Below are positions 1 through 64,000 of a stretch of 64,000 bases of DNA, in pieces. Numbering within the stretch: the first letter of the stretch is position 1; each line of letters starts with the position of its first letter. The DNA is taken from positions 1-64,000 of the forward strand of contig NZ_FMZO01000014.1 in NCBI RefSeq assembly GCF_900101395.1. Direction: 5' to 3'. Source of the DNA: Niabella drilacis (GTDB lineage Bacteria; Bacteroidota; Bacteroidia; Chitinophagales; Chitinophagaceae). The notes under the pieces were generated by a model. That model saw only the letters and a program-made list of their open reading frames with translations, had not been told where the DNA came from and did not search any database. The translations under genes were made by a program, and so were the position numbers.

Positions 1-98
1 TGCTGAGCTTGACGTGCTGAGCTTGACGTGCTGAGCTTGACGTGCTGAGCTTGACGTGCTGAGCTTGACGTGCTGAGCTTGACGTGCTGAGCTTGGCG
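1..98. repeat. 14-bp tandem repeat array (7 units), upstream of GIY-YIG gene
   Basis: Seven head-to-tail units of TGCTGAGCTTGACG; the last is a variant ending TTGGCG and is followed by AAGCAC. The array starts at the window edge, so its full length is unknown. The unit resembles the dispersed 'CTTCGACAAGCTCAGCA' type intergenic repeat known from many bacterial genomes. A related three-unit array in the same orientation lies on the other side of the nuclease gene. Confidence 0.9.
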
Positions 99-139
99 AA
101 GCACGAACACCATTAACATAAACCATAACTTCAAATACC

Positions 140-490
140 ATGAAACGCTACTATGTCTACATCCTGAAATGCTCTGACAATTCTTATTACACTGGCATTA
201 CCAGCAACCTGGAGCAAAGGCTGCGTCAACATGAAAGCGGATACTACGAAGGCAGCTACACCTCCTCAAGAAGACCGGTAACCTTGGTTTATTATGAATG
301 CTTTCATAATGTAAGAAGTGCCATTGCTTTTGAAAAACAGATCAAAGGCTGGTCGCGGAAAAAGAAGGAGGCCCTGATGCGGTCCGACTGGGATACCCTG
401 AAGCTATTATCAAGGAACTATACCCAATACGGGGATCCTTCGTCAGATCACCCTTCGTCAGGCTCAGGGGGACGTGAAAGGCCAGTATGA
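140..490 (+). CDS. GIY-YIG domain nuclease, UPF0213-like
   Basis: A 116-residue single-domain GIY-YIG nuclease. The N-terminus carries YYVYILKCSD and YYTGITSNLEQRL, the paired tyrosine motifs of the fold. A conserved glutamate sits in FEKQIKGW and would bind the catalytic metal. Such stand-alone proteins are predicted to cut DNA, but their cellular role is poorly known. The domain ends near residue 97. The remaining tail (DPSSDHPSSGSGGRERPV) is encoded by DNA resembling the flanking repeats (CCTTCGTCAGGCTCAGG). The gene sits between two arrays of the same 14-bp repeat in the same orientation, which suggests a link between nuclease and repeat, as for RAYT/REP pairs in proteobacteria. That link is inference. 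Confidence 0.85.
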   Translation: MKRYYVYILKCSDNSYYTGITSNLEQRLRQHESGYYEGSYTSSRRPVTLVYYECFHNVRSAIAFEKQIKGWSRKKKEALMRSDWDTLKLLSRNYTQYGDPSSDHPSSGSGGRERPV

Positions 491-498
491 TGCACTTT

Positions 499-1152
499 TC
501 ATAGCGAGCTTGACGTACCGAGCTTGTCGTGCTGAGCCTGTCGAAGCACAAAAACACTCACCTCCGTGTCCACATCATTAAGCGTTACAGTACTGTTCCA
601 CTGTTGCCTGGCGCAGGGCAGCAATGTAATAATGAACGGTTTCGCCACCAGCCGCTGGGGGGTGCTGATGATAACGGTAACCTTATGCTGCAGGAAATGG
701 TCAATTACTTTCTTGAGTTCAGCAAATACCTCCGGCTCATAGTTTACATCGCTGAGCAACACCACATCCGGCCATGGTTGTGCAATGGCATCTTTCCAGT
801 CCAGGGTTGTGGCGGTTACATTGTTTAGTTGTAGCTGCGCCGCCGATCTTTTTACATAAGCTGATGCAAGAACCTCTTTATCGCTGATGGTTACCTCTTT
901 GGCAACGGATGCGGCATATAAACCCGGCAGGCCCAGACCGGCCGCCAGCTCCAGCACCCGCTGATCCGCAATATATTCCTGGTGTTGCTGTAAAAACATA
1001 CTCAACCCTATCGCAGCAGGCCATACCTGTGCCCAGTATGCGGCGTTTTTATTGTCCTTATACGCCTGCTGCACAAACTCCGGTGGAGGCATACAAATTT
1101 CCAGGTGGTGATCGCCTATTGCAAAGGATTTCGATATAAAAGGGGGTTGCAT
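499..1152 (-). CDS. Class I SAM-dependent methyltransferase (lysine methyltransferase-like, Methyltransf_16 type)
   Basis: A 217-residue Rossmann-fold methyltransferase. Motif I is VLELAAGLGLPG (about residues 65-76), an acidic ribose-binding position follows in TISDKE, and DVVLLSDVNYEPE (about residues 130-142) matches motif IV of the Methyltransf_16 / METTL family, which methylates protein lysines or small molecules. The substrate cannot be told from sequence. The expected fold ends around VSVFVLRQ. The last ten or so residues (HDKLGTSSSL) and the stop codon come from the 14-bp repeat, so the native C-terminus has probably been replaced. The start at 1152 gives a typical MQPPF N-terminus; no signal peptide is seen. 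Confidence 0.75.
   Translation of the reverse strand: MQPPFISKSFAIGDHHLEICMPPPEFVQQAYKDNKNAAYWAQVWPAAIGLSMFLQQHQEYIADQRVLELAAGLGLPGLYAASVAKEVTISDKEVLASAYVKRSAAQLQLNNVTATTLDWKDAIAQPWPDVVLLSDVNYEPEVFAELKKVIDHFLQHKVTVIISTPQRLVAKPFIITLLPCARQQWNSTVTLNDVDTEVSVFVLRQAQHDKLGTSSSL
506..549. repeat. Degenerate 14-bp tandem repeats (3 units), downstream of GIY-YIG gene
   Basis: Three units at 506-519, 520-533 and 534-547 (GAGCTTGACGTACC, GAGCTTGTCGTGCT, GAGCCTGTCGAAGC) run into AAGCAC, as the upstream array does. Read on the minus strand, this DNA encodes the last residues and stop codon of the neighbouring methyltransferase. Confidence 0.8.
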
Positions 1153-1611
1153 ATGCAGGCAAAGAAAAGGATTTATTCAGAACATCCGTAACGCAAAAAG
1201 CCGCTGCAATACGGTAGACCTCGCTACGCCTCCGCTTTTGGCGGAGGTGACCAAAGAGCGTATCCGTACCCGGCCGGTAATTTTGCGGTTATGTACATCG
1301 CTTTTCTTCCGTTATCCCGGGCGGAGTGTAACGAAGCCGGAGGATCACTTTGGTTTGCTTCCGGAATTCCCCGCTTTCCGCTTGTGGCGAGATCGGTCAG
1401 TATGACGAAAATATATGCTCTTATTATAACCATAACCCGGCTGCAATGCGCATATTCCTTGTTCCGTCATGCCGGCCATAGCGAAGGCATTTATTCATTG
1501 TTGGAGCAGATCGCCCCGCGCGTCCTGCGGACAACAATACCCGTATTGAGGTGCTGAAGTGAGTGACACAACGAAGCCGCCAAAAGCGCTGAAGCCGGGC
1601 CATAAAACAGC
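1153..1611. other. Non-coding stretch with repeat-like fragments
   Basis: About 460 bases without a convincing gene; the short ORFs on both strands have no recognisable protein character. It holds a hairpin CCTCCGC-TTTTG-GCGGAGG at 1229-1247. It also has phrases that look like decayed dispersed repeats (GCGGAGTGTAACGAAGCCGG near 1320; GTCATGCCGGCCATAGCGAAG near 1467; AACGAAGCCGCCAAAAGCGC near 1570). It separates the repeat-invaded methyltransferase from the MarR operon. Confidence 0.6.
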
Positions 1612-2118
1612 TTACCCGTTCTTTACCCCTGCCAGCTTTACCAGCAAGGGGATCAACCCAACTGACACGGCTATAAAAACACCCACACGGATATAGTTTA
1701 AAGTGCGCCATTGCCTTGCCCGGCTCAGCAGGTCGGCGCTAAAGGATTTGCCGTTGGCGATGGCCTGGAACTCGATGATATTGGGAGCAAAATATGCAAG
1801 GGTCCATACCCGCAATGCAATATGTACGGCAAACAGCACCAGGAGCCCGTTCCTTACCGGATCGATTTTCCAGCAGAACACCATGGCCAGGATGAAGGTT
1901 ATTTCATGTATGGAATGGGCAATGATCCAGAAGGTTTTAAGGTCGGCCCCATATGGCGCCTTAAAGTACTGGAGGGATTGCGGCGGGGCGGCCGTCCATT
2001 TGGGAACCAGCACCGCTGTTTCAAAAAGCTGCGCCCCGTTCAGTAAAAAATAAGCCAGGATGGTTACCAATAACCAGCCTTCCGCCCTTGACAGGTATTC
2101 TATATTAACGTTTGCCAT
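1612..2118 (-). CDS. Four-helix membrane protein, possibly DUF1772-like
   Basis: A 168-residue integral membrane protein. Hydrophobic segments lie at about residues 15-35, 65-85, 88-110 and 145-165, with a conserved-looking ARQWRTLNYIRV before the last helix. The layout (four helices and a W-x-x-L-N-x-x-R motif) resembles DUF1772-type proteins, but I am not certain of the family. It begins 14 bases after the stop of the MarR-type regulator gene and is almost certainly co-transcribed with it, so it is likely under that regulator's control. No enzymatic function is assigned. Confidence 0.6.
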   Translation of the reverse strand: MANVNIEYLSRAEGWLLVTILAYFLLNGAQLFETAVLVPKWTAAPPQSLQYFKAPYGADLKTFWIIAHSIHEITFILAMVFCWKIDPVRNGLLVLFAVHIALRVWTLAYFAPNIIEFQAIANGKSFSADLLSRARQWRTLNYIRVGVFIAVSVGLIPLLVKLAGVKNG

Positions 2119-2132
2119 GATGTACTGTTTTT

Positions 2133-2594
2133 TTATTTAGCATTGTTGTTGAGTTCGTTGGTAAAGGCCTTCATGATCCCGACGGATGCGCGGAGATAAC
2201 CGGCAATCAGCTGCACATCCTTCTTGCTGTAGGTGGAGATCAGTTTTTCAACCTCCGTTTTCAACCGCTGGTTAGAGCGCTCAAACAGTTTTTTTGCTTT
2301 GGCTTTATTGGCAACGATCAACACTTTCCTGCGATCTGTTTTGTCAAACTCCCGGCTTACCAGCTGCTGCGCTTCCAGCCGGTCGATCATGGCGGTTACC
2401 GCGCCGGTGGTTAGTCCGGTATGGTTAGACAGCTCCCCTGCGGTAAGCGGCCCCTGCCGGAGGATCAGACTAAGGTACTTATGATCCACGCCTGTTAAAC
2501 CCGCGCTGCGGGCGATGGCCTCGTGCATAAGGATGGTTGCATCGGAGAGCTCCCTTCCCAGTTCGCTAAAATCTTCTGTTGCTGATGGCTGCAT
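2133..2594 (-). CDS. MarR-family transcriptional regulator
   Basis: A 153-residue winged-helix regulator. The core GPLTAGELSNHTGLTTGAVTAMIDRLEAQQLVSRE (helix-turn-helix, about residues 50-84) and the wing DKTDRRKVLI are diagnostic of MarR proteins, which usually act as ligand-responsive dimeric repressors. It is the first gene of a two-gene unit with the membrane protein at 1612-2118. A palindrome fitting MarR operators lies 13 bases upstream of the start codon and overlaps the likely promoter, so autoregulation is expected. The ligand is unknown. Confidence 0.9.
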   Translation of the reverse strand: MQPSATEDFSELGRELSDATILMHEAIARSAGLTGVDHKYLSLILRQGPLTAGELSNHTGLTTGAVTAMIDRLEAQQLVSREFDKTDRRKVLIVANKAKAKKLFERSNQRLKTEVEKLISTYSKKDVQLIAGYLRASVGIMKAFTNELNNNAK

Positions 2595-2606
2595 ATATCT
2601 TTACAA

Positions 2607-2635
2607 TTAATTATCTTGATGATAAAGATAATTAA
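2607..2635 (-). promoter_or_regulatory. Palindromic MarR-type operator overlapping minus-7 element
   Basis: Perfect 11-bp arms TTAATTATCTT (2607-2617) and AAGATAATTAA (2625-2635) with a 7-base centre. The inner part (TATCTTGAT..TAAAGATA) resembles known MarR-family operators of the ATCTTGA/TCAAGAT kind. A Bacteroidota-like minus-7 element, TATCTTTA on the minus strand (2623-2630), lies inside it, so bound regulator would block transcription of 2133-2594 and 1612-2118. Confidence 0.7.
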
Positions 2636-2707
2636 AACTTCCGGAACTTTTCTGACATTGCCGGTCCCGCCCGGCGACCATTGAAAAAAAACCGGTAAAT
2701 AGCTTCG

Positions 2708-3571
2708 CTATGGCTTGTGAGCACCCCCATAGCAGTCCGTTTCCGCCTGCGTCAAAGTTCGCCCTCTACGATCAAACAGTAATGCGAGATTTGTTTTAAA
2801 AGGGGGCTGCGCTACCTCCCACTCCCAGCCTTCGGACAACGATGGGAATTGCTCCGACAGTTTCTGCAGGAACCGGTCCCAGCCGGAACAGGACTCACTG
2901 ATAAAAACACGCATCCCGTTCCTCGTAAACAGATCCAGGCAAACCTCATCCGTTGTCAACAGGTCTTGCTTGTAAGCAAAGATCGTTTCCACATCCGCCC
3001 ATGCATAACAGGCACGCAGCAATGCTTCCTCCTGTATGAACCCATCATGTGTATAAGAAAAAGCACCGGCCCGTTCCAGTATGTATGGGTTACGCTCTGC
3101 CGCTACCAGGCAGGCGCCCATCCCGGATTCTGCAATATCTTTTATTACCCGGTTGCGCTTTGTCAAAAACCGGGTAAGATAACGCCTCATAATGATCGCA
3201 TCCGTCAGCCGTCCCAGCACGCCCAGTGGCGATTGAAACTCAAACACATCCTTTATTAAAGTTCCGGCTTCTACCGCACTGAAATAGTGATCATGCTTCA
3301 TAAACCTAAAGGCCCCACGCTGTTGCTCATCCCTGAAATGAACGGGCCGCTGATACGCCGTAATTTTTGAGGTCAGCTTCTGGCGTACACCAAAATGCCG
3401 GGCCTGCCAGGTTACCGTTTCCCCGGCCTCAATAAGTCCGCTGGTTTTCCCCGCAATAGCGCGCTCCCCGGTTTGGACAGTTGAAAAACGGTGCAGGTCA
3501 ATGCTCCGGGACAGATCGAAGCAGGTTTCCGGATCGGCACTGACTAATGTTTCCAGTTTAATAACAGGCAT
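2708..3571 (-). CDS. SRPBCC (START-like) protein fused to a second uncharacterised domain
   Basis: With the start at 3571 the product has 287 residues. Upstream in-frame ATG codons exist, but MPVIKLETLV is where the family begins. Residues 1 to about 150 match SRPBCC proteins often labelled 'cell division inhibitor': ERAIAGKTSGLIEAGETVTW, FRDEQQRGAF, SPLGVLGRLTDA. Such domains bind hydrophobic ligands. From about residue 155 a second domain begins (YILERAGAFSYTHDGF, WADVETIFAYKQDLLTTDE, SESCSGWDRF, FPSLSEGWEWEVAQPPF). It resembles small uncharacterised proteins that occur alone in other bacteria. I therefore read this as a two-domain fusion. No membrane segment or signal peptide is seen; function unknown. 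Confidence 0.7.
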   Translation of the reverse strand: MPVIKLETLVSADPETCFDLSRSIDLHRFSTVQTGERAIAGKTSGLIEAGETVTWQARHFGVRQKLTSKITAYQRPVHFRDEQQRGAFRFMKHDHYFSAVEAGTLIKDVFEFQSPLGVLGRLTDAIIMRRYLTRFLTKRNRVIKDIAESGMGACLVAAERNPYILERAGAFSYTHDGFIQEEALLRACYAWADVETIFAYKQDLLTTDEVCLDLFTRNGMRVFISESCSGWDRFLQKLSEQFPSLSEGWEWEVAQPPFKTNLALLFDRRGRTLTQAETDCYGGAHKP

Positions 3572-3718
3572 ACCCTTTGGGAAATTGGATTTAAATGTTG
3601 ATAAAACAAAGATACAGTGGCAGAACTGTAAGGATATAAACCTGGCTGCAGGAAGTCCAGGCCCAACAAACATCTTAAAAATAATTCATATACCTTTATG
3701 CCATAAAATAGTCAACCT

Positions 3719-4297
3719 ATGCAAATCATCCGCAGTATCCAAAACCGTATTTACGAGATCCGTGGCGAACGCGTGATCCTCGATTTTGATCTTGCTGTCC
3801 TTTATGAAGTGGAAACAAGAACATTGAACCAGACCGTAAAAAGAAACAGTAAACGGTTTCCGGCTGATTTTATGTTTCAATTGACCCGACAGGAATTTGC
3901 TGTACTAAGGCAGGAAATCGACAAATTATATGACGATGAATATCAGCAAGTTACAGATATGTCATCACAATTTGTGATGACATATCCCGGGAAACGTCCT
4001 AAAACCGCACAGCCTTATGCATTTACAGAGCAGGGAGTGGCCATGCTAAGCGGCCTACTGAACAGTGACAAAGCCATTCAAATGAACATCGCCATTATGA
4101 GGGCATTTGTGGAGATCAGGAGGATCATGCTGCAGCAGAGCGACCTGGCGGAACAGCTGACGCAGATCCAGGAGCGCATTACCGGCCACGATGCGCAGCT
4201 TTCTGCTATTTATGATGCTATTGAAAATTTACTGGACGAAAAAGCCGCCCAGAAAAAATGGGATAATCGCCAACGGATCGGGTTTAACACGAAGTAA
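3719..4297 (+). CDS. ORF6N domain protein
   Basis: 192 residues. The N-terminal ORF6N domain reads IQNRIYEIRGERVILDFDLAVLYEVETRTLNQTVKRN..RFP..FMFQLT (about residues 5-60), followed by PYAFTEQGVAMLSGLLNSDKAIQMNI and a C-terminal helical region (LAEQLTQIQERITGHDAQL) likely to form a coiled coil. ORF6N was defined in phage proteins (KilA-N/BRO family) and is thought to bind DNA. In Bacteroidota such genes also occur singly in chromosomes without a phage, as here. A TACCTTTA element near 3690 could be the minus-7 region. No partner gene is evident. Confidence 0.85.
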   Translation: MQIIRSIQNRIYEIRGERVILDFDLAVLYEVETRTLNQTVKRNSKRFPADFMFQLTRQEFAVLRQEIDKLYDDEYQQVTDMSSQFVMTYPGKRPKTAQPYAFTEQGVAMLSGLLNSDKAIQMNIAIMRAFVEIRRIMLQQSDLAEQLTQIQERITGHDAQLSAIYDAIENLLDEKAAQKKWDNRQRIGFNTK

Positions 4298-4312
4298 AAT
4301 AATGTGTTATTT

Positions 4313-4333
4313 TTCGAGACTTCAGGTCTCGAA
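4313..4333. terminator. Hairpin between convergent genes
   Basis: 8-bp stem TTCGAGAC / GTCTCGAA with a 5-base loop in the 48-base gap between the ORF6N gene and hemL. The U-tract lies 5' rather than 3' of the stem on the plus strand, so it is a weak candidate terminator only. Confidence 0.35.
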
Positions 4334-4345
4334 GATCAGGCTCTC

Positions 4346-5635
4346 TTAAAGCTCATCCAGGCTCTCTTTTACGGCCTGTATGGTTTGATCAAGATCTTCC
4401 TTCGTTAGTGCGTTATTCAAAAACCAGCTTTCAAAAGCAGAAGGCGGCAGGTAAATACCCCGTTTCAGCAACGCATGAAAAAACCGGTTAAACCGTGCAT
4501 TATCTGCTGCTGCTGCTGTTGCAAAATTTACCACCGGCTGACCGGAAAAATGAACACTGAGCATGCTGCCCAACTGGTTGATCACATAGGGCTGTCCCCA
4601 GGCTTGCAGTACTCTATCCAGTCCGTTCTTCAGGTAGGTCGTTTTTTCATCCAATTCCGCCAGTAACTCCGGGTGTTCCTTTAGCACTTTAAGTAAGGTT
4701 AGACCAGCCGTCATCGCCACCGGGTTACCGCTCAGTGTTCCGGCCTGGTAAACGCCACCCAGGGGGGCCACCATTTCCATAATGTGTTGTTTGCCTCCAA
4801 AAGCACCAACCGGCATGCCAGCTCCGATCACTTTGCCATATGTTACCAGGTCCGCATCAATGCCCAAACGTTCCTGTGCACCGCCCAAAGCCAGGCGAAA
4901 CCCGTTCATAACCTCATCAAAGATCAGGATCATCTGTTCTTCATCACAAATACGGCGCAGTCCTTCCAGGAAACCTGGTTCCGGAATGATACAACCCATA
5001 TTGCCGGCTACTGGCTCCACAATAATGGCTGCAATTTCACCTCTGTGGCTGGCAACCAGTTGTTCAACGGCTGCCAGGTCATTATACGCGCAGGTAAGCG
5101 TGTCATTAGCTGCACCGGCGGTAATACCGGGCACGGTTTGAATATTAAAAGTAGCCACCCCGCTGCCCGCCTTTACCAGGAAGGGATCGGCATGGCCGTG
5201 ATAACAGCCTTCAAACTTTATGAATTTATTACGGCCGGTATAGCCCCGGGCTACCCGCAGTGCACTCATGCAGGCCTCGGTGCCACTGTTCACCATACGG
5301 ATCAGATCTACATTGGGCACCATGGATTTGATCAGCTCCGCCATCTCAATTTCCAGCTCTGTAGGCGCTCCAAATGAGGTGGCTTTCTCTACCTGCTGTT
5401 GAACGGCCTTTATCACCGGCTCATAACCATGCCCCAGGATCATGGGGCCCCAGGAAGCAATATAATCGATATACCGTTGGCCCTGCACATCGTACAGGTA
5501 CGCACCTGTTGCTTTCTCAAAAAACACAGGCGTGCCACCCACACTTTTAAAAGCCCGAACGGGTGAATTAACACCACCCGGAATACTCTTTTGTGCGCGT
5601 TCAAATAAGGATCTGCTGGATTCGTATGTATACAT
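4346..5635 (-). CDS. hemL: Glutamate-1-semialdehyde 2,1-aminomutase
   Basis: 429 residues, the usual length. This PLP enzyme converts glutamate-1-semialdehyde to 5-aminolevulinate, the last step of the C5 route to tetrapyrroles (heme). It has the N-terminal SIPGGVNSPVRAFKSVGG signature, VNSGTEACMSALRVARG, the FDEVMNGFR cofactor motif near residues 239-247 and the Schiff-base lysine K268 in TYGKVIGAGMPVGAFGG. Cytoplasmic. It is a single gene with its own minus-strand promoter; other hem genes are not in the window. Confidence 0.97.
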   Translation of the reverse strand: MYTYESSRSLFERAQKSIPGGVNSPVRAFKSVGGTPVFFEKATGAYLYDVQGQRYIDYIASWGPMILGHGYEPVIKAVQQQVEKATSFGAPTELEIEMAELIKSMVPNVDLIRMVNSGTEACMSALRVARGYTGRNKFIKFEGCYHGHADPFLVKAGSGVATFNIQTVPGITAGAANDTLTCAYNDLAAVEQLVASHRGEIAAIIVEPVAGNMGCIIPEPGFLEGLRRICDEEQMILIFDEVMNGFRLALGGAQERLGIDADLVTYGKVIGAGMPVGAFGGKQHIMEMVAPLGGVYQAGTLSGNPVAMTAGLTLLKVLKEHPELLAELDEKTTYLKNGLDRVLQAWGQPYVINQLGSMLSVHFSGQPVVNFATAAAADNARFNRFFHALLKRGIYLPPSAFESWFLNNALTKEDLDQTIQAVKESLDEL

Positions 5636-5668
5636 GATGTGAATTGTGAATAGTCAATAGTGAACGCG

Positions 5669-5676
5669 CAAAGCTA
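5669..5676 (-). promoter_or_regulatory. Putative minus-7 element for hemL
   Basis: TAGCTTTG on the minus strand matches the Bacteroidota TAnnTTTG consensus, 33 bases before the hemL start. No well-spaced TTG minus-33 element is obvious. The leader contains a simple GTGAATAGTCAATAGTGAA repeat-like stretch. Confidence 0.5.
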
Positions 5677-5782
5677 CTTTGAATTGAGCAAACCCGTAAG
5701 TAATGGGCTTAAAAAGTACTGTATCGCTTTTCTGTTTTTTTGAAAACTACCAGCTTTTGGAGCGCGGAACCTGAAACTGCAT

Positions 5783-6619
5783 TTAAGCAATCACCCCCTT
5801 ATAAATCATTACCAGCAATACCGCCCCGGCAATGATCCGGTACCAGCCAAAGGCCTTAAACCCGTATTTTTTCAGGAAATCAATAAAAAATCTGATCGCC
5901 AGAATGGCTACTACAAAGGCCACTACATTACCCACAATAAAAGCAATGGTATTCTCTTTTGAAGCCAGGATCAGCTCATACCCTTTTTGGGTTACACCAC
6001 CCTGGTTCCATTTTTTCAGGAACAATGAATAAAGAGTAGCCGCAGCCATGGTGGGCACAGCCAGGAAAAAGGAAAACTCAGCGGCAATATTGCGGGTCAT
6101 TTTCTGTTGCATACCGCCAATAATAGAAGCCGCACTGCGGCTCACACCGGGGATCATGGCCACCACCTGCCATAAACCGGTAAGAAATGCCCTGGGATAA
6201 GAGATCTGGTCCACGGTTTTTACCGTTGGATGGTTAAACATTTTGTCAATAAACAATAACACAAACCCACCGATCAGCAGTGTGGTGGCCACCACTGTGG
6301 GGCTTTCCAGCAGCTCATCAATCTTATCAGCAAACAAATACCCCAGCACCAGTGCGGGAATAACCCCCACAATGAGTTTAAAATAGAACGACCAGTTAAT
6401 GCCACCCGCCGCCTTTGCCGGAAAGAACCGGCGCCAGTAGAGCACCACCACTGCAAGGATGGCCCCCAGCTGGATAGCTACCTCAAACAGCTTCGTAAAC
6501 TCCTCTTTTTCAATTCCCATAAAGGAACTGGTAATGATCATATGCCCGGTGGAAGAAATGGGGAGGTACTCGGTAATACCTTCAACGATCGCAATAATAA
6601 TAGCCTGGATAATGCTCAT
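5783..6619 (-). CDS. uppP: Undecaprenyl-diphosphatase (BacA/UppP)
   Basis: 278 residues with about eight membrane helices. It dephosphorylates undecaprenyl pyrophosphate to recycle the lipid carrier for peptidoglycan and other envelope glycans, and it gives bacitracin tolerance. Signatures are [14 protein letters not shown] (residues 13-26), which carries the catalytic glutamate region, and [10 protein letters not shown] with the conserved Ser/Arg. It lies directly after the DUF3098 gene in the same orientation, a common Bacteroidota order. Confidence 0.96.
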
Positions 6620-6646
6620 AATCGGTCTTTAAAAAATAAGGCGACA

Positions 6647-6654
6647 CAAAAGTA
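6647..6654 (-). promoter_or_regulatory. Putative minus-7 element for uppP
   Basis: TACTTTTG on the minus strand, 28 bases before the uppP start codon and in the gap after the DUF3098 gene. It suggests uppP can be transcribed on its own as well as by read-through. Confidence 0.4.
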
Positions 6655-6686
6655 GCCGCCTTACCATTTCTTTTATTGAAACCTCT

Positions 6687-6938
6687 TTATTTTTTTTCAG
6701 AAGCTGATTTCTTGAAAATAGCATATACTTCTATAGCCAGGCCGATAAAAATAATGATCGGCGCAATAGTGATACGTGTGGTACTGTATACCGCATCTTT
6801 ATTAAACACATTCGGGTCACTGCTTTTGCCACCCGACATTAAGAACATACCCAGGGCGATAACCAGCGCCCCGATCAGCATCCAGGTATAATTGGATTTT
6901 GAGAACATTGAAGATGCACCATTTGTTGAAGCGGCCAT
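6687..6938 (-). CDS. DUF3098 small membrane protein
   Basis: 83 residues with two hydrophobic helices (YTWMLIGALVIALGMFLMSG, about residues 17-36; ITIAPIIIFIGLAIEVYAIF, about residues 56-75) and the conserved GGKSSDPNVFN between them. This is the DUF3098 family, restricted to Bacteroidota. In many members it lies next to ftsX and uppP, which hints at an envelope or cell-division role; the function is unknown. Here it precedes uppP by 67 bases. Confidence 0.88.
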   Translation of the reverse strand: MAASTNGASSMFSKSNYTWMLIGALVIALGMFLMSGGKSSDPNVFNKDAVYSTTRITIAPIIIFIGLAIEVYAIFKKSASEKK

Positions 6939-7106
6939 ATGCTGACAATTTTAGGGTTGCAATATAATATATTATCAGCAATGCCCGGTTTGGAAGCAGT
7001 AAATCTGTCCTCATTTAATTAATTTTTATAGAAAACCGCGGGGCGGAAATTGGCGTCTTTGCCTTCAAAATACCAGCCGGACCGGTTTTTTTGAAAATAC
7101 AATGCT

Positions 7107-7114
7107 TAAATTTG
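7107..7114 (+). promoter_or_regulatory. Putative minus-7 element for leuS
   Basis: TAAATTTG on the plus strand, a full match to TAnnTTTG, would give a leader of about 90 bases for leuS. The leader contains an AAAGGAGGGG purine tract (near 7179-7188), too far (about 20 bases) from the ATG to act as a normal ribosome-binding site. Confidence 0.5.
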
Positions 7115-7208
7115 CCCCCCAAGCCAGGTTTCCTGATTTTTTTGTTGAAAATGAAGCATCAAATCCTTTTCACACGCTAAAGGAGGGGACCAGACCAATA
7201 CAAGGATT

Positions 7209-9989
7209 ATGGAGTATAACTTTAATGAAATAGAGAAAAAGTGGCAACACTTTTGGGCAGAAAACGGCACGTACACCGTTTCCAATAAGAGTAGCAAACC
7301 TAAATATTATGTCCTGGACATGTTTCCCTACCCCAGCGGGGCCGGGCTGCATGTGGGGCACCCCCTGGGCTATATCGCCAGCGACATTTATGCCCGTTAT
7401 AAACGGCTGAAGGGATTTAACGTACTGCATCCGATGGGTTATGATGCGTTTGGCCTTCCGGCGGAACAATATGCGCTTGAGAATGGCATTCACCCGGCCG
7501 TTTCCACTGACAAAAATATCAGCACGTTCCGGAAACAGCTGGATAATATCGGCTTTGGTTTTGACTGGAGCCGGGAAGTGCGCACCAGCGATCCGCAGTA
7601 TTATAAATGGACCCAGTGGATTTTTTTGCAGTTATTTGAAAGCTATTTCGACCGGCAGCAGCAAAAAGCAATGCCCATCCACAACCTGGTAGCTTTATTT
7701 GAGCAGCATGGTTCGGCAGCACCCGGCGTTAAGCCCCCTGCATTCAGCTTTACTGCAGATGAATGGAAATCTTATAGTGAAGCCCAAAAGTTGGACATCC
7801 TGATGGAATACCGCCTGGCTTATTGTGGTTATGGCGAAGTGAACTGGTGCGAAGCCCTGGGCACAGTACTGGCAAACGACGAAGTTGTGAACGGTGTAAG
7901 CGAACGTGGAAGTTACCCGGTGGTGAAAAAGAAGCTGCGCCAATGGTACCTGCGCATTACCGAATATGCGGACCGCCTGCTGGAGGGCCTGCAACGCGTG
8001 GATTTCAGCGAAGCCATGAAGGAAATGCAAAGCAACTGGATCGGCAAATCCAGCGGTGCTGAAATCAAATTCTCAATTCTCAATTCCCAATTCTCATTAA
8101 CCGTATATACTACCCGCCCGGATACTATTTTTGGGGTGGACTTTATGGTGATTGCACCGGAGCTGGAACTGGTGGACCAGATCAAAACACCGGAGCAGGC
8201 TGCCGCTGTGGACGAATACATCGCCTATGTAAAAAGCCGGAGCGAGCGGGAACGGATGGCAGAGAAAAAGATCAGCGGTGTATTTACCGGTGCCTATGCC
8301 ATAAACCCCTTCGATGGTCGCCAGATCCCCATCTGGATCAGTGAGTACGTGCTGGCCGGATATGGTACCGGGGCCATTATGGCCGTGCCCTGCGGTGATG
8401 AGCGCGATTTTAAATTTGCCAAACATTTTGATATCCCCATTACCAATATCATCGGCAGTCATTTTAACGGGGAAGAAGCCAATGCCACCAAGGATGCCGT
8501 GCTGGAAAACTCCGGTTTTTTAAATGGTGTACCCATGCGGGAAGCCATGGAAACGGTGATCAGAGCCATTGAAGAAAAGGGCATCGGGACCCGTAAGGTG
8601 AATTATAAGATGCGGGATGCAGCCTTCAGCCGCCAGCGTTACTGGGGTGAGCCGTTCCCTATTCAATGGAAAAAGGGTACTGCCTACCCGATGAACGCAG
8701 CCGCCTTACCGCTGGAACTGCCAACGGTAGACAGCTATAAACCCGGCCCGGAAGGCGAGGGGCCCCTGGCCAATATCCCGGAATGGGTGGCCCGCGAACT
8801 GGAAACCAATACCATGCCCGGTTACGCCGGATCCAGCTGGTATTTTCTCCGTTATATGGATCCCAAAAATGACCAGGAATTTGCCGGCCGTGCCGCTACC
8901 GATTACTGGAACCAGGTAGACCTTTACATTGGCGGTACCGAACACGCGGTAGGCCACCTGCTGTACAGCCGTATGTGGACCAAGGCCCTGCACGATCTGG
9001 GCTATATCGGTTTTGATGAACCGTTTAAACGGCTGGTGAACCAGGGTATGATCCAGGGAAGCAGCCGCTTTGTATACCGGATCAACGGCACCAATGAATT
9101 TGTGTCGCAGGGGTTGATTGACGCCGACGAAACCTATAACGGCCAGGTACTGGATAAAATTCATGTAGACGTAAACATTGTGGATGGTACCGTACTGAAC
9201 CGGGAGGCTTTTGTAAAATGGCGCAACAATGAGTTTTCCGCTGCTACATTTATCCTGGAGGACGGTAAATATATATGTGGTGCAGAGGTAGAAAAAATGT
9301 CCAAGTCCAAGTTCAATACGGTAAACCCGGACGACCTGGTAAACAAATACGGAGCCGATACCTTCCGCATGTATGAAATGTTCCTGGGGCCTGTGGAAAT
9401 GAGCAAGCCCTGGGATACCAAGGGCATTGAAGGCGTACATCGCTTCCTGAAAAAATTATGGCGCCTGTTTTATAAGGAAAATGCAGACGGTAGCTTTGCG
9501 ACCATCTGGACAAATGATGCGCCCACCGCAGCCGAACTGAAAGTACTGCACAAGAGCATCAAAAAAATTGAAGACGATAACGAACGGTTCAGCTTTAATA
9601 CCGGTGTGAGTGCCTTCATGATCCTGGTAAATGAGCTTACCGATCTGAAGTGCCATAAAAAACAGGTGCTGGAACCGGTGCTCACCATGCTCTCTTCCTA
9701 TGCACCGCATATTGCGGAAGAGCTGTGGCACGCTTTGGGCAATAATTCCAGCGTACTGGACGCATCCTTCCCGGTATTTGAAGAAAAATATATCAAAGAA
9801 TCGGATAAGGAGTATCCCATTTCTATTAATGGGAAAATGCGTACCACCATGACGATCTCCCTTGAAGCCTCCCAGCCGGACGTAGAGCAGCTGGTACTGA
9901 ACAATGAGATCGTACAAAAATGGATGGACGGGAAGCCGCCCAAAAAGATCATTTTTGTAAAGAACAAAATGGTGAACGTGGTGGTATAA
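7209..9989 (+). CDS. leuS: Leucine--tRNA ligase
   Basis: 926 residues, class I synthetase charging tRNA-Leu. The HIGH motif is HVGH at residues 48-51 and KMSKS is at 696-700. The CP1 editing domain carries VYTTRPDTIFG, GTGAIMAVP and the zinc/leucine-specific regions; the anticodon-binding and C-terminal domains are complete. There is one oddity. Just before the editing domain (residues about 287-296) the coding DNA consists of four tandem 7-bp units and encodes a low-complexity FSILNSQFSL. A strong intrinsic terminator follows the gene. Confidence 0.98.
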   Translation: MEYNFNEIEKKWQHFWAENGTYTVSNKSSKPKYYVLDMFPYPSGAGLHVGHPLGYIASDIYARYKRLKGFNVLHPMGYDAFGLPAEQYALENGIHPAVSTDKNISTFRKQLDNIGFGFDWSREVRTSDPQYYKWTQWIFLQLFESYFDRQQQKAMPIHNLVALFEQHGSAAPGVKPPAFSFTADEWKSYSEAQKLDILMEYRLAYCGYGEVNWCEALGTVLANDEVVNGVSERGSYPVVKKKLRQWYLRITEYADRLLEGLQRVDFSEAMKEMQSNWIGKSSGAEIKFSILNSQFSLTVYTTRPDTIFGVDFMVIAPELELVDQIKTPEQAAAVDEYIAYVKSRSERERMAEKKISGVFTGAYAINPFDGRQIPIWISEYVLAGYGTGAIMAVPCGDERDFKFAKHFDIPITNIIGSHFNGEEANATKDAVLENSGFLNGVPMREAMETVIRAIEEKGIGTRKVNYKMRDAAFSRQRYWGEPFPIQWKKGTAYPMNAAALPLELPTVDSYKPGPEGEGPLANIPEWVARELETNTMPGYAGSSWYFLRYMDPKNDQEFAGRAATDYWNQVDLYIGGTEHAVGHLLYSRMWTKALHDLGYIGFDEPFKRLVNQGMIQGSSRFVYRINGTNEFVSQGLIDADETYNGQVLDKIHVDVNIVDGTVLNREAFVKWRNNEFSAATFILEDGKYICGAEVEKMSKSKFNTVNPDDLVNKYGADTFRMYEMFLGPVEMSKPWDTKGIEGVHRFLKKLWRLFYKENADGSFATIWTNDAPTAAELKVLHKSIKKIEDDNERFSFNTGVSAFMILVNELTDLKCHKKQVLEPVLTMLSSYAPHIAEELWHALGNNSSVLDASFPVFEEKYIKESDKEYPISINGKMRTTMTISLEASQPDVEQLVLNNEIVQKWMDGKPPKKIIFVKNKMVNVVV
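8068..8095 (+). repeat. 7-bp tandem repeat (4 units) inside leuS
   Basis: Units AATTCTC, AATTCTC, AATTCCC, AATTCTC run without interruption. A 7-bp unit cannot change copy number by one without shifting the reading frame of this essential gene. It lies at the junction leading into the CP1 editing domain. Confidence 0.85.
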
Positions 9990-10006
9990 ATAAAACGTTC
10001 TTTTTT

Positions 10007-10055
10007 AAAAGGGCTGTGTCAAAGGTATAATTCCCGGCACAGCCCTTTTTCTTTT
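10007..10055 (+). terminator. Intrinsic terminator after leuS
   Basis: Stem AAAAGGGCTGTG (10007-10018) / CACAGCCCTTTT (10038-10049) followed by a T-rich run to 10055. Confidence 0.85.
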
Positions 10056-10076
10056 CCGCATGATACCGGAACACTA

Positions 10077-10466
10077 TCACTGCCCGGTGATCAGCTGCAG
10101 TTTTTTATAGTTCTCTGTAAAAGCTTCGCCGGAGATCTTATAGGAAAGCTGGAGCAGGCTGTCGCCGGCCAGTTTGAACTGAACCAGTTTCTGCGCACCG
10201 GCCTGTTCCGGGAAACCCGAGCGAACGGTCTTTTCAAGATAACTGTTTGCCGATTGTAATTCGTAAGTCCCTGCCATGGAAATGCCAAACCCGTCATTTC
10301 CCAGGCCTATATTGGTGGTGGTACCATCTGCATTGTACAGCTTCAGCAAACCGGTTGAAGCGCCATCCAGCTGCAGCTCCCAAATGCCCGTCAGCCGGTT
10401 TTCAGGCTTTGGCGCCAGTGCCATCAATAAGGCAGCTGCCGGGATCCAAAAAAAGTGTTTTCGCAT
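10077..10466 (-). CDS. Exported lipocalin-like / DUF4488-like protein
   Basis: 129 residues with an N-terminal hydrophobic export signal (FFWIPAAALLMALA). The mature part begins LTGIWELQLDG and alternates short beta strands (TGLLKLYNADG, MAGTYELQSANSYLEKTV, KLVQFKLAGDSLLQLSY). This is the pattern of the small lipocalin-like exported proteins common in Bacteroidota, such as DUF4488. The family assignment is by overall pattern only. It is convergent with leuS and separated from it by the leuS terminator. Confidence 0.6.
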   Translation of the reverse strand: MRKHFFWIPAAALLMALAPKPENRLTGIWELQLDGASTGLLKLYNADGTTTNIGLGNDGFGISMAGTYELQSANSYLEKTVRSGFPEQAGAQKLVQFKLAGDSLLQLSYKISGEAFTENYKKLQLITGQ

Positions 10467-10669
10467 TGCTGTTTATTTTATACCTGGAAGATACTTGTTT
10501 CTTTTTCACACTATACTTCAGACAGGAAAATAGCGGTTTTCCATATAATTATATTCCGGATGAAACCGGCGTTGTAGACGTATTTTCAAAAAATGGCATA
10601 TTTTTAGATAGACTTGGGTAGCGCCCAGCCAAAATGCGCTGACTTTTAATCAAACTAAAAACGCAAACT

Positions 10670-11956
10670 ATGTCAATCAACATTGTAGATCTTGTTAAGA
10701 ACTATGTTCCCCAGGATCTGATTGCAAAGGCCGGATCCTCTTTGAACGAAAGCGAAGGAAACGTTTCCAACGCAGTGACCGGGATTATCCCTGCAGTTCT
10801 GGGTTTATTTGCCTCCAAAGCAACTTCCGGCGAGCAGGGTGCTGCAGAAGTGCTGGATACCGCCAAAGGCTTTTCCAACAGCGGTATCCTGGGCAATATA
10901 GGCTCACTGTTTGGCAATGCCGACCTTTTATCAAAGGGCACCAGCCTTTTTAAAGGGCTTTTGGGCGATAAAACCAATTCCGTCATCGACAGCATTGCTC
11001 ATTTTGCCGGGATCAAGCCATCCTCCTCAGGATCTCTTATAAGCATGATCGTTCCGCTTGTATTGGGACTGCTTGGAAAACATGCTACCGATAACAACCT
11101 GAATGCCAGTGGATTTTCCAGTTTCCTGGGGTCTCAGAAAGATCATATCCTCGGTGCGCTTCCCTCAGGATTAGGGTCCCTGGGTGCGGCACTGGGGTTG
11201 AACTCCATCAGCGAAGAAGTTCAGCAAACCGTTTCCAATGTTCAGGAAACCGCTGCATCCACTTATAACTACGCAGACCAGGAAGTCCGCAAAGCAGGGG
11301 GAGGCGCCAAATGGCTGCTGCCGCTTTTGCTGCTGGCTGTTATAGCACTTGCATTATTGTATTTCCTCGGAAAAGGTTGCAACAATACGGCAACCCCCGG
11401 AGAGGGATCCGACACTACGGCCGTTGCACCTGCAGACACACTTACAACAACACCCCAGCCTACGGAAGCTCCTGCAGCAAAAACACTTACGGAAGTAACC
11501 CTGCCCGATGGCGTAAAACTGCAGGCGTACCCGGGCGGCATTGAGGACCAGCTGGTACAGTTTATCCAGTCCGACACCTACAAAACAGCAGCCGACAGCA
11601 CATTGAAAGAAAAATGGTTCAATTTTGATGACCTGAACTTCGAGTTTGGCACCACAAAACTGACCGACTCCTCCAAACGTCAGCTGGATAATATTGCAGC
11701 GATATTAAAGGCATTTCCGGATGTAAAGATCAAGGTAGGTGGCTATACGGACAAAAAAGGCGATGACGCCGCAAACCTGAAGCTTTCTGATGGCCGGGCC
11801 AAAGCAGTACAGGCCGCGTTAAAAGCCGCCGGCGTGAGCGCCCAGGTTCCGGAAGCCGAAGGCTATGGCGAAAAACTGGCACAGGTAGATGAAAACGCCT
11901 CGGACGAAGCCAGGGCCGCAGACCGCAGGACCTCTGTAAGACTGTTGAAAAAATGA
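10670..11956 (+). CDS. DUF937 - transmembrane - OmpA-domain protein
   Basis: 428 residues in three parts. The DUF937 domain covers about residues 1-180 (IVDLVKNYVPQDLIAKAGSSLNESE; glycine/serine/leucine-rich repeats). One transmembrane helix is at residues 215-234 (WLLPLLLLAVIALALLYFLG), and a Thr/Pro/Ala-rich linker follows. The C-terminal OmpA-like peptidoglycan-binding domain (about 316-428) has NFEFGTTKLTDSSKRQLDNI, VGGYTDKKG and the closing RRTSVRL. The OmpA domain should reach the periplasm and hold peptidoglycan while DUF937 stays in the cytoplasm, so the protein may link cytoplasm to wall. That topology is inference. There is no signal peptide. A terminator follows the gene. Confidence 0.88.
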   Translation: MSINIVDLVKNYVPQDLIAKAGSSLNESEGNVSNAVTGIIPAVLGLFASKATSGEQGAAEVLDTAKGFSNSGILGNIGSLFGNADLLSKGTSLFKGLLGDKTNSVIDSIAHFAGIKPSSSGSLISMIVPLVLGLLGKHATDNNLNASGFSSFLGSQKDHILGALPSGLGSLGAALGLNSISEEVQQTVSNVQETAASTYNYADQEVRKAGGGAKWLLPLLLLAVIALALLYFLGKGCNNTATPGEGSDTTAVAPADTLTTTPQPTEAPAAKTLTEVTLPDGVKLQAYPGGIEDQLVQFIQSDTYKTAADSTLKEKWFNFDDLNFEFGTTKLTDSSKRQLDNIAAILKAFPDVKIKVGGYTDKKGDDAANLKLSDGRAKAVQAALKAAGVSAQVPEAEGYGEKLAQVDENASDEARAADRRTSVRLLKK

Positions 11957-11978
11957 TTATATGTAAACCCTGAATACG

Positions 11979-12006
11979 GCCGTCTCCTCCGGGAGGCGGC
12001 TTTTTC
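11979..12006 (+). terminator. Intrinsic terminator after DUF937-OmpA gene
   Basis: Nine-pair stem GCCGTCTCC / GGAGGCGGC with a TCCG loop (11979-12000), then TTTTTC. Confidence 0.85.
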
Positions 12007-12032
12007 TTTGCCTCTGAAAACAGCATTCATCT

Positions 12033-12040
12033 TACATTTG
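12033..12040 (+). promoter_or_regulatory. Putative minus-7 element for the M16 peptidase
   Basis: TACATTTG ends only 4 bases before the ATG at 12045. If used, transcription would start at or next to the start codon, giving a leaderless or nearly leaderless mRNA. Confidence 0.45.
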
Positions 12041-12044
12041 CCAA

Positions 12045-13283
12045 ATGATACAGTTTGATAAATTTACATTAGCGAATGGATTAAGAGTGATTGTGCACCA
12101 GGACAAGGCTACCCCTACTGTGGTCATGAATATTTTGTACGATGTAGGGGCAAGGGATGAAGTACCACACCAAACAGGCTTTGCGCACCTCTTTGAACAC
12201 CTGATGTTTGGCGGTTCGGTAAACATTCCTGAATATGACGAACCCCTGCAGCTGGCCGGTGGGGAGAACAACGCCTATACGACCAACGACCTTACCAATT
12301 ATTATATACAGATCCCCAAAGAAAACATAGAAACCGCTTTTTGGCTGGAAAGCGACCGTATGCTCTCCCTGGCATTTAGCGAAAAAAGCCTGGAAGTGCA
12401 GCGTAAAGTGGTATGCGAAGAGTTTAAGGAACACTATCTTGAGAAGCCCTATGGCGATGCCTGGTTCAAAATGCGCGAACTGGCATATAAACAGCACCCT
12501 TACCGGTGGATGACTATCGGAAAAGAATTATCGCATATTGAAAATGCCCAACTGGAGGATGTAAAGCGCTTCTTTTTTAAACATTATCGTCCCAGCAACG
12601 CCGTAATGGTAGTGGCCGGCAATATTACGACCGAAGCCGTAAAAGCCCTGTCTGAAAAATGGTTTGGCGATATCCCGGCCGGTGATCCCAAAAACAGGGA
12701 AGTTCCTGCTGAGCTCCCGCAAACGGAGGCAAGAAGAGAGACTGTTACGGCAGATGTTCCCCTGGATGCCTTTTATAAATGCTGGCATATTGGCGGCAGG
12801 CTGAGCCCCGAGTATTATGTGGCAGACCTGCTGACGGATATCCTGGGTGGCGGAGAATCTTCGCGCCTTTTTGAAAAGCTGGTAAAGGAGCTACAGCTGT
12901 TTGTAAACATCCAGTGCTATCATATGGGTAGTATTGACCCCGGCATTATCTGTATTGAAGGAAAGCTGGTAAAAGGTGTGGACATGAAGACAGCCGAGGC
13001 GGCGATCGAAAAGATCCTTCAGCATTTAAAAGAAGCGCCCATCATGGAAACAGAGTTGCAAAAGGTAAAGAATAAAACAGAAAGCATGATGGCTTTTGAA
13101 GATATGAGCCTGCTGAACCGTGCCAACAGCCTGGCCTTTTATGAGCTGCTGGGCGATGCCGGTATGATGAATACCGAACTGGACCGGTATAGCGCCGTTA
13201 CCACGCAGGATATCCAGGCAACTGCGCAAAAGATCTTCCGGGAAGAAAACAGCAGCACCCTGTATTACCAGGCAAAACACTAA
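12045..13283 (+). CDS. M16 family zinc metallopeptidase
   Basis: 412 residues. The inverted zinc motif HxxEH is HLFEH at residues 48-52. A downstream glutamate in VCEEFKEHYLEKPYG would complete the metal site. The middle NAVMVVAGNI and the R/Y-containing C-terminal domain (GGGESSRLFEKL) are typical of the pitrilysin/insulinase family. Bacteroidota often have two M16 genes in tandem; here only one is present. No signal peptide is visible, so it may be cytoplasmic. Its stop codon overlaps that of the convergent gene at 13280. Confidence 0.93.
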   Translation: MIQFDKFTLANGLRVIVHQDKATPTVVMNILYDVGARDEVPHQTGFAHLFEHLMFGGSVNIPEYDEPLQLAGGENNAYTTNDLTNYYIQIPKENIETAFWLESDRMLSLAFSEKSLEVQRKVVCEEFKEHYLEKPYGDAWFKMRELAYKQHPYRWMTIGKELSHIENAQLEDVKRFFFKHYRPSNAVMVVAGNITTEAVKALSEKWFGDIPAGDPKNREVPAELPQTEARRETVTADVPLDAFYKCWHIGGRLSPEYYVADLLTDILGGGESSRLFEKLVKELQLFVNIQCYHMGSIDPGIICIEGKLVKGVDMKTAEAAIEKILQHLKEAPIMETELQKVKNKTESMMAFEDMSLLNRANSLAFYELLGDAGMMNTELDRYSAVTTQDIQATAQKIFREENSSTLYYQAKH

Positions 13284-14197
13284 ACGGCTTTTTTGCCAAA
13301 TGTCAGTTTTGCCATCGCGTTTTTGTTGTACCGGGTAAGATAAATTTTAATGCGGCGTTCTATTTCGGCCGGAGGGAAGTTATTATTTTTCAGGCGGATC
13401 TCAATAGATACACCTTCAGCCACTCCGGGAACAGCAGCCGGGCTTACCACAAGATATTCCTCCTTATGCTGACCCGAATGCACGCCTTCCAGTAAATGAT
13501 CATAGTCGATATAGATCTTACGAATGACATTCCATGGGAAAAAACCTTTTTTGGGCGTGCTGAATCCCATTGCCGAAAGTGTAAACTTCACTACGGGATT
13601 AAAATATTTAAAACACCCGTATAAAGCGACCGGAACAAATATAGCAATCGTAAACCAGGCAGCAGCATCCATAACGAAACGGCCCGCCTTTTCATAGCGG
13701 ATATACGCAAAAAACGGAATGACCAGGATCCCAAAAGCAACAAGCCCCAGGTAATACTGTTTCGATCCCTGTACAATTGTTTCTTCCGGAACGGCAGCAT
13801 CATCTTCCGTATCTACTACTACGCTTTTCTGGCGTACGCGTTCGATGAGGATCCTGTTGATCTTTGCCCGGTCCTTTGCCGCTATTACGGCCCATTTTCC
13901 CGGAACAACCCGGAGCTTTGACCCAAATCCTGAATCGGCCCTGCGGATCAACTCAAAAAGATCATCAACCCGCTCATATGCCCAAATACGCCATTTATTG
14001 TATAGATAAGAACCGACAATGAAAGGCAGGGTCCAGGTAAGGATAAAAACAGGGACCCCAATAAACAATGACAGGTCCTTTTGATCTGCCCAGTAAATAA
14101 AGCCCCCGGATCCGGTACAAAACAACAAAAGAGGCACGGGAATAACACGCGTCTTTACTTTGTTGAGTACATAGGAAACCGGGTAATACTTCACCAT
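13280..14197 (-). CDS. Membrane protein of unknown function
   Basis: 305 residues. Hydrophobic helices lie at about 20-36 and 42-62, then a soluble part with DDLFELIRRADSGFGSKLRVVPGKW, and two more helices near 150-168 and 178-200. The C-terminal soluble region (WNVIRKIYIDYDHLLEGV, VSIEIRLKNNNFPPAEIERRI) looks like a folded domain and not a simple tail. I do not recognise the family. It is the nearest gene downstream of the LytTR regulator (113-base gap, same strand) and could be co-regulated with it. The stop codon overlaps that of the M16 gene tail to tail. Confidence 0.65.
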   Translation of the reverse strand: MVKYYPVSYVLNKVKTRVIPVPLLLFCTGSGGFIYWADQKDLSLFIGVPVFILTWTLPFIVGSYLYNKWRIWAYERVDDLFELIRRADSGFGSKLRVVPGKWAVIAAKDRAKINRILIERVRQKSVVVDTEDDAAVPEETIVQGSKQYYLGLVAFGILVIPFFAYIRYEKAGRFVMDAAAWFTIAIFVPVALYGCFKYFNPVVKFTLSAMGFSTPKKGFFPWNVIRKIYIDYDHLLEGVHSGQHKEEYLVVSPAAVPGVAEGVSIEIRLKNNNFPPAEIERRIKIYLTRYNKNAMAKLTFGKKAV

Positions 14198-14310
14198 AGA
14201 CAGCTATTGCTAATAATGATGCAAAATAAAGACATCTGTAAAAAATGCGCCGCTAAAAAACGGCCCGTTGCAGGTTATTTACCGCTTAGAGGAATTGATA
14301 CGGAAATATC

Positions 14311-14976
14311 TTACCCTTCAAATGCATAACTATTGCCAATGGGGAACTCCAGCAGGTCAATAAACACCGACTGTTTATTAAATTTGGTCACCTTATCCCT
14401 GGCCACTATATAGCTGCGATGAACGCGTGTAAACTGGTCGGCCGGCAATAATTGCAGGATCTCGTTAATGGTAATGCGCGTCATGATCTTTTTATGGTGA
14501 AGGATCACATTCACATAGTTGCCGGCAGCCTCTATATAAAGGATCTCATCCAGCTGTACCCGCACCTGCTCATACCCATCCTTTAAAAAAATGAATTCCG
14601 GCTCCGCCCCCTTGCCATTCTTCAGGGAAAACAGCTCCTGCGCCCTGGTGCAGGCCTTTATAAACCGGGCAAGCGAAAACGGCTTTAGCAGGTAGTCCAC
14701 TGCGTTCACTTCAAAACCTTCCACCGCATGCTCCGTATATGCCGTTGTAAAAATGATCAGGGGTGGACTGGCAAGGCTCTTTGACAATTCAATGCCGCTG
14801 ATGTCCGGCATTTTAATATCCAGGAAGATCAGGTCGGTCTTATTCTTTTGCAGGTGATCAATGGCCTCAAAAGCATTGGTGAAGGTGGCTTCCAGCTTTA
14901 TAAAGGGCACTTTGACGGCAAGGTTCCTGATCACCTCCAATGCTATGGGTTCGTCGTCTATTGCAATGGCATTCAT
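14311..14976 (-). CDS. LytTR-family response regulator
   Basis: 221 residues. The receiver domain (1-115) has the acidic pair IDDEP, the phospho-acceptor D53 in LIFLDIKMPDISG and the lysine in YLLKPF. The LytTR DNA-binding domain (about 125-221) has VQLDEILYIEAAGNYVNV and FTRVHRSYIVA. Such regulators pair with LytS/YehU-type kinases, and a matching kinase lies at 18509-19984 on the same strand. They are normally adjacent; here two TlpA-like genes and a toxin-antitoxin pair intervene. The gene starts 16 bases after the toxin stop codon. Confidence 0.93.
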   Translation of the reverse strand: MNAIAIDDEPIALEVIRNLAVKVPFIKLEATFTNAFEAIDHLQKNKTDLIFLDIKMPDISGIELSKSLASPPLIIFTTAYTEHAVEGFEVNAVDYLLKPFSLARFIKACTRAQELFSLKNGKGAEPEFIFLKDGYEQVRVQLDEILYIEAAGNYVNVILHHKKIMTRITINEILQLLPADQFTRVHRSYIVARDKVTKFNKQSVFIDLLEFPIGNSYAFEG

Positions 14977-14992
14977 GGTAAAATTTATTCTA

Positions 14993-15415
14993 TTAGCTCT
15001 CTAACAGGTGAATAAACTCTTTTATTGTACAAACCGGAAGGCTACTGATGGCTGATTTTTTCAAGCCAGCATCTTCACTTACAAAAACATTCATGTCGTG
15101 ATGCAGCGCTGTATAATATTGCAACGCATCCTCGATATCTCCAAACCTCGAATTTAGCGCCATCACTGCAATTTCATGTGGAGCATCAATAACTCTTATA
15201 TCAACCAACAACTCCAGTAAAAGGGTCTTGGTTTTTTCACTCCCGTATGCTTTTGTAAGCCAGTAAGCAACTATATGCAGGATGGATGGCGTAATAAAAG
15301 CAGTAAATTTTCCGTTTACAACATATTCGAACAGCTTTTTTGCCAACTCAAAATTTGCCCGTTTAAGCGTAAAGTCCAGCAGGATATTGGCATCAAAAAA
15401 GACTTTAGAAACCAT
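14993..15415 (-). CDS. PIN-domain toxin (VapC-like)
   Basis: 140 residues, PIN fold. Visible acidic positions are D8 (FFDANILLDF) and D93/D96 (FGDIEDALQYYTA), with D115 in SEDAGLKKS. Such proteins are metal-dependent ribonucleases that act as toxins. The usual second acidic position seems to be replaced (around ILHIVAYWL), as in some Bacteroidota PIN proteins. The start overlaps the end of the upstream antitoxin-type gene by 11 bases, the classic arrangement of a toxin-antitoxin operon. Confidence 0.85.
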   Translation of the reverse strand: MVSKVFFDANILLDFTLKRANFELAKKLFEYVVNGKFTAFITPSILHIVAYWLTKAYGSEKTKTLLLELLVDIRVIDAPHEIAVMALNSRFGDIEDALQYYTALHHDMNVFVSEDAGLKKSAISSLPVCTIKEFIHLLES

Positions 15416-15656
15416 ACTTTTCCTGTTGATCTTCGTAAAATGCGCTCTTCTCCATACTCTGCCTTATTATTGCCTCATTTGGCGTTAAACGATCCACCAT
15501 ATCCAGCAGGTTTTTCTTCCTTGCCGGTTTGCGGCGGACAATGGTTCTAAAATAATCTTCAATCAATTGAGATACACTCATCTGCTGCTTTACAGCAACG
15601 ATCTTTACCGCTTCCAGAAGTTGTGCATCTATGGTCGTATTAAATCTCACTTTCAT
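15405..15656 (-). CDS. Antitoxin, DUF6364-like ribbon-helix-helix
   Basis: 83 residues. The N-terminal part (VRFNTTIDAQLLEAVKIVA then MSVSQLIEDYF, residues 3-38) is a ribbon-helix-helix DNA-binding dimer of the DUF6364 type. The C-terminal part would wrap around and neutralise the PIN toxin encoded directly downstream with overlap. The complex probably represses its own promoter. The start at 15656 gives a canonical strand-first N-terminus. Confidence 0.83.
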   Translation of the reverse strand: MKVRFNTTIDAQLLEAVKIVAVKQQMSVSQLIEDYFRTIVRRKPARKKNLLDMVDRLTPNEAIIRQSMEKSAFYEDQQEKYGF

Positions 15657-15691
15657 AACACAAATATACGCATATTTTAATTATATGCGCA

Positions 15692-16936
15692 TCACTCATC
15701 TAACACCGATTCAATCTGTTTGTAAAGTGCTTCCCCATTACTGGGCCTGTAAGCCTGTGAGGTAACCAGCTTGCCATTCCTGTCAAATATTGCATAGGCA
15801 GGATATGCACGGGGAACATCCTTTGTGTTTAGCAAGCCGATCCAAAAAGGCTCAATTTCCTTATCGGTTTTGTAAATGTGATTACCCGTAACATTATGAA
15901 GCAATACAAATTCCTTCCACTTTTCAATGTTCCCCGGGTTTTCCATTGCTAAGTATAAAAACACCAATTGGGTCGCGTTCCTGAAATGATCTTTCAATGG
16001 CTTTGTATGCCGGGACATTTCTGCAACACAGGGAATACACCAGGTGCCCCAGATATCCAGGTAAACCACTTTTCCTTTGTAGGGTGCAATTAAAGAATCC
16101 AAAGACCTGATGCTGTCCGGATTTTTAATAAAGACGATATTTTTGTTACCTGTGCTTTTTGACAGGTCTGCCTCCAATGAACCAATTTCTCTTTTGCAGA
16201 CATTCCGGAGCCGGCTACCCGGAAATTCTTTTATCAGCTGGTCAAAAATGACCTGCGACTTAACCAGCTCAAGATCACCGGTCCTGTCTAATGTTTGATT
16301 GGCCAGGTAACGCTCGTAAAGCTTTTCCGGGAGAATGGCCCTCGCATATATAATGCTTAAAAAAATCTCTCCATATTTTTCCGCCCTTTTTTTGATCGTA
16401 TCAATGGGCAACCCTAATTTTTTCTCAATAAGAAGCTCCCCTTGCTCTCTTGCCTGTAGAAAAAGTTCAGTAAGTTCATTTTCAACATAATTTTCCAGGA
16501 ACAGGTTCGCCGATGGGCTATAAGATAACAGATTTATTTCAGGCAGCGGCATTGCTTTAAGAACAGTATCTGCCAGCACCTTCCAGGCTTCGCCTCTTTG
16601 AGGCTTGCTTTTGATGCCATTTGAAAAAGCAGAAATTTTATTGGCGTAGTAATATTGAATATTCTTTTTTTTTCCTGGATACAAACCGGCAATGGAATCC
16701 CTCTCCTTCCACACTGCCGGAAGCATTCTATTAATAATGGAATCCTTACTCCACCTATGGAACCCCTTTTCAAATAGTGAATTGACCAGAAGCCGGGCAT
16801 CTTTGAAAAGGACCGGGTCTTCATTTCTCTTTATGAGCTTTTGCACAGAAAGAGGCATCGCCTGCTGAGAAAAAATAGTTTTTGGAAAGCAAAACAAGAG
16901 CAATAAAAAAAAACCTTTCATAATAATAGACTTCAA
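15692..16936 (-). CDS. Exported TlpA-like thioredoxin-family protein (paralogue 3)
   Basis: 414 residues with a signal peptide (GFFLLLLFCFPKTIFSQQ). After a long helical N-terminal region of about 260 residues comes a TlpA/AhpC-type thioredoxin domain with GKVVYLDIWGTWCIPC (redox pair C300/C303) and the cis-proline region near AYPAYAIFD. It ends in a shared QIESVLDE tail. It should act as a periplasmic disulfide reductase or a related redox protein. Two close relatives are upstream in the same run; each has a different CxxC interior (IP here). Confidence 0.87.
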   Translation of the reverse strand: MKSIIMKGFFLLLLFCFPKTIFSQQAMPLSVQKLIKRNEDPVLFKDARLLVNSLFEKGFHRWSKDSIINRMLPAVWKERDSIAGLYPGKKKNIQYYYANKISAFSNGIKSKPQRGEAWKVLADTVLKAMPLPEINLLSYSPSANLFLENYVENELTELFLQAREQGELLIEKKLGLPIDTIKKRAEKYGEIFLSIIYARAILPEKLYERYLANQTLDRTGDLELVKSQVIFDQLIKEFPGSRLRNVCKREIGSLEADLSKSTGNKNIVFIKNPDSIRSLDSLIAPYKGKVVYLDIWGTWCIPCVAEMSRHTKPLKDHFRNATQLVFLYLAMENPGNIEKWKEFVLLHNVTGNHIYKTDKEIEPFWIGLLNTKDVPRAYPAYAIFDRNGKLVTSQAYRPSNGEALYKQIESVLDE

Positions 16937-17012
16937 TTGCAGCAGGATCGTTAAATGTACAAAAAATCTTTAGCCGTTGGTATTAGGGCCGTGGTTTTAA
17001 AACCTGACAGGC

Positions 17013-18506
17013 TTATTGATTTAACACCGACTCAATCTGTTTGTAAAGTGCTTCCTTTTTACTGGGCCGCTCTGCCTTTGTTACTGCCAGCTTCCCCGTT
17101 TTATCAAAAATAAAATACTGCGGGTAATATTCACTTTTATCTTCTGCATTGGCCAGCAGTTCCTTCCACAAGGCATCCATTTGCTGCCGGGTCTTTCTTA
17201 GGTGGAGCCCGGTCAATGCATTTACTTTAATAAATGTTTTCCAGGCAGCATCCCGTTCGTTCTCATCCACATCCAGGTACACAAAGGCCACATCCTTATC
17301 TTTGAACTGCTGCTTCAACTGCGGGGTAAATTTCAACTCATGTTTACAGGGTGTGCACCAGGTGCCCCACACATCCAGGTATACCACTTTGCCTTTTAAC
17401 GAATCAATGACCGCATAAATGGATGATACGGTATCATAGTTTGCCACGATCCGTATTGCGCTGTTGCGCTGGTTCTGCTCCAGCAGTAACTCCAGCTCCT
17501 TTACACTATTTTTTAACGAAGGATAATAGACGCTGGCCGGGTAGTTCTTTTTCAGGACTTCCAAAAGGGCTCCTGCATATTTCAGGTCTTTTTCGGTGGC
17601 CATCGTAAATACCTGCTGTGCCAGGTAAGCTTCTGCAACATCGGCACTATTGGTATTTTTTACAGCCAGCCAGTTAATATAGGACTTGCCTATTTTCCGG
17701 ATCATAACGGTTCCGCTATCCAGGCTAATGTTATAATACCGCAATGGCTCAGTGGTCTTATTTCCTGAAGCCTTCATATGACCCATCGCCTCCGATTCCA
17801 GGTACCCGATATAGTCATTCACAAACCAATAATAAAACGGACCGGGATGGTCAATGCCAGACTTTGGAGAAACCGGCTGATAGAGCAACCTGAAGAAAAC
17901 TCGCAGCTGATCCATCTTCATAATATCTCTTGCAAACTCGCTGGCCCGACAGTAAGCGGCAGAACGGGCTTCCTGTATAAACAACTTCTTTAATCGCGGC
18001 GAAAGCGGGGTCTTTTCAATAGCGGCTGTTTTTTCCCCTACATGCTGCATCCAGGGCCGGATATAGGTAGTATAGATCTCATCCGGGGCCTTATTTGTAA
18101 GGGAATCCCTGGGTGGCGGCGTTGTTAAAAAACCGGGATACTCCATCGGGTCGGTAGCAAACAACACTTTGTTCTCTTTAAACAGCGATCCGCCCGCAGG
18201 CTGTACGCGTCCACCTGCAATATTGTTACTGAGCTGCAATGATTGGCCCGGCCGGGCATAGAACAAAGCCGCCTGCTGATCGTAGGATACGCGTATCAGT
18301 TTTTCCTTATCCAGCGGAAACCGTATATCGAAACGACCATCTTCCTTTACGGGTACCACCAGTTCCCGGGCAAAAAAATTATATACAAAGGGCACCTGTA
18401 TCTTTATTACCGGGTCTTTCAGTCCCTCAACCCGTCCGCTCAGCCGGAACTGTGCCTGCACCGGTATCACAAACAGCAGCAGCAACAGTACTTTAATCTC
18501 TTTCAT
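17013..18506 (-). CDS. Exported TlpA-like thioredoxin-family protein (paralogue 2)
   Basis: 497 residues with a signal peptide (VLLLLLFVIPVQAQ). The N-terminal part begins like a DUF4369-type beta domain (FRLSGRVEGLKDPVIKI), a helical middle follows, and the C-terminal thioredoxin domain has VVYLDVWGTWCTPC (C384/C387). It ends with QIESVLNQ, almost identical to paralogue 3. It starts 2 bases after the stop of the histidine kinase gene, so it is certainly in its operon. The periplasmic location suggests thiol chemistry, perhaps linked to sensing by that kinase (inference). Confidence 0.87.
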   Translation of the reverse strand: MKEIKVLLLLLFVIPVQAQFRLSGRVEGLKDPVIKIQVPFVYNFFARELVVPVKEDGRFDIRFPLDKEKLIRVSYDQQAALFYARPGQSLQLSNNIAGGRVQPAGGSLFKENKVLFATDPMEYPGFLTTPPPRDSLTNKAPDEIYTTYIRPWMQHVGEKTAAIEKTPLSPRLKKLFIQEARSAAYCRASEFARDIMKMDQLRVFFRLLYQPVSPKSGIDHPGPFYYWFVNDYIGYLESEAMGHMKASGNKTTEPLRYYNISLDSGTVMIRKIGKSYINWLAVKNTNSADVAEAYLAQQVFTMATEKDLKYAGALLEVLKKNYPASVYYPSLKNSVKELELLLEQNQRNSAIRIVANYDTVSSIYAVIDSLKGKVVYLDVWGTWCTPCKHELKFTPQLKQQFKDKDVAFVYLDVDENERDAAWKTFIKVNALTGLHLRKTRQQMDALWKELLANAEDKSEYYPQYFIFDKTGKLAVTKAERPSKKEALYKQIESVLNQ

Positions 18507-18508
18507 TC

Positions 18509-19984
18509 TTATAAATTGATTGTCAGGTGTACAAAAAAATCTTTCGCTGTTTGGCGGATCACCAGCTCATGCCGTTCGGGGTATTCCAGCAACAGCCGCT
18601 CTTTTACATTCTGCAGACCGATGCCGCTTTTTAGCTTTTCCGGGTCGCCCTCTGCCTTCAGGTGAATGCTGTTCTGCACATCAAAGTACAGCAGGTTATT
18701 TTGGGTATGCAATCCAATAGTGATATAGGACGGCTCTTTCAGGCTGATGCCGTGTTTAAAAGCGTTCTCCACAAAAGGGATCAGTAGCATGGGGCTGATC
18801 TGGAGCGCAGAGACCGGCTCATCAATCTTTACCTTTATAACAATATCCGGCGAATTCACCGTACGTAGTTTTTGAAGATCGATATAATTATTAAGATAGG
18901 CCACTTCCCGCACCAGCAGGATCTTGTCCTGTATATTTTCATGCAGCATAAAACGCATCATATCCCCCAGCTTCTGGATACCTTCGCCGGTACGTTCGGC
19001 ATTTTCCTGTAAGGCCGTTCCATACAGGGTGTTGAGCGCATTGAAAAGAAAATGCGGGTTGATCTGGGAGCGCAGAAAACCCAGGTTGGCTTCAGAGGAT
19101 CCCAGCGCTGTTTTCAGTCCCAGCTTTTCCTTCTGGTTCTTGTAGATCCACCAGGATAACGGAATTACAACGACCCACGTCCATGCCAGCAATAAAAAAT
19201 ATACGCCTACAAAAGCACGGCTGCCATTAATGGTTGCCATACAAAATACCGTAGCAATAAAGTTGACCAGGAGTATAGTGGGGATGATGCGCGATAAATA
19301 ATACCCGTTCCATGCCTTTTTTACCGGCAGGCCGGGGATCAGCACATAAATATGGATATACAATACCAGCAACGCATAGGGCAGTACCACCGACCATAGG
19401 ATTATCGCAAAAGGCCCGGCATCATTGCTCGCCAGCATAATAAAGATGATAAGCCAGGCAAGAACGCTCAACCCGATAGAAACCAGGCGGGAGCTATTGA
19501 TTTCCCGCAGTTTCTTTTTAAGCAGGGGACTGAAAGCCAGGGCCTTCAAACCAAAATACATCAGGTAAAACAAATAACAGAGGCCAGCCGCTGCAAAACC
19601 CGCTGAAAAAAAGGATACGGTAACGTCTCTCCGGGTTGGATAATAATCCACTCCGTACCTCCAGGCAAAAGTATAGGTAAAGCAGACCGAAAGCACCATG
19701 GCCAGCAGCAGGTAAGTACAGATCAGCAGGGTGATCTTAAAAAAGCCCTTCGTTTTTATTTCCACATACTGAGTAAGGAACAGGAATATCAGGTAACAGA
19801 TCAGCACGATCACTATCCAGGGCTGCAGGTAGTTGGTGTAAAAACTATACGGGACATTGTTATCCTCAAACAACCGCTGCTGATGGGGAAAGGTCCGGTC
19901 CGTTGCAATCATGAATATAACAAAGCCCGCCACCAGGGTCGCTATCAGGATCTCCACTTTCTGGAATATACTTCTCGTTTTCAT
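18509..19984 (-). CDS. LytS/YehU-type sensor histidine kinase
   Basis: 491 residues. Several transmembrane helices cover roughly residues 10-280, with no separate sensor domain. The His_kinase domain has LRSQINPHFLFNALNTLYG (phospho-acceptor H311) and a GHKL ATPase part with PFVENAFKHGI and SGIGLQNVKERL. It should phosphorylate a LytTR regulator, most likely the one at 14311-14976. It is translationally coupled to TlpA-like genes on both sides (12 bases upstream, 2 downstream), so kinase and thioredoxin-like proteins form one operon. Confidence 0.93.
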   Translation of the reverse strand: MKTRSIFQKVEILIATLVAGFVIFMIATDRTFPHQQRLFEDNNVPYSFYTNYLQPWIVIVLICYLIFLFLTQYVEIKTKGFFKITLLICTYLLLAMVLSVCFTYTFAWRYGVDYYPTRRDVTVSFFSAGFAAAGLCYLFYLMYFGLKALAFSPLLKKKLREINSSRLVSIGLSVLAWLIIFIMLASNDAGPFAIILWSVVLPYALLVLYIHIYVLIPGLPVKKAWNGYYLSRIIPTILLVNFIATVFCMATINGSRAFVGVYFLLLAWTWVVVIPLSWWIYKNQKEKLGLKTALGSSEANLGFLRSQINPHFLFNALNTLYGTALQENAERTGEGIQKLGDMMRFMLHENIQDKILLVREVAYLNNYIDLQKLRTVNSPDIVIKVKIDEPVSALQISPMLLIPFVENAFKHGISLKEPSYITIGLHTQNNLLYFDVQNSIHLKAEGDPEKLKSGIGLQNVKERLLLEYPERHELVIRQTAKDFFVHLTINL

Positions 19985-19996
19985 ATTTTGTACACA

Positions 19997-21538
19997 TTAA
20001 TCGTTCAGAATTTGTTCAATTTGTTGTTTCAATACACCCGGTTCATCAGGTCGGGCCGCATTCGTATTTACCAGCTTTCCGGTCTTGTCAAACAAAACAT
20101 AAGTGGGATATTGCTGCTCGGTATCTTTGCCCAATTCTTTCCAAATTTGTTGTATCTGTCCATTGGTAAGCCGGTAATGCTCGCCTTCAATGGTGTTGAC
20201 TTGTATAAAGTTCTTCCACCTGCTTTCCTGATCATCTTCGTCCATCGCCAGATAGGCAAATACAACATCTTTACCGGCAAATAACTTCTTTACCATTGGT
20301 ACATGCTTCATTATATTGATGCAAGGGCCGCACCAGGTGCCCCAGAGGTCCAGGTAGATTATTTTGTTTTTATGCTTCCCGGTAAGTGCTGCGAGTGATG
20401 TTAGTTTTTCTGTATCATAAATATGAATGTTCGTATTTGCAGCACCAACACTCAACCGTCCTTCTATGTTCGTTATCATTGCCTTTACGGTTGGAACATA
20501 GCAGCTCCTGGGGTATAGCCTTTGCAGGGTATCAAACAGGGCTTTTGTAACATGGACATCATCCAGCCTGTTTGAAAAGCTGATCATATCAACTAAAATC
20601 TTTTCCTGCTGCGGCAAATTAAAATGAGAACGGCTGTATTTCCAGATAATATAGCTATCACCTAAATTTTGTGCCTTATTTGTGATATCGTCAAAAGTCA
20701 TCCCAAATAAATCGGCAATAATGCGTCGGCCTTTTATAGAATCTGTACGGAGTACTTCTGAGGCTTTTGCAATGGCGTTCCGGCAGTGGTTCGCCAACAT
20801 AAAGCTCGCAGGCCTGCAGGCTCTTACCTGTTGACCGTCTGGCACCGGAAGCCAGTTTAAAGCGCGTGCTAAAAAATAATCCCTGTTCTTATTCTTTGCC
20901 CATCGTAAAATATTATCGCAAAATTCATACAGCTGTAGCTGATAATAATACCGCAGTTCTGAAATAAGGATGCCTTTCGCTGTGGGTGATAATTTAGAAT
21001 TTGCGGTTATTATGGCCACTCCGCTATCTACCTCCCTTTTTGCCCGGCGAAACACCTGGCGTTCTATCGTATCTTTTGATGCATATGCATATCTGTTTTG
21101 CTTCCAGTCGGCGCCGTGCCCTGCGAAAAAAAGTGCTTCCTTAAAAATATCGTTTCTGAGCATCCGGTTCTCCGCTGCGCCTCGGCCTGAAAAAACAATG
21201 CTATCTTCATTTTTTATTACCTGAAGATGCTTACCAGGAGAAAGCAACAGCCGTACCGATTTTCCATCACAGGTAATAAACGCAAAAACGGAATAGGGAA
21301 TGGATAACACTTTTTTAAAGGTGCCGTCTTTTTCAGTCGTAATCGGAATTTCCGGGAAAGGACTGGTTGCATAGTAAAAATTTAACGAAACCGTTTTTTC
21401 GGCACCGAATCCTTTGCCAGATAGAACAAATTCCTGACCAAAAATTGCTCCGACACTAAGATATAAAAACACAACAACTGCTAGCAATTGTTTGGTGAAC
21501 AGATAAATGATGACTTGGCCTTTATTTCTTGCTTTCAT
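19997..21538 (-). CDS. Exported TlpA-like thioredoxin-family protein (paralogue 1)
   Basis: 513 residues with an N-terminal signal sequence (LLAVVVFLYLSVGAIFGQE). A DUF4369-like beta region (FVLSGKGFGAEKTVSLNFYY) precedes a helical middle. The thioredoxin domain has IIYLDLWGTWCGPC (C403/C406, the classic WCGPC form) and YPTYVLFDKTGKL. It is the first gene of the minus-strand run and 12 bases from the kinase start. It is the most canonical of the three paralogues. Confidence 0.87.
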   Translation of the reverse strand: MKARNKGQVIIYLFTKQLLAVVVFLYLSVGAIFGQEFVLSGKGFGAEKTVSLNFYYATSPFPEIPITTEKDGTFKKVLSIPYSVFAFITCDGKSVRLLLSPGKHLQVIKNEDSIVFSGRGAAENRMLRNDIFKEALFFAGHGADWKQNRYAYASKDTIERQVFRRAKREVDSGVAIITANSKLSPTAKGILISELRYYYQLQLYEFCDNILRWAKNKNRDYFLARALNWLPVPDGQQVRACRPASFMLANHCRNAIAKASEVLRTDSIKGRRIIADLFGMTFDDITNKAQNLGDSYIIWKYSRSHFNLPQQEKILVDMISFSNRLDDVHVTKALFDTLQRLYPRSCYVPTVKAMITNIEGRLSVGAANTNIHIYDTEKLTSLAALTGKHKNKIIYLDLWGTWCGPCINIMKHVPMVKKLFAGKDVVFAYLAMDEDDQESRWKNFIQVNTIEGEHYRLTNGQIQQIWKELGKDTEQQYPTYVLFDKTGKLVNTNAARPDEPGVLKQQIEQILND

Positions 21539-21730
21539 AATACAAGATTAATACAGATGCGGCATTGGATATGGACAATTGTTACAGAATTGCCGTTTCC
21601 TGTGACGAAATTTTTGTTTTTCCCGGAGGGCCCTGTGACTCAGCTACGTTTCCCTGCAAGGTATTCCTGAATTTATCCCTATTTTACACGCCAGGCCGGA
21701 ACCCCATTTCCTTAAACTCTTTCTTGTTAG

Positions 21731-21738
21731 TAAATTTG
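21731..21738 (+). promoter_or_regulatory. Putative minus-7 element for the FUSC protein gene
   Basis: TAAATTTG, an exact TAnnTTTG match, ends 6 bases before the ATG at 21745. This supports 21745 over the upstream ATG at 21565 and implies a very short or absent leader. Confidence 0.5.
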
Positions 21739-21744
21739 TATGGC

Positions 21745-24012
21745 ATGGATTATATAAAGGAATACCGGCAATTTGTAAGCAGCTATTATTTCAATGAAGC
21801 GGTCCGTATTACGGTGGGGATTATCCTCCCTTCCGTTGTGCTCAATTTTTTTGGGATGCTGGAAATCGGCCTGATCGCTTCACTGGGGGCAATGGCCGTA
21901 AGTGCTGCCGACATTCCCGGTCCTATCAGGGAGCGCCGCAACGGCATGTTTGCGGCCCTGGCACTCATCTTTTTTGTAGACCTTATTACAGGATTTGCCC
22001 ATGTGAATCAATTGGTTACCGCCGTTTTGATCCTGGGTTTAAGCTTTTCACTCAGCATGCTGGGTGTATACAATGCCCGTACCAACGCCATTGGCTTTGC
22101 GGGGCTGCTGATCATGGTGCTCACACTTTACCACAAAGCTACCGGCTGGAACGTGGTACTGGATGGCATATACCTGCTTTGCGGGGGATTGTGGTACATT
22201 GGCCTTAGCCTGGCATTGCACGGGGTACGCCCCTATAAAGTGATCCAGCAGGCGCTGGGCGATTCCATCATCTCCGTGGCCGATTATCTTAAGACCCGTT
22301 CCCATTTTTATAATGAAGGGGTCAACTATGATAAAACCTATAAAAACCTGATGCTGCAGCAGCAAAAAGTGCAGGATAAGCAGATCCTGGTGCGGGAAAT
22401 GCTGTTTAAAAGCCGCAATATCGTAAAATCCACTACGCTTACAGGGCGGGGGCTGCTGGTGATCTTTGTAGAGTCTGTGGACCTGTTTGAAAAGGCCAAT
22501 GCCACTTTTTACAACTATGAATCCATGCATAAGCGGTTCGATGGAGCCAATATCCTTCCTCATTTTCAGAAAGTGATCCTGGGCATGGTGGACGAACTGT
22601 ATGAAATAGGCGTTTCGGTACAGGAAGGACGCCGCTCAAGGGTATCCAAAAATCTGAACGACGAACTGAGGGGGCTGAAACAACACTTTGAAAACTTTGT
22701 AAATACGCATCGCAACGCGGAGAACCTGGAAGCGCTGATCAATATGCGCAAGATCATGCAGTCTATAGAAGATATGATCCTGCGCATCTACACGTTGCAT
22801 CATTATACCCGGTACGACCGCAAAGAAGTAAAAGAATACCGGCTGTCCGACAATTATGATTCCTTTATCGAAAAAACAGACCTGGACAGCGACCTGATCC
22901 GGGAAAATCTTACCCTGCAATCCAACACATTCCGGCATGCCCTGAGACTGAGCTTTGCCATGACCATGGGGTATATTACAGCGATCCTGTTAAAGCTTGA
23001 GTACAGCTACTGGATCCTGCTGACCACCCTGGTGATCCTGAAACCCACCTACAGCGTTACCAAACAGCGCAACTACCAGCGAGTACTGGGCACTGTTATC
23101 GGCGCACTGGGTGGCATCGGCCTTTTATTCCTTGTTTCCTCCTCCACCGGCCGGTTTACCGCAATGGTTCTGCTGATGATAGCCACTTACAGCTTTATGC
23201 GCACCCGCTACCTTGTAAGTGTTACGTTCATGACGGCTTATGTACTGATCCTGTTCTTTTTACTGGACAGCCGGAATTTTCATGTGGTGATCGAGAACCG
23301 GATCCTGGATACCCTCATTGGGTCCATCATTGCCTTTTTTACAACCTACCTCATTCCCTCCTGGGAAAAAAAACAGGTCAACAGCTATATGGCCACGGCG
23401 CTGGAGAAAACCCGGATCTATTTCGAAACCGTTTCCAGCGCTTACGTAAAAAGCGAGCCGCCCCCCGATTACAAACTCAGCCGGAAAGAAGCCTTTGTAG
23501 CCCAGGCCAATCTCTCCGGAACCTTTTCCCGGATGCTTAGTGAACCCAAAAGCAAACAAAAGAACATTAAAAAGATCCACCAGTTTGTGGTCATGATCTT
23601 TACCATCAATTCCCATATTGCCACGCTGGCCCATTATTCCAGACAGCTGGCAGCCAAATACCGTACCTACAATTTCCTACCCACAATAGAAAACACCCTG
23701 CACGAGCTCGAAAACACAGCCGGTATGCTGTCCGATGAGGAGCTAAAACAACCCGCTGCCCACAGTGATACCCAGTCATTGAAAGCGGCGGTGAAAGAAC
23801 TGCTTGAAAAACGGAGACACGAGATCCAGCAGGGATTGCGGGATACCGAAACCAAGGTAACCCTAAGCGAATTAAAGCCCATCATTGACCAGTTCCTGCT
23901 TATCAGCCGTGCGTCCGGCGACCTGAACAAACTGGCAGAAGAGATCACCGGTTTCAAAAGGACTGGCGAAGAAGAAAAAGTCCCCGTGGAGTCACTTTCC
24001 GCAGCAGAGTAG
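21745..24012 (+). CDS. FUSC-family (YccS-like) integral membrane protein
   Basis: With the start at 21745 the product has 755 residues. The extension from 21565 lacks family character and would precede the promoter motif. It has two membrane blocks: N-terminal helices (EAVRITVGIILPSVVLNFFG, then LIASLGAMAVSAADIPGP..R) and a second FUSC block (ALRLSFAMTMGYITA, YWILLTTLVILKP, QRVLGTVIGALGGI). Soluble helical regions follow each block. FUSC proteins resemble aromatic-acid exporters (AaeB) and YccS; the substrate is unknown. It stands alone with no partner adaptor. Confidence 0.88.
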   Translation: MDYIKEYRQFVSSYYFNEAVRITVGIILPSVVLNFFGMLEIGLIASLGAMAVSAADIPGPIRERRNGMFAALALIFFVDLITGFAHVNQLVTAVLILGLSFSLSMLGVYNARTNAIGFAGLLIMVLTLYHKATGWNVVLDGIYLLCGGLWYIGLSLALHGVRPYKVIQQALGDSIISVADYLKTRSHFYNEGVNYDKTYKNLMLQQQKVQDKQILVREMLFKSRNIVKSTTLTGRGLLVIFVESVDLFEKANATFYNYESMHKRFDGANILPHFQKVILGMVDELYEIGVSVQEGRRSRVSKNLNDELRGLKQHFENFVNTHRNAENLEALINMRKIMQSIEDMILRIYTLHHYTRYDRKEVKEYRLSDNYDSFIEKTDLDSDLIRENLTLQSNTFRHALRLSFAMTMGYITAILLKLEYSYWILLTTLVILKPTYSVTKQRNYQRVLGTVIGALGGIGLLFLVSSSTGRFTAMVLLMIATYSFMRTRYLVSVTFMTAYVLILFFLLDSRNFHVVIENRILDTLIGSIIAFFTTYLIPSWEKKQVNSYMATALEKTRIYFETVSSAYVKSEPPPDYKLSRKEAFVAQANLSGTFSRMLSEPKSKQKNIKKIHQFVVMIFTINSHIATLAHYSRQLAAKYRTYNFLPTIENTLHELENTAGMLSDEELKQPAAHSDTQSLKAAVKELLEKRRHEIQQGLRDTETKVTLSELKPIIDQFLLISRASGDLNKLAEEITGFKRTGEEEKVPVESLSAAE

Positions 24013-24020
24013 TTGCTTTT

Positions 24021-24297
24021 GCTCACAGACGTACACGCTTTTTTTAAACCCCTTCTGCGAAAATCTGCAGAATATGGGCGCCACACTCCCGGCTATATTT
24101 ATTCAAAGGAAATTTTAAGGAGGCTCACGGATTTCACAGACGCGCACAGATCTTTTAAAGCCATTCTGTGAAAGTCTGAGAAATCTGTGCCACTTCTTAT
24201 CGCTTTCAGCAGCAAGACAGTCGTTCTCACGGATTCCTCAGATCCACGCAGAAATTCAAAAACCTTCTGTGCAAATCCGCGGAATCTGTGCGCCCTC
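24021..24297. repeat. Three decayed copies of a palindromic 'ATCTGTG' repeat
   Basis: Copies lie at about 24021-24084, 24122-24192 and 24225-24297. Each begins CTCACGGAT/CTCACAGAC-like, has a middle TTTTAAA/TTCAAAAACC and ends with an inverted CTGTGAAA..TCTGTGCC. Each could fold into an imperfect hairpin. This matches a repeat type widespread between genes in Bacteroidota. The copies differ by many substitutions, so they are old. They fill nearly all of the gap before feoB. Confidence 0.75.
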
Positions 24298-24340
24298 CAC
24301 AAACATCGGATTTCGTAAATGATCATCCGCCAAGGATCCG

Positions 24341-24348
24341 TAAATTTG
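24341..24348 (+). promoter_or_regulatory. Putative minus-7 element for feoB
   Basis: TAAATTTG, an exact TAnnTTTG match. It lies inside the reading frame if feoB is started at the ATG at 24288, so it argues for a later start (TTG at 24354 or 24363). Confidence 0.5.
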
Positions 24349-24362
24349 CGGCCTTGAGGATT

Positions 24363-26480
24363 TTGGAAAAGAAGCAGCTACATATTGCATTAGTAGGAAA
24401 CCCCAACAGTGGTAAAAGTTCCCTGTTCAATTCCCTTACCGGGTTGAGTCAGAAGGTAGGCAATTTTCCCGGTGTAACTGTAGACAAAAAGACCGGAATT
24501 TCAAAAATCGGTCTGTTTAATGCAAAAATTATTGACCTTCCGGGAACTTATAGTCTTTATCCGCGCCGGCTGGATGAAGAAGTGGCCTATAAAGTGATCC
24601 TGAACCAGGACAAAGACCTGAAGGCCGATGTGATCGTGGTAGTGGCCGACGCCAGCAACCTGAAACGGAATCTGCTGTTCTGCAGCCAGATCATTGACCT
24701 TAAGCGCCCGGTGGTAATGGCGCTGACGATGATGGACCTGGCCCGGAAAAAGGGGATCCATATCAACATCAATGAGATGGAACGCGAGCTGGGCATTCCT
24801 ATTGTAGCTGTAAACCCACGGAAAAACAAGGGCATCGACCAGCTAAAAAAAGCGATGGAGCTGGTTTCGGGCAACCTGTTTAAAGCTCCTGTACACAACT
24901 TCATAGATGTGGAAGCACTGGCCCCGCAGGCCATTGCAGGCCTGCAGCAGCTGGTGCCGGGCATCAGCCCCTATGAAGGCGTACACTACCTCATCAACCA
25001 CGAAACCTTTGCCCTGCCGGATACCCTGCAGGAACAGATAGAGCAGACAGAGATCGACCATCAGTTTAATCCCACCAAAACCCAGGCAGAAGAGATCCTG
25101 CAGCGGTATCAGCGTATTGGCAACGTGATGAACTTATCCGTTACCCTGCCGGATCCCAATAAAAAATCCATCCTTACAGACAAGCTCGACAATATTTTTC
25201 TCCATCGCTTTTGGGGTTACTTTATTCTATTAGGAGTGCTGTTCCTGATGTTCCAGTGCGTATTCCTGATCGCATCTTACCCCATGGACTGGATCGAATC
25301 CGGCACGGCCGCCTTTAGCGGCTGGCTGAGCAATGTTCTGCCTCAAAATAATTTCTCCGATCTTTTAATAAACGGGCTCATCGCCGGTTTGGGTGGCATC
25401 GTCATATTTGTGCCGCAGATCATGATCCTCTTCGGGCTTATTACCCTTTTGGAGGATACCGGCTATATGGCCCGTATCAGCTTTTTAACGGACCGGGTCA
25501 TGCGCAGTGTGGGGCTCAATGGTAAAAGCGTAATGCCCATGATCAGCGGGTTTGCCTGTGCGGTGCCGGCCATTATGAGCGCCCGCAATATTGAGAACAG
25601 GAAGGAGCGCCTGCTCACCATTCTGATCACCCCGCTGATGAGCTGCTCAGCCCGCCTGCCGGTATACGTGATCCTTGTGGGCCTGGTCATTCCCAAAACC
25701 TACTTCCTCGGCTTCATCAGTCTCCAGGGATTAATGATGATGGGACTTTACCTGCTGGGTGTGGTATTTGCGCTCCTGGTTTCTTATGTGGCCAAGTTCT
25801 TTATAAAGAACAAAGAAAAAAGCTATTTTATCCTGGAGCTGCCCACCTACCGGGCCCCGCGCTGGAAAAATGCCCTGGAAACCATGATCGAAAAAGCAAA
25901 GATCTTCGTGGTGCAGGCCGGTAAGATCATTATGATCATCAGCATCATCCTTTGGTTTCTCAGCTCCTTCGGCCCCAAAGAACGTATGCACACCGTACAG
26001 CAGGAATATGAAACGGCCCTGGCCCACCCCAATGCGGATACAGTGCTGGTAGAGGAAACCCGGGCTGCAGCCAGGCTGGAAAATTCCTATGCCGGTATCA
26101 TGGGTAAGACCATCGAGCCGGTGATCCGCCCGCTGGGCTTCGACTGGAAGATCGGCATTGCCCTGGTTACCTCCTTTGCCGCCCGCGAGGTCTTTGTAGG
26201 TACCATGGCCACCCTGTACAGCGTAGAGGATGACGGAGGCGCCAATATGGCCCTGCGCGAAAAGATGGATAAGGCCACTTTTGAGGATGGCAGCAAGGTA
26301 TTTACGGTTGCCACCGGCGTATCCCTGCTTATTTTTTATGTTTTTGCCATGCTTTGCATGAGCACACTGGCTGTTGTAAAACGGGAAACCGGCTCCTGGA
26401 AATGGCCCCTGATCCAGCTGGCCTACATGACAGGGTTGGCGTATGGCCTTAGTTTTATTGTTTTTCAGCTGCTGAAATAG
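24363..26480 (+). CDS. feoB: Ferrous iron transport protein B
   Basis: Fe(II) uptake protein of the inner membrane. The N-terminal G domain has P-loop GNPNSGKSS, switch VTVDKKTG, DLPGTYSL and a VVADASNLKRN stretch. The C-terminal Gate domains contain paired helices (IVIFVPQIMILFGLI, GYMARISFLTDR, SGFACAVPAIMSAR). The frame is open from an ATG at 24288 (730 residues), but that start precedes the promoter-like TAAATTTG, and FeoB homology begins at LHIALVGNP. I therefore favour TTG at 24363 (705 residues), preceded by GAGGA. No feoA is adjacent, and no Fur box was identified. Confidence 0.93.
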   Translation: MEKKQLHIALVGNPNSGKSSLFNSLTGLSQKVGNFPGVTVDKKTGISKIGLFNAKIIDLPGTYSLYPRRLDEEVAYKVILNQDKDLKADVIVVVADASNLKRNLLFCSQIIDLKRPVVMALTMMDLARKKGIHININEMERELGIPIVAVNPRKNKGIDQLKKAMELVSGNLFKAPVHNFIDVEALAPQAIAGLQQLVPGISPYEGVHYLINHETFALPDTLQEQIEQTEIDHQFNPTKTQAEEILQRYQRIGNVMNLSVTLPDPNKKSILTDKLDNIFLHRFWGYFILLGVLFLMFQCVFLIASYPMDWIESGTAAFSGWLSNVLPQNNFSDLLINGLIAGLGGIVIFVPQIMILFGLITLLEDTGYMARISFLTDRVMRSVGLNGKSVMPMISGFACAVPAIMSARNIENRKERLLTILITPLMSCSARLPVYVILVGLVIPKTYFLGFISLQGLMMMGLYLLGVVFALLVSYVAKFFIKNKEKSYFILELPTYRAPRWKNALETMIEKAKIFVVQAGKIIMIISIILWFLSSFGPKERMHTVQQEYETALAHPNADTVLVEETRAAARLENSYAGIMGKTIEPVIRPLGFDWKIGIALVTSFAAREVFVGTMATLYSVEDDGGANMALREKMDKATFEDGSKVFTVATGVSLLIFYVFAMLCMSTLAVVKRETGSWKWPLIQLAYMTGLAYGLSFIVFQLLK

Positions 26481-26743
26481 ATTTTTTTGGGGGCTCCCGG
26501 CGGTGTTATAGCCACCGGCTGCGGTCCGCCACCCGGCTGCAATCTTTGCCTCGCAGGCAAAGGATTTCCGCCTAAGCGGCGCAGCCCCTCAACTTTTGTG
26601 CAGAGGGCGCGCGGCGACCATTGCGACCGCAATGCAAAATCGTCGCCACAGTCTTCCCATCACCTAAAAGCTGCTACCCATAACAGCAAACTAAGTTTGC
26701 CGCTAATTTCCTACTTTCGGCTCTTTATAAACAAGCAAAATAC
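26481..26743. repeat. GC-rich non-coding spacer with nested palindromes
   Basis: Between feoB and the amidohydrolase gene. A hairpin CTTTGCCT-CGC-AGGCAAAG lies at 26544-26562. A nested structure at 26613-26647 has outer arms GGCGAC / GTCGCC and inner arms CATTGC / GCAATG. Base composition is richer in G+C than the flanking genes. The phrase GGCGACCATTG also occurs near 2673, which suggests a dispersed repeat. No gene is seen. Confidence 0.6.
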
Positions 26744-29700
26744 ATGCGGTCTTTACTTTTCATCAGTCTTTGTTTTATTGGCCTCTCTGTGGCGGCCCAA
26801 CCCAAAAAGGACACTGTTAAACCGGCATCCACAAAATGGGACGTGAACAATCCCCCGGGACAACAATATAAAGAAGTATCCTTTCCTGTAAACGAAGGTA
26901 CCTGGATGAACCTGGACGTCTCGCCCAAAGGCGATGAAGTGGTATTTGATCTGCTGGGCGATATCTATAGCATGCCCATCACCGGCGGAACGGCCCGGGT
27001 GCTACGGCAGGGACTTGCCTACGAGGTACAGCCGCGCTTTAGCCCCGATGGCAAAAAGATCCTGTTTACTTCCGATGCCGGAGGGGGCGATAATATTTGG
27101 GTAATGGACCGGGATGGCAGCAACGCCAAACAGGTGACCAAGGAAAATTTCCGGCTGCTGAACAACGCTGTCTGGTCGCCGGAGGGCAACTACATTATAG
27201 CCCGCAAACATTTTACTGCAGGCCGTTCACTGGGCGCCGGGGAAATATGGATGTATCATATCAATGGCGGCGACGGCATCCAGCTCACCAAACGCAAGAA
27301 CGATCAGCAGGATGTGAATGAGCCATCGGCCTCACCCGACGGTCGTTACATCTATTACAGCGAGGATATGTATCCCGGCGGTTTTTTTCAATACAATAAA
27401 GACCCCAATAATGAGATCTATGTGATCAAACGCTATGACCGCGAAAAGGGCGAAACAGAAACCGTTACCGGCGGCGGGGGAAGCGCGTTCCGGCCGCAGG
27501 TTTCACCGGATAGTAAAACACTGGCCTTTGTAAGAAGGGTGCGCACCAAAACTGTTTTATACCTCCGGAATATTGAAACCGGGGAAGAATGGCCGGTTTA
27601 CGACAAGCTCAGCAAAGACCAGCAGGAAGCCTGGGCTATTTTTGGGGTTTACACCGGTTTTGCATGGATGCCGGATGGAAAGGAAATCGTAATATGGGCC
27701 AATGGAAAGCTAAACCGGATATCTATCAGCGGTAACAACACCTCAGCAGCAATTCCCTTTACCTGCAACGTCACTCAAAAAATTGCAGATGCCGTCCGCA
27801 TTAAACAAAATCTCAATAAAGACCAGGACACTACTCATGTGCTCCGGAACCTGGTCACCGCTCCCAATGGAAAATTTATTGTGTACAATGCCCTGGGATC
27901 CCTGTGGAAACAGGACCTGCCCAATGGCAAAGCGGTACGCCTTACCAAATCAAACGACATCGAAGATCAGCCTGCTTTTTCAAAAGACGGTCGCTGGCTT
28001 ACCTATATCAGCTGGAACGACAGCGCTATGGGCAGTATTCATGTAATGGATCTTGCAAAAGGAAGTACCCGCAGGCTGGATATTGAAAAAGGCATTTACA
28101 CCACTCCCGCATTTAGCCCCGATGGAAAAACCATTGTGTATGGCAAAGAAGGTGGCGATAATGTGCTGGGCAATGCCTTTAATACAAATACAGGGATCTA
28201 TACGGTAGATGCAGCCGGATCCTCGCGCCCTGTTCGTATTATTGATAACGGCAGTGCGCCTTATTTTGATGCCACCGGCGCCTTTATCTATTTTCAAAAA
28301 GGGAAGAACCTCGGCCTCTGCAAAAAAGATGGCACCGAAGAAAAAACGATAGCCACCAGCAACTACGGCAGCCAGTACATCCTGTCGCCCGACGGTAACT
28401 GGCTGGCTTTTGTAGACCTTCATAAGGTATATATTGCCGCTTTCCCCAAAACCGGCAAAACCCTGGAGATCGCCGGGGGATCTAATACCGTACCGGTACA
28501 GCTGGTAGCCAAAGATGCAGGGTACAACCTGCACTGGAATGCCAACAGCAGGGAACTGCATTATAACCTGGGCAATGAATATTTTACCATTCCGCTGCAG
28601 CAGTACTTCAAATTCCTGAATGAAAAAGATACCACCACAGCACCGGTTGTGGCAAAAGGTGTTCCTGTTGGCGTTACTTATACCCCGGACCGGCCAAAAG
28701 GATCGATCGCCTTTACCAATGCCCGCATCATTACCATGAACAATAACGCCGTTATTGAAAAGGGAACAATACTGGTGGAAGGCAACCTGCTGAAAGCCGT
28801 TGGACCGGCTAACGAGGTGTCCATTCCCGCAGGAGTAAAAATTATTGATTGCGCCGGGAAGACCATCCTGCCCGGTTTTGTGGACGCTCATGCCCATGGC
28901 AATCATTTCCGCAGCGGCATTACACCGCAAAAGCACTGGCCCTATTATACCAATCTTGCCTTTGGCGTCACCACCATGCACGACCCCTCCGCCAACAGTG
29001 AGCTTGTTTTTGCACAAAGCGAAATGATAAAGGCCGGCAAAATGGTAGGTCCCCGCGTGTTCAGCACCGGAACGGTATTGTATGGCGCCGACGGAAGCTT
29101 TAAAGCCGTGATCAATTCGCTGGATGACGCGCGCAGTGCTATCCGGAGAACAAAGGCTTTTGGTGCCTTTTCCGTAAAAAGCTATAACCAGCCCCGCCGG
29201 GAGCAGAACCAGCAAATTATTGCAGCTGCAAAAGAACTGGGTGTATTAGTGGTGCCGGAGGGTGGTTCCTTTTTTTATCATAATATGGCCATGATCAACG
29301 ACGGGCATACCACGGTAGAGCACAACCTGCCCATCGCCGTATTACAGGATGACGTGATCCAGCTTTGGAAACGCGCCTCCACCGCATACACACCCACACT
29401 GATTGTAAACTATGGCTCTGTTTCCGGCGAATATTACTGGTACCAGCATACCAATGTATGGGAAAATGAAAAACTGCTCAAATACACACCCCGTGCGGTT
29501 ATTGATGAACGCAGCCGCCACCGTACCATGTTGCCCGAAGAAGAATATGAGAATGGTCATATCCTTAGCTCCAAAAGCGTTAAAAAACTCAACGATGCCG
29601 GTGTAACCGTTAACATGGGGGCACATGGACAAATACAGGGTATTGGTGCGCACTGGGAAATATGGATGATGACACAGGGCGGCATGAGCCCGCTGCAGGC

Positions 29701-30001
29701 ACTGCAGACCGCTACCATTAACTCCGCCCGGAGCCTTGGCCTGGACGACTGGATCGGATCCCTGCAAACCGGAAAACTGGCAGACCTGATCATTATGGAT
29801 GCCAACCCGCTGGAAAATATCCGCAATACAGAATCGATAAAGTATGTAATGGTGAACGGCCGTTTATACGACACCAATACGATGAACGAAACCGGTAACT
29901 ATCAAACGCCGCGCAGTAAATTTTACTGGGAACTGGGAAGAAGGGGCAGCGCCTTTAACTGGCAGGATGGCGGTGGTGCGCAGGAAGTGGATACGGATTA
30001 A
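26744..30001 (+). CDS. Exported TolB-like propeller + amidohydrolase protein
   Basis: 1085 residues. A signal peptide (SLLFISLCFIGLSVAAQ) is followed by PD40/TolB-type propeller repeats over about residues 60-620 (RFSPDGKKILFTSD, SASPDGRYIYYSED, AFSPDGKTIVYGKEGG). The amidohydrolase domain (about 640-1085) has the first metal motif DAHAHGN (H716, H718), a later GHTTVEH and the closing LADLIIMDANPLENI. Substrates of this combination are not established; it is often annotated as an imidazolonepropionase-like hydrolase. Likely periplasmic or surface-located. Single gene. Confidence 0.92.
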   Translation: MRSLLFISLCFIGLSVAAQPKKDTVKPASTKWDVNNPPGQQYKEVSFPVNEGTWMNLDVSPKGDEVVFDLLGDIYSMPITGGTARVLRQGLAYEVQPRFSPDGKKILFTSDAGGGDNIWVMDRDGSNAKQVTKENFRLLNNAVWSPEGNYIIARKHFTAGRSLGAGEIWMYHINGGDGIQLTKRKNDQQDVNEPSASPDGRYIYYSEDMYPGGFFQYNKDPNNEIYVIKRYDREKGETETVTGGGGSAFRPQVSPDSKTLAFVRRVRTKTVLYLRNIETGEEWPVYDKLSKDQQEAWAIFGVYTGFAWMPDGKEIVIWANGKLNRISISGNNTSAAIPFTCNVTQKIADAVRIKQNLNKDQDTTHVLRNLVTAPNGKFIVYNALGSLWKQDLPNGKAVRLTKSNDIEDQPAFSKDGRWLTYISWNDSAMGSIHVMDLAKGSTRRLDIEKGIYTTPAFSPDGKTIVYGKEGGDNVLGNAFNTNTGIYTVDAAGSSRPVRIIDNGSAPYFDATGAFIYFQKGKNLGLCKKDGTEEKTIATSNYGSQYILSPDGNWLAFVDLHKVYIAAFPKTGKTLEIAGGSNTVPVQLVAKDAGYNLHWNANSRELHYNLGNEYFTIPLQQYFKFLNEKDTTTAPVVAKGVPVGVTYTPDRPKGSIAFTNARIITMNNNAVIEKGTILVEGNLLKAVGPANEVSIPAGVKIIDCAGKTILPGFVDAHAHGNHFRSGITPQKHWPYYTNLAFGVTTMHDPSANSELVFAQSEMIKAGKMVGPRVFSTGTVLYGADGSFKAVINSLDDARSAIRRTKAFGAFSVKSYNQPRREQNQQIIAAAKELGVLVVPEGGSFFYHNMAMINDGHTTVEHNLPIAVLQDDVIQLWKRASTAYTPTLIVNYGSVSGEYYWYQHTNVWENEKLLKYTPRAVIDERSRHRTMLPEEEYENGHILSSKSVKKLNDAGVTVNMGAHGQIQGIGAHWEIWMMTQGGMSPLQALQTATINSARSLGLDDWIGSLQTGKLADLIIMDANPLENIRNTESIKYVMVNGRLYDTNTMNETGNYQTPRSKFYWELGRRGSAFNWQDGGGAQEVDTD

Positions 30002-30112
30002 CAGCGGACTGCTATCAGGGATTCATTTTTTAGCCTTTGGACAGAGCCGATCCGTATTTCCTAATAGCCATCGGGACAAATTCCCAAATTGTCCGGAACT
30101 GATAGCTGATGA

Positions 30113-30559
30113 CTATCTCGTTTCTTTATACACCGTAACCACATTATCCTTTTCCAGTGAGGCTTCTCCTGCTTTTACTTTCCAGGTAAGCTTTCCATTG
30201 GTGTAGGTAGTAGCACCTTTCTCTCTTTCGCCCTTCATCAGCTTTACCGTTTCACCGTTTATTTTTAACTCGGCTATTCCCATTGCACCGGAATCATGAT
30301 ACAAAGCGGTAATTATTTCCCCTTTATCGTTGGTGTATTTTTTTTCCTTTTTGTCCACTTCCGGCCCGGCGGCAGCGCTGCTGTCAGTATTTGCGGTATT
30401 GGCAATCACGCTATCTGCCGGGTCTGTTATAGGTGTTGACACAGGCAGGGTTGTGGAATCTCCCGAAGCCGGTGCGGGCGCACTATCAGCCGAAGGATTG
30501 CTGTTGCAGGCCATAAATGCTATAAAAACAAGGGACAATAAACAATTTTGCTTTTTCAT
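30113..30559 (-). CDS. Small lipoprotein of unknown function
   Basis: 148 residues with a lipobox (LVFIAFMAC, cysteine about residue 18) and a Ser/Ala/Pro/Asp-rich low-complexity linker. A small beta domain follows (KKYTNDKGEIITALYH, AELKINGETVKLMKGE, GKLTWKVKAGEASLEKDNVV). It resembles the MliC-type (membrane-bound lysozyme inhibitor) fold in length and in its YTN-x-K-G pattern, but I cannot confirm that. Convergent with the amidohydrolase gene. Confidence 0.6.
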   Translation of the reverse strand: MKKQNCLLSLVFIAFMACNSNPSADSAPAPASGDSTTLPVSTPITDPADSVIANTANTDSSAAAGPEVDKKEKKYTNDKGEIITALYHDSGAMGIAELKINGETVKLMKGEREKGATTYTNGKLTWKVKAGEASLEKDNVVTVYKETR

Positions 30560-30747
30560 TTGTATTCTTTTTTCCGTTAAAATAATGCAGGTCCATCCGC
30601 GGGTTAACGCAGCCCGCGCCCTTTAATACACACCGCCTGTTTACTTTCTTCTCGCCGAACGCGCGTTAAAAACAAACGATGGGTCCCCCGCACATGTTCC
30701 AAAATACTAAGGTACAATAATCGTTCCTTAACCTGCCGGGAGGTCCG

Positions 30748-30755
30748 TACCTTTG
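30748..30755 (+). promoter_or_regulatory. Putative minus-7 element for the lipoprotein at 30778
   Basis: TACCTTTG, an exact TAnnTTTG match, 22 bases before the ATG. Confidence 0.5.
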
Positions 30756-30777
30756 CACCTAAAAAATCCTTTGATTC

Positions 30778-31239
30778 ATGAAATCACTCTTTTTCCCCTT
30801 AGCAATGGTCCTGTTAATGGCTTGCGGCAATAGCGGACAGCAATCCGCTTCAGATACAGGCGATGGCCCCAAAACAAAAGCAGACAGCCTTTTACAGGAA
30901 GTGATCGACGGGCATGATGTAGCTATGCCAAAAATGAAAAAACTGGAGCGGCTGATGAAAGAATCTTCATCGGCGATCGATTCACTTGGTAAATTACCGG
31001 CAGCGGATCAAAAGCAAAATGCAGCATTGAAAACAAACCTGGAAGCAGTGCTCAACGAGCTCCGCGGTGCCGATAAGGCGATGCATGAATGGATGAACGG
31101 CTTTAAATATGACTCTCTGCAAAATAACGAGCCGGAGCGGATCAAATACCTGGAAGATCAGAAAACAAAAGTGAACCAGATGAAGGATGCGGTGCTCAGC
31201 AGTATCAGCAAGGCTGAAGGCGTTTTGGGTAGTAAGTAA
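30778..31239 (+). CDS. Helical lipoprotein of unknown function
   Basis: 153 residues with a lipobox (AMVLLMACG, cysteine at about residue 17). The mature part is almost entirely helical and charged: a heptad-like region (VAMPKMKKLERLMKESSSAIDSL), then ALKTNLEAVLNELRGADKAMHEWMNGF and YLEDQKTKVNQMKDAVLSSI. Such proteins are often annotated 'viral A-type inclusion protein' in Bacteroidota. The role is unknown; it is presumably anchored to a membrane in the periplasm. Confidence 0.7.
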   Translation: MKSLFFPLAMVLLMACGNSGQQSASDTGDGPKTKADSLLQEVIDGHDVAMPKMKKLERLMKESSSAIDSLGKLPAADQKQNAALKTNLEAVLNELRGADKAMHEWMNGFKYDSLQNNEPERIKYLEDQKTKVNQMKDAVLSSISKAEGVLGSK

Positions 31240-31263
31240 AAAGGTCCGGCGTTTTTCCGGACC
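31238..31263 (-). terminator. Terminator between the lipoprotein gene and adk
   Basis: GC-rich stem GGTCCGG / CCGGACC (31243-31249 and 31257-31263). On the minus strand it is followed directly by TTTTTAC, so it fits termination of adk. On the plus strand CTGATCTTTTT follows, so it may act both ways. Confidence 0.75.
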
Positions 31264-31272
31264 CTGATCTTT

Positions 31273-31881
31273 TTAATCAAATGCTTCCTGCTCTTCACGC
31301 TGTCGTTCCAGTACTTTATCGATCTGGGTGCTAAGCGCATTTGAAATATCTTCAACCGAACCCTCACCGGGGATGGCTTTAAATTTATGCAGTGCTTTAT
31401 AATGTTCTGCAACAGGAGCAGTTTCGTTCTGGTACACAGAAAAGCGGTTGCGGATTACTGATTCATTGGTATCATCCGAGCGGCCGGAGGTCTTACCTCT
31501 CTCCAGCAGGCGCTTTACAAGTTCCTCTTCAGAAACGTCCAGAGCCAATACACTATGAATTGCCGTTTTCTTTAATTCCAGCAGCCTGTCCAGCGCCTTG
31601 GCCTGGTTGGCGGTACGCGGAAAACCGTCGAACAAAAAGCCCTTGGCCTCCCTGTGCAGCTCCAGGCAGTTATCGATCATTCCGATCACCACTTCATCCG
31701 GAACCAACTGTCCTTTGTCCATAAAATTCTTTGCTTCAATACCCAGGGGCGTTTTCTCTGCAATTTCAGAACGTAACAGGTTTCCTGTAGAAAGGTGCAC
31801 CAAACCGTACTTTTCTACCAACCGATCAGATTGGGTTCCTTTTCCACTGCCCGGAGGGCCAAATAATATTAAGTTAAACAT
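31273..31881 (-). CDS. adk: Adenylate kinase
   Basis: 202 residues. Interconverts ATP + AMP and 2 ADP in the cytoplasm. It has P-loop FGPPGSGKGTQ (about residues 7-17), the AMP-binding STGNLLRSEI, FDGFPRTANQA, and a short lid with LLERGKTSGRSDD. The lid lacks the zinc-binding cysteines, so it is a short-lid type. The gene has its own TATATTTG promoter element and a terminator. Confidence 0.96.
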   Translation of the reverse strand: MFNLILFGPPGSGKGTQSDRLVEKYGLVHLSTGNLLRSEIAEKTPLGIEAKNFMDKGQLVPDEVVIGMIDNCLELHREAKGFLFDGFPRTANQAKALDRLLELKKTAIHSVLALDVSEEELVKRLLERGKTSGRSDDTNESVIRNRFSVYQNETAPVAEHYKALHKFKAIPGEGSVEDISNALSTQIDKVLERQREEQEAFD

Positions 31882-31909
31882 TTACGCTTTTCTTTTAAAG
31901 TGATGTCAA

Positions 31910-31917
31910 CAAATATA
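31910..31917 (-). promoter_or_regulatory. Putative minus-7 element for adk
   Basis: TATATTTG on the minus strand, 28 bases before the adk start. A TTTTGG lies 12-13 bases further upstream, closer than the usual minus-33 spacing. Confidence 0.45.
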
Positions 31918-32061
31918 GCAAAGCTTGGCCAAAAACGGCGTATTGGGGAAATTTATTAAAAATTGTTTAAACCGATCTGAACGATCCCGGAATACCCCGC
32001 CCATCAGCAATAACCTCAAAGGATACGTCTTTCTACCGGCATACCAGAACTTTTTGCGTTG

Positions 32062-32069
32062 TATCTTTG
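32062..32069 (+). promoter_or_regulatory. Putative minus-7 element for msrB
   Basis: TATCTTTG, an exact TAnnTTTG match, 20 bases before the ATG at 32090. It supports that start over the longer frame from 31925. Confidence 0.5.
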
Positions 32070-32089
32070 TTTCACTAATAAACGTCGCC

Positions 32090-32653
32090 ATGAAATATGT
32101 ACCGGTATTATTAATTACCATCAGCCTGTTATTTCAGCATTGCGGCTATTCCCAATCCAAACCCGGTCCCAAACCGGATTCAACAAATATGAAAAAAGAT
32201 AACAACCCCGTATATTCCCGTTCCGACAGCTCAAAAGTTGCCCTAACTGAAGATGAATGGAAAAAAATACTACCGGCAGAAGTATATTATATCGCCCGGC
32301 AAAAGGGGACCGAACGCCCCTGGACCAGCAAATATGAAACCTCCAAAGAAATAGGGACCTATTACTGTGCCGCCTGCGGCAACCCGTTATTCAAGAGCGA
32401 TACCAAATTTGAAAGTGGCTGCGGCTGGCCCAGCTTTTACGAACCGATCAGCAAAACCAGCGTGATCTACCTGGAGGACCGCTCACATGGCATGGTGCGC
32501 ACCGAAGTAGAATGCGGGCGCTGTAAGGCGCACCTGGGACACGTTTTTGATGACGGACCGCCTCCCACTGGGTTGCGTTATTGTATTAACGGAGTGATCC
32601 TTGATTTTGAAAAAGCAAAAAAAGCAGAAGAAGGGTATAAAAAGGCCCAATAG
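32090..32653 (+). CDS. msrB: Exported peptide-methionine (R)-S-oxide reductase
   Basis: 187 residues from the start at 32090. It begins with an export signal ([19 protein letters not shown]); the cysteine in this stretch could also be lipidated. The MsrB domain has zinc ligands in [11 protein letters not shown] and [21 protein letters not shown], and the catalytic cysteine C165 in GLRYCINGV. It repairs R-methionine sulfoxide in proteins, here probably in the periplasm. Immediately upstream of the efflux operon but with its own promoter. Confidence 0.92.
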
Positions 32654-32673
32654 TCTATAATCTGCCTTTTCTT
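32639..32673 (+). terminator. Possible terminator at the end of msrB
   Basis: Stem AAAAGGC / GCCTTTT around the msrB stop codon, with a 17-base loop, followed by CTTTCCC. The weak T-run keeps confidence low. Confidence 0.35.
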
Positions 32674-32824
32674 TCCCAGACCACTGGTAAACAGTTAACA
32701 CTTTGTTTTTAATATTTTATTATCCTGTAAGCAGGAAAAATAAAATACCGGCGTCAATTAAATAGGAAGAACAAATTGTTATTACCCGTCTTTTTAAAGA
32801 GACAGGAACGAAAACCAGCTTCAT

Positions 32825-34168
32825 ATGGTCCGGGAAAAAATAGCAGCGCTGTTCATTTGTTTTTTAAGCCTGCCCTTTCAGGGAAACGGCCAAACAGATT
32901 CCCTTTTGGCCAGTCTGCCCGGAATATGGACACTGGAACAATGTATTAGTTATGCAAAGCAGCACAATATCCAGGTAAATGCGCTTCGCCTTACTGAAAA
33001 AACCGGGGAGCAGAACCTGTTACTGTCAAAGGCTGCAAAAGCCCCCTCACTCTCCGGAAGCACCACACAGTCTTTTACCAATAGCAGCAATGCAGATCCC
33101 GTGGTGGGAGGGTTTCAGACGCAATCCAGTTTTGCCGGCAGCTACTCCCTCAACTCCGGTATCACCATCTACAACGGGGATTATCTGAATAATGATATCC
33201 GGCAGAAGACCCTGATGGTACAGGCCGCACAACTGAATACCGCGGCTATGGAAAACAGCATTACCCTTCAGATCACCGAGGTTTATCTTCAGATCTTAAT
33301 GGCCAGGGAAAATATTATTTATTTAAAGGACCTGTTACAAACCTCCCAGGCGCAGCTACAACAAGGACAAATAAAATACAACGCCGGCGGCATTGCCCGC
33401 AAGGACCTTGTAGGCCTGCAAGCCCAGGTGGCAACCGACAACTATAACCTTACTACCGCGCAAAATATGGTGCGGCAAAATACACTTGCATTAAAACAAT
33501 TGCTCCAACTGCCCTCGGGGTATGCATTACAGGTGATCCAACCGGATACGGTAGCAACCGTACCGCACCTCATTGATGACCTGGCTACCGCACAGCAACA
33601 GGCACACGACACAAGGCCCGAGGTCAAAAGCAGCCGCCTGGGGGTGGATATTGCCCATTATGACCTGCTGAAAGCCCGTGCCGGGATGCGTCCAACACTT
33701 ACAGGAACGGGTGCTTTATCAACAGGCTACTCCGATAATCAATCGGCGGCTTATATTAAACAACTGGACAATAACTTTTACCAGCGGATAGGCCTCACGC
33801 TTTCCATTCCTATTTTTAATAACCGCATTTCCAGGACGAATATCGAAAATGCAAAAATTGAGACCGAACAAGCCCGGCTTACATTAAAAAATACAGCGTT
33901 AACCCTTTCGCAACAGGTAGAGCAGGCCTATGTAAGTGTATTGAATGCGCAGGCCCAGTACGATGCCGGCGTAACACAGTTAAATACCAACAGGGAAACC
34001 TACCAGATCTCGGGAGAGCAGCTCCGCCTGGGCGCCATTACATCCGTAGACTACCTGCTTCAGAAAAACCTGTACCTGCAGGCGTTGCAGCAATACCTGC
34101 AGGCCAAGTACAATGCCATTATCAGTGTAAAGGTTTATGATTTTTATAAAGGAGCACCCTTGAATTAA
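32825..34168 (+). CDS. TolC-family outer-membrane efflux protein
   Basis: 447 residues. A signal peptide (IAALFICFLSLPFQGNGQ) is followed by the two-fold OEP repeat: WTLEQCISYAKQHN at the N-terminus and long helices rich in Gln/Ala/Asn (AQLQQGQIKYNAGGIARKDL; ISGEQLRLGAITSVDYLLQ). It forms the outer-membrane channel and periplasmic tunnel. First of four genes in tight array (gaps of 24, 22 and 9 bases), a complete MacAB-TolC-like tripartite exporter. Confidence 0.93.
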   Translation: MVREKIAALFICFLSLPFQGNGQTDSLLASLPGIWTLEQCISYAKQHNIQVNALRLTEKTGEQNLLLSKAAKAPSLSGSTTQSFTNSSNADPVVGGFQTQSSFAGSYSLNSGITIYNGDYLNNDIRQKTLMVQAAQLNTAAMENSITLQITEVYLQILMARENIIYLKDLLQTSQAQLQQGQIKYNAGGIARKDLVGLQAQVATDNYNLTTAQNMVRQNTLALKQLLQLPSGYALQVIQPDTVATVPHLIDDLATAQQQAHDTRPEVKSSRLGVDIAHYDLLKARAGMRPTLTGTGALSTGYSDNQSAAYIKQLDNNFYQRIGLTLSIPIFNNRISRTNIENAKIETEQARLTLKNTALTLSQQVEQAYVSVLNAQAQYDAGVTQLNTNRETYQISGEQLRLGAITSVDYLLQKNLYLQALQQYLQAKYNAIISVKVYDFYKGAPLN

Positions 34169-34192
34169 ACAACCGTATTAAAAAAACAAGGA

Positions 34193-35452
34193 ATGAAAAG
34201 GAAGCGCATTATAATCCTGCTGGCAGCACTGGCCCTTATTGCCGCAGCGGCCTGGTACTGGGGGGTCAGGGAAAAAGAACAGCCATTGACGCTTACTACA
34301 GAACATCCGCACAATGGCTATATTGCCACCAGTGTAATGGCTACAGGAACCATCCAGCCTGTAGATACCGTTACAGTGGGAGCACAGGTTTCCGGCACCA
34401 TTAAAAAGATATATGCAGACTTTAATTCCAGGGTAAAAAAGGGAGCATTACTGGCCCAGATCGACCCTTCCTTATTAACAGCCCAGGTACAACAGGTAAC
34501 GGCCACCCTGCAACAGGCGCGCAGCAATCTCGCCTACCAGGAATCCAATTTCAACCGCCAGTCCCAATTGTACAAGGCCGGTGCCATCAGCAAGGCCGAC
34601 CTGGAGACCGCGCAAAACGCCTACAAGGCGGCACAGGACCAGGTAAAAGGAACAGGAGCGCAGGTTTCCGCAGCTCAGAGAAACCTTTCCTTTACAAATA
34701 TTTACTCACCCATCGATGGTACCGTACTTTCCCGGAGTGTAAGCGAAGGGCAAACCGTGGCCTCCAGTTTTAACACGCCTACCTTGTTCAGTATTGCAAA
34801 GGATCTTTCAAAAATGCAGGTACGGGCAGCCGTTGACGAGGCAGATATCGGCAACGTGCGCCAGGGGGAGCGGGCCTCTTTTACCGTTGATGCGTTTCCC
34901 AATGATGTGTTTAACGGTACTGTGCAGGAAATACGGCTGCAACCTACAGTTTCTGCAAACGTCGTCACTTATGTAACCATTATCGATGCGCCCAATAATG
35001 ATCTGAAACTAAAACCGGGAATGACGGCCAATATCAATATTTATACACAGGAGGTCAATAATGCGTTGCTGATTCCTGCGGCGGCGCTGAAATACCAGCC
35101 CGATGCTACCACAGCAAAAACGTTTAAAATACAGCAAACGGAGCCCGTGCGTGAAAAAAAAGCTGCAATATCCCCTGGTAAAACAACGGCTCCCGCACCC
35201 GGCGCAGTTTCCGGCTATGCGTTTGTATGGTTACAGAAGGGAGACTCCCTTATCCGGCGCCGTATTGAAACGGGGCTAACGGATGATATCAATGTTGAAG
35301 TGCTAAAAGGGTTGAACGAAACGGATGCAGTGATTACCGGTCAGCAAAGCACGCCGGGCACTAAAGGCGGCGGGGGCACTTCCTCTTCAGACAGGAGTCC
35401 GTTTATGCCGCAACGGGGCGGTAACCGTGGGGGAGGAGGCAGGCCCCGTTAA
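34193..35452 (+). CDS. MacA-like periplasmic adaptor (HlyD/RND-MFP family)
   Basis: 419 residues. An N-terminal membrane anchor (IIILLAALALIAAAAWYWGV) precedes a lipoyl/barrel-sandwich domain (TVGAQVSGTIKKIYADFNSRVKKGALLAQIDP), a helical hairpin (ATLQQARSNLAYQESNFNRQ) and beta-barrel parts with LKPGMTANINIYT. It bridges the MacB-like permease to the TolC-like channel. The last about 30 residues are Gly/Ser/Arg rich (QRGGNRGGGGRPR), a tail common in Bacteroidota adaptors but of unknown use. Confidence 0.92.
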   Translation: MKRKRIIILLAALALIAAAAWYWGVREKEQPLTLTTEHPHNGYIATSVMATGTIQPVDTVTVGAQVSGTIKKIYADFNSRVKKGALLAQIDPSLLTAQVQQVTATLQQARSNLAYQESNFNRQSQLYKAGAISKADLETAQNAYKAAQDQVKGTGAQVSAAQRNLSFTNIYSPIDGTVLSRSVSEGQTVASSFNTPTLFSIAKDLSKMQVRAAVDEADIGNVRQGERASFTVDAFPNDVFNGTVQEIRLQPTVSANVVTYVTIIDAPNNDLKLKPGMTANINIYTQEVNNALLIPAAALKYQPDATTAKTFKIQQTEPVREKKAAISPGKTTAPAPGAVSGYAFVWLQKGDSLIRRRIETGLTDDINVEVLKGLNETDAVITGQQSTPGTKGGGGTSSSDRSPFMPQRGGNRGGGGRPR

Positions 35453-35474
35453 TTCTTTGTAAAGTCATCGCTCT

Positions 35475-36221
35475 ATGGAAAAAAAGATTTTAGAAATAAA
35501 GGAGTTGAAACGGGAGTTCCGGATGGGAGCCGAGACGGTGCATGCGTTAAAAGGTATCTCTTTTGATGTAAAGCAGGGCGAATTCCTGACCATTATGGGA
35601 AGCAGCGGTTCCGGCAAAACAACCCTGCTCAATATCCTCGGGTGCCTGGATAAGCCGTCGGACGGGAGCTACCTTTTAGACGGAGCGGATGTAAAGACGC
35701 TCTCCAGGGATGAACTGGCCCGGTTGCGCAATCATAAAATAGGATTCGTGTTCCAGGCATACAACCTGCTTCCCCGTACTTCAGCGCTCGAAAACGTGGA
35801 GCTTCCGCTGATGTATAATGCTTCCATCTCTGCCAGGGATAGAAAAGAGCGGGCGCTCCGTGCCCTGGAAGCCGTAAAACTGGCAGAGCGGGTAGATCAT
35901 ATGCCCAATCAGCTTTCCGGCGGGCAACAGCAGCGGGTGGCTATTGCCCGCGCCCTGGTAAATGAGCCCGTAATGCTCCTGGCCGATGAAGCTACCGGCA
36001 ACCTGGATTCAAAGACCTCCTATGAGATCATGGCATTGATGCAGGAGCTCAATACCGGCGGCAAAACCATCGTTTTTGTAACCCACGAGCCGGATATCGC
36101 TGCTTTCAGCAGCAGAACGATCATGCTGCGGGACGGCCGGATCACAAAGGACTATTTAAATGAGCAGCCGAGGTCGGCAAAAGAAATGCTGGCTGCAATG
36201 CCCGCCACCGATGATTATTAA
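35475..36221 (+). CDS. MacB-type ABC transporter ATP-binding protein
   Basis: 248 residues. Walker A is GSSGSGKTT, then the Q-loop [10 protein letters not shown], the signature [15 protein letters not shown], Walker [14 protein letters not shown] and the H-loop VTHEPD. It is of the LolD/MacB class that powers mechanotransmission. ATPase and permease are separate genes here, unlike the single-chain MacB of E. coli. The substrate (drug, peptide, toxin or lipoprotein) is not predictable. Confidence 0.95.
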
Positions 36222-36230
36222 ACAGCAGGT

Positions 36231-37451
36231 ATGAGCTTTATCAACCTTTTCAGGATCGCCTTAAGGGCGTTGCAGCGCAATAAGATGCGGGCCTTCCTCA
36301 CCATGCTGGGTATCATTATTGGCGTGGCCTCCGTGATTGCCATGGTGGCCATTGGCCAGGGTTCAAAAAAAAGCATCCAGGATCAGCTCTCCAGCATGGG
36401 TTCCAACATGATCACGATACGCCCTAACAGTAATGTAACAGCCGGCGCCCGGCTTGATTTTTCCAGTGTGCAAACCCTTACGGAGCAGGATATCAGCGCT
36501 ATAAAAAAACAGGCGCAGTATATAACCGGTATTTCACCTGCCGTAAACCAGCGGGGCCAGGTCATCAATGGCAGTATGAACTGGGCCACCACGTTACAGG
36601 GGGTCAGCCCCGATTTCCTGGGCATCCGTAACTGGCCCTTAAGCAGCGGCATTCCGTTCACCGAAGCCGATGTAAAAACAGCCGATAAGGTTTGTTTACT
36701 GGGACAAACCGTCGTTTCCAATCTTTTCCCCAACGGGGATGATCCGGTTGGAAAAATTATCCGCTTTAACACCATCCCCTTTAAGGTTATTGGCGTATTG
36801 GCTTCCAAAGGAGAAAATGCTTTCGGACAGGACCAGGATGATATCGTAATGGCCCCATATTCTACGGTACAAAAGCGGATCTCAGCCTCCATTTATTTTC
36901 AGAACATCTATGCATCTGCCATTGATGAGGCCGGCACCGACAAGGCCGTAAACGAACTCACCACTATTTTGCGGGCCTCTCACCGCCTGAAACCGGGCGA
37001 TGAAGATGATTTTACGATCCGCACCCAGGCAGAGCTGATCAATACCTTCAGTTCCACCAGCCAGCTATTAACCGTTCTGCTGGGCGCTATCGCCGGCATT
37101 TCGTTGGTGGTAGGCGGTATCGGCATCATGAATATCATGTACGTTTCGGTTACCGAGCGCACCAAAGAGATCGGGCTGCGCATGTCGCTGGGCGCCCGGG
37201 GTAAGGATATCCTGCTGCAATTCCTGGTAGAAGCCATTTTGATCAGTATTACCGGCGGGCTGATCGGTATTGCCCTGGGGATCACTTCCAGCCGGCTTAT
37301 TACATTTTTCCTGAAATGGCCGACATTGGTTTCCCAATCATCCGTAGTGCTCTCCTTTCTCGTATGCGCCATCACCGGGGTATTCTTTGGTTATTACCCC
37401 GCTCAAAAGGCATCGGGGCTTGATCCGATCGAGGCGCTGCGTTATGAATAG
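36231..37451 (+). CDS. MacB-type ABC transporter permease
   Basis: 406 residues. N-terminal helix in MRAFLTMLGIIIGVASVIAM, a large periplasmic MacB_PCD domain, and three C-terminal FtsX helices (LLTVLLGAIAGISLVVGGIGI; FLVEAILISITGGLIGIALG; SSVVLSFLVCAITGVFFGYYP) ending DPIEALRYE, the classic MacB tail. Last gene of the efflux operon. Confidence 0.94.
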   Translation: MSFINLFRIALRALQRNKMRAFLTMLGIIIGVASVIAMVAIGQGSKKSIQDQLSSMGSNMITIRPNSNVTAGARLDFSSVQTLTEQDISAIKKQAQYITGISPAVNQRGQVINGSMNWATTLQGVSPDFLGIRNWPLSSGIPFTEADVKTADKVCLLGQTVVSNLFPNGDDPVGKIIRFNTIPFKVIGVLASKGENAFGQDQDDIVMAPYSTVQKRISASIYFQNIYASAIDEAGTDKAVNELTTILRASHRLKPGDEDDFTIRTQAELINTFSSTSQLLTVLLGAIAGISLVVGGIGIMNIMYVSVTERTKEIGLRMSLGARGKDILLQFLVEAILISITGGLIGIALGITSSRLITFFLKWPTLVSQSSVVLSFLVCAITGVFFGYYPAQKASGLDPIEALRYE

Positions 37452-37690
37452 GATGGCCTGCTTAACTGCCCATGAGGCTTTGGGTCCCGGTTTCCCGCTG
37501 ATCCTCCTACCGGCAGATTTCACAAACAGCGCGCATAAAGCATCCTTTGCCCGGCTGCTGTTTTCTTCATCTTTACAGAAGAACGTTTTGAACAGGGACC
37601 GTCCTACTACAATAGGGCTTTACCCCGGATCTCTCAAAATTTAATATTAAAAAATCATTAATTTTTGTAACTTGGATAGATTCCGGAGTA

Positions 37691-38887
37691 ATGAAAAAAG
37701 TGTTGCTTATATGGAGCTTCTTCCTGCTGACGTATACCAGTGTGCATGCGGGCAACGTTCCTAAAACAGTGCAATTCCTGTTTTATGGCGATAGTATCCA
37801 GTTTGCTTGTAATGAAACCCAATTAGTTACTATTGATGAACATACATTATCCGGGGCCAGCATCCTCAGTTTTTATACAGCAATCCGGCAAAAGGACTAT
37901 TCCGGTGTTCTTGCTGCGTTAAAAAAATATGAGACCGAAGAAGGCGCCGATAACTGGCTGTACTACCAGCTGGTACGCGCCGTTGTGCAGCAGATCAGTC
38001 CCAAGGAGCAGAACTATATCCGCTATACCCTGTACAAATGGTACTTTATGCTGCTGTCCGGCTTTGACCCCATGCTCAGCATTAATGGCGGGCGCCTCCT
38101 TTTCTATATCCAGAGTGATGAAAACATTTATAATATACCCTACCGTATGAAGCAGGGTAAACAATACATATGCCTCAACTATCATGATTATGGCAGCAAT
38201 ATTGATTTTGAAAAAACACCTTTTAATGAAGTAGCCCTGCCTGTTCCTCAAAACAACCGCTCTTTTTCCTACAAGGTTACCCGGTTGCCCCGGTTCGAAA
38301 CCACGGATTATGTAACCAAAGAACTGAAGCTGACCATTTATAACCAGGATTACGACTACCATATTAAGGTAAACCCCAAGATCAAGAATCTTTTTGCCAA
38401 TTATCCCACGGTAGACTACAGCACGTATTTTTCGATACCGGTCAGCAATGCAACTCATGCTTCGCTGATCCCGATGCTGAAAAAGGAGCTGCGGGGTCTT
38501 TCCATAAAAAACGGTGTGGATTACCTGATGCGGTTCACCCGGTATGCGTTCCCCTTTGAGGAGGATACCCGCCAGTTTGGGCAGGAGAAAAGGTTGACTC
38601 CGGAACAAACGCTGTTGTATAATGGCAGCGACTGCGAAGACCGGGTTCTGTTCTTTTTTTACCTGGTTAAAGAGCTCTACAACCGGCCCATGATCGTACT
38701 GGTATATCCGCAGCACGTGACTATTGCCGTAAAACTGGAGAAGCCTGTTGGCACTTCCATTCTCTTTAACGGGGAGCAATACTCCGTTTGTGAGCCCACT
38801 CCACAAAAGGAAGATATTCCCATGGGCAAATTGCTGCCTCAATTAAAAAATGAACATTATGAAGTTGCGTACGCGTACCATCCGTAG
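37691..38887 (+). CDS. Exported transglutaminase-like protein of unknown function
   Basis: 398 residues with a signal peptide (VLLIWSFFLLTYTSVHAG). The C-terminal half contains YNGSDCEDRVLFFFYLVKEL with a candidate catalytic C315 and YPQHVTIAVKL with H342, the Cys-His arrangement of the transglutaminase/papain-like fold. In Bacteroidota such domains occur in exported proteins of unknown substrate. The N-terminal half has no recognisable domain. The gene lies after the efflux operon but 239 bases away, with an AT-rich probable promoter region, so it is not clearly part of that operon. Confidence 0.72.
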   Translation: MKKVLLIWSFFLLTYTSVHAGNVPKTVQFLFYGDSIQFACNETQLVTIDEHTLSGASILSFYTAIRQKDYSGVLAALKKYETEEGADNWLYYQLVRAVVQQISPKEQNYIRYTLYKWYFMLLSGFDPMLSINGGRLLFYIQSDENIYNIPYRMKQGKQYICLNYHDYGSNIDFEKTPFNEVALPVPQNNRSFSYKVTRLPRFETTDYVTKELKLTIYNQDYDYHIKVNPKIKNLFANYPTVDYSTYFSIPVSNATHASLIPMLKKELRGLSIKNGVDYLMRFTRYAFPFEEDTRQFGQEKRLTPEQTLLYNGSDCEDRVLFFFYLVKELYNRPMIVLVYPQHVTIAVKLEKPVGTSILFNGEQYSVCEPTPQKEDIPMGKLLPQLKNEHYEVAYAYHP

Positions 38888-38956
38888 CAGCAACTAATAC
38901 ACGCTTGCCTGCCAACAGAGATTGCTGCTGCCGTTAACGCCTCCGTTGCATAAGGC

Positions 38957-38980
38957 GCCCTATTTGCAACAGGGCACTTT
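38957..38980 (+). terminator. Weak terminator candidate after 37691-38887
   Basis: 5-bp stem GCCCT / AGGGC (38957-38961, 38970-38974) followed by ACTTTTCC. Confidence 0.3.
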
Positions 38981-39028
38981 TCCGGGCCAGGGTATTTTCC
39001 TTCATCTGGCTTTTTATGAGCAGACCCG

Positions 39029-39454
39029 CTACTGCGCATTTTTCGCGTACACCACACGGATCCCGTCCAATGCACTCTGGTCATAAAATAGCGTATCTGT
39101 TCCTTTCTTTATGAGTTCCGGAACACGTTCAATAACACCCCCGGGTATGGGGAACGAATAACTGAACTCAATAGCCGTTCCGGTAGCATGTTGCTTAAAA
39201 TGATAGATCCCATCTTCGGTTGTTGTCGTTGTTCCATTGGTTCTTTTTACCTGGAACGTACTATCCGGGTTTAGCAGCAGGGTTTGTTTATATCCGAGGG
39301 CCGCTCCTTTTTTTATGCCGCCCCAGCCGGTACTGACTTCTGTAAGCGTCCACAGCCCTGCTTCATTTTTTTGAGGTTGTTGTTCCCTTTTCGTACAGGC
39401 GGCTACTGTAATTGCCATGCAGAGGGTGCAAAAGATATTCTTAAGAGTGATCAT
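39029..39454 (-). CDS. Small lipocalin-like lipoprotein
   Basis: 141 residues with a lipobox (CMAITVAAC, cysteine at about residue 20). The mature part starts WTLTEVSTGWGG and has NPDSTFQVKRTNG and GIYHFKQHATGTAIEFSY. These strand-turn units fit the lipocalin-like lipoproteins of Bacteroidota. Function unknown. A terminator separates it from the upstream beta-helix lipoprotein gene, so it is probably expressed separately. Confidence 0.6.
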   Translation of the reverse strand: MITLKNIFCTLCMAITVAACTKREQQPQKNEAGLWTLTEVSTGWGGIKKGAALGYKQTLLLNPDSTFQVKRTNGTTTTTEDGIYHFKQHATGTAIEFSYSFPIPGGVIERVPELIKKGTDTLFYDQSALDGIRVVYAKNAQ

Positions 39455-39466
39455 ATAGCCTGGTTT

Positions 39467-39501
39467 AAAAAAAGAAAGAGAACCGTTACCGGCCCTCTTT
39501 C
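39467..39501 (-). terminator. Intrinsic terminator after the beta-helix lipoprotein gene
   Basis: On the minus strand, stem GAAAGAG / CTCTTTC with a 14-base loop, followed by seven T residues (plus-strand A-run 39467-39473). It closes the TonB receptor / lipoprotein unit. Confidence 0.75.
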
Positions 39502-39531
39502 AAAAAAGCGATCCTATATCACGAGATATTA

Positions 39532-40911
39532 TTAATATTCGTTCTGTTCTGCATTCCAGGTAGACCAGGTCCTGGTCCAGTCCGTGTTTTGATCAAAGGC
39601 GCCTTTGTAAGCAACGGCCTGAAAACCGGAAAGACCATCGAAATTTGCACCGGTAAGCGCAGGAGAGCCCGCTGCTAACAGGAAGCTGGGCGTTGCATTG
39701 AATTTATAGGCATCGGCAACTTTTGCTTCAGCGATCGTAGCTAAAATGGAGTTGTTGCTCTCGATCTGTGGTTTGATGACCGCGTTGGTTGTTTTAACAG
39801 GCTCCGGGCAACCGGCAATAATGTTATTTTTGAACACCAGGCTACCTGCAAGATAATTTAATGAAGTAGCTGTCCCCTTTGTATCATCGATATACACACC
39901 GATCGGGAATCCAACAAACAGGGAATTTACAATTGACAGGGAGGAGTTGCGACGGATCTGAGCTGCATGTTTGAAATACTCATGAATGGTGTTGCCCGTG
40001 CCGTCCATTGGTCCGATAATCGTCATGTTTGAAAAAACTCCTTTTGTTTGAGGAGTGGCAATAGATCCATTACCATCGTTGTCGGATTCAAATCCATTGG
40101 ATTCAGATTTATCCCGATACAGGGGGTTACGCTGGGAAATCCCAAATTGCACTTTTCCGGAAAATCCGTTATCGGTATCAAAATCATCATCCCAGGTACC
40201 GGTAGCGATCAGGTGATCGGCATTTACTGTACCACCAAACCATTCAAAAGCGTCATCGCCGGAACGGTATACCTGTACATAGCTCACCTGTGTTCCAGAC
40301 CCTACACCTCCAAAAGTAATACCATTAATTTCATTGTCCGTAGAGTATTCTACTCCGGCAAACTCAACCCGTACATATTTCAATACTCCGGAGTTATCGG
40401 CAGGATTGGTTCCTCCGTACTGGTTTAATGTTGTTCCGGTTGGAACTGTCAGGCCTCCTTCAATTTTTAATTTATCTTCCGGGAGGTTAACTGGTGCTTT
40501 GCCCAATAGGATCAGGCCACCCCAGTCACCGGCCTTCCTTTGTCCTTTGGGGAAATTGGAGGTAAATACGATGGGTTTATCTGCAGTACCCTGGGCGATG
40601 ATCTTTCCGCCTTTTGCAATGATCAGGGTTCCTTTGGATTTATTATCTCCTTTGATAATGGTACCCGGCTCAATGGTAAGGGTAACGCCATCCGGAACAT
40701 ACACAAACCCTTTGAGCAGGTATTTATTATTTGCGGTCCAGGTTGTACTTGTAGTGATTGTAGAAGGGAGAGGACTACCTGATCCGTCTGCCTGACCGAC
40801 TACGATCTCCGTTCCCGTTTTTGGAGGATCGATGGAGTCGCCTTTATCGTTGCCACAAGAGGCAAAGAACAATGTTGCAATGCCGAACAACAATGTAAAT
40901 TGTTTTTTCAT
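39532..40911 (-). CDS. Beta-helix surface lipoprotein, partner of the TonB-dependent receptor
   Basis: 459 residues. Lipobox in ATLFFASC (cysteine at about residue 19). The mature part has KGFVYVPDGVTLTIEPGTII, GTLIIAKGGKIIAQGTADKP and many asparagine/glycine-rich short strands typical of a right-handed beta helix. Downstream are YVRVEFAGVEYSTDNEINGI and WFGGTVNADHLIATGTWDDDFDTDNG, an aspartate-rich stretch that could bind metal or anionic ligand. It lies 82 bases after the TonB receptor gene on the same strand, as SusD-type partners do, but it has no SusD fold. A role in capturing phosphate-containing ligand at the cell surface is inferred from context only. Confidence 0.78.
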   Translation of the reverse strand: MKKQFTLLFGIATLFFASCGNDKGDSIDPPKTGTEIVVGQADGSGSPLPSTITTSTTWTANNKYLLKGFVYVPDGVTLTIEPGTIIKGDNKSKGTLIIAKGGKIIAQGTADKPIVFTSNFPKGQRKAGDWGGLILLGKAPVNLPEDKLKIEGGLTVPTGTTLNQYGGTNPADNSGVLKYVRVEFAGVEYSTDNEINGITFGGVGSGTQVSYVQVYRSGDDAFEWFGGTVNADHLIATGTWDDDFDTDNGFSGKVQFGISQRNPLYRDKSESNGFESDNDGNGSIATPQTKGVFSNMTIIGPMDGTGNTIHEYFKHAAQIRRNSSLSIVNSLFVGFPIGVYIDDTKGTATSLNYLAGSLVFKNNIIAGCPEPVKTTNAVIKPQIESNNSILATIAEAKVADAYKFNATPSFLLAAGSPALTGANFDGLSGFQAVAYKGAFDQNTDWTRTWSTWNAEQNEY

Positions 40912-40993
40912 ATTCTTAATGTTTAAGTTTTTAAAAGTAGAAGTTTAATATTACCGGATCATTACCTTCCGGTATCGTTTGTGTTAACAATTT

Positions 40994-43768
40994 TTAGAAC
41001 TTATAGGTATAGGAAAGGGTGATGGTGGTGCCCGGACGATATTGTTCCAGGATCCAATCCTTATTCAATGTATTCATCCCGTTCTGGAACGAGCTTCCGT
41101 CAAATTTTTCATTCCCGTTCTGGTCAAAATAGAACCGCACCGGGGCATTCAGGATGTCTTTTGCGTTGAGCTTGAACGCGCTTTTGGGCGTTAGCTGATA
41201 GGATACCTGGGCATCCAGCAGGTTGCGCGGCATTTCATATACCATGCCATAGAGGTTACCGCCAACCAGGTCGATCCGCTGGCCGATCCTGTTGTACAAA
41301 ACATTTGCACCAAACTTATTGTCGCTTGTCTGGTAAGCAAGACCGGTATTAATTGCATAGGGCGACTGACCGGTCAATGGTCTGTCTGAGATCGTAGACC
41401 CGTCCGGCAGGTACAAGGGTCCATCCAGCTTCACCTTTGACCGGATCAGCGCCACATTGGTATAAAATTCCAGTTGCTTCAGGCCTTCGCTGATAAAGTT
41501 CAGTTTCTTCCGGATCTCTGCCTCAAAGCCGATATTGGTAGCAGAAGGGAAGTTATTAGTGGTTACTTCCAGCGCACTTTGTGCCTTATAGATGGATGTT
41601 TCGATCGTATTCTTAAAATTCTTGTAAAACACCGATGCCGAAATGATCTCGCCCGGGGCCAGGAACCATTCATATTTAAGATCAAAATTATCGATCTGTG
41701 AGCGGGTCAGGTCCGGATTCCCCAGTACGTTTGCCATCCGCTCAAAATCATAATAATAGAATGGAGCGATCTCTCTGAATTCCGGCCGGCCCAGGCTTCT
41801 GAAGTAGGAAGCCCTGATATTTGTTTTGGGGGTTATCGAATACGTAAAGTTTGCGGAGGGTAAAAAGTCTTTCCAGGTTTTGCTGAAGTTCTGCGATGAG
41901 TTTACGTTCAGGTTGTAGTACTCATACCGTACGCCCCATACCAGGCGCAGCTTGTTGGTAAACTTGTTGTCCAGCATTACATACCCGGCATAGTTCCCTG
42001 CATTGGCGGTATAGGCATCCTGTCCCTGTGTAAGGTCCTTCAGTGAATAGATATTTGAGCCGATAACACCGGGGGTAAACAACTGGTCAATCGGGCTGCG
42101 CAATACCTCCTGCTCATTTGAAGCTCCCGGATTGATGATGGGCCCGATCATCCTGTTCTTATCATCCCTGTCGCGATAAGCGGCAAATCCACCCAGCTTA
42201 ACCGATGATTTTTCAAAAAGGTTTACCGGTATGGTCAGGTTCACCGCGCCGTTATAGATCTTTTCATTCAGGTCTCCGAACAACCGGTTGTTTTCACGCC
42301 CCAGGTTCCCGAGGTCTGCAATAAAGGCATTGCTGGTTCCCATCGACCGGGAGTAGCCAACCTTCCGCTGATCGGGCCGGTTATTGGTCACCAGGTTAAA
42401 TGATGCCAGGTAATCCAGTACCACGTCATTATCTCCCAGCTTGTTTTCTCCTTTAAATGTATTTTTCAGCAGGGATTTCTGGACCAGGTCAAATGCATAA
42501 AAACGGATATCGCTGCCCCGGCCCAGGTTGGAACCTTCCCTGTAAAGGAAGTTATCATCAAAGATCCGGTTGTATAAATTCTTAAAAGAATATTTGCCCT
42601 TCTTTGTCTGGTAGGACAAATTCAGTAAGGCGCCTATATTGCTGGAGTATTTATAGGTATTATCAATGTAATTATAGTCATCATACTGGCGCAGGGCATT
42701 TCTTTTTACCGTTTCGGAATGGGTATAGGTAATGCCCGCCGTATAACCAAATTTATTGCCGTTGTTAAACACCCGGAGATCTCCCATATTGGCCTGGAGG
42801 TTCAATTGCGGTAATGCCTTATTTGTTTTTATATTGAAATTGTTATTCAGGCTGGATAATGCCGCGTTGATCTGTTCCTGGCTGAGTTGTCTTCCTTCAA
42901 TTGCATCTGTGCCGGGAAAGCTGGCAGGCAGCTGACGGGCGCCATTGTCAAAACCCAGGAAATCGGTTCCGGAACGGTAGCCCGATTTAAAATCCTTAAA
43001 CGTGGCCACGGAATTATAACCTAGGCCAACTGTAAAATCGATGAACTTACGGGTAGGCACTTCTTTGGTGATCACATTGATCACACCGCCGGCAAAATCG
43101 GCCGGGAGGTCCGGGGTTCCGGCCTTGGTAATGATCATATTGTCGATCATCGAAGAGGGAATGATATCAAACGAAAATGCTTTCCGGTTGGGCTCTGTAC
43201 TGGGCAGCAGGGTACCGTCTGTTAAACCCAGGTTGTAACGGTCATTTAAACCACGGATGATTACGAATTTGTTATCCTGCACCGTAGTTCCGCTTACTCT
43301 TTTTAATACATCGCCGGTAGAACGGTCCGGCGACTTGCGGATCGCCTCTGCAGAAATACCATCGGAGATGGAGGCGCTGGTCCGCTGCGCCTGGTACAGG
43401 GACGCAACGGTTCCCTGCTGACGGGCTCTTGCAGACACCACTACACCGGCCAACTCCCCGGAGCTGGGGGCCAGGCTGATGACCAGGCCACTATCTGCAA
43501 CATAACTTCCCTGCCTGTACTGTATGGTCTGTGTAATATAATTAAGTGCCGTTACTTTTATAGCCGCCGTTTTATTGGTGCCTACATTTAACCGGAAGGC
43601 GCCATCTGATTCGGATATGGCCCCTTTGTTGGATCCTTCGATCAACAATGTAGCCCCAGCAACCGGTTCACCCGTTACGGAGTTGGTTATTTTCCCTGTG
43701 ATATTCTGAGAAAAAACAGCGTTACCAAGAACAATTAAAAGCCCTGTGAGCAGCAGCCTAACTTGCAT
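40994..43768 (-). CDS. TonB-dependent receptor with carboxypeptidase-like N-terminal domain
   Basis: 924 residues. Signal peptide (VRLLLTGLLIVLGNAVFSQ), then a CarboxypepD_reg-like domain (ITGKITNSVTGEPVAGATLL, about residues 23-105). The plug domain has AIRKSPDRSTGDVLKRVSGT, FVIIRGLNDRYN and FAGGVINVITKE, and a 22-strand-type barrel ends in TLSYTYKF with terminal phenylalanine. It transports a ligand across the outer membrane using TonB energy. The six-unit Pho-box-like array upstream, the beta-helix lipoprotein downstream and the divergent phosphate transporter suggest that the ligand is phosphate or an organophosphate (inference). Confidence 0.92.
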   Translation of the reverse strand: MQVRLLLTGLLIVLGNAVFSQNITGKITNSVTGEPVAGATLLIEGSNKGAISESDGAFRLNVGTNKTAAIKVTALNYITQTIQYRQGSYVADSGLVISLAPSSGELAGVVVSARARQQGTVASLYQAQRTSASISDGISAEAIRKSPDRSTGDVLKRVSGTTVQDNKFVIIRGLNDRYNLGLTDGTLLPSTEPNRKAFSFDIIPSSMIDNMIITKAGTPDLPADFAGGVINVITKEVPTRKFIDFTVGLGYNSVATFKDFKSGYRSGTDFLGFDNGARQLPASFPGTDAIEGRQLSQEQINAALSSLNNNFNIKTNKALPQLNLQANMGDLRVFNNGNKFGYTAGITYTHSETVKRNALRQYDDYNYIDNTYKYSSNIGALLNLSYQTKKGKYSFKNLYNRIFDDNFLYREGSNLGRGSDIRFYAFDLVQKSLLKNTFKGENKLGDNDVVLDYLASFNLVTNNRPDQRKVGYSRSMGTSNAFIADLGNLGRENNRLFGDLNEKIYNGAVNLTIPVNLFEKSSVKLGGFAAYRDRDDKNRMIGPIINPGASNEQEVLRSPIDQLFTPGVIGSNIYSLKDLTQGQDAYTANAGNYAGYVMLDNKFTNKLRLVWGVRYEYYNLNVNSSQNFSKTWKDFLPSANFTYSITPKTNIRASYFRSLGRPEFREIAPFYYYDFERMANVLGNPDLTRSQIDNFDLKYEWFLAPGEIISASVFYKNFKNTIETSIYKAQSALEVTTNNFPSATNIGFEAEIRKKLNFISEGLKQLEFYTNVALIRSKVKLDGPLYLPDGSTISDRPLTGQSPYAINTGLAYQTSDNKFGANVLYNRIGQRIDLVGGNLYGMVYEMPRNLLDAQVSYQLTPKSAFKLNAKDILNAPVRFYFDQNGNEKFDGSSFQNGMNTLNKDWILEQYRPGTTITLSYTYKF

Positions 43769-43782
43769 ATAGAATATTTCTG

Positions 43783-43790
43783 CAAAGATT
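43783..43790 (-). promoter_or_regulatory. Putative minus-7 element for the TonB receptor gene
   Basis: AATCTTTG on the minus strand, one mismatch to TAnnTTTG. It lies 10 bases from the near end of the Pho-box-like array, which would occupy the place of a minus-33 element. Confidence 0.45.
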
Positions 43791-43800
43791 CAGATCACAT

Positions 43801-43862
43801 TGTTACCTCATTGTTACCCCCATGTTACCAAATCGTCAACCAGGCATTACCTTAATGTTAAC
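43801..43862 (-). promoter_or_regulatory. Pho-box-like array: six direct elements at 11-bp spacing
   Basis: On the plus strand GTTACC-type hexamers start at 43802, 43813, 43824, 43835, 43846 and 43857: GTTACC three times, then GTCAAC, ATTACC and GTTAAC. The period is exactly 11 bp throughout, and three of the first units are preceded by T (TGTTACC), giving 7-bp elements with 4-bp spacers. This is the geometry of PhoB/PhoP binding sites (E. coli CTGTCAT-N4 repeats; B. subtilis TTAACA-type repeats with 11-bp period). The array stands directly upstream of the TonB receptor's minus-7 element and between the receptor and the DUF47-PiT genes. Calling it a Pho box is inference from geometry and context. 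Confidence 0.7.
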
Positions 43863-44014
43863 AGCGGTTGCAGCCGCAGTTTTTTTGTTGAAAAATGAGC
43901 AGAAACTCTTAAAAAAGAGGGGCGTTTTAGTCAAAAAACAGAATGAAATCCTATTTCCTATATTAAGGAATTATTAATTCCTGTAATTTTATCATTATGC
44001 TTCACTGAACGGGA

Positions 44015-44022
44015 TAATTTTG
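44015..44022 (+). promoter_or_regulatory. Putative minus-7 element for the DUF47-PiT operon
   Basis: TAATTTTG, an exact TAnnTTTG match, 22 bases before the DUF47 start. It is 153 bases from the Pho-box-like array, so control by that array is less certain than for the receptor. Confidence 0.45.
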
Positions 44023-44044
44023 CCACCAATTTTAAAAACATACC

Positions 44045-44692
44045 ATGGGACTCAATTCTTTTCTAAAAATTTTTACCCCCAGCAATACCGTTTTTTTTGA
44101 ATTGTTTGAAAAAATAGCAGCCAATGTAACTTCTATGGGGAAGCTTTTAAAGCAGATGGTGAATGAAACCGATATCAATAAACGGAATTCTCTTTCCCAG
44201 TCCATTATTGATATGGAGCATGGCAACGATGAGCTGACCCACAGCGTATTTACCGAACTGGGGAGGAACTTCATCACCCCGTTTGACCGGGAAGACATCC
44301 ACTACCTGGCTACCTCGCTGGATGATATTGCCGACTATATTTATGCTACCGCCAAAAAGATCACTACCTACCGGGTAAACCCGAATGAAACCGGGATACA
44401 GAAAATGGCAGAGCTGATCGTACAGGCAGCAGAGCAGGTACAGGCGGCAGTAATGGAACTGCGGGATATGAAGAAGGTCCGCAATATTACAGAGGCCCTG
44501 GTAAAGATCAACAGTATCGAAAACCAGGCAGATGATGTGTTTGACCTGAGCATTGAGTATTTATTTGATACTGAGGCCGATGCCAAAGAAGTGATCAAGA
44601 AGAGAGAAGTATACCAGGCAATGGAGGTGGTTACGGATAAATGTGAGGATGTAGGGAACGTGATTGAATCGATTATCATCAAATATGCATAA
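44045..44692 (+). CDS. DUF47 (PhoU-like) phosphate transport regulator
   Basis: 215 residues, all-helical PhoU-like fold of the DUF47/Pit accessory family. Visible features are FFELFEKIAANVTSMGKLL, a DMEHGNDELTHSVFTELGRNFITPFDREDI segment split by a conserved acidic turn, and a second repeat with KINSIENQADDVFDLSI and CEDVGNVIESIIIKYA. Such proteins partner PiT transporters encoded directly downstream, as here (98-base gap). They probably control transport activity in the cytoplasm. The gap holds two tandem GCACATTA units (44771-44786). Confidence 0.92.
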   Translation: MGLNSFLKIFTPSNTVFFELFEKIAANVTSMGKLLKQMVNETDINKRNSLSQSIIDMEHGNDELTHSVFTELGRNFITPFDREDIHYLATSLDDIADYIYATAKKITTYRVNPNETGIQKMAELIVQAAEQVQAAVMELRDMKKVRNITEALVKINSIENQADDVFDLSIEYLFDTEADAKEVIKKREVYQAMEVVTDKCEDVGNVIESIIIKYA

Positions 44693-44790
44693 GAACGGTT
44701 CATAGGTCATTAATGATGGGGCATCGTATAATTTATACAAGACGGTGGCCATCGGCGTATTATCAAATCAGCACATTAGCACATTAATTT

Positions 44791-46023
44791 ATGTTTACCT
44801 ATCTTGTTGTCATCATATCCCTGGCCCTGGTGTTCGATTATATCAACGGGTTTCATGATGCGGCCAACTCCATAGCCACGGTTGTTTCCACAAAAGTGCT
44901 TACACCCTTCCAGGCAGTTATCTGGGCAGCTCTTTTCAATTTTGTTGCCTATTTTATTTTTAAAGATCACGGGGTAGCCAATACCATTGCCAAAACGGTT
45001 AAGGAAAATTTCATCGACCTCAACGTGATCTTTGCCGGGCTTGTGGCCGCCATTATCTGGAACCTGTTTACCTGGTGGCGGGGCATTCCTTCTTCATCTT
45101 CACACACCCTCATCGGCGGATTTGCCGGGGCGGGTATTTCTCATGCTATCGGAATGGGCACCGGCAACCCGTTCACCGCCGTAAATTCCAGCGTGATCCT
45201 GACCATTGCCGCGTTCATCTTCCTGGCGCCGGTCATTGGAATGATCGTAGCTTTCCTGTTTTCCATCTGGTTCATAAACTCATTTAAAAAAGGCTGGCGG
45301 GTAAAACTTTTTTCCTTCCTGGTGATTGCCGCGGTATTTGTTTTCTTAAGTTTTGTGCTGGAGACCGATCCGGAAAAACTGAAATCGCATTACGAATCCT
45401 ATGCACTTAAGGTCGTCTTTTATTCCCATAATTTTAAATACATTCTGCTGGGACTGATCCTGATCATTATGGCCATTTTCTCCCTTTTCTTAAGCGGATT
45501 GAATGCGCACCGGGCCAATATCTGGTTCAAGCGGCTGCAGCTGGTTTCATCGGCCATCTTCAGTATCGGGCATGGCGGCAATGATGCTCAAAAAGTAATG
45601 GGGATCATTATGGTAGCCCTGGTGGCCTACGATCCCAATACCTACAACCTGAACCATATGGTGGTTTGGGTACCGCTGGCCTGTTACACGGCTATTGCCC
45701 TGGGCACCATGAGCGGTGGCTGGAAAATTGTAAAAACCATGGGGACCAAGATCACCAAGGTAACACCTTTTGAAGGGGTGGCTGCAGAAACCGCGGGAGC
45801 GCTAACCCTGTTTGCAACCGAGGCCATGAAGATACCGGTAAGTACCACCCATACGATTACCGGCTCCATTATGGGGGTGGGCGCCACCAAACGCTTATCC
45901 GCCGTGCGCTGGGGGGTAACCATCAACCTGGTCTGGGCCTGGATCCTTACTATACCGGTAAGTGCCGTGCTGGCCAGTCTTGTTTACTTCATTATGAAAC
46001 TGGTGGTCCCGGGGATCCAGTAG
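44791..46023 (+). CDS. Inorganic phosphate transporter, PiT family
   Basis: 410 residues with about ten membrane helices. The duplicated PiT signature is seen as DYINGFHDAANSIATVVSTKVL in the first half and SIGHGGNDAQKVMG in the second. SSSHTLIGGFAGAGISHA and STTHTITGSIMGVGA are the paired S-x-H-T loops. It imports phosphate, generally as a metal-phosphate complex, with proton or sodium. Co-transcribed with the DUF47 gene and ended by a strong terminator. It complements the outer-membrane components on the opposite strand. Confidence 0.96.
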   Translation: MFTYLVVIISLALVFDYINGFHDAANSIATVVSTKVLTPFQAVIWAALFNFVAYFIFKDHGVANTIAKTVKENFIDLNVIFAGLVAAIIWNLFTWWRGIPSSSSHTLIGGFAGAGISHAIGMGTGNPFTAVNSSVILTIAAFIFLAPVIGMIVAFLFSIWFINSFKKGWRVKLFSFLVIAAVFVFLSFVLETDPEKLKSHYESYALKVVFYSHNFKYILLGLILIIMAIFSLFLSGLNAHRANIWFKRLQLVSSAIFSIGHGGNDAQKVMGIIMVALVAYDPNTYNLNHMVVWVPLACYTAIALGTMSGGWKIVKTMGTKITKVTPFEGVAAETAGALTLFATEAMKIPVSTTHTITGSIMGVGATKRLSAVRWGVTINLVWAWILTIPVSAVLASLVYFIMKLVVPGIQ

Positions 46024-46049
46024 GGATTCGGAACACAAAATATTAAATA

Positions 46050-46085
46050 AAAAAAGTATCCGCACCCGGGTACTTTTTTATTTTA
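46050..46085 (+). terminator. Intrinsic terminator after the PiT gene
   Basis: 13-bp stem AAAAAAGTATCCG / CGGGTACTTTTTT with a CACC loop (46050-46079), then ATTTT. Confidence 0.85.
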
Positions 46086-46705
46086 ACCGGTTCATCAGTG
46101 ATCAATCAGAAACTCCCAACTACTGGTTCCCGGTAAAAAAGCTGTTTAGTCAAAAACACCCGTCAAAGCCCGTATGGACGGGGGCAGCAGGCAGGTTATC
46201 GAATGCAGCCGTACCGTAGCTGCCAGGTTGGAAAAAGTTCCTTGCAATGGGCGGCCTTCCCGGCCACTTTTAACAGGGGATCAGCGATCAGGGAACACCT
46301 GGTCTGAATTTTGACTGCATTTACGGGAACTTTTTACAATAGCGATCCGCTTTCAGATCACCACTAATAATACCGACAAAGTGCTTCGGAATGAAATTTA
46401 AAAGCCAGGGCAAACGCATCTGAACCAGGTGAACAGAGCGCAACACGGAACACGATCAGGCCCCGTAATGCTCCGTGTTTGTAGCACAGCGTTAAAGAGA
46501 GCCCCTGCTCCTGCGGAGCGGAGCAATGCTGCAACCAGATGCTTTTGCCGGGGTTTAAAAGCGGGGGAAAAATCGGCAGCCGATAAAAAAGTCACCTTTT
46601 ATTGATGTTCCCTATTTTCCACAGACACTAATGATTCCAAATCTCAGATCGAGGTACCATAACCTAACAAAAAAATCCGCACCTTTGTAACTCAATAAAA
46701 AATTT
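46086..46705. other. Long non-coding region between PiT and galE
   Basis: About 620 bases without a supported gene on either strand. Two stem-loops stand out: AACACGGA / TCCGTGTT (46442-46449, 46472-46479) and GCTCC-TGC-GGAGC (46507-46519). They lie 70 bases apart in a GC-richer block (about 46400-46570). An untyped small RNA is possible. A promoter-like CACCTTTG follows at 46679. Nothing else recognised. Confidence 0.5.
46679..46686 (+). promoter_or_regulatory. Putative minus-7 element for galE
   Basis: CACCTTTG, one mismatch to TAnnTTTG, 19 bases before the galE ATG. Confidence 0.35.
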
Positions 46706-47731
46706 ATGAGTAAGATTTTGGTGACCGGTGGTTGTGGTTATATTGGCTCACATACCATTGTGGATTTAATAGAGAATGGATACGAGGTCATTTCGGTGGA
46801 TAACAATAGCCGGTCTCAGCCCTTCATCCTGGAAAACGTTGAAAAAATTACCGGCAAAAGCGTCAAGAACTACAAAGTGGATCTCTGCAATTTTGATGAC
46901 ACGCATGCTATCTTTGAGGAAAACCCGGACATTACCGGCATCATTCATTTTGCCGCTTATAAAGCAGTGGGAGAATCTGTAGAAATGCCCCTGGTCTATT
47001 ATGAAAACAACCTGAACTCCCTGATCAATATTTTAAAATGTGCCCGGGATTTTGATACACCATATTTTGTTTTTTCCTCTTCCTGTACCGTATATGGCAA
47101 CCCGGATCATATACCGGTGGTGGAAACCACTCCCACCAAACCGGCAGAGTCGCCCTATGGTGCTACCAAACAAATGGGCGAACAGATCCTGACCGATTTT
47201 GCAAAAGTTTTTGATACCAATGTGATCGCATTGCGTTATTTCAACCCGGTAGGGGCGCATCCTTCGATCCAGATTGGTGAGCTGCCTATTGGCCGGCCGC
47301 AGAACCTGATACCCGCCATTACGCAAACCGCTATTGGCAAGCTTCCCAAGATGACGGTGCATGGCGCCGACTACGATACACGCGACGGCTCCTGCCTGCG
47401 CGATTTTATCCATGTTAGCGATATTGCCCACGCTCATACCCTGGCTATCCAGTACCTGGAAACGATAAAAAATAAAAGCAACTACGAGATCTTTAACCTG
47501 GGAACGGGGAATGGAGTTACTGTCCTGGAAGCCATTCAATCTTTTGAGAAGGTGAGCGGTGTAAAACTGAACTATGAGATCGGGCCCCGCCGGCCGGGTG
47601 ATGTGATCGCTATCTATGCCAATAATGACCATGCCGTAAAAAGCCTGGGTTGGGATATCAAATATGGCCTGGATGATATGATGCGCACGGCCTGGGAATG
47701 GGAGCAGAAGCTGGCGAAAGACAACCAGTAG
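46706..47731 (+). CDS. galE: UDP-glucose 4-epimerase
   Basis: 341 residues, extended SDR family. Interconverts UDP-glucose and UDP-galactose for envelope sugars and galactose use. NAD-binding GGCGYIGSHT (about residues 8-17), catalytic YxxxK as SPYGATKQMGE (Y151, K155), VFSSSCTVYG carrying the active-site serine, and RYFNPVGAHPS. Cytoplasmic, single gene; no glycosyltransferase cluster adjoins it. Confidence 0.95.
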   Translation: MSKILVTGGCGYIGSHTIVDLIENGYEVISVDNNSRSQPFILENVEKITGKSVKNYKVDLCNFDDTHAIFEENPDITGIIHFAAYKAVGESVEMPLVYYENNLNSLINILKCARDFDTPYFVFSSSCTVYGNPDHIPVVETTPTKPAESPYGATKQMGEQILTDFAKVFDTNVIALRYFNPVGAHPSIQIGELPIGRPQNLIPAITQTAIGKLPKMTVHGADYDTRDGSCLRDFIHVSDIAHAHTLAIQYLETIKNKSNYEIFNLGTGNGVTVLEAIQSFEKVSGVKLNYEIGPRRPGDVIAIYANNDHAVKSLGWDIKYGLDDMMRTAWEWEQKLAKDNQ

Positions 47732-47902
47732 CCGGATGCATTCTAAACTAATGTAAAAAATTTATACCGATAGTATAGAATACGGCACAATATCCCCCAG
47801 GTGGGGAATATTGCGCAATCCTTTCATAGCCGATCATAAAAGCATATTTCGTCTGCGTTAATCCGGAGTGGCCCCAATAGCCCCGCCCGGCAGTAATATT
47901 AT

Positions 47903-47954
47903 AAAAATTCGTATTTTGTATAGTGGTAGCAACTTTATGAAATACGAATTTTTT
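47903..47954 (+). terminator. 14-bp inverted repeat, possible terminator
   Basis: Arms AAAAATTCGTATTT (47903-47916) and AAATACGAATTTTT (47940-47953) around a 23-base loop, then T and ACG. The T-run suits plus-strand termination of galE, 170 bases after its stop. The length and symmetry would also suit a protein-binding site. Confidence 0.45.
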
Positions 47955-48026
47955 ACGTACGTGATGATCGATAAGATATTGGATAATATACTTATAATAA
48001 GCCGGCATCAAAATTATTTCTTTTCT

Positions 48027-48083
48027 CGGTCAGTGAGGACACTGACCGTGGCGTGGGCCGTGGTTTGTGTCCTCACAAACCAC
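48027..48083 (+). repeat. Tandem hairpin pair with complementary loops
   Basis: Hairpin 1 is CGGTCAGTG-AGGA-CACTGACCG (48027-48048, perfect 9-bp stem). Hairpin 2 is GTGGTTTGTG-TCCT-CACAAACCAC (48060-48083, perfect 10-bp stem). They are joined by an 11-base GC-rich spacer. The loops AGGA and TCCT are reverse complements, and so are the surrounding ten bases GTGAGGACAC and GTGTCCTCAC. The two hairpins could therefore kiss or rearrange into a single long-range helix. It lies about 35-50 bases upstream of the AlbA_2-type gene remnant. Confidence 0.8.
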
Positions 48084-48117
48084 TGGTAATTACGCATTTT
48101 AATAAAATTGATTCCGG

Positions 48118-48219
48118 TTCATTATTAGTTTTTCTTCCGAAAACGAAGTGGTGGAATTTAAAAAGGCTGAAAACTCGTTTTCAAAAGACGATTTAGGCAA
48201 ATATTTTTCTGCACATTAA
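48118..48219 (+). pseudogene. N-terminal fragment of an AlbA_2-type ATPase/regulator gene
   Basis: From about 48133, the frame reads SSENEVVEFKKAENSFS then KDDLGKYFSAH and a stop at 48217-48219. This matches the start of the AlbA_2 (AAA_4, Schlafen-like) domain found in Bacteroidota ATP-binding 'transcriptional regulators'. No start codon is visible in this frame, and the sequence before it appears frameshifted (SLLVFL-like text continues in another frame). It is followed at once, in a different frame, by the C-terminal part of the same kind of protein. The middle of the gene is gone. Confidence 0.65.
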
Positions 48220-48223
48220 GAGA

Positions 48224-48766
48224 ATGTTCAATAGACAACGCAGGAAATTTTTCCCGCTGCCAGACTATGATTTATCGGAGCGCAAAGTAAAGGTAACTAT
48301 CACCGGAAAAGTAGTCGACATTAATTATGCGCGGAAGCTGGCGGAGCTACCTGGCTTATCACTGAACGAGATTATTCTACTGGATCGGGTAGCCAAGCAT
48401 AAAATGCTGTCGGATGAAGAAATAAGATTGTTGAAAACAAAAGGTTTGATCGAAGGGCGAAAACCGAACTTTCATATATCCTCTGATGTTGCCGCCATTA
48501 CAGGCGAAAGAGCTTCGTATATTAAACAGAGAGGTTTTAAGGATGAACACTATAAAAAAATGATCCTTGAATACCTGGGAAAATATACGGAAGCATCAAA
48601 AAAAGATATTACCGAATTAATTCTGGACATTCTGCCTTCTGTATTAGATGAAAAAATGAAAGAAAATAAAATAAGGAATATTGTATACGCAATGTCGAAA
48701 AAAGACAAGACCATCGAAAACAAAGGAACAAATCGGAATCCGCGCTGGGTTTTAAAGTTCATTTAA
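48224..48766 (+). CDS. C-terminal part of an AlbA_2/GHKL-type ATP-binding protein (gene remnant)
   Basis: 180 residues. It begins MFNRQRRKFFPLPDYDL, followed by VKVTITGKVVDINYARKLAE, LSLNEIILLDRVAKHK and GLIEGRKPNFHISSDVA, then a winged-helix-like end (TEASKKDITELILDILP, NKIRNIVYAMSKKD). These are the C-terminal domains of the roughly 450-residue AlbA_2-containing ATP-binding proteins of Bacteroidota. The ATPase middle is missing and the N-terminal fragment sits just upstream in another frame. The ATG at 48224 may be only an internal methionine of the former gene, so expression as a separate protein is uncertain. AT-rich compared with its neighbours, which hints at transfer. Confidence 0.65.
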   Translation: MFNRQRRKFFPLPDYDLSERKVKVTITGKVVDINYARKLAELPGLSLNEIILLDRVAKHKMLSDEEIRLLKTKGLIEGRKPNFHISSDVAAITGERASYIKQRGFKDEHYKKMILEYLGKYTEASKKDITELILDILPSVLDEKMKENKIRNIVYAMSKKDKTIENKGTNRNPRWVLKFI

Positions 48767-48803
48767 ACGTTCCTGCTTTTAGATAAACTTTAGATAAACG
48801 TTG

Positions 48804-49904
48804 CTATACTACTGACTTGAGAAAGTCTTCCCTTATCACCGCGCCGATACCCGGTGCATCCGGCACATCGATAATACCGTTTTCCTTATACTGCATTCCA
48901 CCTTCCACAGGGTCTTCGCTGAACATCAGCGCCGTGTCAAAATCAAAATACACAATATTCGGGCTGCAGCAGGCCAGGTGTGCAAAAGCCGTCATGGCCA
49001 GCCGCGATTCCAGGAAGGCGCCGATCTGAATCTCCATGTTTGCCGCTTCTGCCAGCCGGATCATCTCAAGTGCATTATAGATACCGCCGCTTTTGCCCAG
49101 TTTTATGTTGATGCGGTCGCAGGCGCCCAGGTCAATCAGCCGTTGTACATCATGCTGATCGCCACAGGTTTCATCTGCCATTATCGGAATAGGGCTTTGG
49201 GCTTTTATTTTTGGCAGCTCCATAAATTCCCATCGGGCGATGGGCTCTTCGCAATGCTGGATGTTAAATGGTTCCAGCGCTTTCAGGGTTTCAATGGCCT
49301 CTTCCCTGTGCCACCCCTGGTTGGCATCCACGCGCAGCGGAATATCAATCCCCACAGCTTCCCGTATGGCTCTGATCCGCTCTACATCCTGTGCCCCGCC
49401 TTTGCCGATCTTTACTTTAATGACCGGGAATCCCCGGGCTTTTATTTTTAAAGCGTCCGCCGCCATTTTTGCAGGGGTGCCCACACTTACCGTGTAGTCC
49501 GTGGCTATTTCCTTCTGCCTATTTCCCCCCAGGAACCGGTAAAGTGGTTGCCCGGCATGTTTTGCAGCAATATCGTACAGCGCCATATCAAAAGCGCTTT
49601 TTATGCTTTTATTCCCGTAAATGACGCCGTCCATATCCAGGATGCGGTCACCAATAGCCAGGGGGTCCCTGCCCAGCAATATCCGTTCAAGATACCGGCC
49701 CACCACTAAACCGGTATCTGCTGATTCGCCATTGATGCTCATAAAAGGGCTGCATTCTCCCCAACCGGTAATACCGGCACTGGTTTCCATACGCACTACC
49801 ACGCTTTCCGCATTGTACAACGGCCCCAGGGAAATGATAAAGGGCTCCTTCAGGGGAATAAACAGTTTATACAGGTCGACCTTTGTAATGGCTAATGATT
49901 GCAT
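48804..49904 (-). CDS. Dipeptide epimerase, mandelate racemase/muconate lactonizing (enolase) superfamily
   Basis: 366 residues. The N-terminal capping domain (about 1-125) precedes a (beta/alpha) barrel. Active-site elements are VIKVKIG (KxK acid/base lysines), RVDANQGW (metal Asp), QHCEEPI (metal Glu), IMADET (metal Asp) and NIKLGKSGG (second catalytic lysine). The lysine pair fits 1,1-proton transfer as in L-Ala-D/L-Glu and other dipeptide epimerases. That would serve recycling of cell-wall peptides. Exact dipeptide specificity is not readable here. Cytoplasmic. Confidence 0.88.
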   Translation of the reverse strand: MQSLAITKVDLYKLFIPLKEPFIISLGPLYNAESVVVRMETSAGITGWGECSPFMSINGESADTGLVVGRYLERILLGRDPLAIGDRILDMDGVIYGNKSIKSAFDMALYDIAAKHAGQPLYRFLGGNRQKEIATDYTVSVGTPAKMAADALKIKARGFPVIKVKIGKGGAQDVERIRAIREAVGIDIPLRVDANQGWHREEAIETLKALEPFNIQHCEEPIARWEFMELPKIKAQSPIPIMADETCGDQHDVQRLIDLGACDRINIKLGKSGGIYNALEMIRLAEAANMEIQIGAFLESRLAMTAFAHLACCSPNIVYFDFDTALMFSEDPVEGGMQYKENGIIDVPDAPGIGAVIREDFLKSVV

Positions 49905-49947
49905 CTGCTAAAAATACAAAAGACCCGGCAAATTATAATAGCCGGCC

Positions 49948-50406
49948 TTAGCTGTCCAGGTCTCCCCGGCGAAATTTTTTGCTCGACTGTACCCGGCCGT
50001 TTTCATCTGTAACCAACCGGAACCCGTCCTTTTCACCCGTCAGGATAATCGTATAGCTGATCCGCTCAGGGGTTGATAACTCTGTAACCCCAAAGATCTC
50101 AAACCCTGTATACCGTTTTTTTAGCTTATAAGCAATCTGCAGGGGCAGCAGGTCGCCTTTGTAATACCGAAGGGTTTGTGTCAGCGCCCCGCTGCGGTCA
50201 AAGAATGCTTTTACCTTCATTTCCCGGAGGTTGAAATCCGCCACGGTATATTCCTCCGTAGCGTACCAGCTTAAATGGTCAACCTTTTTAAAAAGCATCC
50301 GGAAGGTTTCCCCGGCTTTTTTATTTTCGATATCCGGACCGGGGGTTGCGGCACAGGCCATATAGCCGGCAGAAAGAAGGAGCAGGATGAGTATCGGACG
50401 TTTCAT
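49948..50406 (-). CDS. Small exported protein, PepSY/BLIP-like
   Basis: 152 residues with a signal peptide (ILILLLLSAGYMACAA; the cysteine could be lipidated). The rest (VDHLSWYATEEYTVADFNLREMKVKAFFDRSGALT, read in parts) resembles the small putative beta-lactamase-inhibitor-like PepSY-like proteins of Bacteroidota. In these a Phe/Trp-rich first half and a K-K-R-Y motif (YKLKKRYTGFEIFGV) recur. Role unknown. Confidence 0.6.
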   Translation of the reverse strand: MKRPILILLLLSAGYMACAATPGPDIENKKAGETFRMLFKKVDHLSWYATEEYTVADFNLREMKVKAFFDRSGALTQTLRYYKGDLLPLQIAYKLKKRYTGFEIFGVTELSTPERISYTIILTGEKDGFRLVTDENGRVQSSKKFRRGDLDS

Positions 50407-50511
50407 GATACCAGTTTTTTACGTTTTTTGTTAAGATCCTTTTCCTCCTAAAGGTAGCAAAAGACAAACCGCATCATTTACCCCCTTTAGGGGGATTTTA
50501 CATTTTACAGC

Positions 50512-51150
50512 CTATATAAATCTGCTTTTGCGGGCTACGCTCAGCGCTTCCGCCCGCGAGTTTACATCCAGCTTATGATAAATGTTTTTGATATGCGATT
50601 TTACGGTTTCCTGGTCAATAAATAACTCCTGCGCAATCTTTGAACGGCTTTTGCCTTCCGCCACACATTCCAGAATTTCGGTTTCCCGCTTCGTAAGGGG
50701 AGAGTGCTGGTTCTTTTGAAAATACTTCATCACCTGCAGCGCAATTTCCGTGCTCATGGCGCCGCCGCCCCTGATCACATCCCGGATATGCTCCTTGATT
50801 TTATTAAACGATGTATTTTTGGTAAGATAACCCGATGCTCCATTTTTTAACGCCGTAAAAACCAGGTCATCAGACTCATGCACCGTAAGCATGATAATGT
50901 GTACCCCCGGAAGTATTTTTCTTATTGCCGGCAGCGCATCTACACCCCTCATTCCGGGCAGTTGAATATCCAGCAATATAACATCCGGCCGGATCCTGTC
51001 CAATTGCTCCAGCGCCGCCTCTGCAGAAGCATAGTCACCAGACACGAAAAAATCTTCATCCGCACTCAAAAGACTCACATAGCCGTTGCGGATCACTTCG
51101 TCATCTTCGATAATACAGCAGTTGATCAGTTGATACAAATTCGTGTTCAT
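50512..51150 (-). CDS. NarL/LuxR-family response regulator
   Basis: 212 residues from the ATG at 51150. An upstream in-frame ATG at 51201 overlaps the kinase gene and adds non-conserved residues. The receiver domain has IIEDDE, D61 in DVILLDIQLPGMRG and the lysine in GYLTKNT. The LuxR helix-turn-helix is LTKRETEILECVAEGKSRSK then IAQELFIDQETVKSHIKNIY. It begins 10 bases after the stop of the propeller kinase gene, its cognate sensor. Confidence 0.94.
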   Translation of the reverse strand: MNTNLYQLINCCIIEDDEVIRNGYVSLLSADEDFFVSGDYASAEAALEQLDRIRPDVILLDIQLPGMRGVDALPAIRKILPGVHIIMLTVHESDDLVFTALKNGASGYLTKNTSFNKIKEHIRDVIRGGGAMSTEIALQVMKYFQKNQHSPLTKRETEILECVAEGKSRSKIAQELFIDQETVKSHIKNIYHKLDVNSRAEALSVARKSRFI

Positions 51151-51160
51151 TGTTTGACAA

Positions 51161-54121
51161 TTAAATATTGTGCTTTTTATTTTTCTGCTCCTGTATGCCA
51201 AAGGTGAGACAGGCCCTGGTTCCCTGCCGGCTGGCAGTGTTCAGCGTAAAACTGCCGCCTATTTTTTCCGCCCTTCTCCGTATATTGTTCAATCCATTAC
51301 CGGTAACGCCGTTCTTGTCAAAGCCGGTACCGTTATCTGTAAAATAAATCCCCATGGTGCCTGCCTGTTCCTGTTTACATTCAATGGTGACCAAGGTGGC
51401 CCCGGAATGCCGCATGCTATTGCTCAGCAGCTCTTTGAATATCATAATAATATTCCGGTTATACCCCGGTGGTATCCTTATATCGGGCTCATAAGCGCTG
51501 AAACCGGTCAATTCAAACACGATATCCGTATCGCTAAACAACTCCATACCCGTTTGTTTTATGGTTTGTAATACCTCTTTTAAATGATCGCTTTCCTTTG
51601 TAAGCGACCAGATGATCTCCTTTGTGCCGGTATAGAGACCCAGCGCATTTGAGCGTATTTGACCTATAAGCTTATTCTTTTCTTCATCTGCAGGGTCCGT
51701 TTTTTGCTGCAGCAGGTCGGCAAGCAGGGAGATGCGGGTCAGTTTATTTCCCAGCTCATCATGAAAATCCTCCGCCGTTTGTTCTCTTATTTTCTGCTGC
51801 TCCAGTTCTTTGATCTGCCGGATCTCCTTGCGTCTTCTTCGCTTTTCGTTCGTATAAATCAATTGTATACCGCCCCCGGCCAGTACCAGGGCAAGCACCA
51901 TCAGTCCTTTGAACCAGGCTGTTTTATAATAAGGCGTGGTTATGGTAAAAGGATACTCAATGGTATTGGAAGACTCCTGGCCGCTTTTTGTTACAGCTTT
52001 TACTCTAAAAACATAGCTGCCGGGCTGCAGGTTCTTATAACTCAGTGCCACCTGCTCCTGCGGTAATGAAAATGCCGTATCATAACCATATAGCTGGTAG
52101 GCATAACGTAAAGAGGAAGGGTCCTTCAGATAGATGCCTTTAAAATTAAAAGCGATACTGTTACCTGCATAGGCAATCTGCGGCTGTACCGGCAGTTGCT
52201 CCCAGGCGGAAACGCGATGCCCCGGTGCTTCTCCGGCGCCGGGAAACACCGCAGCTTCCAAAACGATAAAGGGTTTGCTGCCTGGTCTTTCCTTTTCCTG
52301 AACAGGATTGTACAGAAAGGCCCCTTTTGTAGTGCCAACCCAGATCTGATGACGGTCATCCTCAAGAATGGCATTGAGATTTGTTTCTGAAGGCTCGTAA
52401 CCATCAGCAATGGTATACTTTTTAATTTGAAATCCTCCGGTAGCGGCTTCAAAATGCACCTGCTGCACGCCCAGGCTGGTACCCACCCAAAGGAGTCCGC
52501 GGGAGTCCTTCAGCATCGCAAATACATTGTTATCAATTAAACCGTTGTCCGTATTAAAGGGAAGGACCTTGTTGCTGACTGTATCCACAAAAAACAGCCC
52601 TTCGTCCACACAGCCAACAACCAGGTAGCGTCCCAGCTTTTCAAAACAGGACACATTAATACCCTCCAGCACCGGTATGTGCAGCGGCACCGGCCGGTCA
52701 TCAGCGGAGCATTTATAAATGCCGGTAGTAGTACCGATCAGTAAGGTATCATTCAGCAGTACGGAGCTTACAACGCCCCGGGGAAGTCCGGCAAGCTTCT
52801 GCACTTTATTACCCTCTACCCAATACCCCCCCTCCGTTGTATGGATCAGCATTCTGTTATCATAGGGCCTGATGGTATAAATGGGTATATGTTGTTTTTT
52901 TTCAAGAAAGAGTTCGGTTACCTGATTTCCCCTGATCTTTAATAACCGGCCATCCATGGTGCCTACATAAAGATGATTGCTGCCATCTATCCCCAGGCAG
53001 TTAACGCCCGCAGTGCTGTACCCGGAATAATCTATGTTCCTGAAGCTTTCTTTCCGGCTGTCATAGCAAAACAGTTTTCCTTCCCGCGTACCCAGGAAGA
53101 GGTTCCCTTCCCTGTCTTTGGCAAAGCCCATTACCACATTTCCTGTAAGTCCCGAGGTTTTATCGTACCGCACAAAGGGCCCGGAGGCATATTTGTACAA
53201 ACCATCCCCGTCAGACCCGATCCAGATGATATCGTCCTTATCCCTATAAAGCGCATGGATGCCATTATCGGAAACCCCGTTTGTTGCGTTGATCCTCCTT
53301 TTTACAGCCCAACTTTGCATATCAATCATCCAGGCGCCCTTTACCGTGCCCAGCCACAGGGTGCCGGCATCGCCTGTAGTAAGCGTGGTAAAACGAGCGC
53401 CGGGGAACTGCTTCTTTTGAACAACGGCATTCCCCGTAATTTTCAACAGCGTGCCTTTATTGGTAATGGTCCAATAACTGCCGTCCTGTTCTGCGATCCT
53501 AAATAAAAACTCGCCGTTTTCCAGCCCGGCCACCGCCAGCCACTTTGACCACTTGCCTTGCCGGAGCCGGAACAGCCCTTCTGAATAAATATAGGCCAGA
53601 AGTATCCCGCTGTCGTTGCGGTACAGGCAGGTAATACGTTTCTGGTTTCCGGGCAACTCGTATTTTTCAAGTTTTCCATGGCGTACTACAAAAAGACCCT
53701 GCATAATTCCAAAAGCATACAAGGTTCCGTCTTCGTCTTCTGTGATGGTGTTACACATAAAATGAGCAGGGGAAGGAGCCTCAAAATGTTCGAACCGGTA
53801 CCCGTTATACCTCGAAATCCCCTTTGGGGTAGCCATCCAGATATCGCCGTTACGCGCAGTATACAGAGCCGTTATATGACCCGACAGCAGCCCGTCTTTT
53901 TTTGAAAAGATCCTGAACCCGGTTCCATCAAAACGGTTTAGCCCGGCAAGCGTTCCTACCCAGAGATAATTCCTTTTGTCCTGGGTGATGCTGGTCACCT
54001 GCGACTGGCTTAACCCCTTGTCTACACTAAAATTTTCAAATGGAAGGCGCTGAGTTTCTGCCGTTTTTAAAGCAAGGCAAAACAGCAATAAAAAGCAGGT
54101 CCTTAACAGCAATTTTGTCAT
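51161..54121 (-). CDS. Propeller-type sensor histidine kinase (Reg_prop, Y_Y_Y, HisKA_3)
   Basis: 986 residues from the ATG at 54121, which starts a clear signal peptide (LLLRTCFLLLFCLALKTAE). Two periplasmic beta-propellers are made of Reg_prop repeats (YLWVGTLAGLNRFDG, DIWMATPKGISRYNG, IIWIGSDGDGLYKY, LLWVGTSLGVQQV, QIWVGTTKGAFLYN). A Y_Y_Y domain follows (LRYAYQLYGYDTAF, YVFRVKA), then one transmembrane helix (GLMVLALVLAGGGIQLIY). The HisKA_3 dimerisation domain has histidine in EDFHDELGNKLTRI, and the HATPase has FKELLSNSMRHSGA and DNGTGFDK. Unlike gut hybrid sensors it lacks a fused regulator; the partner is the NarL gene directly downstream. The ligand is unknown. Confidence 0.94.
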   Translation of the reverse strand: MTKLLLRTCFLLLFCLALKTAETQRLPFENFSVDKGLSQSQVTSITQDKRNYLWVGTLAGLNRFDGTGFRIFSKKDGLLSGHITALYTARNGDIWMATPKGISRYNGYRFEHFEAPSPAHFMCNTITEDEDGTLYAFGIMQGLFVVRHGKLEKYELPGNQKRITCLYRNDSGILLAYIYSEGLFRLRQGKWSKWLAVAGLENGEFLFRIAEQDGSYWTITNKGTLLKITGNAVVQKKQFPGARFTTLTTGDAGTLWLGTVKGAWMIDMQSWAVKRRINATNGVSDNGIHALYRDKDDIIWIGSDGDGLYKYASGPFVRYDKTSGLTGNVVMGFAKDREGNLFLGTREGKLFCYDSRKESFRNIDYSGYSTAGVNCLGIDGSNHLYVGTMDGRLLKIRGNQVTELFLEKKQHIPIYTIRPYDNRMLIHTTEGGYWVEGNKVQKLAGLPRGVVSSVLLNDTLLIGTTTGIYKCSADDRPVPLHIPVLEGINVSCFEKLGRYLVVGCVDEGLFFVDTVSNKVLPFNTDNGLIDNNVFAMLKDSRGLLWVGTSLGVQQVHFEAATGGFQIKKYTIADGYEPSETNLNAILEDDRHQIWVGTTKGAFLYNPVQEKERPGSKPFIVLEAAVFPGAGEAPGHRVSAWEQLPVQPQIAYAGNSIAFNFKGIYLKDPSSLRYAYQLYGYDTAFSLPQEQVALSYKNLQPGSYVFRVKAVTKSGQESSNTIEYPFTITTPYYKTAWFKGLMVLALVLAGGGIQLIYTNEKRRRRKEIRQIKELEQQKIREQTAEDFHDELGNKLTRISLLADLLQQKTDPADEEKNKLIGQIRSNALGLYTGTKEIIWSLTKESDHLKEVLQTIKQTGMELFSDTDIVFELTGFSAYEPDIRIPPGYNRNIIMIFKELLSNSMRHSGATLVTIECKQEQAGTMGIYFTDNGTGFDKNGVTGNGLNNIRRRAEKIGGSFTLNTASRQGTRACLTFGIQEQKNKKHNI

Positions 54122-54326
54122 TACAAATCCCTCTATAAATATAACCCAACCCGGCCCGGTTTTATTATTAATTTTCATATATATTTATGAAAAGGGCAGG
54201 CAGTAAAAACCACCTGCGTTGCAATTCTTTATTACAAAAAAATTACATGAGAAAAATCGTATCCCATTGTCCCGGATCAACGGGGTAATCAGCTGCATCA
54301 CTATAAAGCAAATGTATCCTGTTCAT

Positions 54327-54358
54327 CAGAAACAAAAATCCCCCTTATCGGGGGATTT
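54327..54358 (-). terminator. Intrinsic terminator after the S46 peptidase gene
   Basis: 9-bp stem AAATCCCCC / GGGGGATTT (54336-54344, 54350-54358) with a 5-base loop. On the minus strand it is followed by TTTGTTTCT. Confidence 0.75.
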
Positions 54359-54400
54359 CTTTATCTTCAGGCTTTGCTGATCACAGGGTATGCCCCCTGG

Positions 54401-56560
54401 TCATCTCACCAGCTTCAGTTCATTAATAATATTGGTAGCACCACCCAGTTTATCAATGCACCACAATACATAACGGATATCCACATTGATGGTCCGGTTC
54501 AGATCCTTATCAAAGGCCAGTTTGTGGCTGAGGGCTTCGTAGTTACCGTCAAAAGCCAGCCCCAGCAGCTCTCCCCGGCCGTTGATCACCGGCGACCCGG
54601 AATTTCCGCCCGTGATATCGTTGGAGGAAATAAAATCGATCACCAGGTCCTTGCGTACCGGATCCATATACTGGCCAAAATCCTTGTTCTTTAATAACCC
54701 GATCTGTTTTGCCGGCAGATCATATTCATAGTCACCCGGTTTGTATTTTTCCAGCACTCCTTTTGAAGTAGTCACATAATCATAGAATACGGCATCCCGG
54801 GGTTTGTAGGCTTTTACCTGCCCATAGCTGACCCGCATGGTAAAGGTCGCATCCGGATACATCATCTTTGCCTTTGCGGGATCCATGGACATTACACCTT
54901 TTAAGTATAACCGGCCATAATCCATGTTTTTAGCCGTAAACTCCTGGTATTTAGGTCCTGCGCCGGCCTGGTAGTTGCGGATAAATGCGCCGGCATGGGC
55001 AAATGCGGGGTCTTCATCCAGCGCCTTCAGATCCGGGTTTGCTGTAAATGCGGCCCATTTTGCATCGTCGAAAATAAACGTCCTGGTAAAAACGTCGGCC
55101 GCATACTTATCCCAGCCATTGGCGCCATAAACAGCCAGTAGCCGGGTATAAAAATCAGCAGGCTGCTGGTCCTTATCCACGTTTTCATAGAACATACGGG
55201 TAGCCGCCGCCAGTATGTGCTGATCGGAAGGCTTATCTTCTTCCTTTAAAAACTCAGCACGGGCGTCAACAGCACCCGATACCAGTTTTGCCACTTCTTC
55301 TTTTGAAGCGCCGGACACCAGCGCATTTCTCAGTGGGATCAATGATGCCGCAAAATCAATAAGCGGAGATCCCATAATACCTTCGTTCAGGTACACCCTA
55401 GCTTTGGCATAAGGCTTCCATTCATCATAGGCCTTTGCCCAGTCTGCAAAGATGTTCTGGAATTCCGGCTTACCTTTTGCCCAAACATTGAAACGGTCTT
55501 CCGCGGCCTTTTTCTGACCATAAACATCGTACTTCAGCAGCTGTTTGCTTTCCCCGTCAAAAAACTTCCAGTAGTTGGCTATGCCGGCATAACTGGAAGC
55601 CAGTTTTAATTTTATTGCCGGATCTTTTCTCATCTGCTCAAACATGTATTTCAGCCGCATATCCCTTAGTGTTACCAGGGTAGGATTATTCACGTCTGTG
55701 GCCAGCTTGATCCCATAGGAAGATTCATACCGGTTGGTACCACCGGGATATCCCCAGATCATGGTAAAATCGCCTTCCTTCACCCCCTTTAAGGAGATGG
55801 GCAGGAACCACCTGGGTTTTAAAGGAACATTGGAGGGGTCATAAGCCGCCGGCTTGTTCTGCCTGTTGGCATATACGCGGAAAATAGAAAAATCGCCGGT
55901 ATGGCGGGGCCATTCCCAGTTATCGGTATCGCCACCAAATTTACCTACCGCTTCAGGAGGCGTTCCTACCAGGCGTATATCATTATACCGCTCGTATACA
56001 AAAGCCAGGTACTGGTTGCCTTTAAACAGGGGGCTTACCCGGGTTTCTATACTGGCAGCCGCATCGCTCATCCGCTTGTTGATCGCCGCCAGCACTTCCG
56101 TTTGCTTATCGGCCCGCTCTTTTCCGCTCAGGGAGCCTAATGCCGCTGTAACCTCTTTGGTTACATCCTCGATCCGCAGCAGGAACTGAACGCTCAGTCC
56201 TGTTTTGATCTCTTCGCCCTTGTTGCGCGCATAAAAGCCATCCCGTAAATAATTGTGATCAACAGTGCTGGCGCTGGCAATAGCATCATAACCACAGTGG
56301 TGATTGGTAAAGATCAACCCTTCCGGGCTCACGATCTCACCGGTACAGCCGCCGCCAAAGATAATGATGGCATCCTTCAATGAATTTTTATTGACGCTGT
56401 ACAGCTGTTCCTTGCTCAGCTTCAGACCTTTTTGTACCATATCCTTGTATACCTGCTGACCCAGCAATTGCGGCAGCCACATTCCTTCATCCGCATAGGA
56501 GCGGAATACTGCCGTAACAAAAACCAGCAGCAACAGAAAACTTCTCTTCATTCGATTCAT
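54401..56560 (-). CDS. S46 family dipeptidyl peptidase (DPP7/DPP11-like)
   Basis: 719 residues with a signal peptide (FLLLLVFVTAVFRSYADE). Exopeptidase that removes dipeptides from oligopeptide N-termini in the periplasm. The catalytic histidine lies in FTNHHCGYDAI (H88), the aspartate region in DTDNWEWPRHTGDF, and the serine in TGGNSGSPV. The residue 18 positions after the serine, which separates DPP7 (Gly) from DPP11 (Arg), is glycine here (LAFDGN). This suggests hydrophobic rather than acidic P1 preference. That reading relies on my alignment by eye. It has its own promoter and terminator. Confidence 0.94.
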   Translation of the reverse strand: MNRMKRSFLLLLVFVTAVFRSYADEGMWLPQLLGQQVYKDMVQKGLKLSKEQLYSVNKNSLKDAIIIFGGGCTGEIVSPEGLIFTNHHCGYDAIASASTVDHNYLRDGFYARNKGEEIKTGLSVQFLLRIEDVTKEVTAALGSLSGKERADKQTEVLAAINKRMSDAAASIETRVSPLFKGNQYLAFVYERYNDIRLVGTPPEAVGKFGGDTDNWEWPRHTGDFSIFRVYANRQNKPAAYDPSNVPLKPRWFLPISLKGVKEGDFTMIWGYPGGTNRYESSYGIKLATDVNNPTLVTLRDMRLKYMFEQMRKDPAIKLKLASSYAGIANYWKFFDGESKQLLKYDVYGQKKAAEDRFNVWAKGKPEFQNIFADWAKAYDEWKPYAKARVYLNEGIMGSPLIDFAASLIPLRNALVSGASKEEVAKLVSGAVDARAEFLKEEDKPSDQHILAAATRMFYENVDKDQQPADFYTRLLAVYGANGWDKYAADVFTRTFIFDDAKWAAFTANPDLKALDEDPAFAHAGAFIRNYQAGAGPKYQEFTAKNMDYGRLYLKGVMSMDPAKAKMMYPDATFTMRVSYGQVKAYKPRDAVFYDYVTTSKGVLEKYKPGDYEYDLPAKQIGLLKNKDFGQYMDPVRKDLVIDFISSNDITGGNSGSPVINGRGELLGLAFDGNYEALSHKLAFDKDLNRTINVDIRYVLWCIDKLGGATNIINELKLVR

Positions 56561-56924
56561 CGATTTTTTAGACTAAAAAAATGAGGATCCTTCCTCATAA
56601 CAAGCGCCCAAACATACAACAAATGTTTGCAAGTTTTTATACCGTGCAGATTAGCGGGGGTTGCTTCGGGAAGCCCTTTTAGATAGTTCTTAAAAAAAGG
56701 GGAATTTCATTAACAGAAATATGATAAAAATATCCGGGACTTAAATAAACAGGATCCAGGAAGAATAAAAATTGGTTTTGGTAAAATTGAAATAGTAAAA
56801 ACCGACCGCCGGTGGTTCATTTTTGCGCTCTTCCGCAACCGGCCCGGGATTTTGGCTACCTTTATAACGGTTATTTTTTAAGCTGAAACATTGCCTGCCA
56901 ACCCTGTTATTATATTACCATCCC
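56561..56924. other. Divergent intergenic region
   Basis: 364 bases between the S46 peptidase and the glycosidase genes. On the minus strand TATGTTTG (56609-56616) fits a minus-7 element for the peptidase. On the plus strand TACCTTTA (56857-56864) is a poorer candidate for the glycosidase. No further gene or strong repeat is seen. Confidence 0.5.
56609..56616 (-). promoter_or_regulatory. Putative minus-7 element for the S46 peptidase gene
   Basis: TATGTTTG on the minus strand, 48 bases before the start codon. Confidence 0.45.
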
Positions 56925-58319
56925 ATGAAAAAAACATTTTGTTTGTTCCTGTACCTGCTTTACGGCAACCTGTATGCACAGGTAAGCGTTGATGCCACAA
57001 AAACCTTTTTACAGGAAAGGGGAAAACCTTTTTTCTGGCTGGCCGATACAGGGTGGGAGCTGTTTCACCGGCTGAGCAGGGAAGAAGCGATCCATTACTT
57101 GAATGTAAGACAGCAACAGGGCTTCAACGTTATTATGGCTGTTGCTTTGAGCGAGCTGGATGGCATTAATACACCTAACTATTATGGCGACCGGCCTTTT
57201 AAAAACAGGGATCCGCTGCAATGGGATGAAACTCCCGGGAATGATCCGGCCAATGCCGCAGCATACGATTACTGGGATCATGTGGATTTTGTGATCCGGG
57301 AGGCTGCAAAAAGAAAGATCTATATAGGCCTGTTGCCGGCATGGGGCGATAAAGTGGTACCCGGGGCATATGGTCCAGTAATTTTTACAACCCCGGATAT
57401 TTCCTATGCTTACGCCAAAAAATTAGCCACGCGGTATAAGGCTCAAAAAAATATGATCTGGATCCTGGGGGGCGACCGGCCGGCCATTACCGGTACTGCC
57501 GATTACAGGCCTGTATGGCGTGCAATGGCCAAAGCGATACGGGAGGTGAGCGGGAACGGCGTATTTATTGCCTACCATCCCGGGTGGCATACCAGCGCCT
57601 ACTTTAAAGAAGAGGACACCTGGCTGAGTATGAATGCGATTCAGAGCGGCCATGCCACAAGAGAAATGCGGATATGGGATTCTGTACGGGCCGATCTGAA
57701 AACGCTTCCCAAAAGGCCTTTTATGGATATGGAGCCCTGTTACGAGGATCATCCCGTTTTTCCCTGGGATGGCAAATGGACAAGAGCCGGAAGGGGCTAT
57801 TTTTCAGCCTATGACGTTCGCGCAAGAATATACCGGGGCGTATTCTCCGGTGGCTGCGGGGCTGTATATGGCCACCACCAGGTATGGCCGTTTACAGACA
57901 CCAGCAGAAATAAGCCGGTTTATATCGGGGATACGTTAATCGGATGGAAAAAGGCGATCGGTTCACCCGGCGCCGGGCAAATGCAGTATCTGAAAAAGTT
58001 ACTGGAAGCGCATCCTGATTTTCACCGGGTTGAAGACAGCCTGCTTATTGCCTCAAACCGGGGAACGGATTACAGGGACCTCATTATCGCTACTCGGAAC
58101 CAGGACAAAACCTATGCCCTGATCTACCTTCCGCAGCCCCAAGCCATCCGGGTAAACCTGGACCTTCTGCGGGAAGGCAGAAAGAAAATAACCTGGTTCA
58201 ACCCCGCAACCGGAGCTTCACGGGTGCTGCGGCAGCCATATAACGGGAGTATACAAACTTTTGATCCTCCGGACAAAAACCAGAAAGATTGGGTCCTCGT
58301 CATTGACGTATTACAATAA
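56925..58319 (+). CDS. Exported GH140-like glycoside hydrolase (DUF4038)
   Basis: 464 residues. Signal peptide (FCLFLYLLYGNLYAQ), then the DUF4038 barrel: LQERGKPFFWLADTGWELFHRL, GFNVIMAVAL, NMIWILGGDRPA, FIAYHPGW and PFMDMEPCYEDHP, where the glutamate/aspartate cluster probably forms part of the active site. A short C-terminal beta domain (LIYLPQPQAIRVNLDLL, TWFNPATG) matches the putative collagen-binding-like domain usual in this family. Characterised GH140 members release apiose from pectin rhamnogalacturonan II, but many relatives have other targets. There is no Sus-type cluster around it, so the substrate is open. Confidence 0.87.
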   Translation: MKKTFCLFLYLLYGNLYAQVSVDATKTFLQERGKPFFWLADTGWELFHRLSREEAIHYLNVRQQQGFNVIMAVALSELDGINTPNYYGDRPFKNRDPLQWDETPGNDPANAAAYDYWDHVDFVIREAAKRKIYIGLLPAWGDKVVPGAYGPVIFTTPDISYAYAKKLATRYKAQKNMIWILGGDRPAITGTADYRPVWRAMAKAIREVSGNGVFIAYHPGWHTSAYFKEEDTWLSMNAIQSGHATREMRIWDSVRADLKTLPKRPFMDMEPCYEDHPVFPWDGKWTRAGRGYFSAYDVRARIYRGVFSGGCGAVYGHHQVWPFTDTSRNKPVYIGDTLIGWKKAIGSPGAGQMQYLKKLLEAHPDFHRVEDSLLIASNRGTDYRDLIIATRNQDKTYALIYLPQPQAIRVNLDLLREGRKKITWFNPATGASRVLRQPYNGSIQTFDPPDKNQKDWVLVIDVLQ

Positions 58320-58327
58320 AACAAAGG

Positions 58328-59296
58328 CTACTGATATACATCTGCATTTACAATGGTTGGCAGCCGTTCGCCTTTTAAACCGGCGATCACATTCTTTGCC
58401 GCCATTACGGCCATCGCATCACGGGTTTCTACAGTGGCCGAGCCGATATGTGGCAAAATGCACACATTGGGCATTTTAAGCAGGGGGTTGGCCGGATCCA
58501 TCGGTTCCGGGTTCGTTACATCCAACCCCGCGCCCCAGATGGTATTGCTTTCCAGAGCTGCTTTCAGATCCGTTTCATTATGCAGCCCGCCTCTTGCCGT
58601 ATTCACAAAAATGGCATTGTGCTTCATTTTCTCAAACGCCGCCTTATCAAACAGTTCTTTTGTCTGTGGAGAGAAATTGGCATGCACGGAAAGCACATCA
58701 CTTTGCGCCAGCAATTCCTCAAAGGAAACATACCGGGCACCCAGCTCTTTTTCGGCTTCTTCATTACGGTTCCGGTTATGATAGATCACCTGCATATCAA
58801 AAGCGGCCCGGCATTTCCTGGCCATTTCATAGCCGATCTTACCCAGTCCGAATATTCCCAGTACCTTCCCATCCAATTCAACCCCCAAATCGGCAACCGG
58901 CTCAAATTCCTGCCATTTACCGTCCAGAATTTTATGATAGTTATAAAATGCCTTGCGCGATACAGCCAGCATCAGCAGGAAGGCTGTATCCGCTGTGGCC
59001 CGGCTCAGCACCCCCGGGGTATTGCCTACCGGGATCCCCAAACGGGTGGCTGCTGCTATGTCTACATTATCATAACCCACGGAAAAAAGAGACAGCACTT
59101 TTAAATGACGGCAGGCCTCCAGTAAAACAGCATCTGCTTTTACAAAACCGGCGCTCAGCAGGGCATCGTATTGTTGCACCTGTGCGATAAGCTCCTCCTG
59201 TGGCAATGTTTTTGCGGCAATCGTATAAGAAATACCTGCCTCCTGTAAAAGATCCAGCCCTTTTTGAGGAATTTGTTTGGTAATGAATACGTTCAT
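58328..59296 (-). CDS. D-isomer specific 2-hydroxyacid dehydrogenase (glyoxylate/hydroxypyruvate reductase-like)
   Basis: 322 residues from the ATG at 59296 (MNVFITKQIPQKGL); a longer frame adds 15 non-conserved residues. NAD(P)-binding GIFGLGKIGYEMARK, substrate-binding arginine in NTARGGLHNE, acidic partner in NPEPMDP and catalytic histidine in LPHIGSATVETR. The NPEP and SATVETR signatures resemble D-glycerate/glyoxylate reductases. Cytoplasmic. Convergent with the glycosidase gene, 8 bases apart. Confidence 0.92.
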   Translation of the reverse strand: MNVFITKQIPQKGLDLLQEAGISYTIAAKTLPQEELIAQVQQYDALLSAGFVKADAVLLEACRHLKVLSLFSVGYDNVDIAAATRLGIPVGNTPGVLSRATADTAFLLMLAVSRKAFYNYHKILDGKWQEFEPVADLGVELDGKVLGIFGLGKIGYEMARKCRAAFDMQVIYHNRNRNEEAEKELGARYVSFEELLAQSDVLSVHANFSPQTKELFDKAAFEKMKHNAIFVNTARGGLHNETDLKAALESNTIWGAGLDVTNPEPMDPANPLLKMPNVCILPHIGSATVETRDAMAVMAAKNVIAGLKGERLPTIVNADVYQ

Positions 59297-59488
59297 AGTA
59301 AGACGTTTATTAGTGCAAAGTTTATAGTGCAAAGCGGGCACAGATAAAGAAAAAGGGAACCGGAATATCTATGGGCCGTTCACCATTGCCTCTTCGCTAT
59401 TACCTATTGCCCGGTAACGAAACTACCGTTATTCACCGACATTTTATTTTCTTTTACCGGTAAAAAACGTCAAACAAGGTACTATGTA

Positions 59489-59520
59489 TTGCCAAATACT
59501 AAAGTTCGCCAATATCTTTG
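59489..59520 (+). promoter_or_regulatory. Complete Bacteroidota-type promoter for the PadR-PspC operon
   Basis: Minus-33 TTG (59489-59491), a 21-base spacer and minus-7 TATCTTTG (59513-59520). This is the best-formed promoter in the window, 18 bases before the PadR ATG. Confidence 0.65.
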
Positions 59521-59538
59521 TGATACAATTGACAACCA

Positions 59539-59871
59539 ATGAACATTGATAATACACAAAGCCAGATGCGGAAGGGAATTTTGGAATTCTGCATTCTGTC
59601 TGTGATCAAAAGAGGGGAGGCGTATCCAAGTGATATTATTGAGGAGATGAGAGCGGCTGGTTTACAGATCCTGGAAGGAACACTTTATCCCCTGCTTACC
59701 CGGCTAAAGAACGCAGCCATGCTTACTTACCGGTGGGAGGAAAGCAACAGTGGTCCGCCCCGGAAATATTTTTCCCTCACAGAAAAAGGCGAGGAGTTTT
59801 ATAAAGAGCTGGAACAGACCTGGAACGAATTATCAAATGCAGTGAACACTTTAAGAACGAAAACCCGATAA
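59539..59871 (+). CDS. PadR-family transcriptional regulator
   Basis: 110 residues, short PadR type. Winged helix: QMRKGILEFCILSVIKRGEAYPSDII, LEGTLYPLLTRLKNAAML, and the wing WEESNSGPPRKYFSLTEKG. It probably represses its own operon and responds to an envelope signal. It starts 16 bases upstream of the PspC protein gene, a common pairing in Bacteroidota. Confidence 0.93.
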   Translation: MNIDNTQSQMRKGILEFCILSVIKRGEAYPSDIIEEMRAAGLQILEGTLYPLLTRLKNAAMLTYRWEESNSGPPRKYFSLTEKGEEFYKELEQTWNELSNAVNTLRTKTR

Positions 59872-59887
59872 CTACAAAACAATCATA

Positions 59888-62041
59888 ATGAAACAGATCA
59901 TCAACATACAATTAGGCGGCCGCAGTATTGCCATTGAAGATACGGCAGCACAAAAAGTGCAGCAGTACCTGGAAAGCCTGCGCGCTCATTTTTCAAAAGA
60001 GCCCGGGCGGGATGAGATCCTTGCAGATATTGAGGCCCGTTTTTCCGAGCTCATGTTTGAAAAACTGCGCAAAGGAGCGCCCCATATTGCCGAAGCGGAT
60101 GTGGATGAAATGATTGCCACCATGGGCCGGCCGGAAGATTTTGCCGAAGAGGCCGGAACCGATAGCCAGGCGCAGGACAGCAGCAGCCAAAGCCGCTTTG
60201 CAGCAGGAAGCCGCAAACTGTACCGGGACGCCAATAACAAAGTGCTGGGAGGCGTATGCAGTGGTGTGGCCAACTGGATCAATATCGACCCATCCATTGT
60301 TAGGGTGCTGTTTGCCATTATTGCCTTTGGAAGCTTTGGCACCGGTTTACTGATCTATATCCTGCTCTGGATCTTTTTACCTGCCCGGGACCTGGAGGGC
60401 TACAAGGGCAAGCGCCTGTTCCGCAATCCTGATGATAAAAAGATTGGTGGTGTAGCCAGCGGTATTGCGGCCTATTTTGGCAAGGAGGCCAATACGGTAC
60501 GGCTGATCTTTGCCTTGCCTTTTATTCTCAGCATCATCAACGGTATTTTCAGTCACGGGAATTTTGACCCCTTCCGGGGCGTATTCTTCGGCTCGCTCAG
60601 CGGCACTTTTCTTACCGCCTATATCATCCTCTGGATCGTATTGCCGGAAGCCATCAGCCCCTATGAAAAAATGGAAATGCATGGCCAGCCGGTGGATTTG
60701 AACTCTATTAAGAATAACGTTCAGAATTCGATGGGCGACGTTTCCAGCAGGATCAGGAACTGGGGCAAGGAAGTTCAGGACTCAGCAGAACGGTTTGGCA
60801 ACTCCGGCACAACCTATGGGCGTAATTTTGGCAGGGAATTTGGCAGCGCCGCAGGACGGGGTGCCCGCGGACTGGGGCATGGCATTGCCGTAGTGATCAA
60901 AGCCATTTTCCTCATCATCTTCGGAACCATTATCTTTTCTCTTTTTATAGGACTGCTGGCATTGCTGTTCAGCGGCTATGTATTTGCTCCTTTTAATAAT
61001 TTTTTATGGACCAGTGAAAACCAGCAGTTCCTTGCCTGGGCCACCGTACTCCTGTTTATCGGCGCTCCCATTGTGGGATCGGTGATCTGGCTGTTCCGCA
61101 TGATCCTGAACGTGACCACACCCGGCAACTACCTGAACTGGCTGTTTGGAGGTCTCTGGGCCTTTGGATGGGTGTTCCTTGTACTGTTTGTGAGCAGTAT
61201 CTCCAGGGACTTTAAGAGAAACCAGTCGGCTGAAACATCTGTTGCCATTACGCAGCCCCGGAACGGCAAACTGATCCTTACCGTTTCCCAGCCGGAACTG
61301 GAATTCAACGGTGATTTTACCTGGATGCGCGATACGGATGGGGATCGTATTTCCGGGTTTAGTCTTACTAAAGACACCCTGAAATTATCCGACATATCAA
61401 TCCTGTTTGAAAAGAGCCCCGACTCGCTGTACCATGTAGCTATCGACAGGCAGAGTTTTGGCAATACGGATGAAGAGGCCCTGGCCCGCCTGAATAAGAT
61501 CCACTACACCGTTAGTTCGGCAGACAGCATCCTGGACCTGGCCAGCGGTTTTTCGGTTGATAAAACCAGCAAATACCGGATGCAGCGGGTTCAGGTGATC
61601 GTTCAGGTTCCTGTTGGCAAAAAAGTACAACTGGATCCTTCCGTAAATGAAAAACTCAACACCCTTGATATTGAAGTAGAATCCGGGAAAGCCGGTATCC
61701 GCCGCATACGTGAAAGAAGGAATTACCGTTATTATACCCCCAACATCGCCTATACCATGATGGAGAACGGCTCGCTGAAAAGTGAGCATGAACCCGAAGA
61801 AAGCAATACCATCACCCCCGGGGCTGACACCACTTACAGATGGAAAGAGCCGGCCGGCAGTAAGGACTCTGCAAAAGAGGTACCCGCCGGAACCTACCGC
61901 TACTCTTCTGCTGCCGAAACGGTTCAAAAGGATTCAGCGGCCAGTTCCAAACCGGTTAATCTTTCTAAAGAAGAACTGAACCACCTGTTGCAGCAAAAGG
62001 AAAAAGAGATCGAAGAGCTGCGTAAAAAAGTAAACCGGTAA
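59888..62041 (+). CDS. Large PspC-domain membrane protein
   Basis: 717 residues. The N-terminal cytoplasmic segment (about 1-95) has repeated acidic helices (ILADIEARFSELMFEKL, VDEMIATMGRPEDFAEEAG). There are two PspC domains: KLYRDANNKVLGGVCSGVAN (from about 109) and RLFRNPDDKKIGGVASGIAA (from about 175). Further membrane helices at about 335-360, 375-400 and 420-440 follow, then a soluble beta-rich C-terminal half (LILTVSQPELEFNGDFTW, FSVDKTSKYRMQRVQVIVQV) and a terminal coiled coil (LNHLLQQKEKEIEELRKKV). PspC proteins answer envelope stress. The C-terminal half is shared by Bacteroidota homologues but is not understood. Confidence 0.9.
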   Translation: MKQIINIQLGGRSIAIEDTAAQKVQQYLESLRAHFSKEPGRDEILADIEARFSELMFEKLRKGAPHIAEADVDEMIATMGRPEDFAEEAGTDSQAQDSSSQSRFAAGSRKLYRDANNKVLGGVCSGVANWINIDPSIVRVLFAIIAFGSFGTGLLIYILLWIFLPARDLEGYKGKRLFRNPDDKKIGGVASGIAAYFGKEANTVRLIFALPFILSIINGIFSHGNFDPFRGVFFGSLSGTFLTAYIILWIVLPEAISPYEKMEMHGQPVDLNSIKNNVQNSMGDVSSRIRNWGKEVQDSAERFGNSGTTYGRNFGREFGSAAGRGARGLGHGIAVVIKAIFLIIFGTIIFSLFIGLLALLFSGYVFAPFNNFLWTSENQQFLAWATVLLFIGAPIVGSVIWLFRMILNVTTPGNYLNWLFGGLWAFGWVFLVLFVSSISRDFKRNQSAETSVAITQPRNGKLILTVSQPELEFNGDFTWMRDTDGDRISGFSLTKDTLKLSDISILFEKSPDSLYHVAIDRQSFGNTDEEALARLNKIHYTVSSADSILDLASGFSVDKTSKYRMQRVQVIVQVPVGKKVQLDPSVNEKLNTLDIEVESGKAGIRRIRERRNYRYYTPNIAYTMMENGSLKSEHEPEESNTITPGADTTYRWKEPAGSKDSAKEVPAGTYRYSSAAETVQKDSAASSKPVNLSKEELNHLLQQKEKEIEELRKKVNR

Positions 62042-62050
62042 CCAAATCCA

Positions 62051-62077
62051 CCGGGCAATCTTCCTGAGGTTGCCCGG
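62051..62077 (+). terminator. Hairpin after the PspC gene
   Basis: 8-bp GC-rich stem CCGGGCAA / TTGCCCGG with an 11-base loop. It lacks a following T-run, so it may only attenuate read-through into the next gene. Confidence 0.4.
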
Positions 62078-62176
62078 TAATTCCCACTTCTCATACCAGC
62101 AGCAGGCCAGGCTATGCTGCTTTAAAAAACGGGCATACTCCCGTAAGGGACCCTTATGGCCTAAAAAATACAAAAT

Positions 62177-64000
62177 ATGAATCTTGCCATCCGCCGTATC
62201 ACAACCCAGGTCTTGCTCTCATTGATCTTCCTGAGCCATTTGCAGGCACAGGAACAACCCGTCCGCAAAACGATCTCCGGTCTTATAAAGGACAGTCTTA
62301 CAAAAGAACCGCTGGCATTTGCCACGATTGCCGTTCTTACAAAGGCGGGTACTCCGGACACCGTGCTCTCCTGTAATGAACAGGGCCTTTTTACTGTTAC
62401 CCTGCCGCCAAATGGCCGGCTTACATTCACCGCAACCGGTTACCATCCAAAAACAATGACCGCAAACGCTCTTACATTCCTGCCGGAGCCGGTCATTTAC
62501 CTGAAAGCACAATTGCAGGAATTAAAGGGCGTAACGGTAACTTCCACCAAACCGCTGATCCGGCGTGAAGTGGACAAGCTTATCTATAACATGGAGGCAG
62601 ACCCGGAAAGCAAGTTCCGCAGCACGCTGGATATTCTAAAAAAAGTACCTTTTCTTTCAGTAACGGCACAGGGTGGCCTGTTGTTTAAAGGCAATTCCAG
62701 CTACCGGATCCTGATCAACGGAAAGCCATCCGGCATGATGGACAATAATCCTTCGGAGGTGCTTAAAAGTTTGCCCGCATCCACCATCCAGGACATCGAA
62801 GTATATACAACGCCCCCCTCCAAATATGATGCAGAAGGCCTTGCCGGCGTCATTAATATCATTACCACCAAAAAAGTGGGGGAAGGTTATAAAGGCACCC
62901 TTAACCTGAATGAAAGTATTCCAACCGGCGGGCCCGGTGCCGGCTTTTCCTTTACTGCCACACATAAAAAATTCGGGGTCGAACTATACGGCGGCGCCAA
63001 CAGCACGCATAATCCTGCGGCCCAAACCAGCATCAGCCGCACTACAACCGGCGATCAGCCAACACAATTAGCCGTTTCCGGCTCCGGTAAAAATAACAAT
63101 AACGGCCGGTACCTTGGCTCGCAGTTCAGCTACGAGATCGATTCGCTCCAGCTGGTTACGGCCCAGCTGAATGCAAACGGCTTTTATTCAAAAGGGCAGG
63201 TTTCAAGATTTTCTATGCTGCAGGATGCCGCCACACTGTTACAACAATTTCGCCAGCAAAATACAGTCCGGGGTAAAAATAATGGCTTTGACGGATCACT
63301 GAACTACCAGCTGGGGTTTAAAAAAGATAAGTCAAAATTGCTTACGGCCTCCTACCGTTTTATGCAATATCAAACCGGGAGCCGTTCAGAAAACGGCTTT
63401 ACCGAACTGGTCCATTATGATATTGCCGACTTTAACCAGTTTAACAATACCGCTATACAGGAACAGACCGGCCAGGCCGATTATATTCAAACAGTCAAAA
63501 AAATAAAACTGGAAGCGGGGATAAAAGCCATCTTCCGGCAAAATCAAAGCAACTTTCATACGCTGCAATATGATGGCAGCACCTTTATTGAGGACCCGGC
63601 CCAGCAAAACGTGTTTACCAACAATCAAACGGTACTTTCCGCGTACAACACCTATATGCTGGCCTTAAAGCAATGGAGCTTTAAGGCGGGCGCAAGGCTG
63701 GAACAAACCACGAATCATATCGACTTTCAATCTACCCGCACACAGGTACAGAATCATTACCTCAACCTGATCCCTGCCGTTGTTATCAACCGCAACAACA
63801 CGAACGGAAGCTATATCAACCTGGGGTATAGCCAGCGATTAAAACGCCCCGGCATTAACCGCCTGAACCCGTTTGTAAACCGTTCCAATCCCGATTTTGA
63901 AGAAACGGGCAACCCCCATCTTAAAGCCACGCTGTTGCATAACTTTGACCTGGGCTACGGCTTTAACCGGAAGCAGTCCCTTAATATAGGACTTAACTAT
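62177..64000 (+). CDS. Outer-membrane beta-barrel protein, TonB-receptor-like (partial, runs off window)
   Basis: Frame open from the ATG at 62177 to the window end (608 codons seen). Signal peptide (VLLSLIFLSHLQAQ), then a CarboxypepD_reg-like domain (TISGLIKDSLTKEPLAFATI) and a plug-like domain (IDKL-type RREVDKLIYNMEADPESKF, TLDILKKVPFLSV, YRILINGKPSG, LPASTIQDIEVYTTPPSKYD, GVINIITTKK). The start of a large beta barrel follows (RLEQTTNHIDFQSTRTQV, INLGYSQRLKRPGINRLNPF). This fits the 'outer membrane beta-barrel family protein' group related to TonB-dependent receptors. It sits 135 bases after the PspC gene on the same strand. Confidence 0.9.
   Translation, partial: MNLAIRRITTQVLLSLIFLSHLQAQEQPVRKTISGLIKDSLTKEPLAFATIAVLTKAGTPDTVLSCNEQGLFTVTLPPNGRLTFTATGYHPKTMTANALTFLPEPVIYLKAQLQELKGVTVTSTKPLIRREVDKLIYNMEADPESKFRSTLDILKKVPFLSVTAQGGLLFKGNSSYRILINGKPSGMMDNNPSEVLKSLPASTIQDIEVYTTPPSKYDAEGLAGVINIITTKKVGEGYKGTLNLNESIPTGGPGAGFSFTATHKKFGVELYGGANSTHNPAAQTSISRTTTGDQPTQLAVSGSGKNNNNGRYLGSQFSYEIDSLQLVTAQLNANGFYSKGQVSRFSMLQDAATLLQQFRQQNTVRGKNNGFDGSLNYQLGFKKDKSKLLTASYRFMQYQTGSRSENGFTELVHYDIADFNQFNNTAIQEQTGQADYIQTVKKIKLEAGIKAIFRQNQSNFHTLQYDGSTFIEDPAQQNVFTNNQTVLSAYNTYMLALKQWSFKAGARLEQTTNHIDFQSTRTQVQNHYLNLIPAVVINRNNTNGSYINLGYSQRLKRPGINRLNPFVNRSNPDFEETGNPHLKATLLHNFDLGYGFNRKQSLNIGLNY

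Follow-up and report, generated by a model that had tools for sequence, protein, structure and literature searches.

A predicted phosphate-starvation operator of 11-bp direct repeats ahead of a TonB receptor gene in Niabella drilacis

A six-unit array of direct repeats with a period of 11 bp (43801..43862, minus strand) lies ahead of a TonB-dependent receptor gene in Niabella drilacis. Comparison of sequences across relatives makes it highly probable that this array is a Pho box, bound by a PhoB-type regulator, that activates the receptor and its lipoprotein partner during phosphate starvation. The array was studied in a stretch of 64,000 nucleotides, here termed the window, which is part of contig C34 of a 6.1-Mb genome (G000). 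An earlier note on this DNA had suggested that the array may be a Bacteroidota Pho box, and sequence tests now support this suggestion through the conservation of the array and its recurrence at pst and plcP genes.

On the forward strand, hexamers occur at 43802, 43813 and 43824 (GTTACC), 43835 (GTCAAC), 43846 (ATTACC) and 43857 (GTTAAC). The period is exactly 11 bp and all six are found where the earlier note had placed them, with a T before each of the three GTTACC copies. GTTACC is not the unit as the receptor promoter reads it, however. Read on the minus strand, toward the receptor, the unit becomes (G/T)TAACA-N5, with GTAACA-N5 where the forward strand has GTTACC, and the six units read GTTAACATTAA GGTAATGCCTG GTTGACGATTT GGTAACATGGG GGTAACAATGA GGTAACAATGT, then GATCTGAATCTTTGC. 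The likeness to known Pho boxes had been missed because the opposite strand was read.

In the 6,099,002 bases of the genome there is a single copy of the exact triple GTTACC(N5)GTTACC(N5)GTTACC. With up to three mismatches it occurs at 9 places, three of them within the array, compared to 10 for the backward pattern, so that only the perfect copy stands out. A profile model termed R1, which was trained on 35 receptor, pst and plcP sites from other genomes, finds the array at E = 1.6e-5 genome-wide and 1.6e-7 within the window.

The receptor (40994..43768, minus strand) is a protein of 924 aa with a CarboxypepD_reg-like domain and matches to Pfam PF00593, PF07715 and PF13715. Homologues at E <= 1e-100 are present in 74 of 117 genomes of the family. 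The check proposed earlier, conservation before receptor orthologues, came out positively: 11-bp arrays are found upstream of all 30 homologues examined among those 74, the window's own included. None of 100 dinucleotide shuffles of the window's receptor upstream region reached the array score, and the same holds for 28 of the 30 homologue arrays, while a single shuffle reached it in L018 and in L037; this score was chosen after the loci had been inspected. In 28 receptor promoters, TAAY pairs number 92, 62 and 46 at spacings of 11, 22 and 33 bp, compared to 0-12 at other spacings. A Pho box consists of at least two head-to-tail 11-bp units, and both the six units of the array and these peaks show that arrangement.

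The -7 element of Bacteroidota promoters has the consensus TAnnTTTG. The unit consensus of the receptor promoters is (C/G)(G/T)TAA(C/T)ATT(C/G), and TA-nn-TTTG follows ahead of the start. When the promoters are aligned on TTTGC (where several TTTG are near, the one fitting the array was used), the last unit shows an invariant TAA at -18 to -16 in the 29 other genomes, and T and A are near-invariant at -29, -40 and -51 and two bases on. In the window, sequence, spacing and alignment identify a -7-like element, AATCTTTG (43783..43790, minus strand), which is imperfect: at its start, two bases are out of register with TA. The array had been said to end about 10 bp upstream of this element. The distance to TTTG is 11 bp here, 1 bp off the relatives, and 10 bp in 24 of the 25 other homologues. 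Of the 26 homologues measured in total, 24 have TTTGC starting 10 bp past the last unit, and the two exceptions are G000 (11 bp) and L032 (21 bp); the measurement gave no value for L017, L018, L034 and L038. Known Pho boxes occupy a fixed place just upstream of the -10 or -7 element, and such a place is seen at the receptor and also at pst and plcP.

The next gene downstream of the receptor (39532..40911, minus strand) encodes a lipoprotein of 459 aa, which is considered the partner of the receptor and has homologues with a box. It has no Pfam or NCBIfam matches; a beta-helix fold is a guess from its resemblance to the FI/FII proteins of Flavobacterium johnsoniae. Ahead of the gene is a second, weaker predicted Pho box of four units with the -7 element TACTTTTA (40932..40989, minus strand; A4 17.5, F 20.2 at locus L086), which R1 finds at E 0.027 genome-wide and E 0.00028 within the window. 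The receptor and lipoprotein most likely form a previously uncharacterised pair tied to phosphate acquisition.

If the array is a Pho box, similar arrays should precede phosphate-starvation genes. The training set of a weight matrix (W) comprised 29 receptor promoters (L010-L038), all inspected beforehand, and excluded the plcP and pst sets. PstC is found above the curated cut-off in 36 of 117 genomes, and 40 of the 43 pstC genes above cut-off were used (G054:C33, G062:C19 and G013:C68 were left out). A box with a -7 element (F >= 20) occurs in 18 of these 40 pst upstream regions, while the mirrored matrix never scores above 9.2 and marks no region. A scan of both strands of the pst regions (248,621 bases) yields 18 sites at F >= 15 and none with the mirrored matrix. 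As a control, 80 loci of GldM, a Bacteroidota gliding protein that nine of nine relatives carry, were scanned in flavobacteria (229,930 bases; loci among the matches listed), and no site at F >= 15 was found. These loci, of which there are at least 80, are mostly from Flavobacterium and other flavobacteria, with no F. johnsoniae among the matches listed. The remaining 22 of the 40 pst regions have no box, and two of those (L187, L207) are cut by contig ends.

Each pst box is located 2.5-2.8 kb ahead of pstC, directly before a gene for a porin-like protein of 390-490 aa that heads the pst operon. The term porin-like reflects BLASTP similarity between relatives together with weak matches to PF07396 in G092, G014 and G088; one such protein checked individually gave no Pfam match, and PF07396 porins as a class have a box in just 5 of 30 loci. 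In L191 the order is DUF47 and PiT (divergent), box, porin-like gene, PstS (PF12849) and pstC, where PstS, DUF47 and PiT were assigned by Pfam. In six genomes with two pst operons (G014, G018, G035, G065, G113, G116), the box is present at one copy and absent from the other in 6 of 6 cases. The window genome itself has no PstC and no Porin_O_P matches. As a side observation, the regions L179-L218 contain two kinds of pst operon in the window's family, one headed by a porin-like gene with a Pho box and one boxless.

The plcP gene provides a further set of targets. Membrane-lipid remodelling under phosphate shortage is the work of PlcP and a glycosyltransferase, and passages of PMC4796936 describe putative Pho boxes at plcP clusters of marine bacteria. 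A plcP homologue is present at E <= 1e-50 in 85 of 117 genomes. Matrix W (F >= 15) finds a box at 25 of 30 plcP loci, with the array end 27-31 bp before the start of the match, compared to 1 of 30 for the mirrored matrix; the loci without a box are L153, L157 and L162 and two at contig edges (L173, L175). TAAY pairs in 27 plcP promoters number 28, 19 and 13 at 11, 22 and 33 bp, compared to 0-4 at other spacings. The plcP gene of the window genome (Metallophos) has a box at C45:32082-32138 and is followed by a glycosyltransferase gene (PF13528). A position before phosphate-starvation genes, which is expected of a Pho box and which the earlier note had proposed to look for in relatives, is therefore found in these pst regions, at these plcP loci and at plcP of the window genome.

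Whole-genome searches with R1 give a consistent distribution. At E <= 0.05, the window genome has only three matches, at the receptor, plcP (0.009) and the lipoprotein. Matches are also present in 37 of 39 relatives' genomes. Thirty family loci comprise 15 at receptor-like genes (one being the window's own), 5 at lipoprotein genes, 3 at large TonB genes, 1 at phoB and 6 that are unlabelled or ORF-less; two of the 30 (L377, L378) are training sites. In a phylum search at E <= 0.001 with strict filters, 92 of 238 genomes match. Twenty-nine loci newly taken from the best hits precede genes for TonB receptors (12), porin-like proteins (6), PstS (2), lipoproteins (2) or unlabelled products (3), with single cases of a PstC-like protein (BPD_transp_1), PlcP, a metallophosphoesterase (PF00149) and a Na/Pi symporter (PF02690). 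Four of them (L406, L407, L414, L418) are training sites, and 22 of the other 25 are at a TonB receptor (10), porin-like protein (5), PstS (2), PstC (1), lipoprotein (2), metallophosphoesterase (1) or Na/Pi symporter (1). At distant loci, "receptor" means BLASTP similarity to the window receptor, often 26-40%, and may include related TonB receptors. Arrays are also found singly before a type I phosphodiesterase gene, a SusCD locus with a phosphonate-oxygenase-like gene, a Na/Pi symporter gene and phoB; some surveyed regions were chosen for holding array hits or a nearby phoB.

Some of the loci are of interest in their own right. In L254:2391-12071, a Pho box precedes a SusC/SusD pair (both by family models) and then a phosphodiesterase-like gene; further genes are Phn-HD oxygenase-like (201.6 bits, cut-off 214.6) and, by eye, HAD-, MFS- and FAD-like. 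This is perhaps a locus for phosphonate uptake and degradation. In L386 and L388, strong Pho boxes (F 48.5 and 40.1) precede genes for similar secreted proteins of about 490 aa, and the L386 protein has a choice-of-anchor I domain.

The regulator of the array is most likely the product of G000:C41:86603-87259, the best PhoB-like match in the window genome (224.6 bits; the next listed match has 177.7). It contains a receiver and a Trans_reg_C domain, and a PhoR-like histidine kinase is encoded behind it that scores best with the PnpS, WalK and PhoR models, all below cut-offs. The candidate is below the NCBIfam cut-offs (TIGR02154, 225.1 compared to 296.2 bits; NF053854, 207.2 compared to 270 bits), and the TIGR02154 cut-off is reached in none of 60 genomes. 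Directly upstream of phoB, 0 of 30 loci have a site at F >= 15, and two such sites occur elsewhere in those loci. A box before phoB is seen in single cases, at L395 (F 27.0) and, more weakly, L059 (F 11.2).

A mechanism can be proposed from these features. In phosphate starvation, phosphorylated PhoB would fill the 11-bp half-sites head-to-tail on one face of the DNA. With the -33 element absent, it would take over that role and keep RNA polymerase at the -7 element, which follows about 10 bp downstream. The TonB receptor and lipoprotein would then be switched on, allowing uptake of phosphate or organic phosphate as the presumed ligand. More units would bind more regulator and produce a steeper switch.

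It is unlikely that the array is instead bound by another regulator of the OmpR/PhoB family whose main signal is not phosphate but, for example, redox or envelope state, with phosphate genes as only part of its regulon. Each genome does hold 1 to 15 PhoB-like regulators at E <= 1e-40, although the best PhoB match is encoded about 3-25 kb from the receptor, plcP or pst in several relatives (G051, G003, G053, G036, G039, G008, G023), near array-bearing genes. The motif of Riemerella anatipestifer PhoP, in which TTTAACA is most conserved, is reported in passages of PMC9603813 to resemble that of Escherichia coli ArcA. The genes found at the array argue for phosphate, however: all three sites of the window genome are at phosphate-linked genes, and the 22 of 25 non-training phylum loci are at transport, porin-like or phosphate genes, including PstS, PstC and the Na/Pi symporter.

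On the other side of the intergenic region, the plus strand encodes a DUF47 (PhoU_div) protein (44045..44692) and a PiT phosphate transporter (44791..46023), and matches to PF01865 and PF01384 confirm the divergent pair named earlier. This pair had also been given a share in the array. That the array chiefly serves DUF47-PiT has very little probability, since it points to the receptor and keeps its distance to the receptor -7 element, and the array as a PiT operator was dropped because of this orientation. Divergent DUF47-PiT genes adjoin a receptor or porin gene in five of eight mapped regions (L250, L251, L253, L255, L256) and stand beside the pst operon in L191, but the L252 receptor has its array with no DUF47 neighbour. 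Moreover, DUF47-PiT has a conserved box and -7 element of its own. The -7 element, TAATTTTG (44015..44022, plus strand), was identified by comparison of 14 genomes, and a separate two-unit box, AATTAATAATTCC/TTAATA (43958..43979, minus strand), is marked by E 0.043 in the window and by conservation.

The sequence 35 bp upstream of the DUF47-PiT -7 element is TATTAAGGAATTATTAATT, whose minus strand forms two 11-bp units, and the box contains a GGAATTA/TAATTCC inverted repeat. With up to two mismatches, TATTAAGGAATTATTAATT has 30 occurrences among the loci scanned, a number that counts the same place more than once and takes in a few other settings. In 14 genomes selected for having the box, it carries 0-2 mismatches; in 11 of these the distance from the box to TAnnTTTG is 34-35 bp, and 12 have a DUF47-like ORF of at least 100 aa after it. 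The two-unit box may let PhoB control PiT. Since orfA-pit of Sinorhizobium meliloti is repressed at low phosphate (passages of PMC3131613, citing Bardin et al.), it is a fair guess that PhoB would repress DUF47-PiT through this box.

The idea that the array is a functionless chance or low-complexity repeat can practically be set aside: the bare three-unit pattern TAAYA(N6)x3 does have many chance matches (181 compared to 95 for the control in 117 genomes), but the array's fixed register is conserved in 29 other genomes, and it recurs at unrelated phosphate genes in searches with a matrix trained without them. The case for a Pho box is not built on bare-pattern counts, because these are only about twofold over the control and 13 of 30 loci taken from the pattern have no phosphate-type label (17 are labelled, L062 at a non-pattern site).

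In two relatives (G051 and G003), a strong box with a -7 element is aimed into a gap with no obvious gene, where the short ORFs share no sequence. A candidate small RNA is seen in such places, with an invariant core, TTCTCATG, 34-72 bp on from the box and -7 element, followed by a hairpin with a run of Ts. The core has 32 hits with up to two mismatches in the loci scanned, and 8 of these have an upstream box, in six genomes and with a common layout; a seventh case (G068) is cut by the locus edge. The candidate loci are L250:10521-10710, L251:10493-10660, L153, L150:3429-3561, L256:9715-9831, L165 and L169, and an example is that of G051:C20 (L250, about 10575-10710). Folding is no better than in shuffles (z -1.0 and -1.3), and the evidence for the small RNA therefore consists of the promoter, the core and the terminator-like hairpin. 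Rfam gives 14 matches in L250:10400-10800, all below the gathering score and mostly to microRNA models. In the window there are no Rfam matches at the gathering score and no tRNA, and the loci scanned from the window genome contain no core hit.

A broader proposal can be offered tentatively. One operator code, in which TAAC/T-A units recur every 11 bp and the array stops 10 bp short of TAnnTTTG, might run the phosphate-starvation response in much of Bacteroidota. It might also drive the unannotated small RNA with the invariant core UUCUCAUG, which in six genomes of the window's family is located close to plcP or the receptor, with PhoB activating the receptor while turning down DUF47-PiT via 43958-43979. 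The box would allow much of the phosphate regulon to be predicted from sequence in many Bacteroidota, with TonB receptors, lipoproteins, porin-like proteins and the candidate small RNA as predictable targets. This bears on the mobilisation of phosphorus by soil and plant bacteria.

The box is weak or altered in flavobacteria. The bare pattern is not enriched in six flavobacterial genomes (4 compared to 8 for the control), and only 2 of 22 flavobacterial plcP promoters reach F 15 (24 genomes searched, two with no plcP match), the rest showing weaker 11-bp pairs by eye. The strong array form is therefore assigned to the window's family and various other families in the phylum, and a separate box seems to be required in flavobacteria. 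The Flavobacterium plcP promoters L346-L361 share, by eye, TCA(C/T)AATTT..TAAAATT, then TGATAACCTTTTGATAAAA, which is maybe a flavobacterial Pho box.

The PhoP box of Bacillus subtilis is TT(A/T)ACA-N5. This hexamer is nearly identical to that of the array and has the same 11-bp period, while the phylum, promoter type and target genes differ. The earlier note had held that the array differs from both the E. coli and the Bacillus boxes, which applies to the former, whose CTGTCAT core is absent here (the array core is GTAACAT/TTAATAT), but hardly to the latter. The E. coli Pho box has two 11-bp units with the CTGTCAT core, and PhoB occupies direct repeats there (passages of PMC4415409). It resembles the array in its 11-bp direct repeats about 10 bp before a -10-type element (passages of PMC1906773) and in its pst targets; it differs in that the array has TAACAT instead of TGTCAT, is longer and adjoins another promoter element. 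The cyanobacterial SphR Pho box, CTTAACCT, has at least 3 units with a 3-bp linker according to passages of PMC1906773, and shares with the array the 11-bp period, the minimum of three units, the TTAAC core and the position before pst and phosphatase genes. In comparison, the arrays described here often have 4-6 units, with G or T before TAAC and then a TAnnTTTG -7 element, and their targets include TonB receptors and lipoproteins.

Passages of PMC4415409 and PMC1906773 describe Pho boxes from Proteobacteria, Bacillus, Streptomyces and cyanobacteria, and no definition of a Bacteroidota Pho operator was found in the open-licence papers searched. In Bacteroides fragilis, pstC depends on a PhoB homologue (passages of PMC3547664). 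R. anatipestifer PhoP, which belongs to the same regulator family and likewise comes from Bacteroidota, has a TTAACA core: its DAP-seq motif is TTTAACA, and EMSA was performed on a TonB receptor promoter among others (passages of PMC9603813). It differs in that it is described as a regulator of virulence, with 583 peaks, and those passages mention no 11-bp array or phosphate operator.

There is a likeness in gene content to F. johnsoniae, where low phosphate strongly induces TonB transporters and polygalacturonase-like FI/FII lipoproteins (Fjoh_3856/3857, Fjoh_0545/0546) together with PlcP, a glycosyltransferase and PhoB, according to passages of PMC8115612. The shared gene classes are the TonB transporter with lipoprotein, PlcP, glycosyltransferase, PusCD and PhoBR. 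That work is on expression only, and "pho box", "motif" and "promoter" are absent from the main text of PMC8115612. Compared with these systems, the array appears to be a lineage-specific variant of the Pho box, in which autoregulation is mostly not seen and which would be distinguished by its own core, its long arrays and its Bacteroidota promoter.
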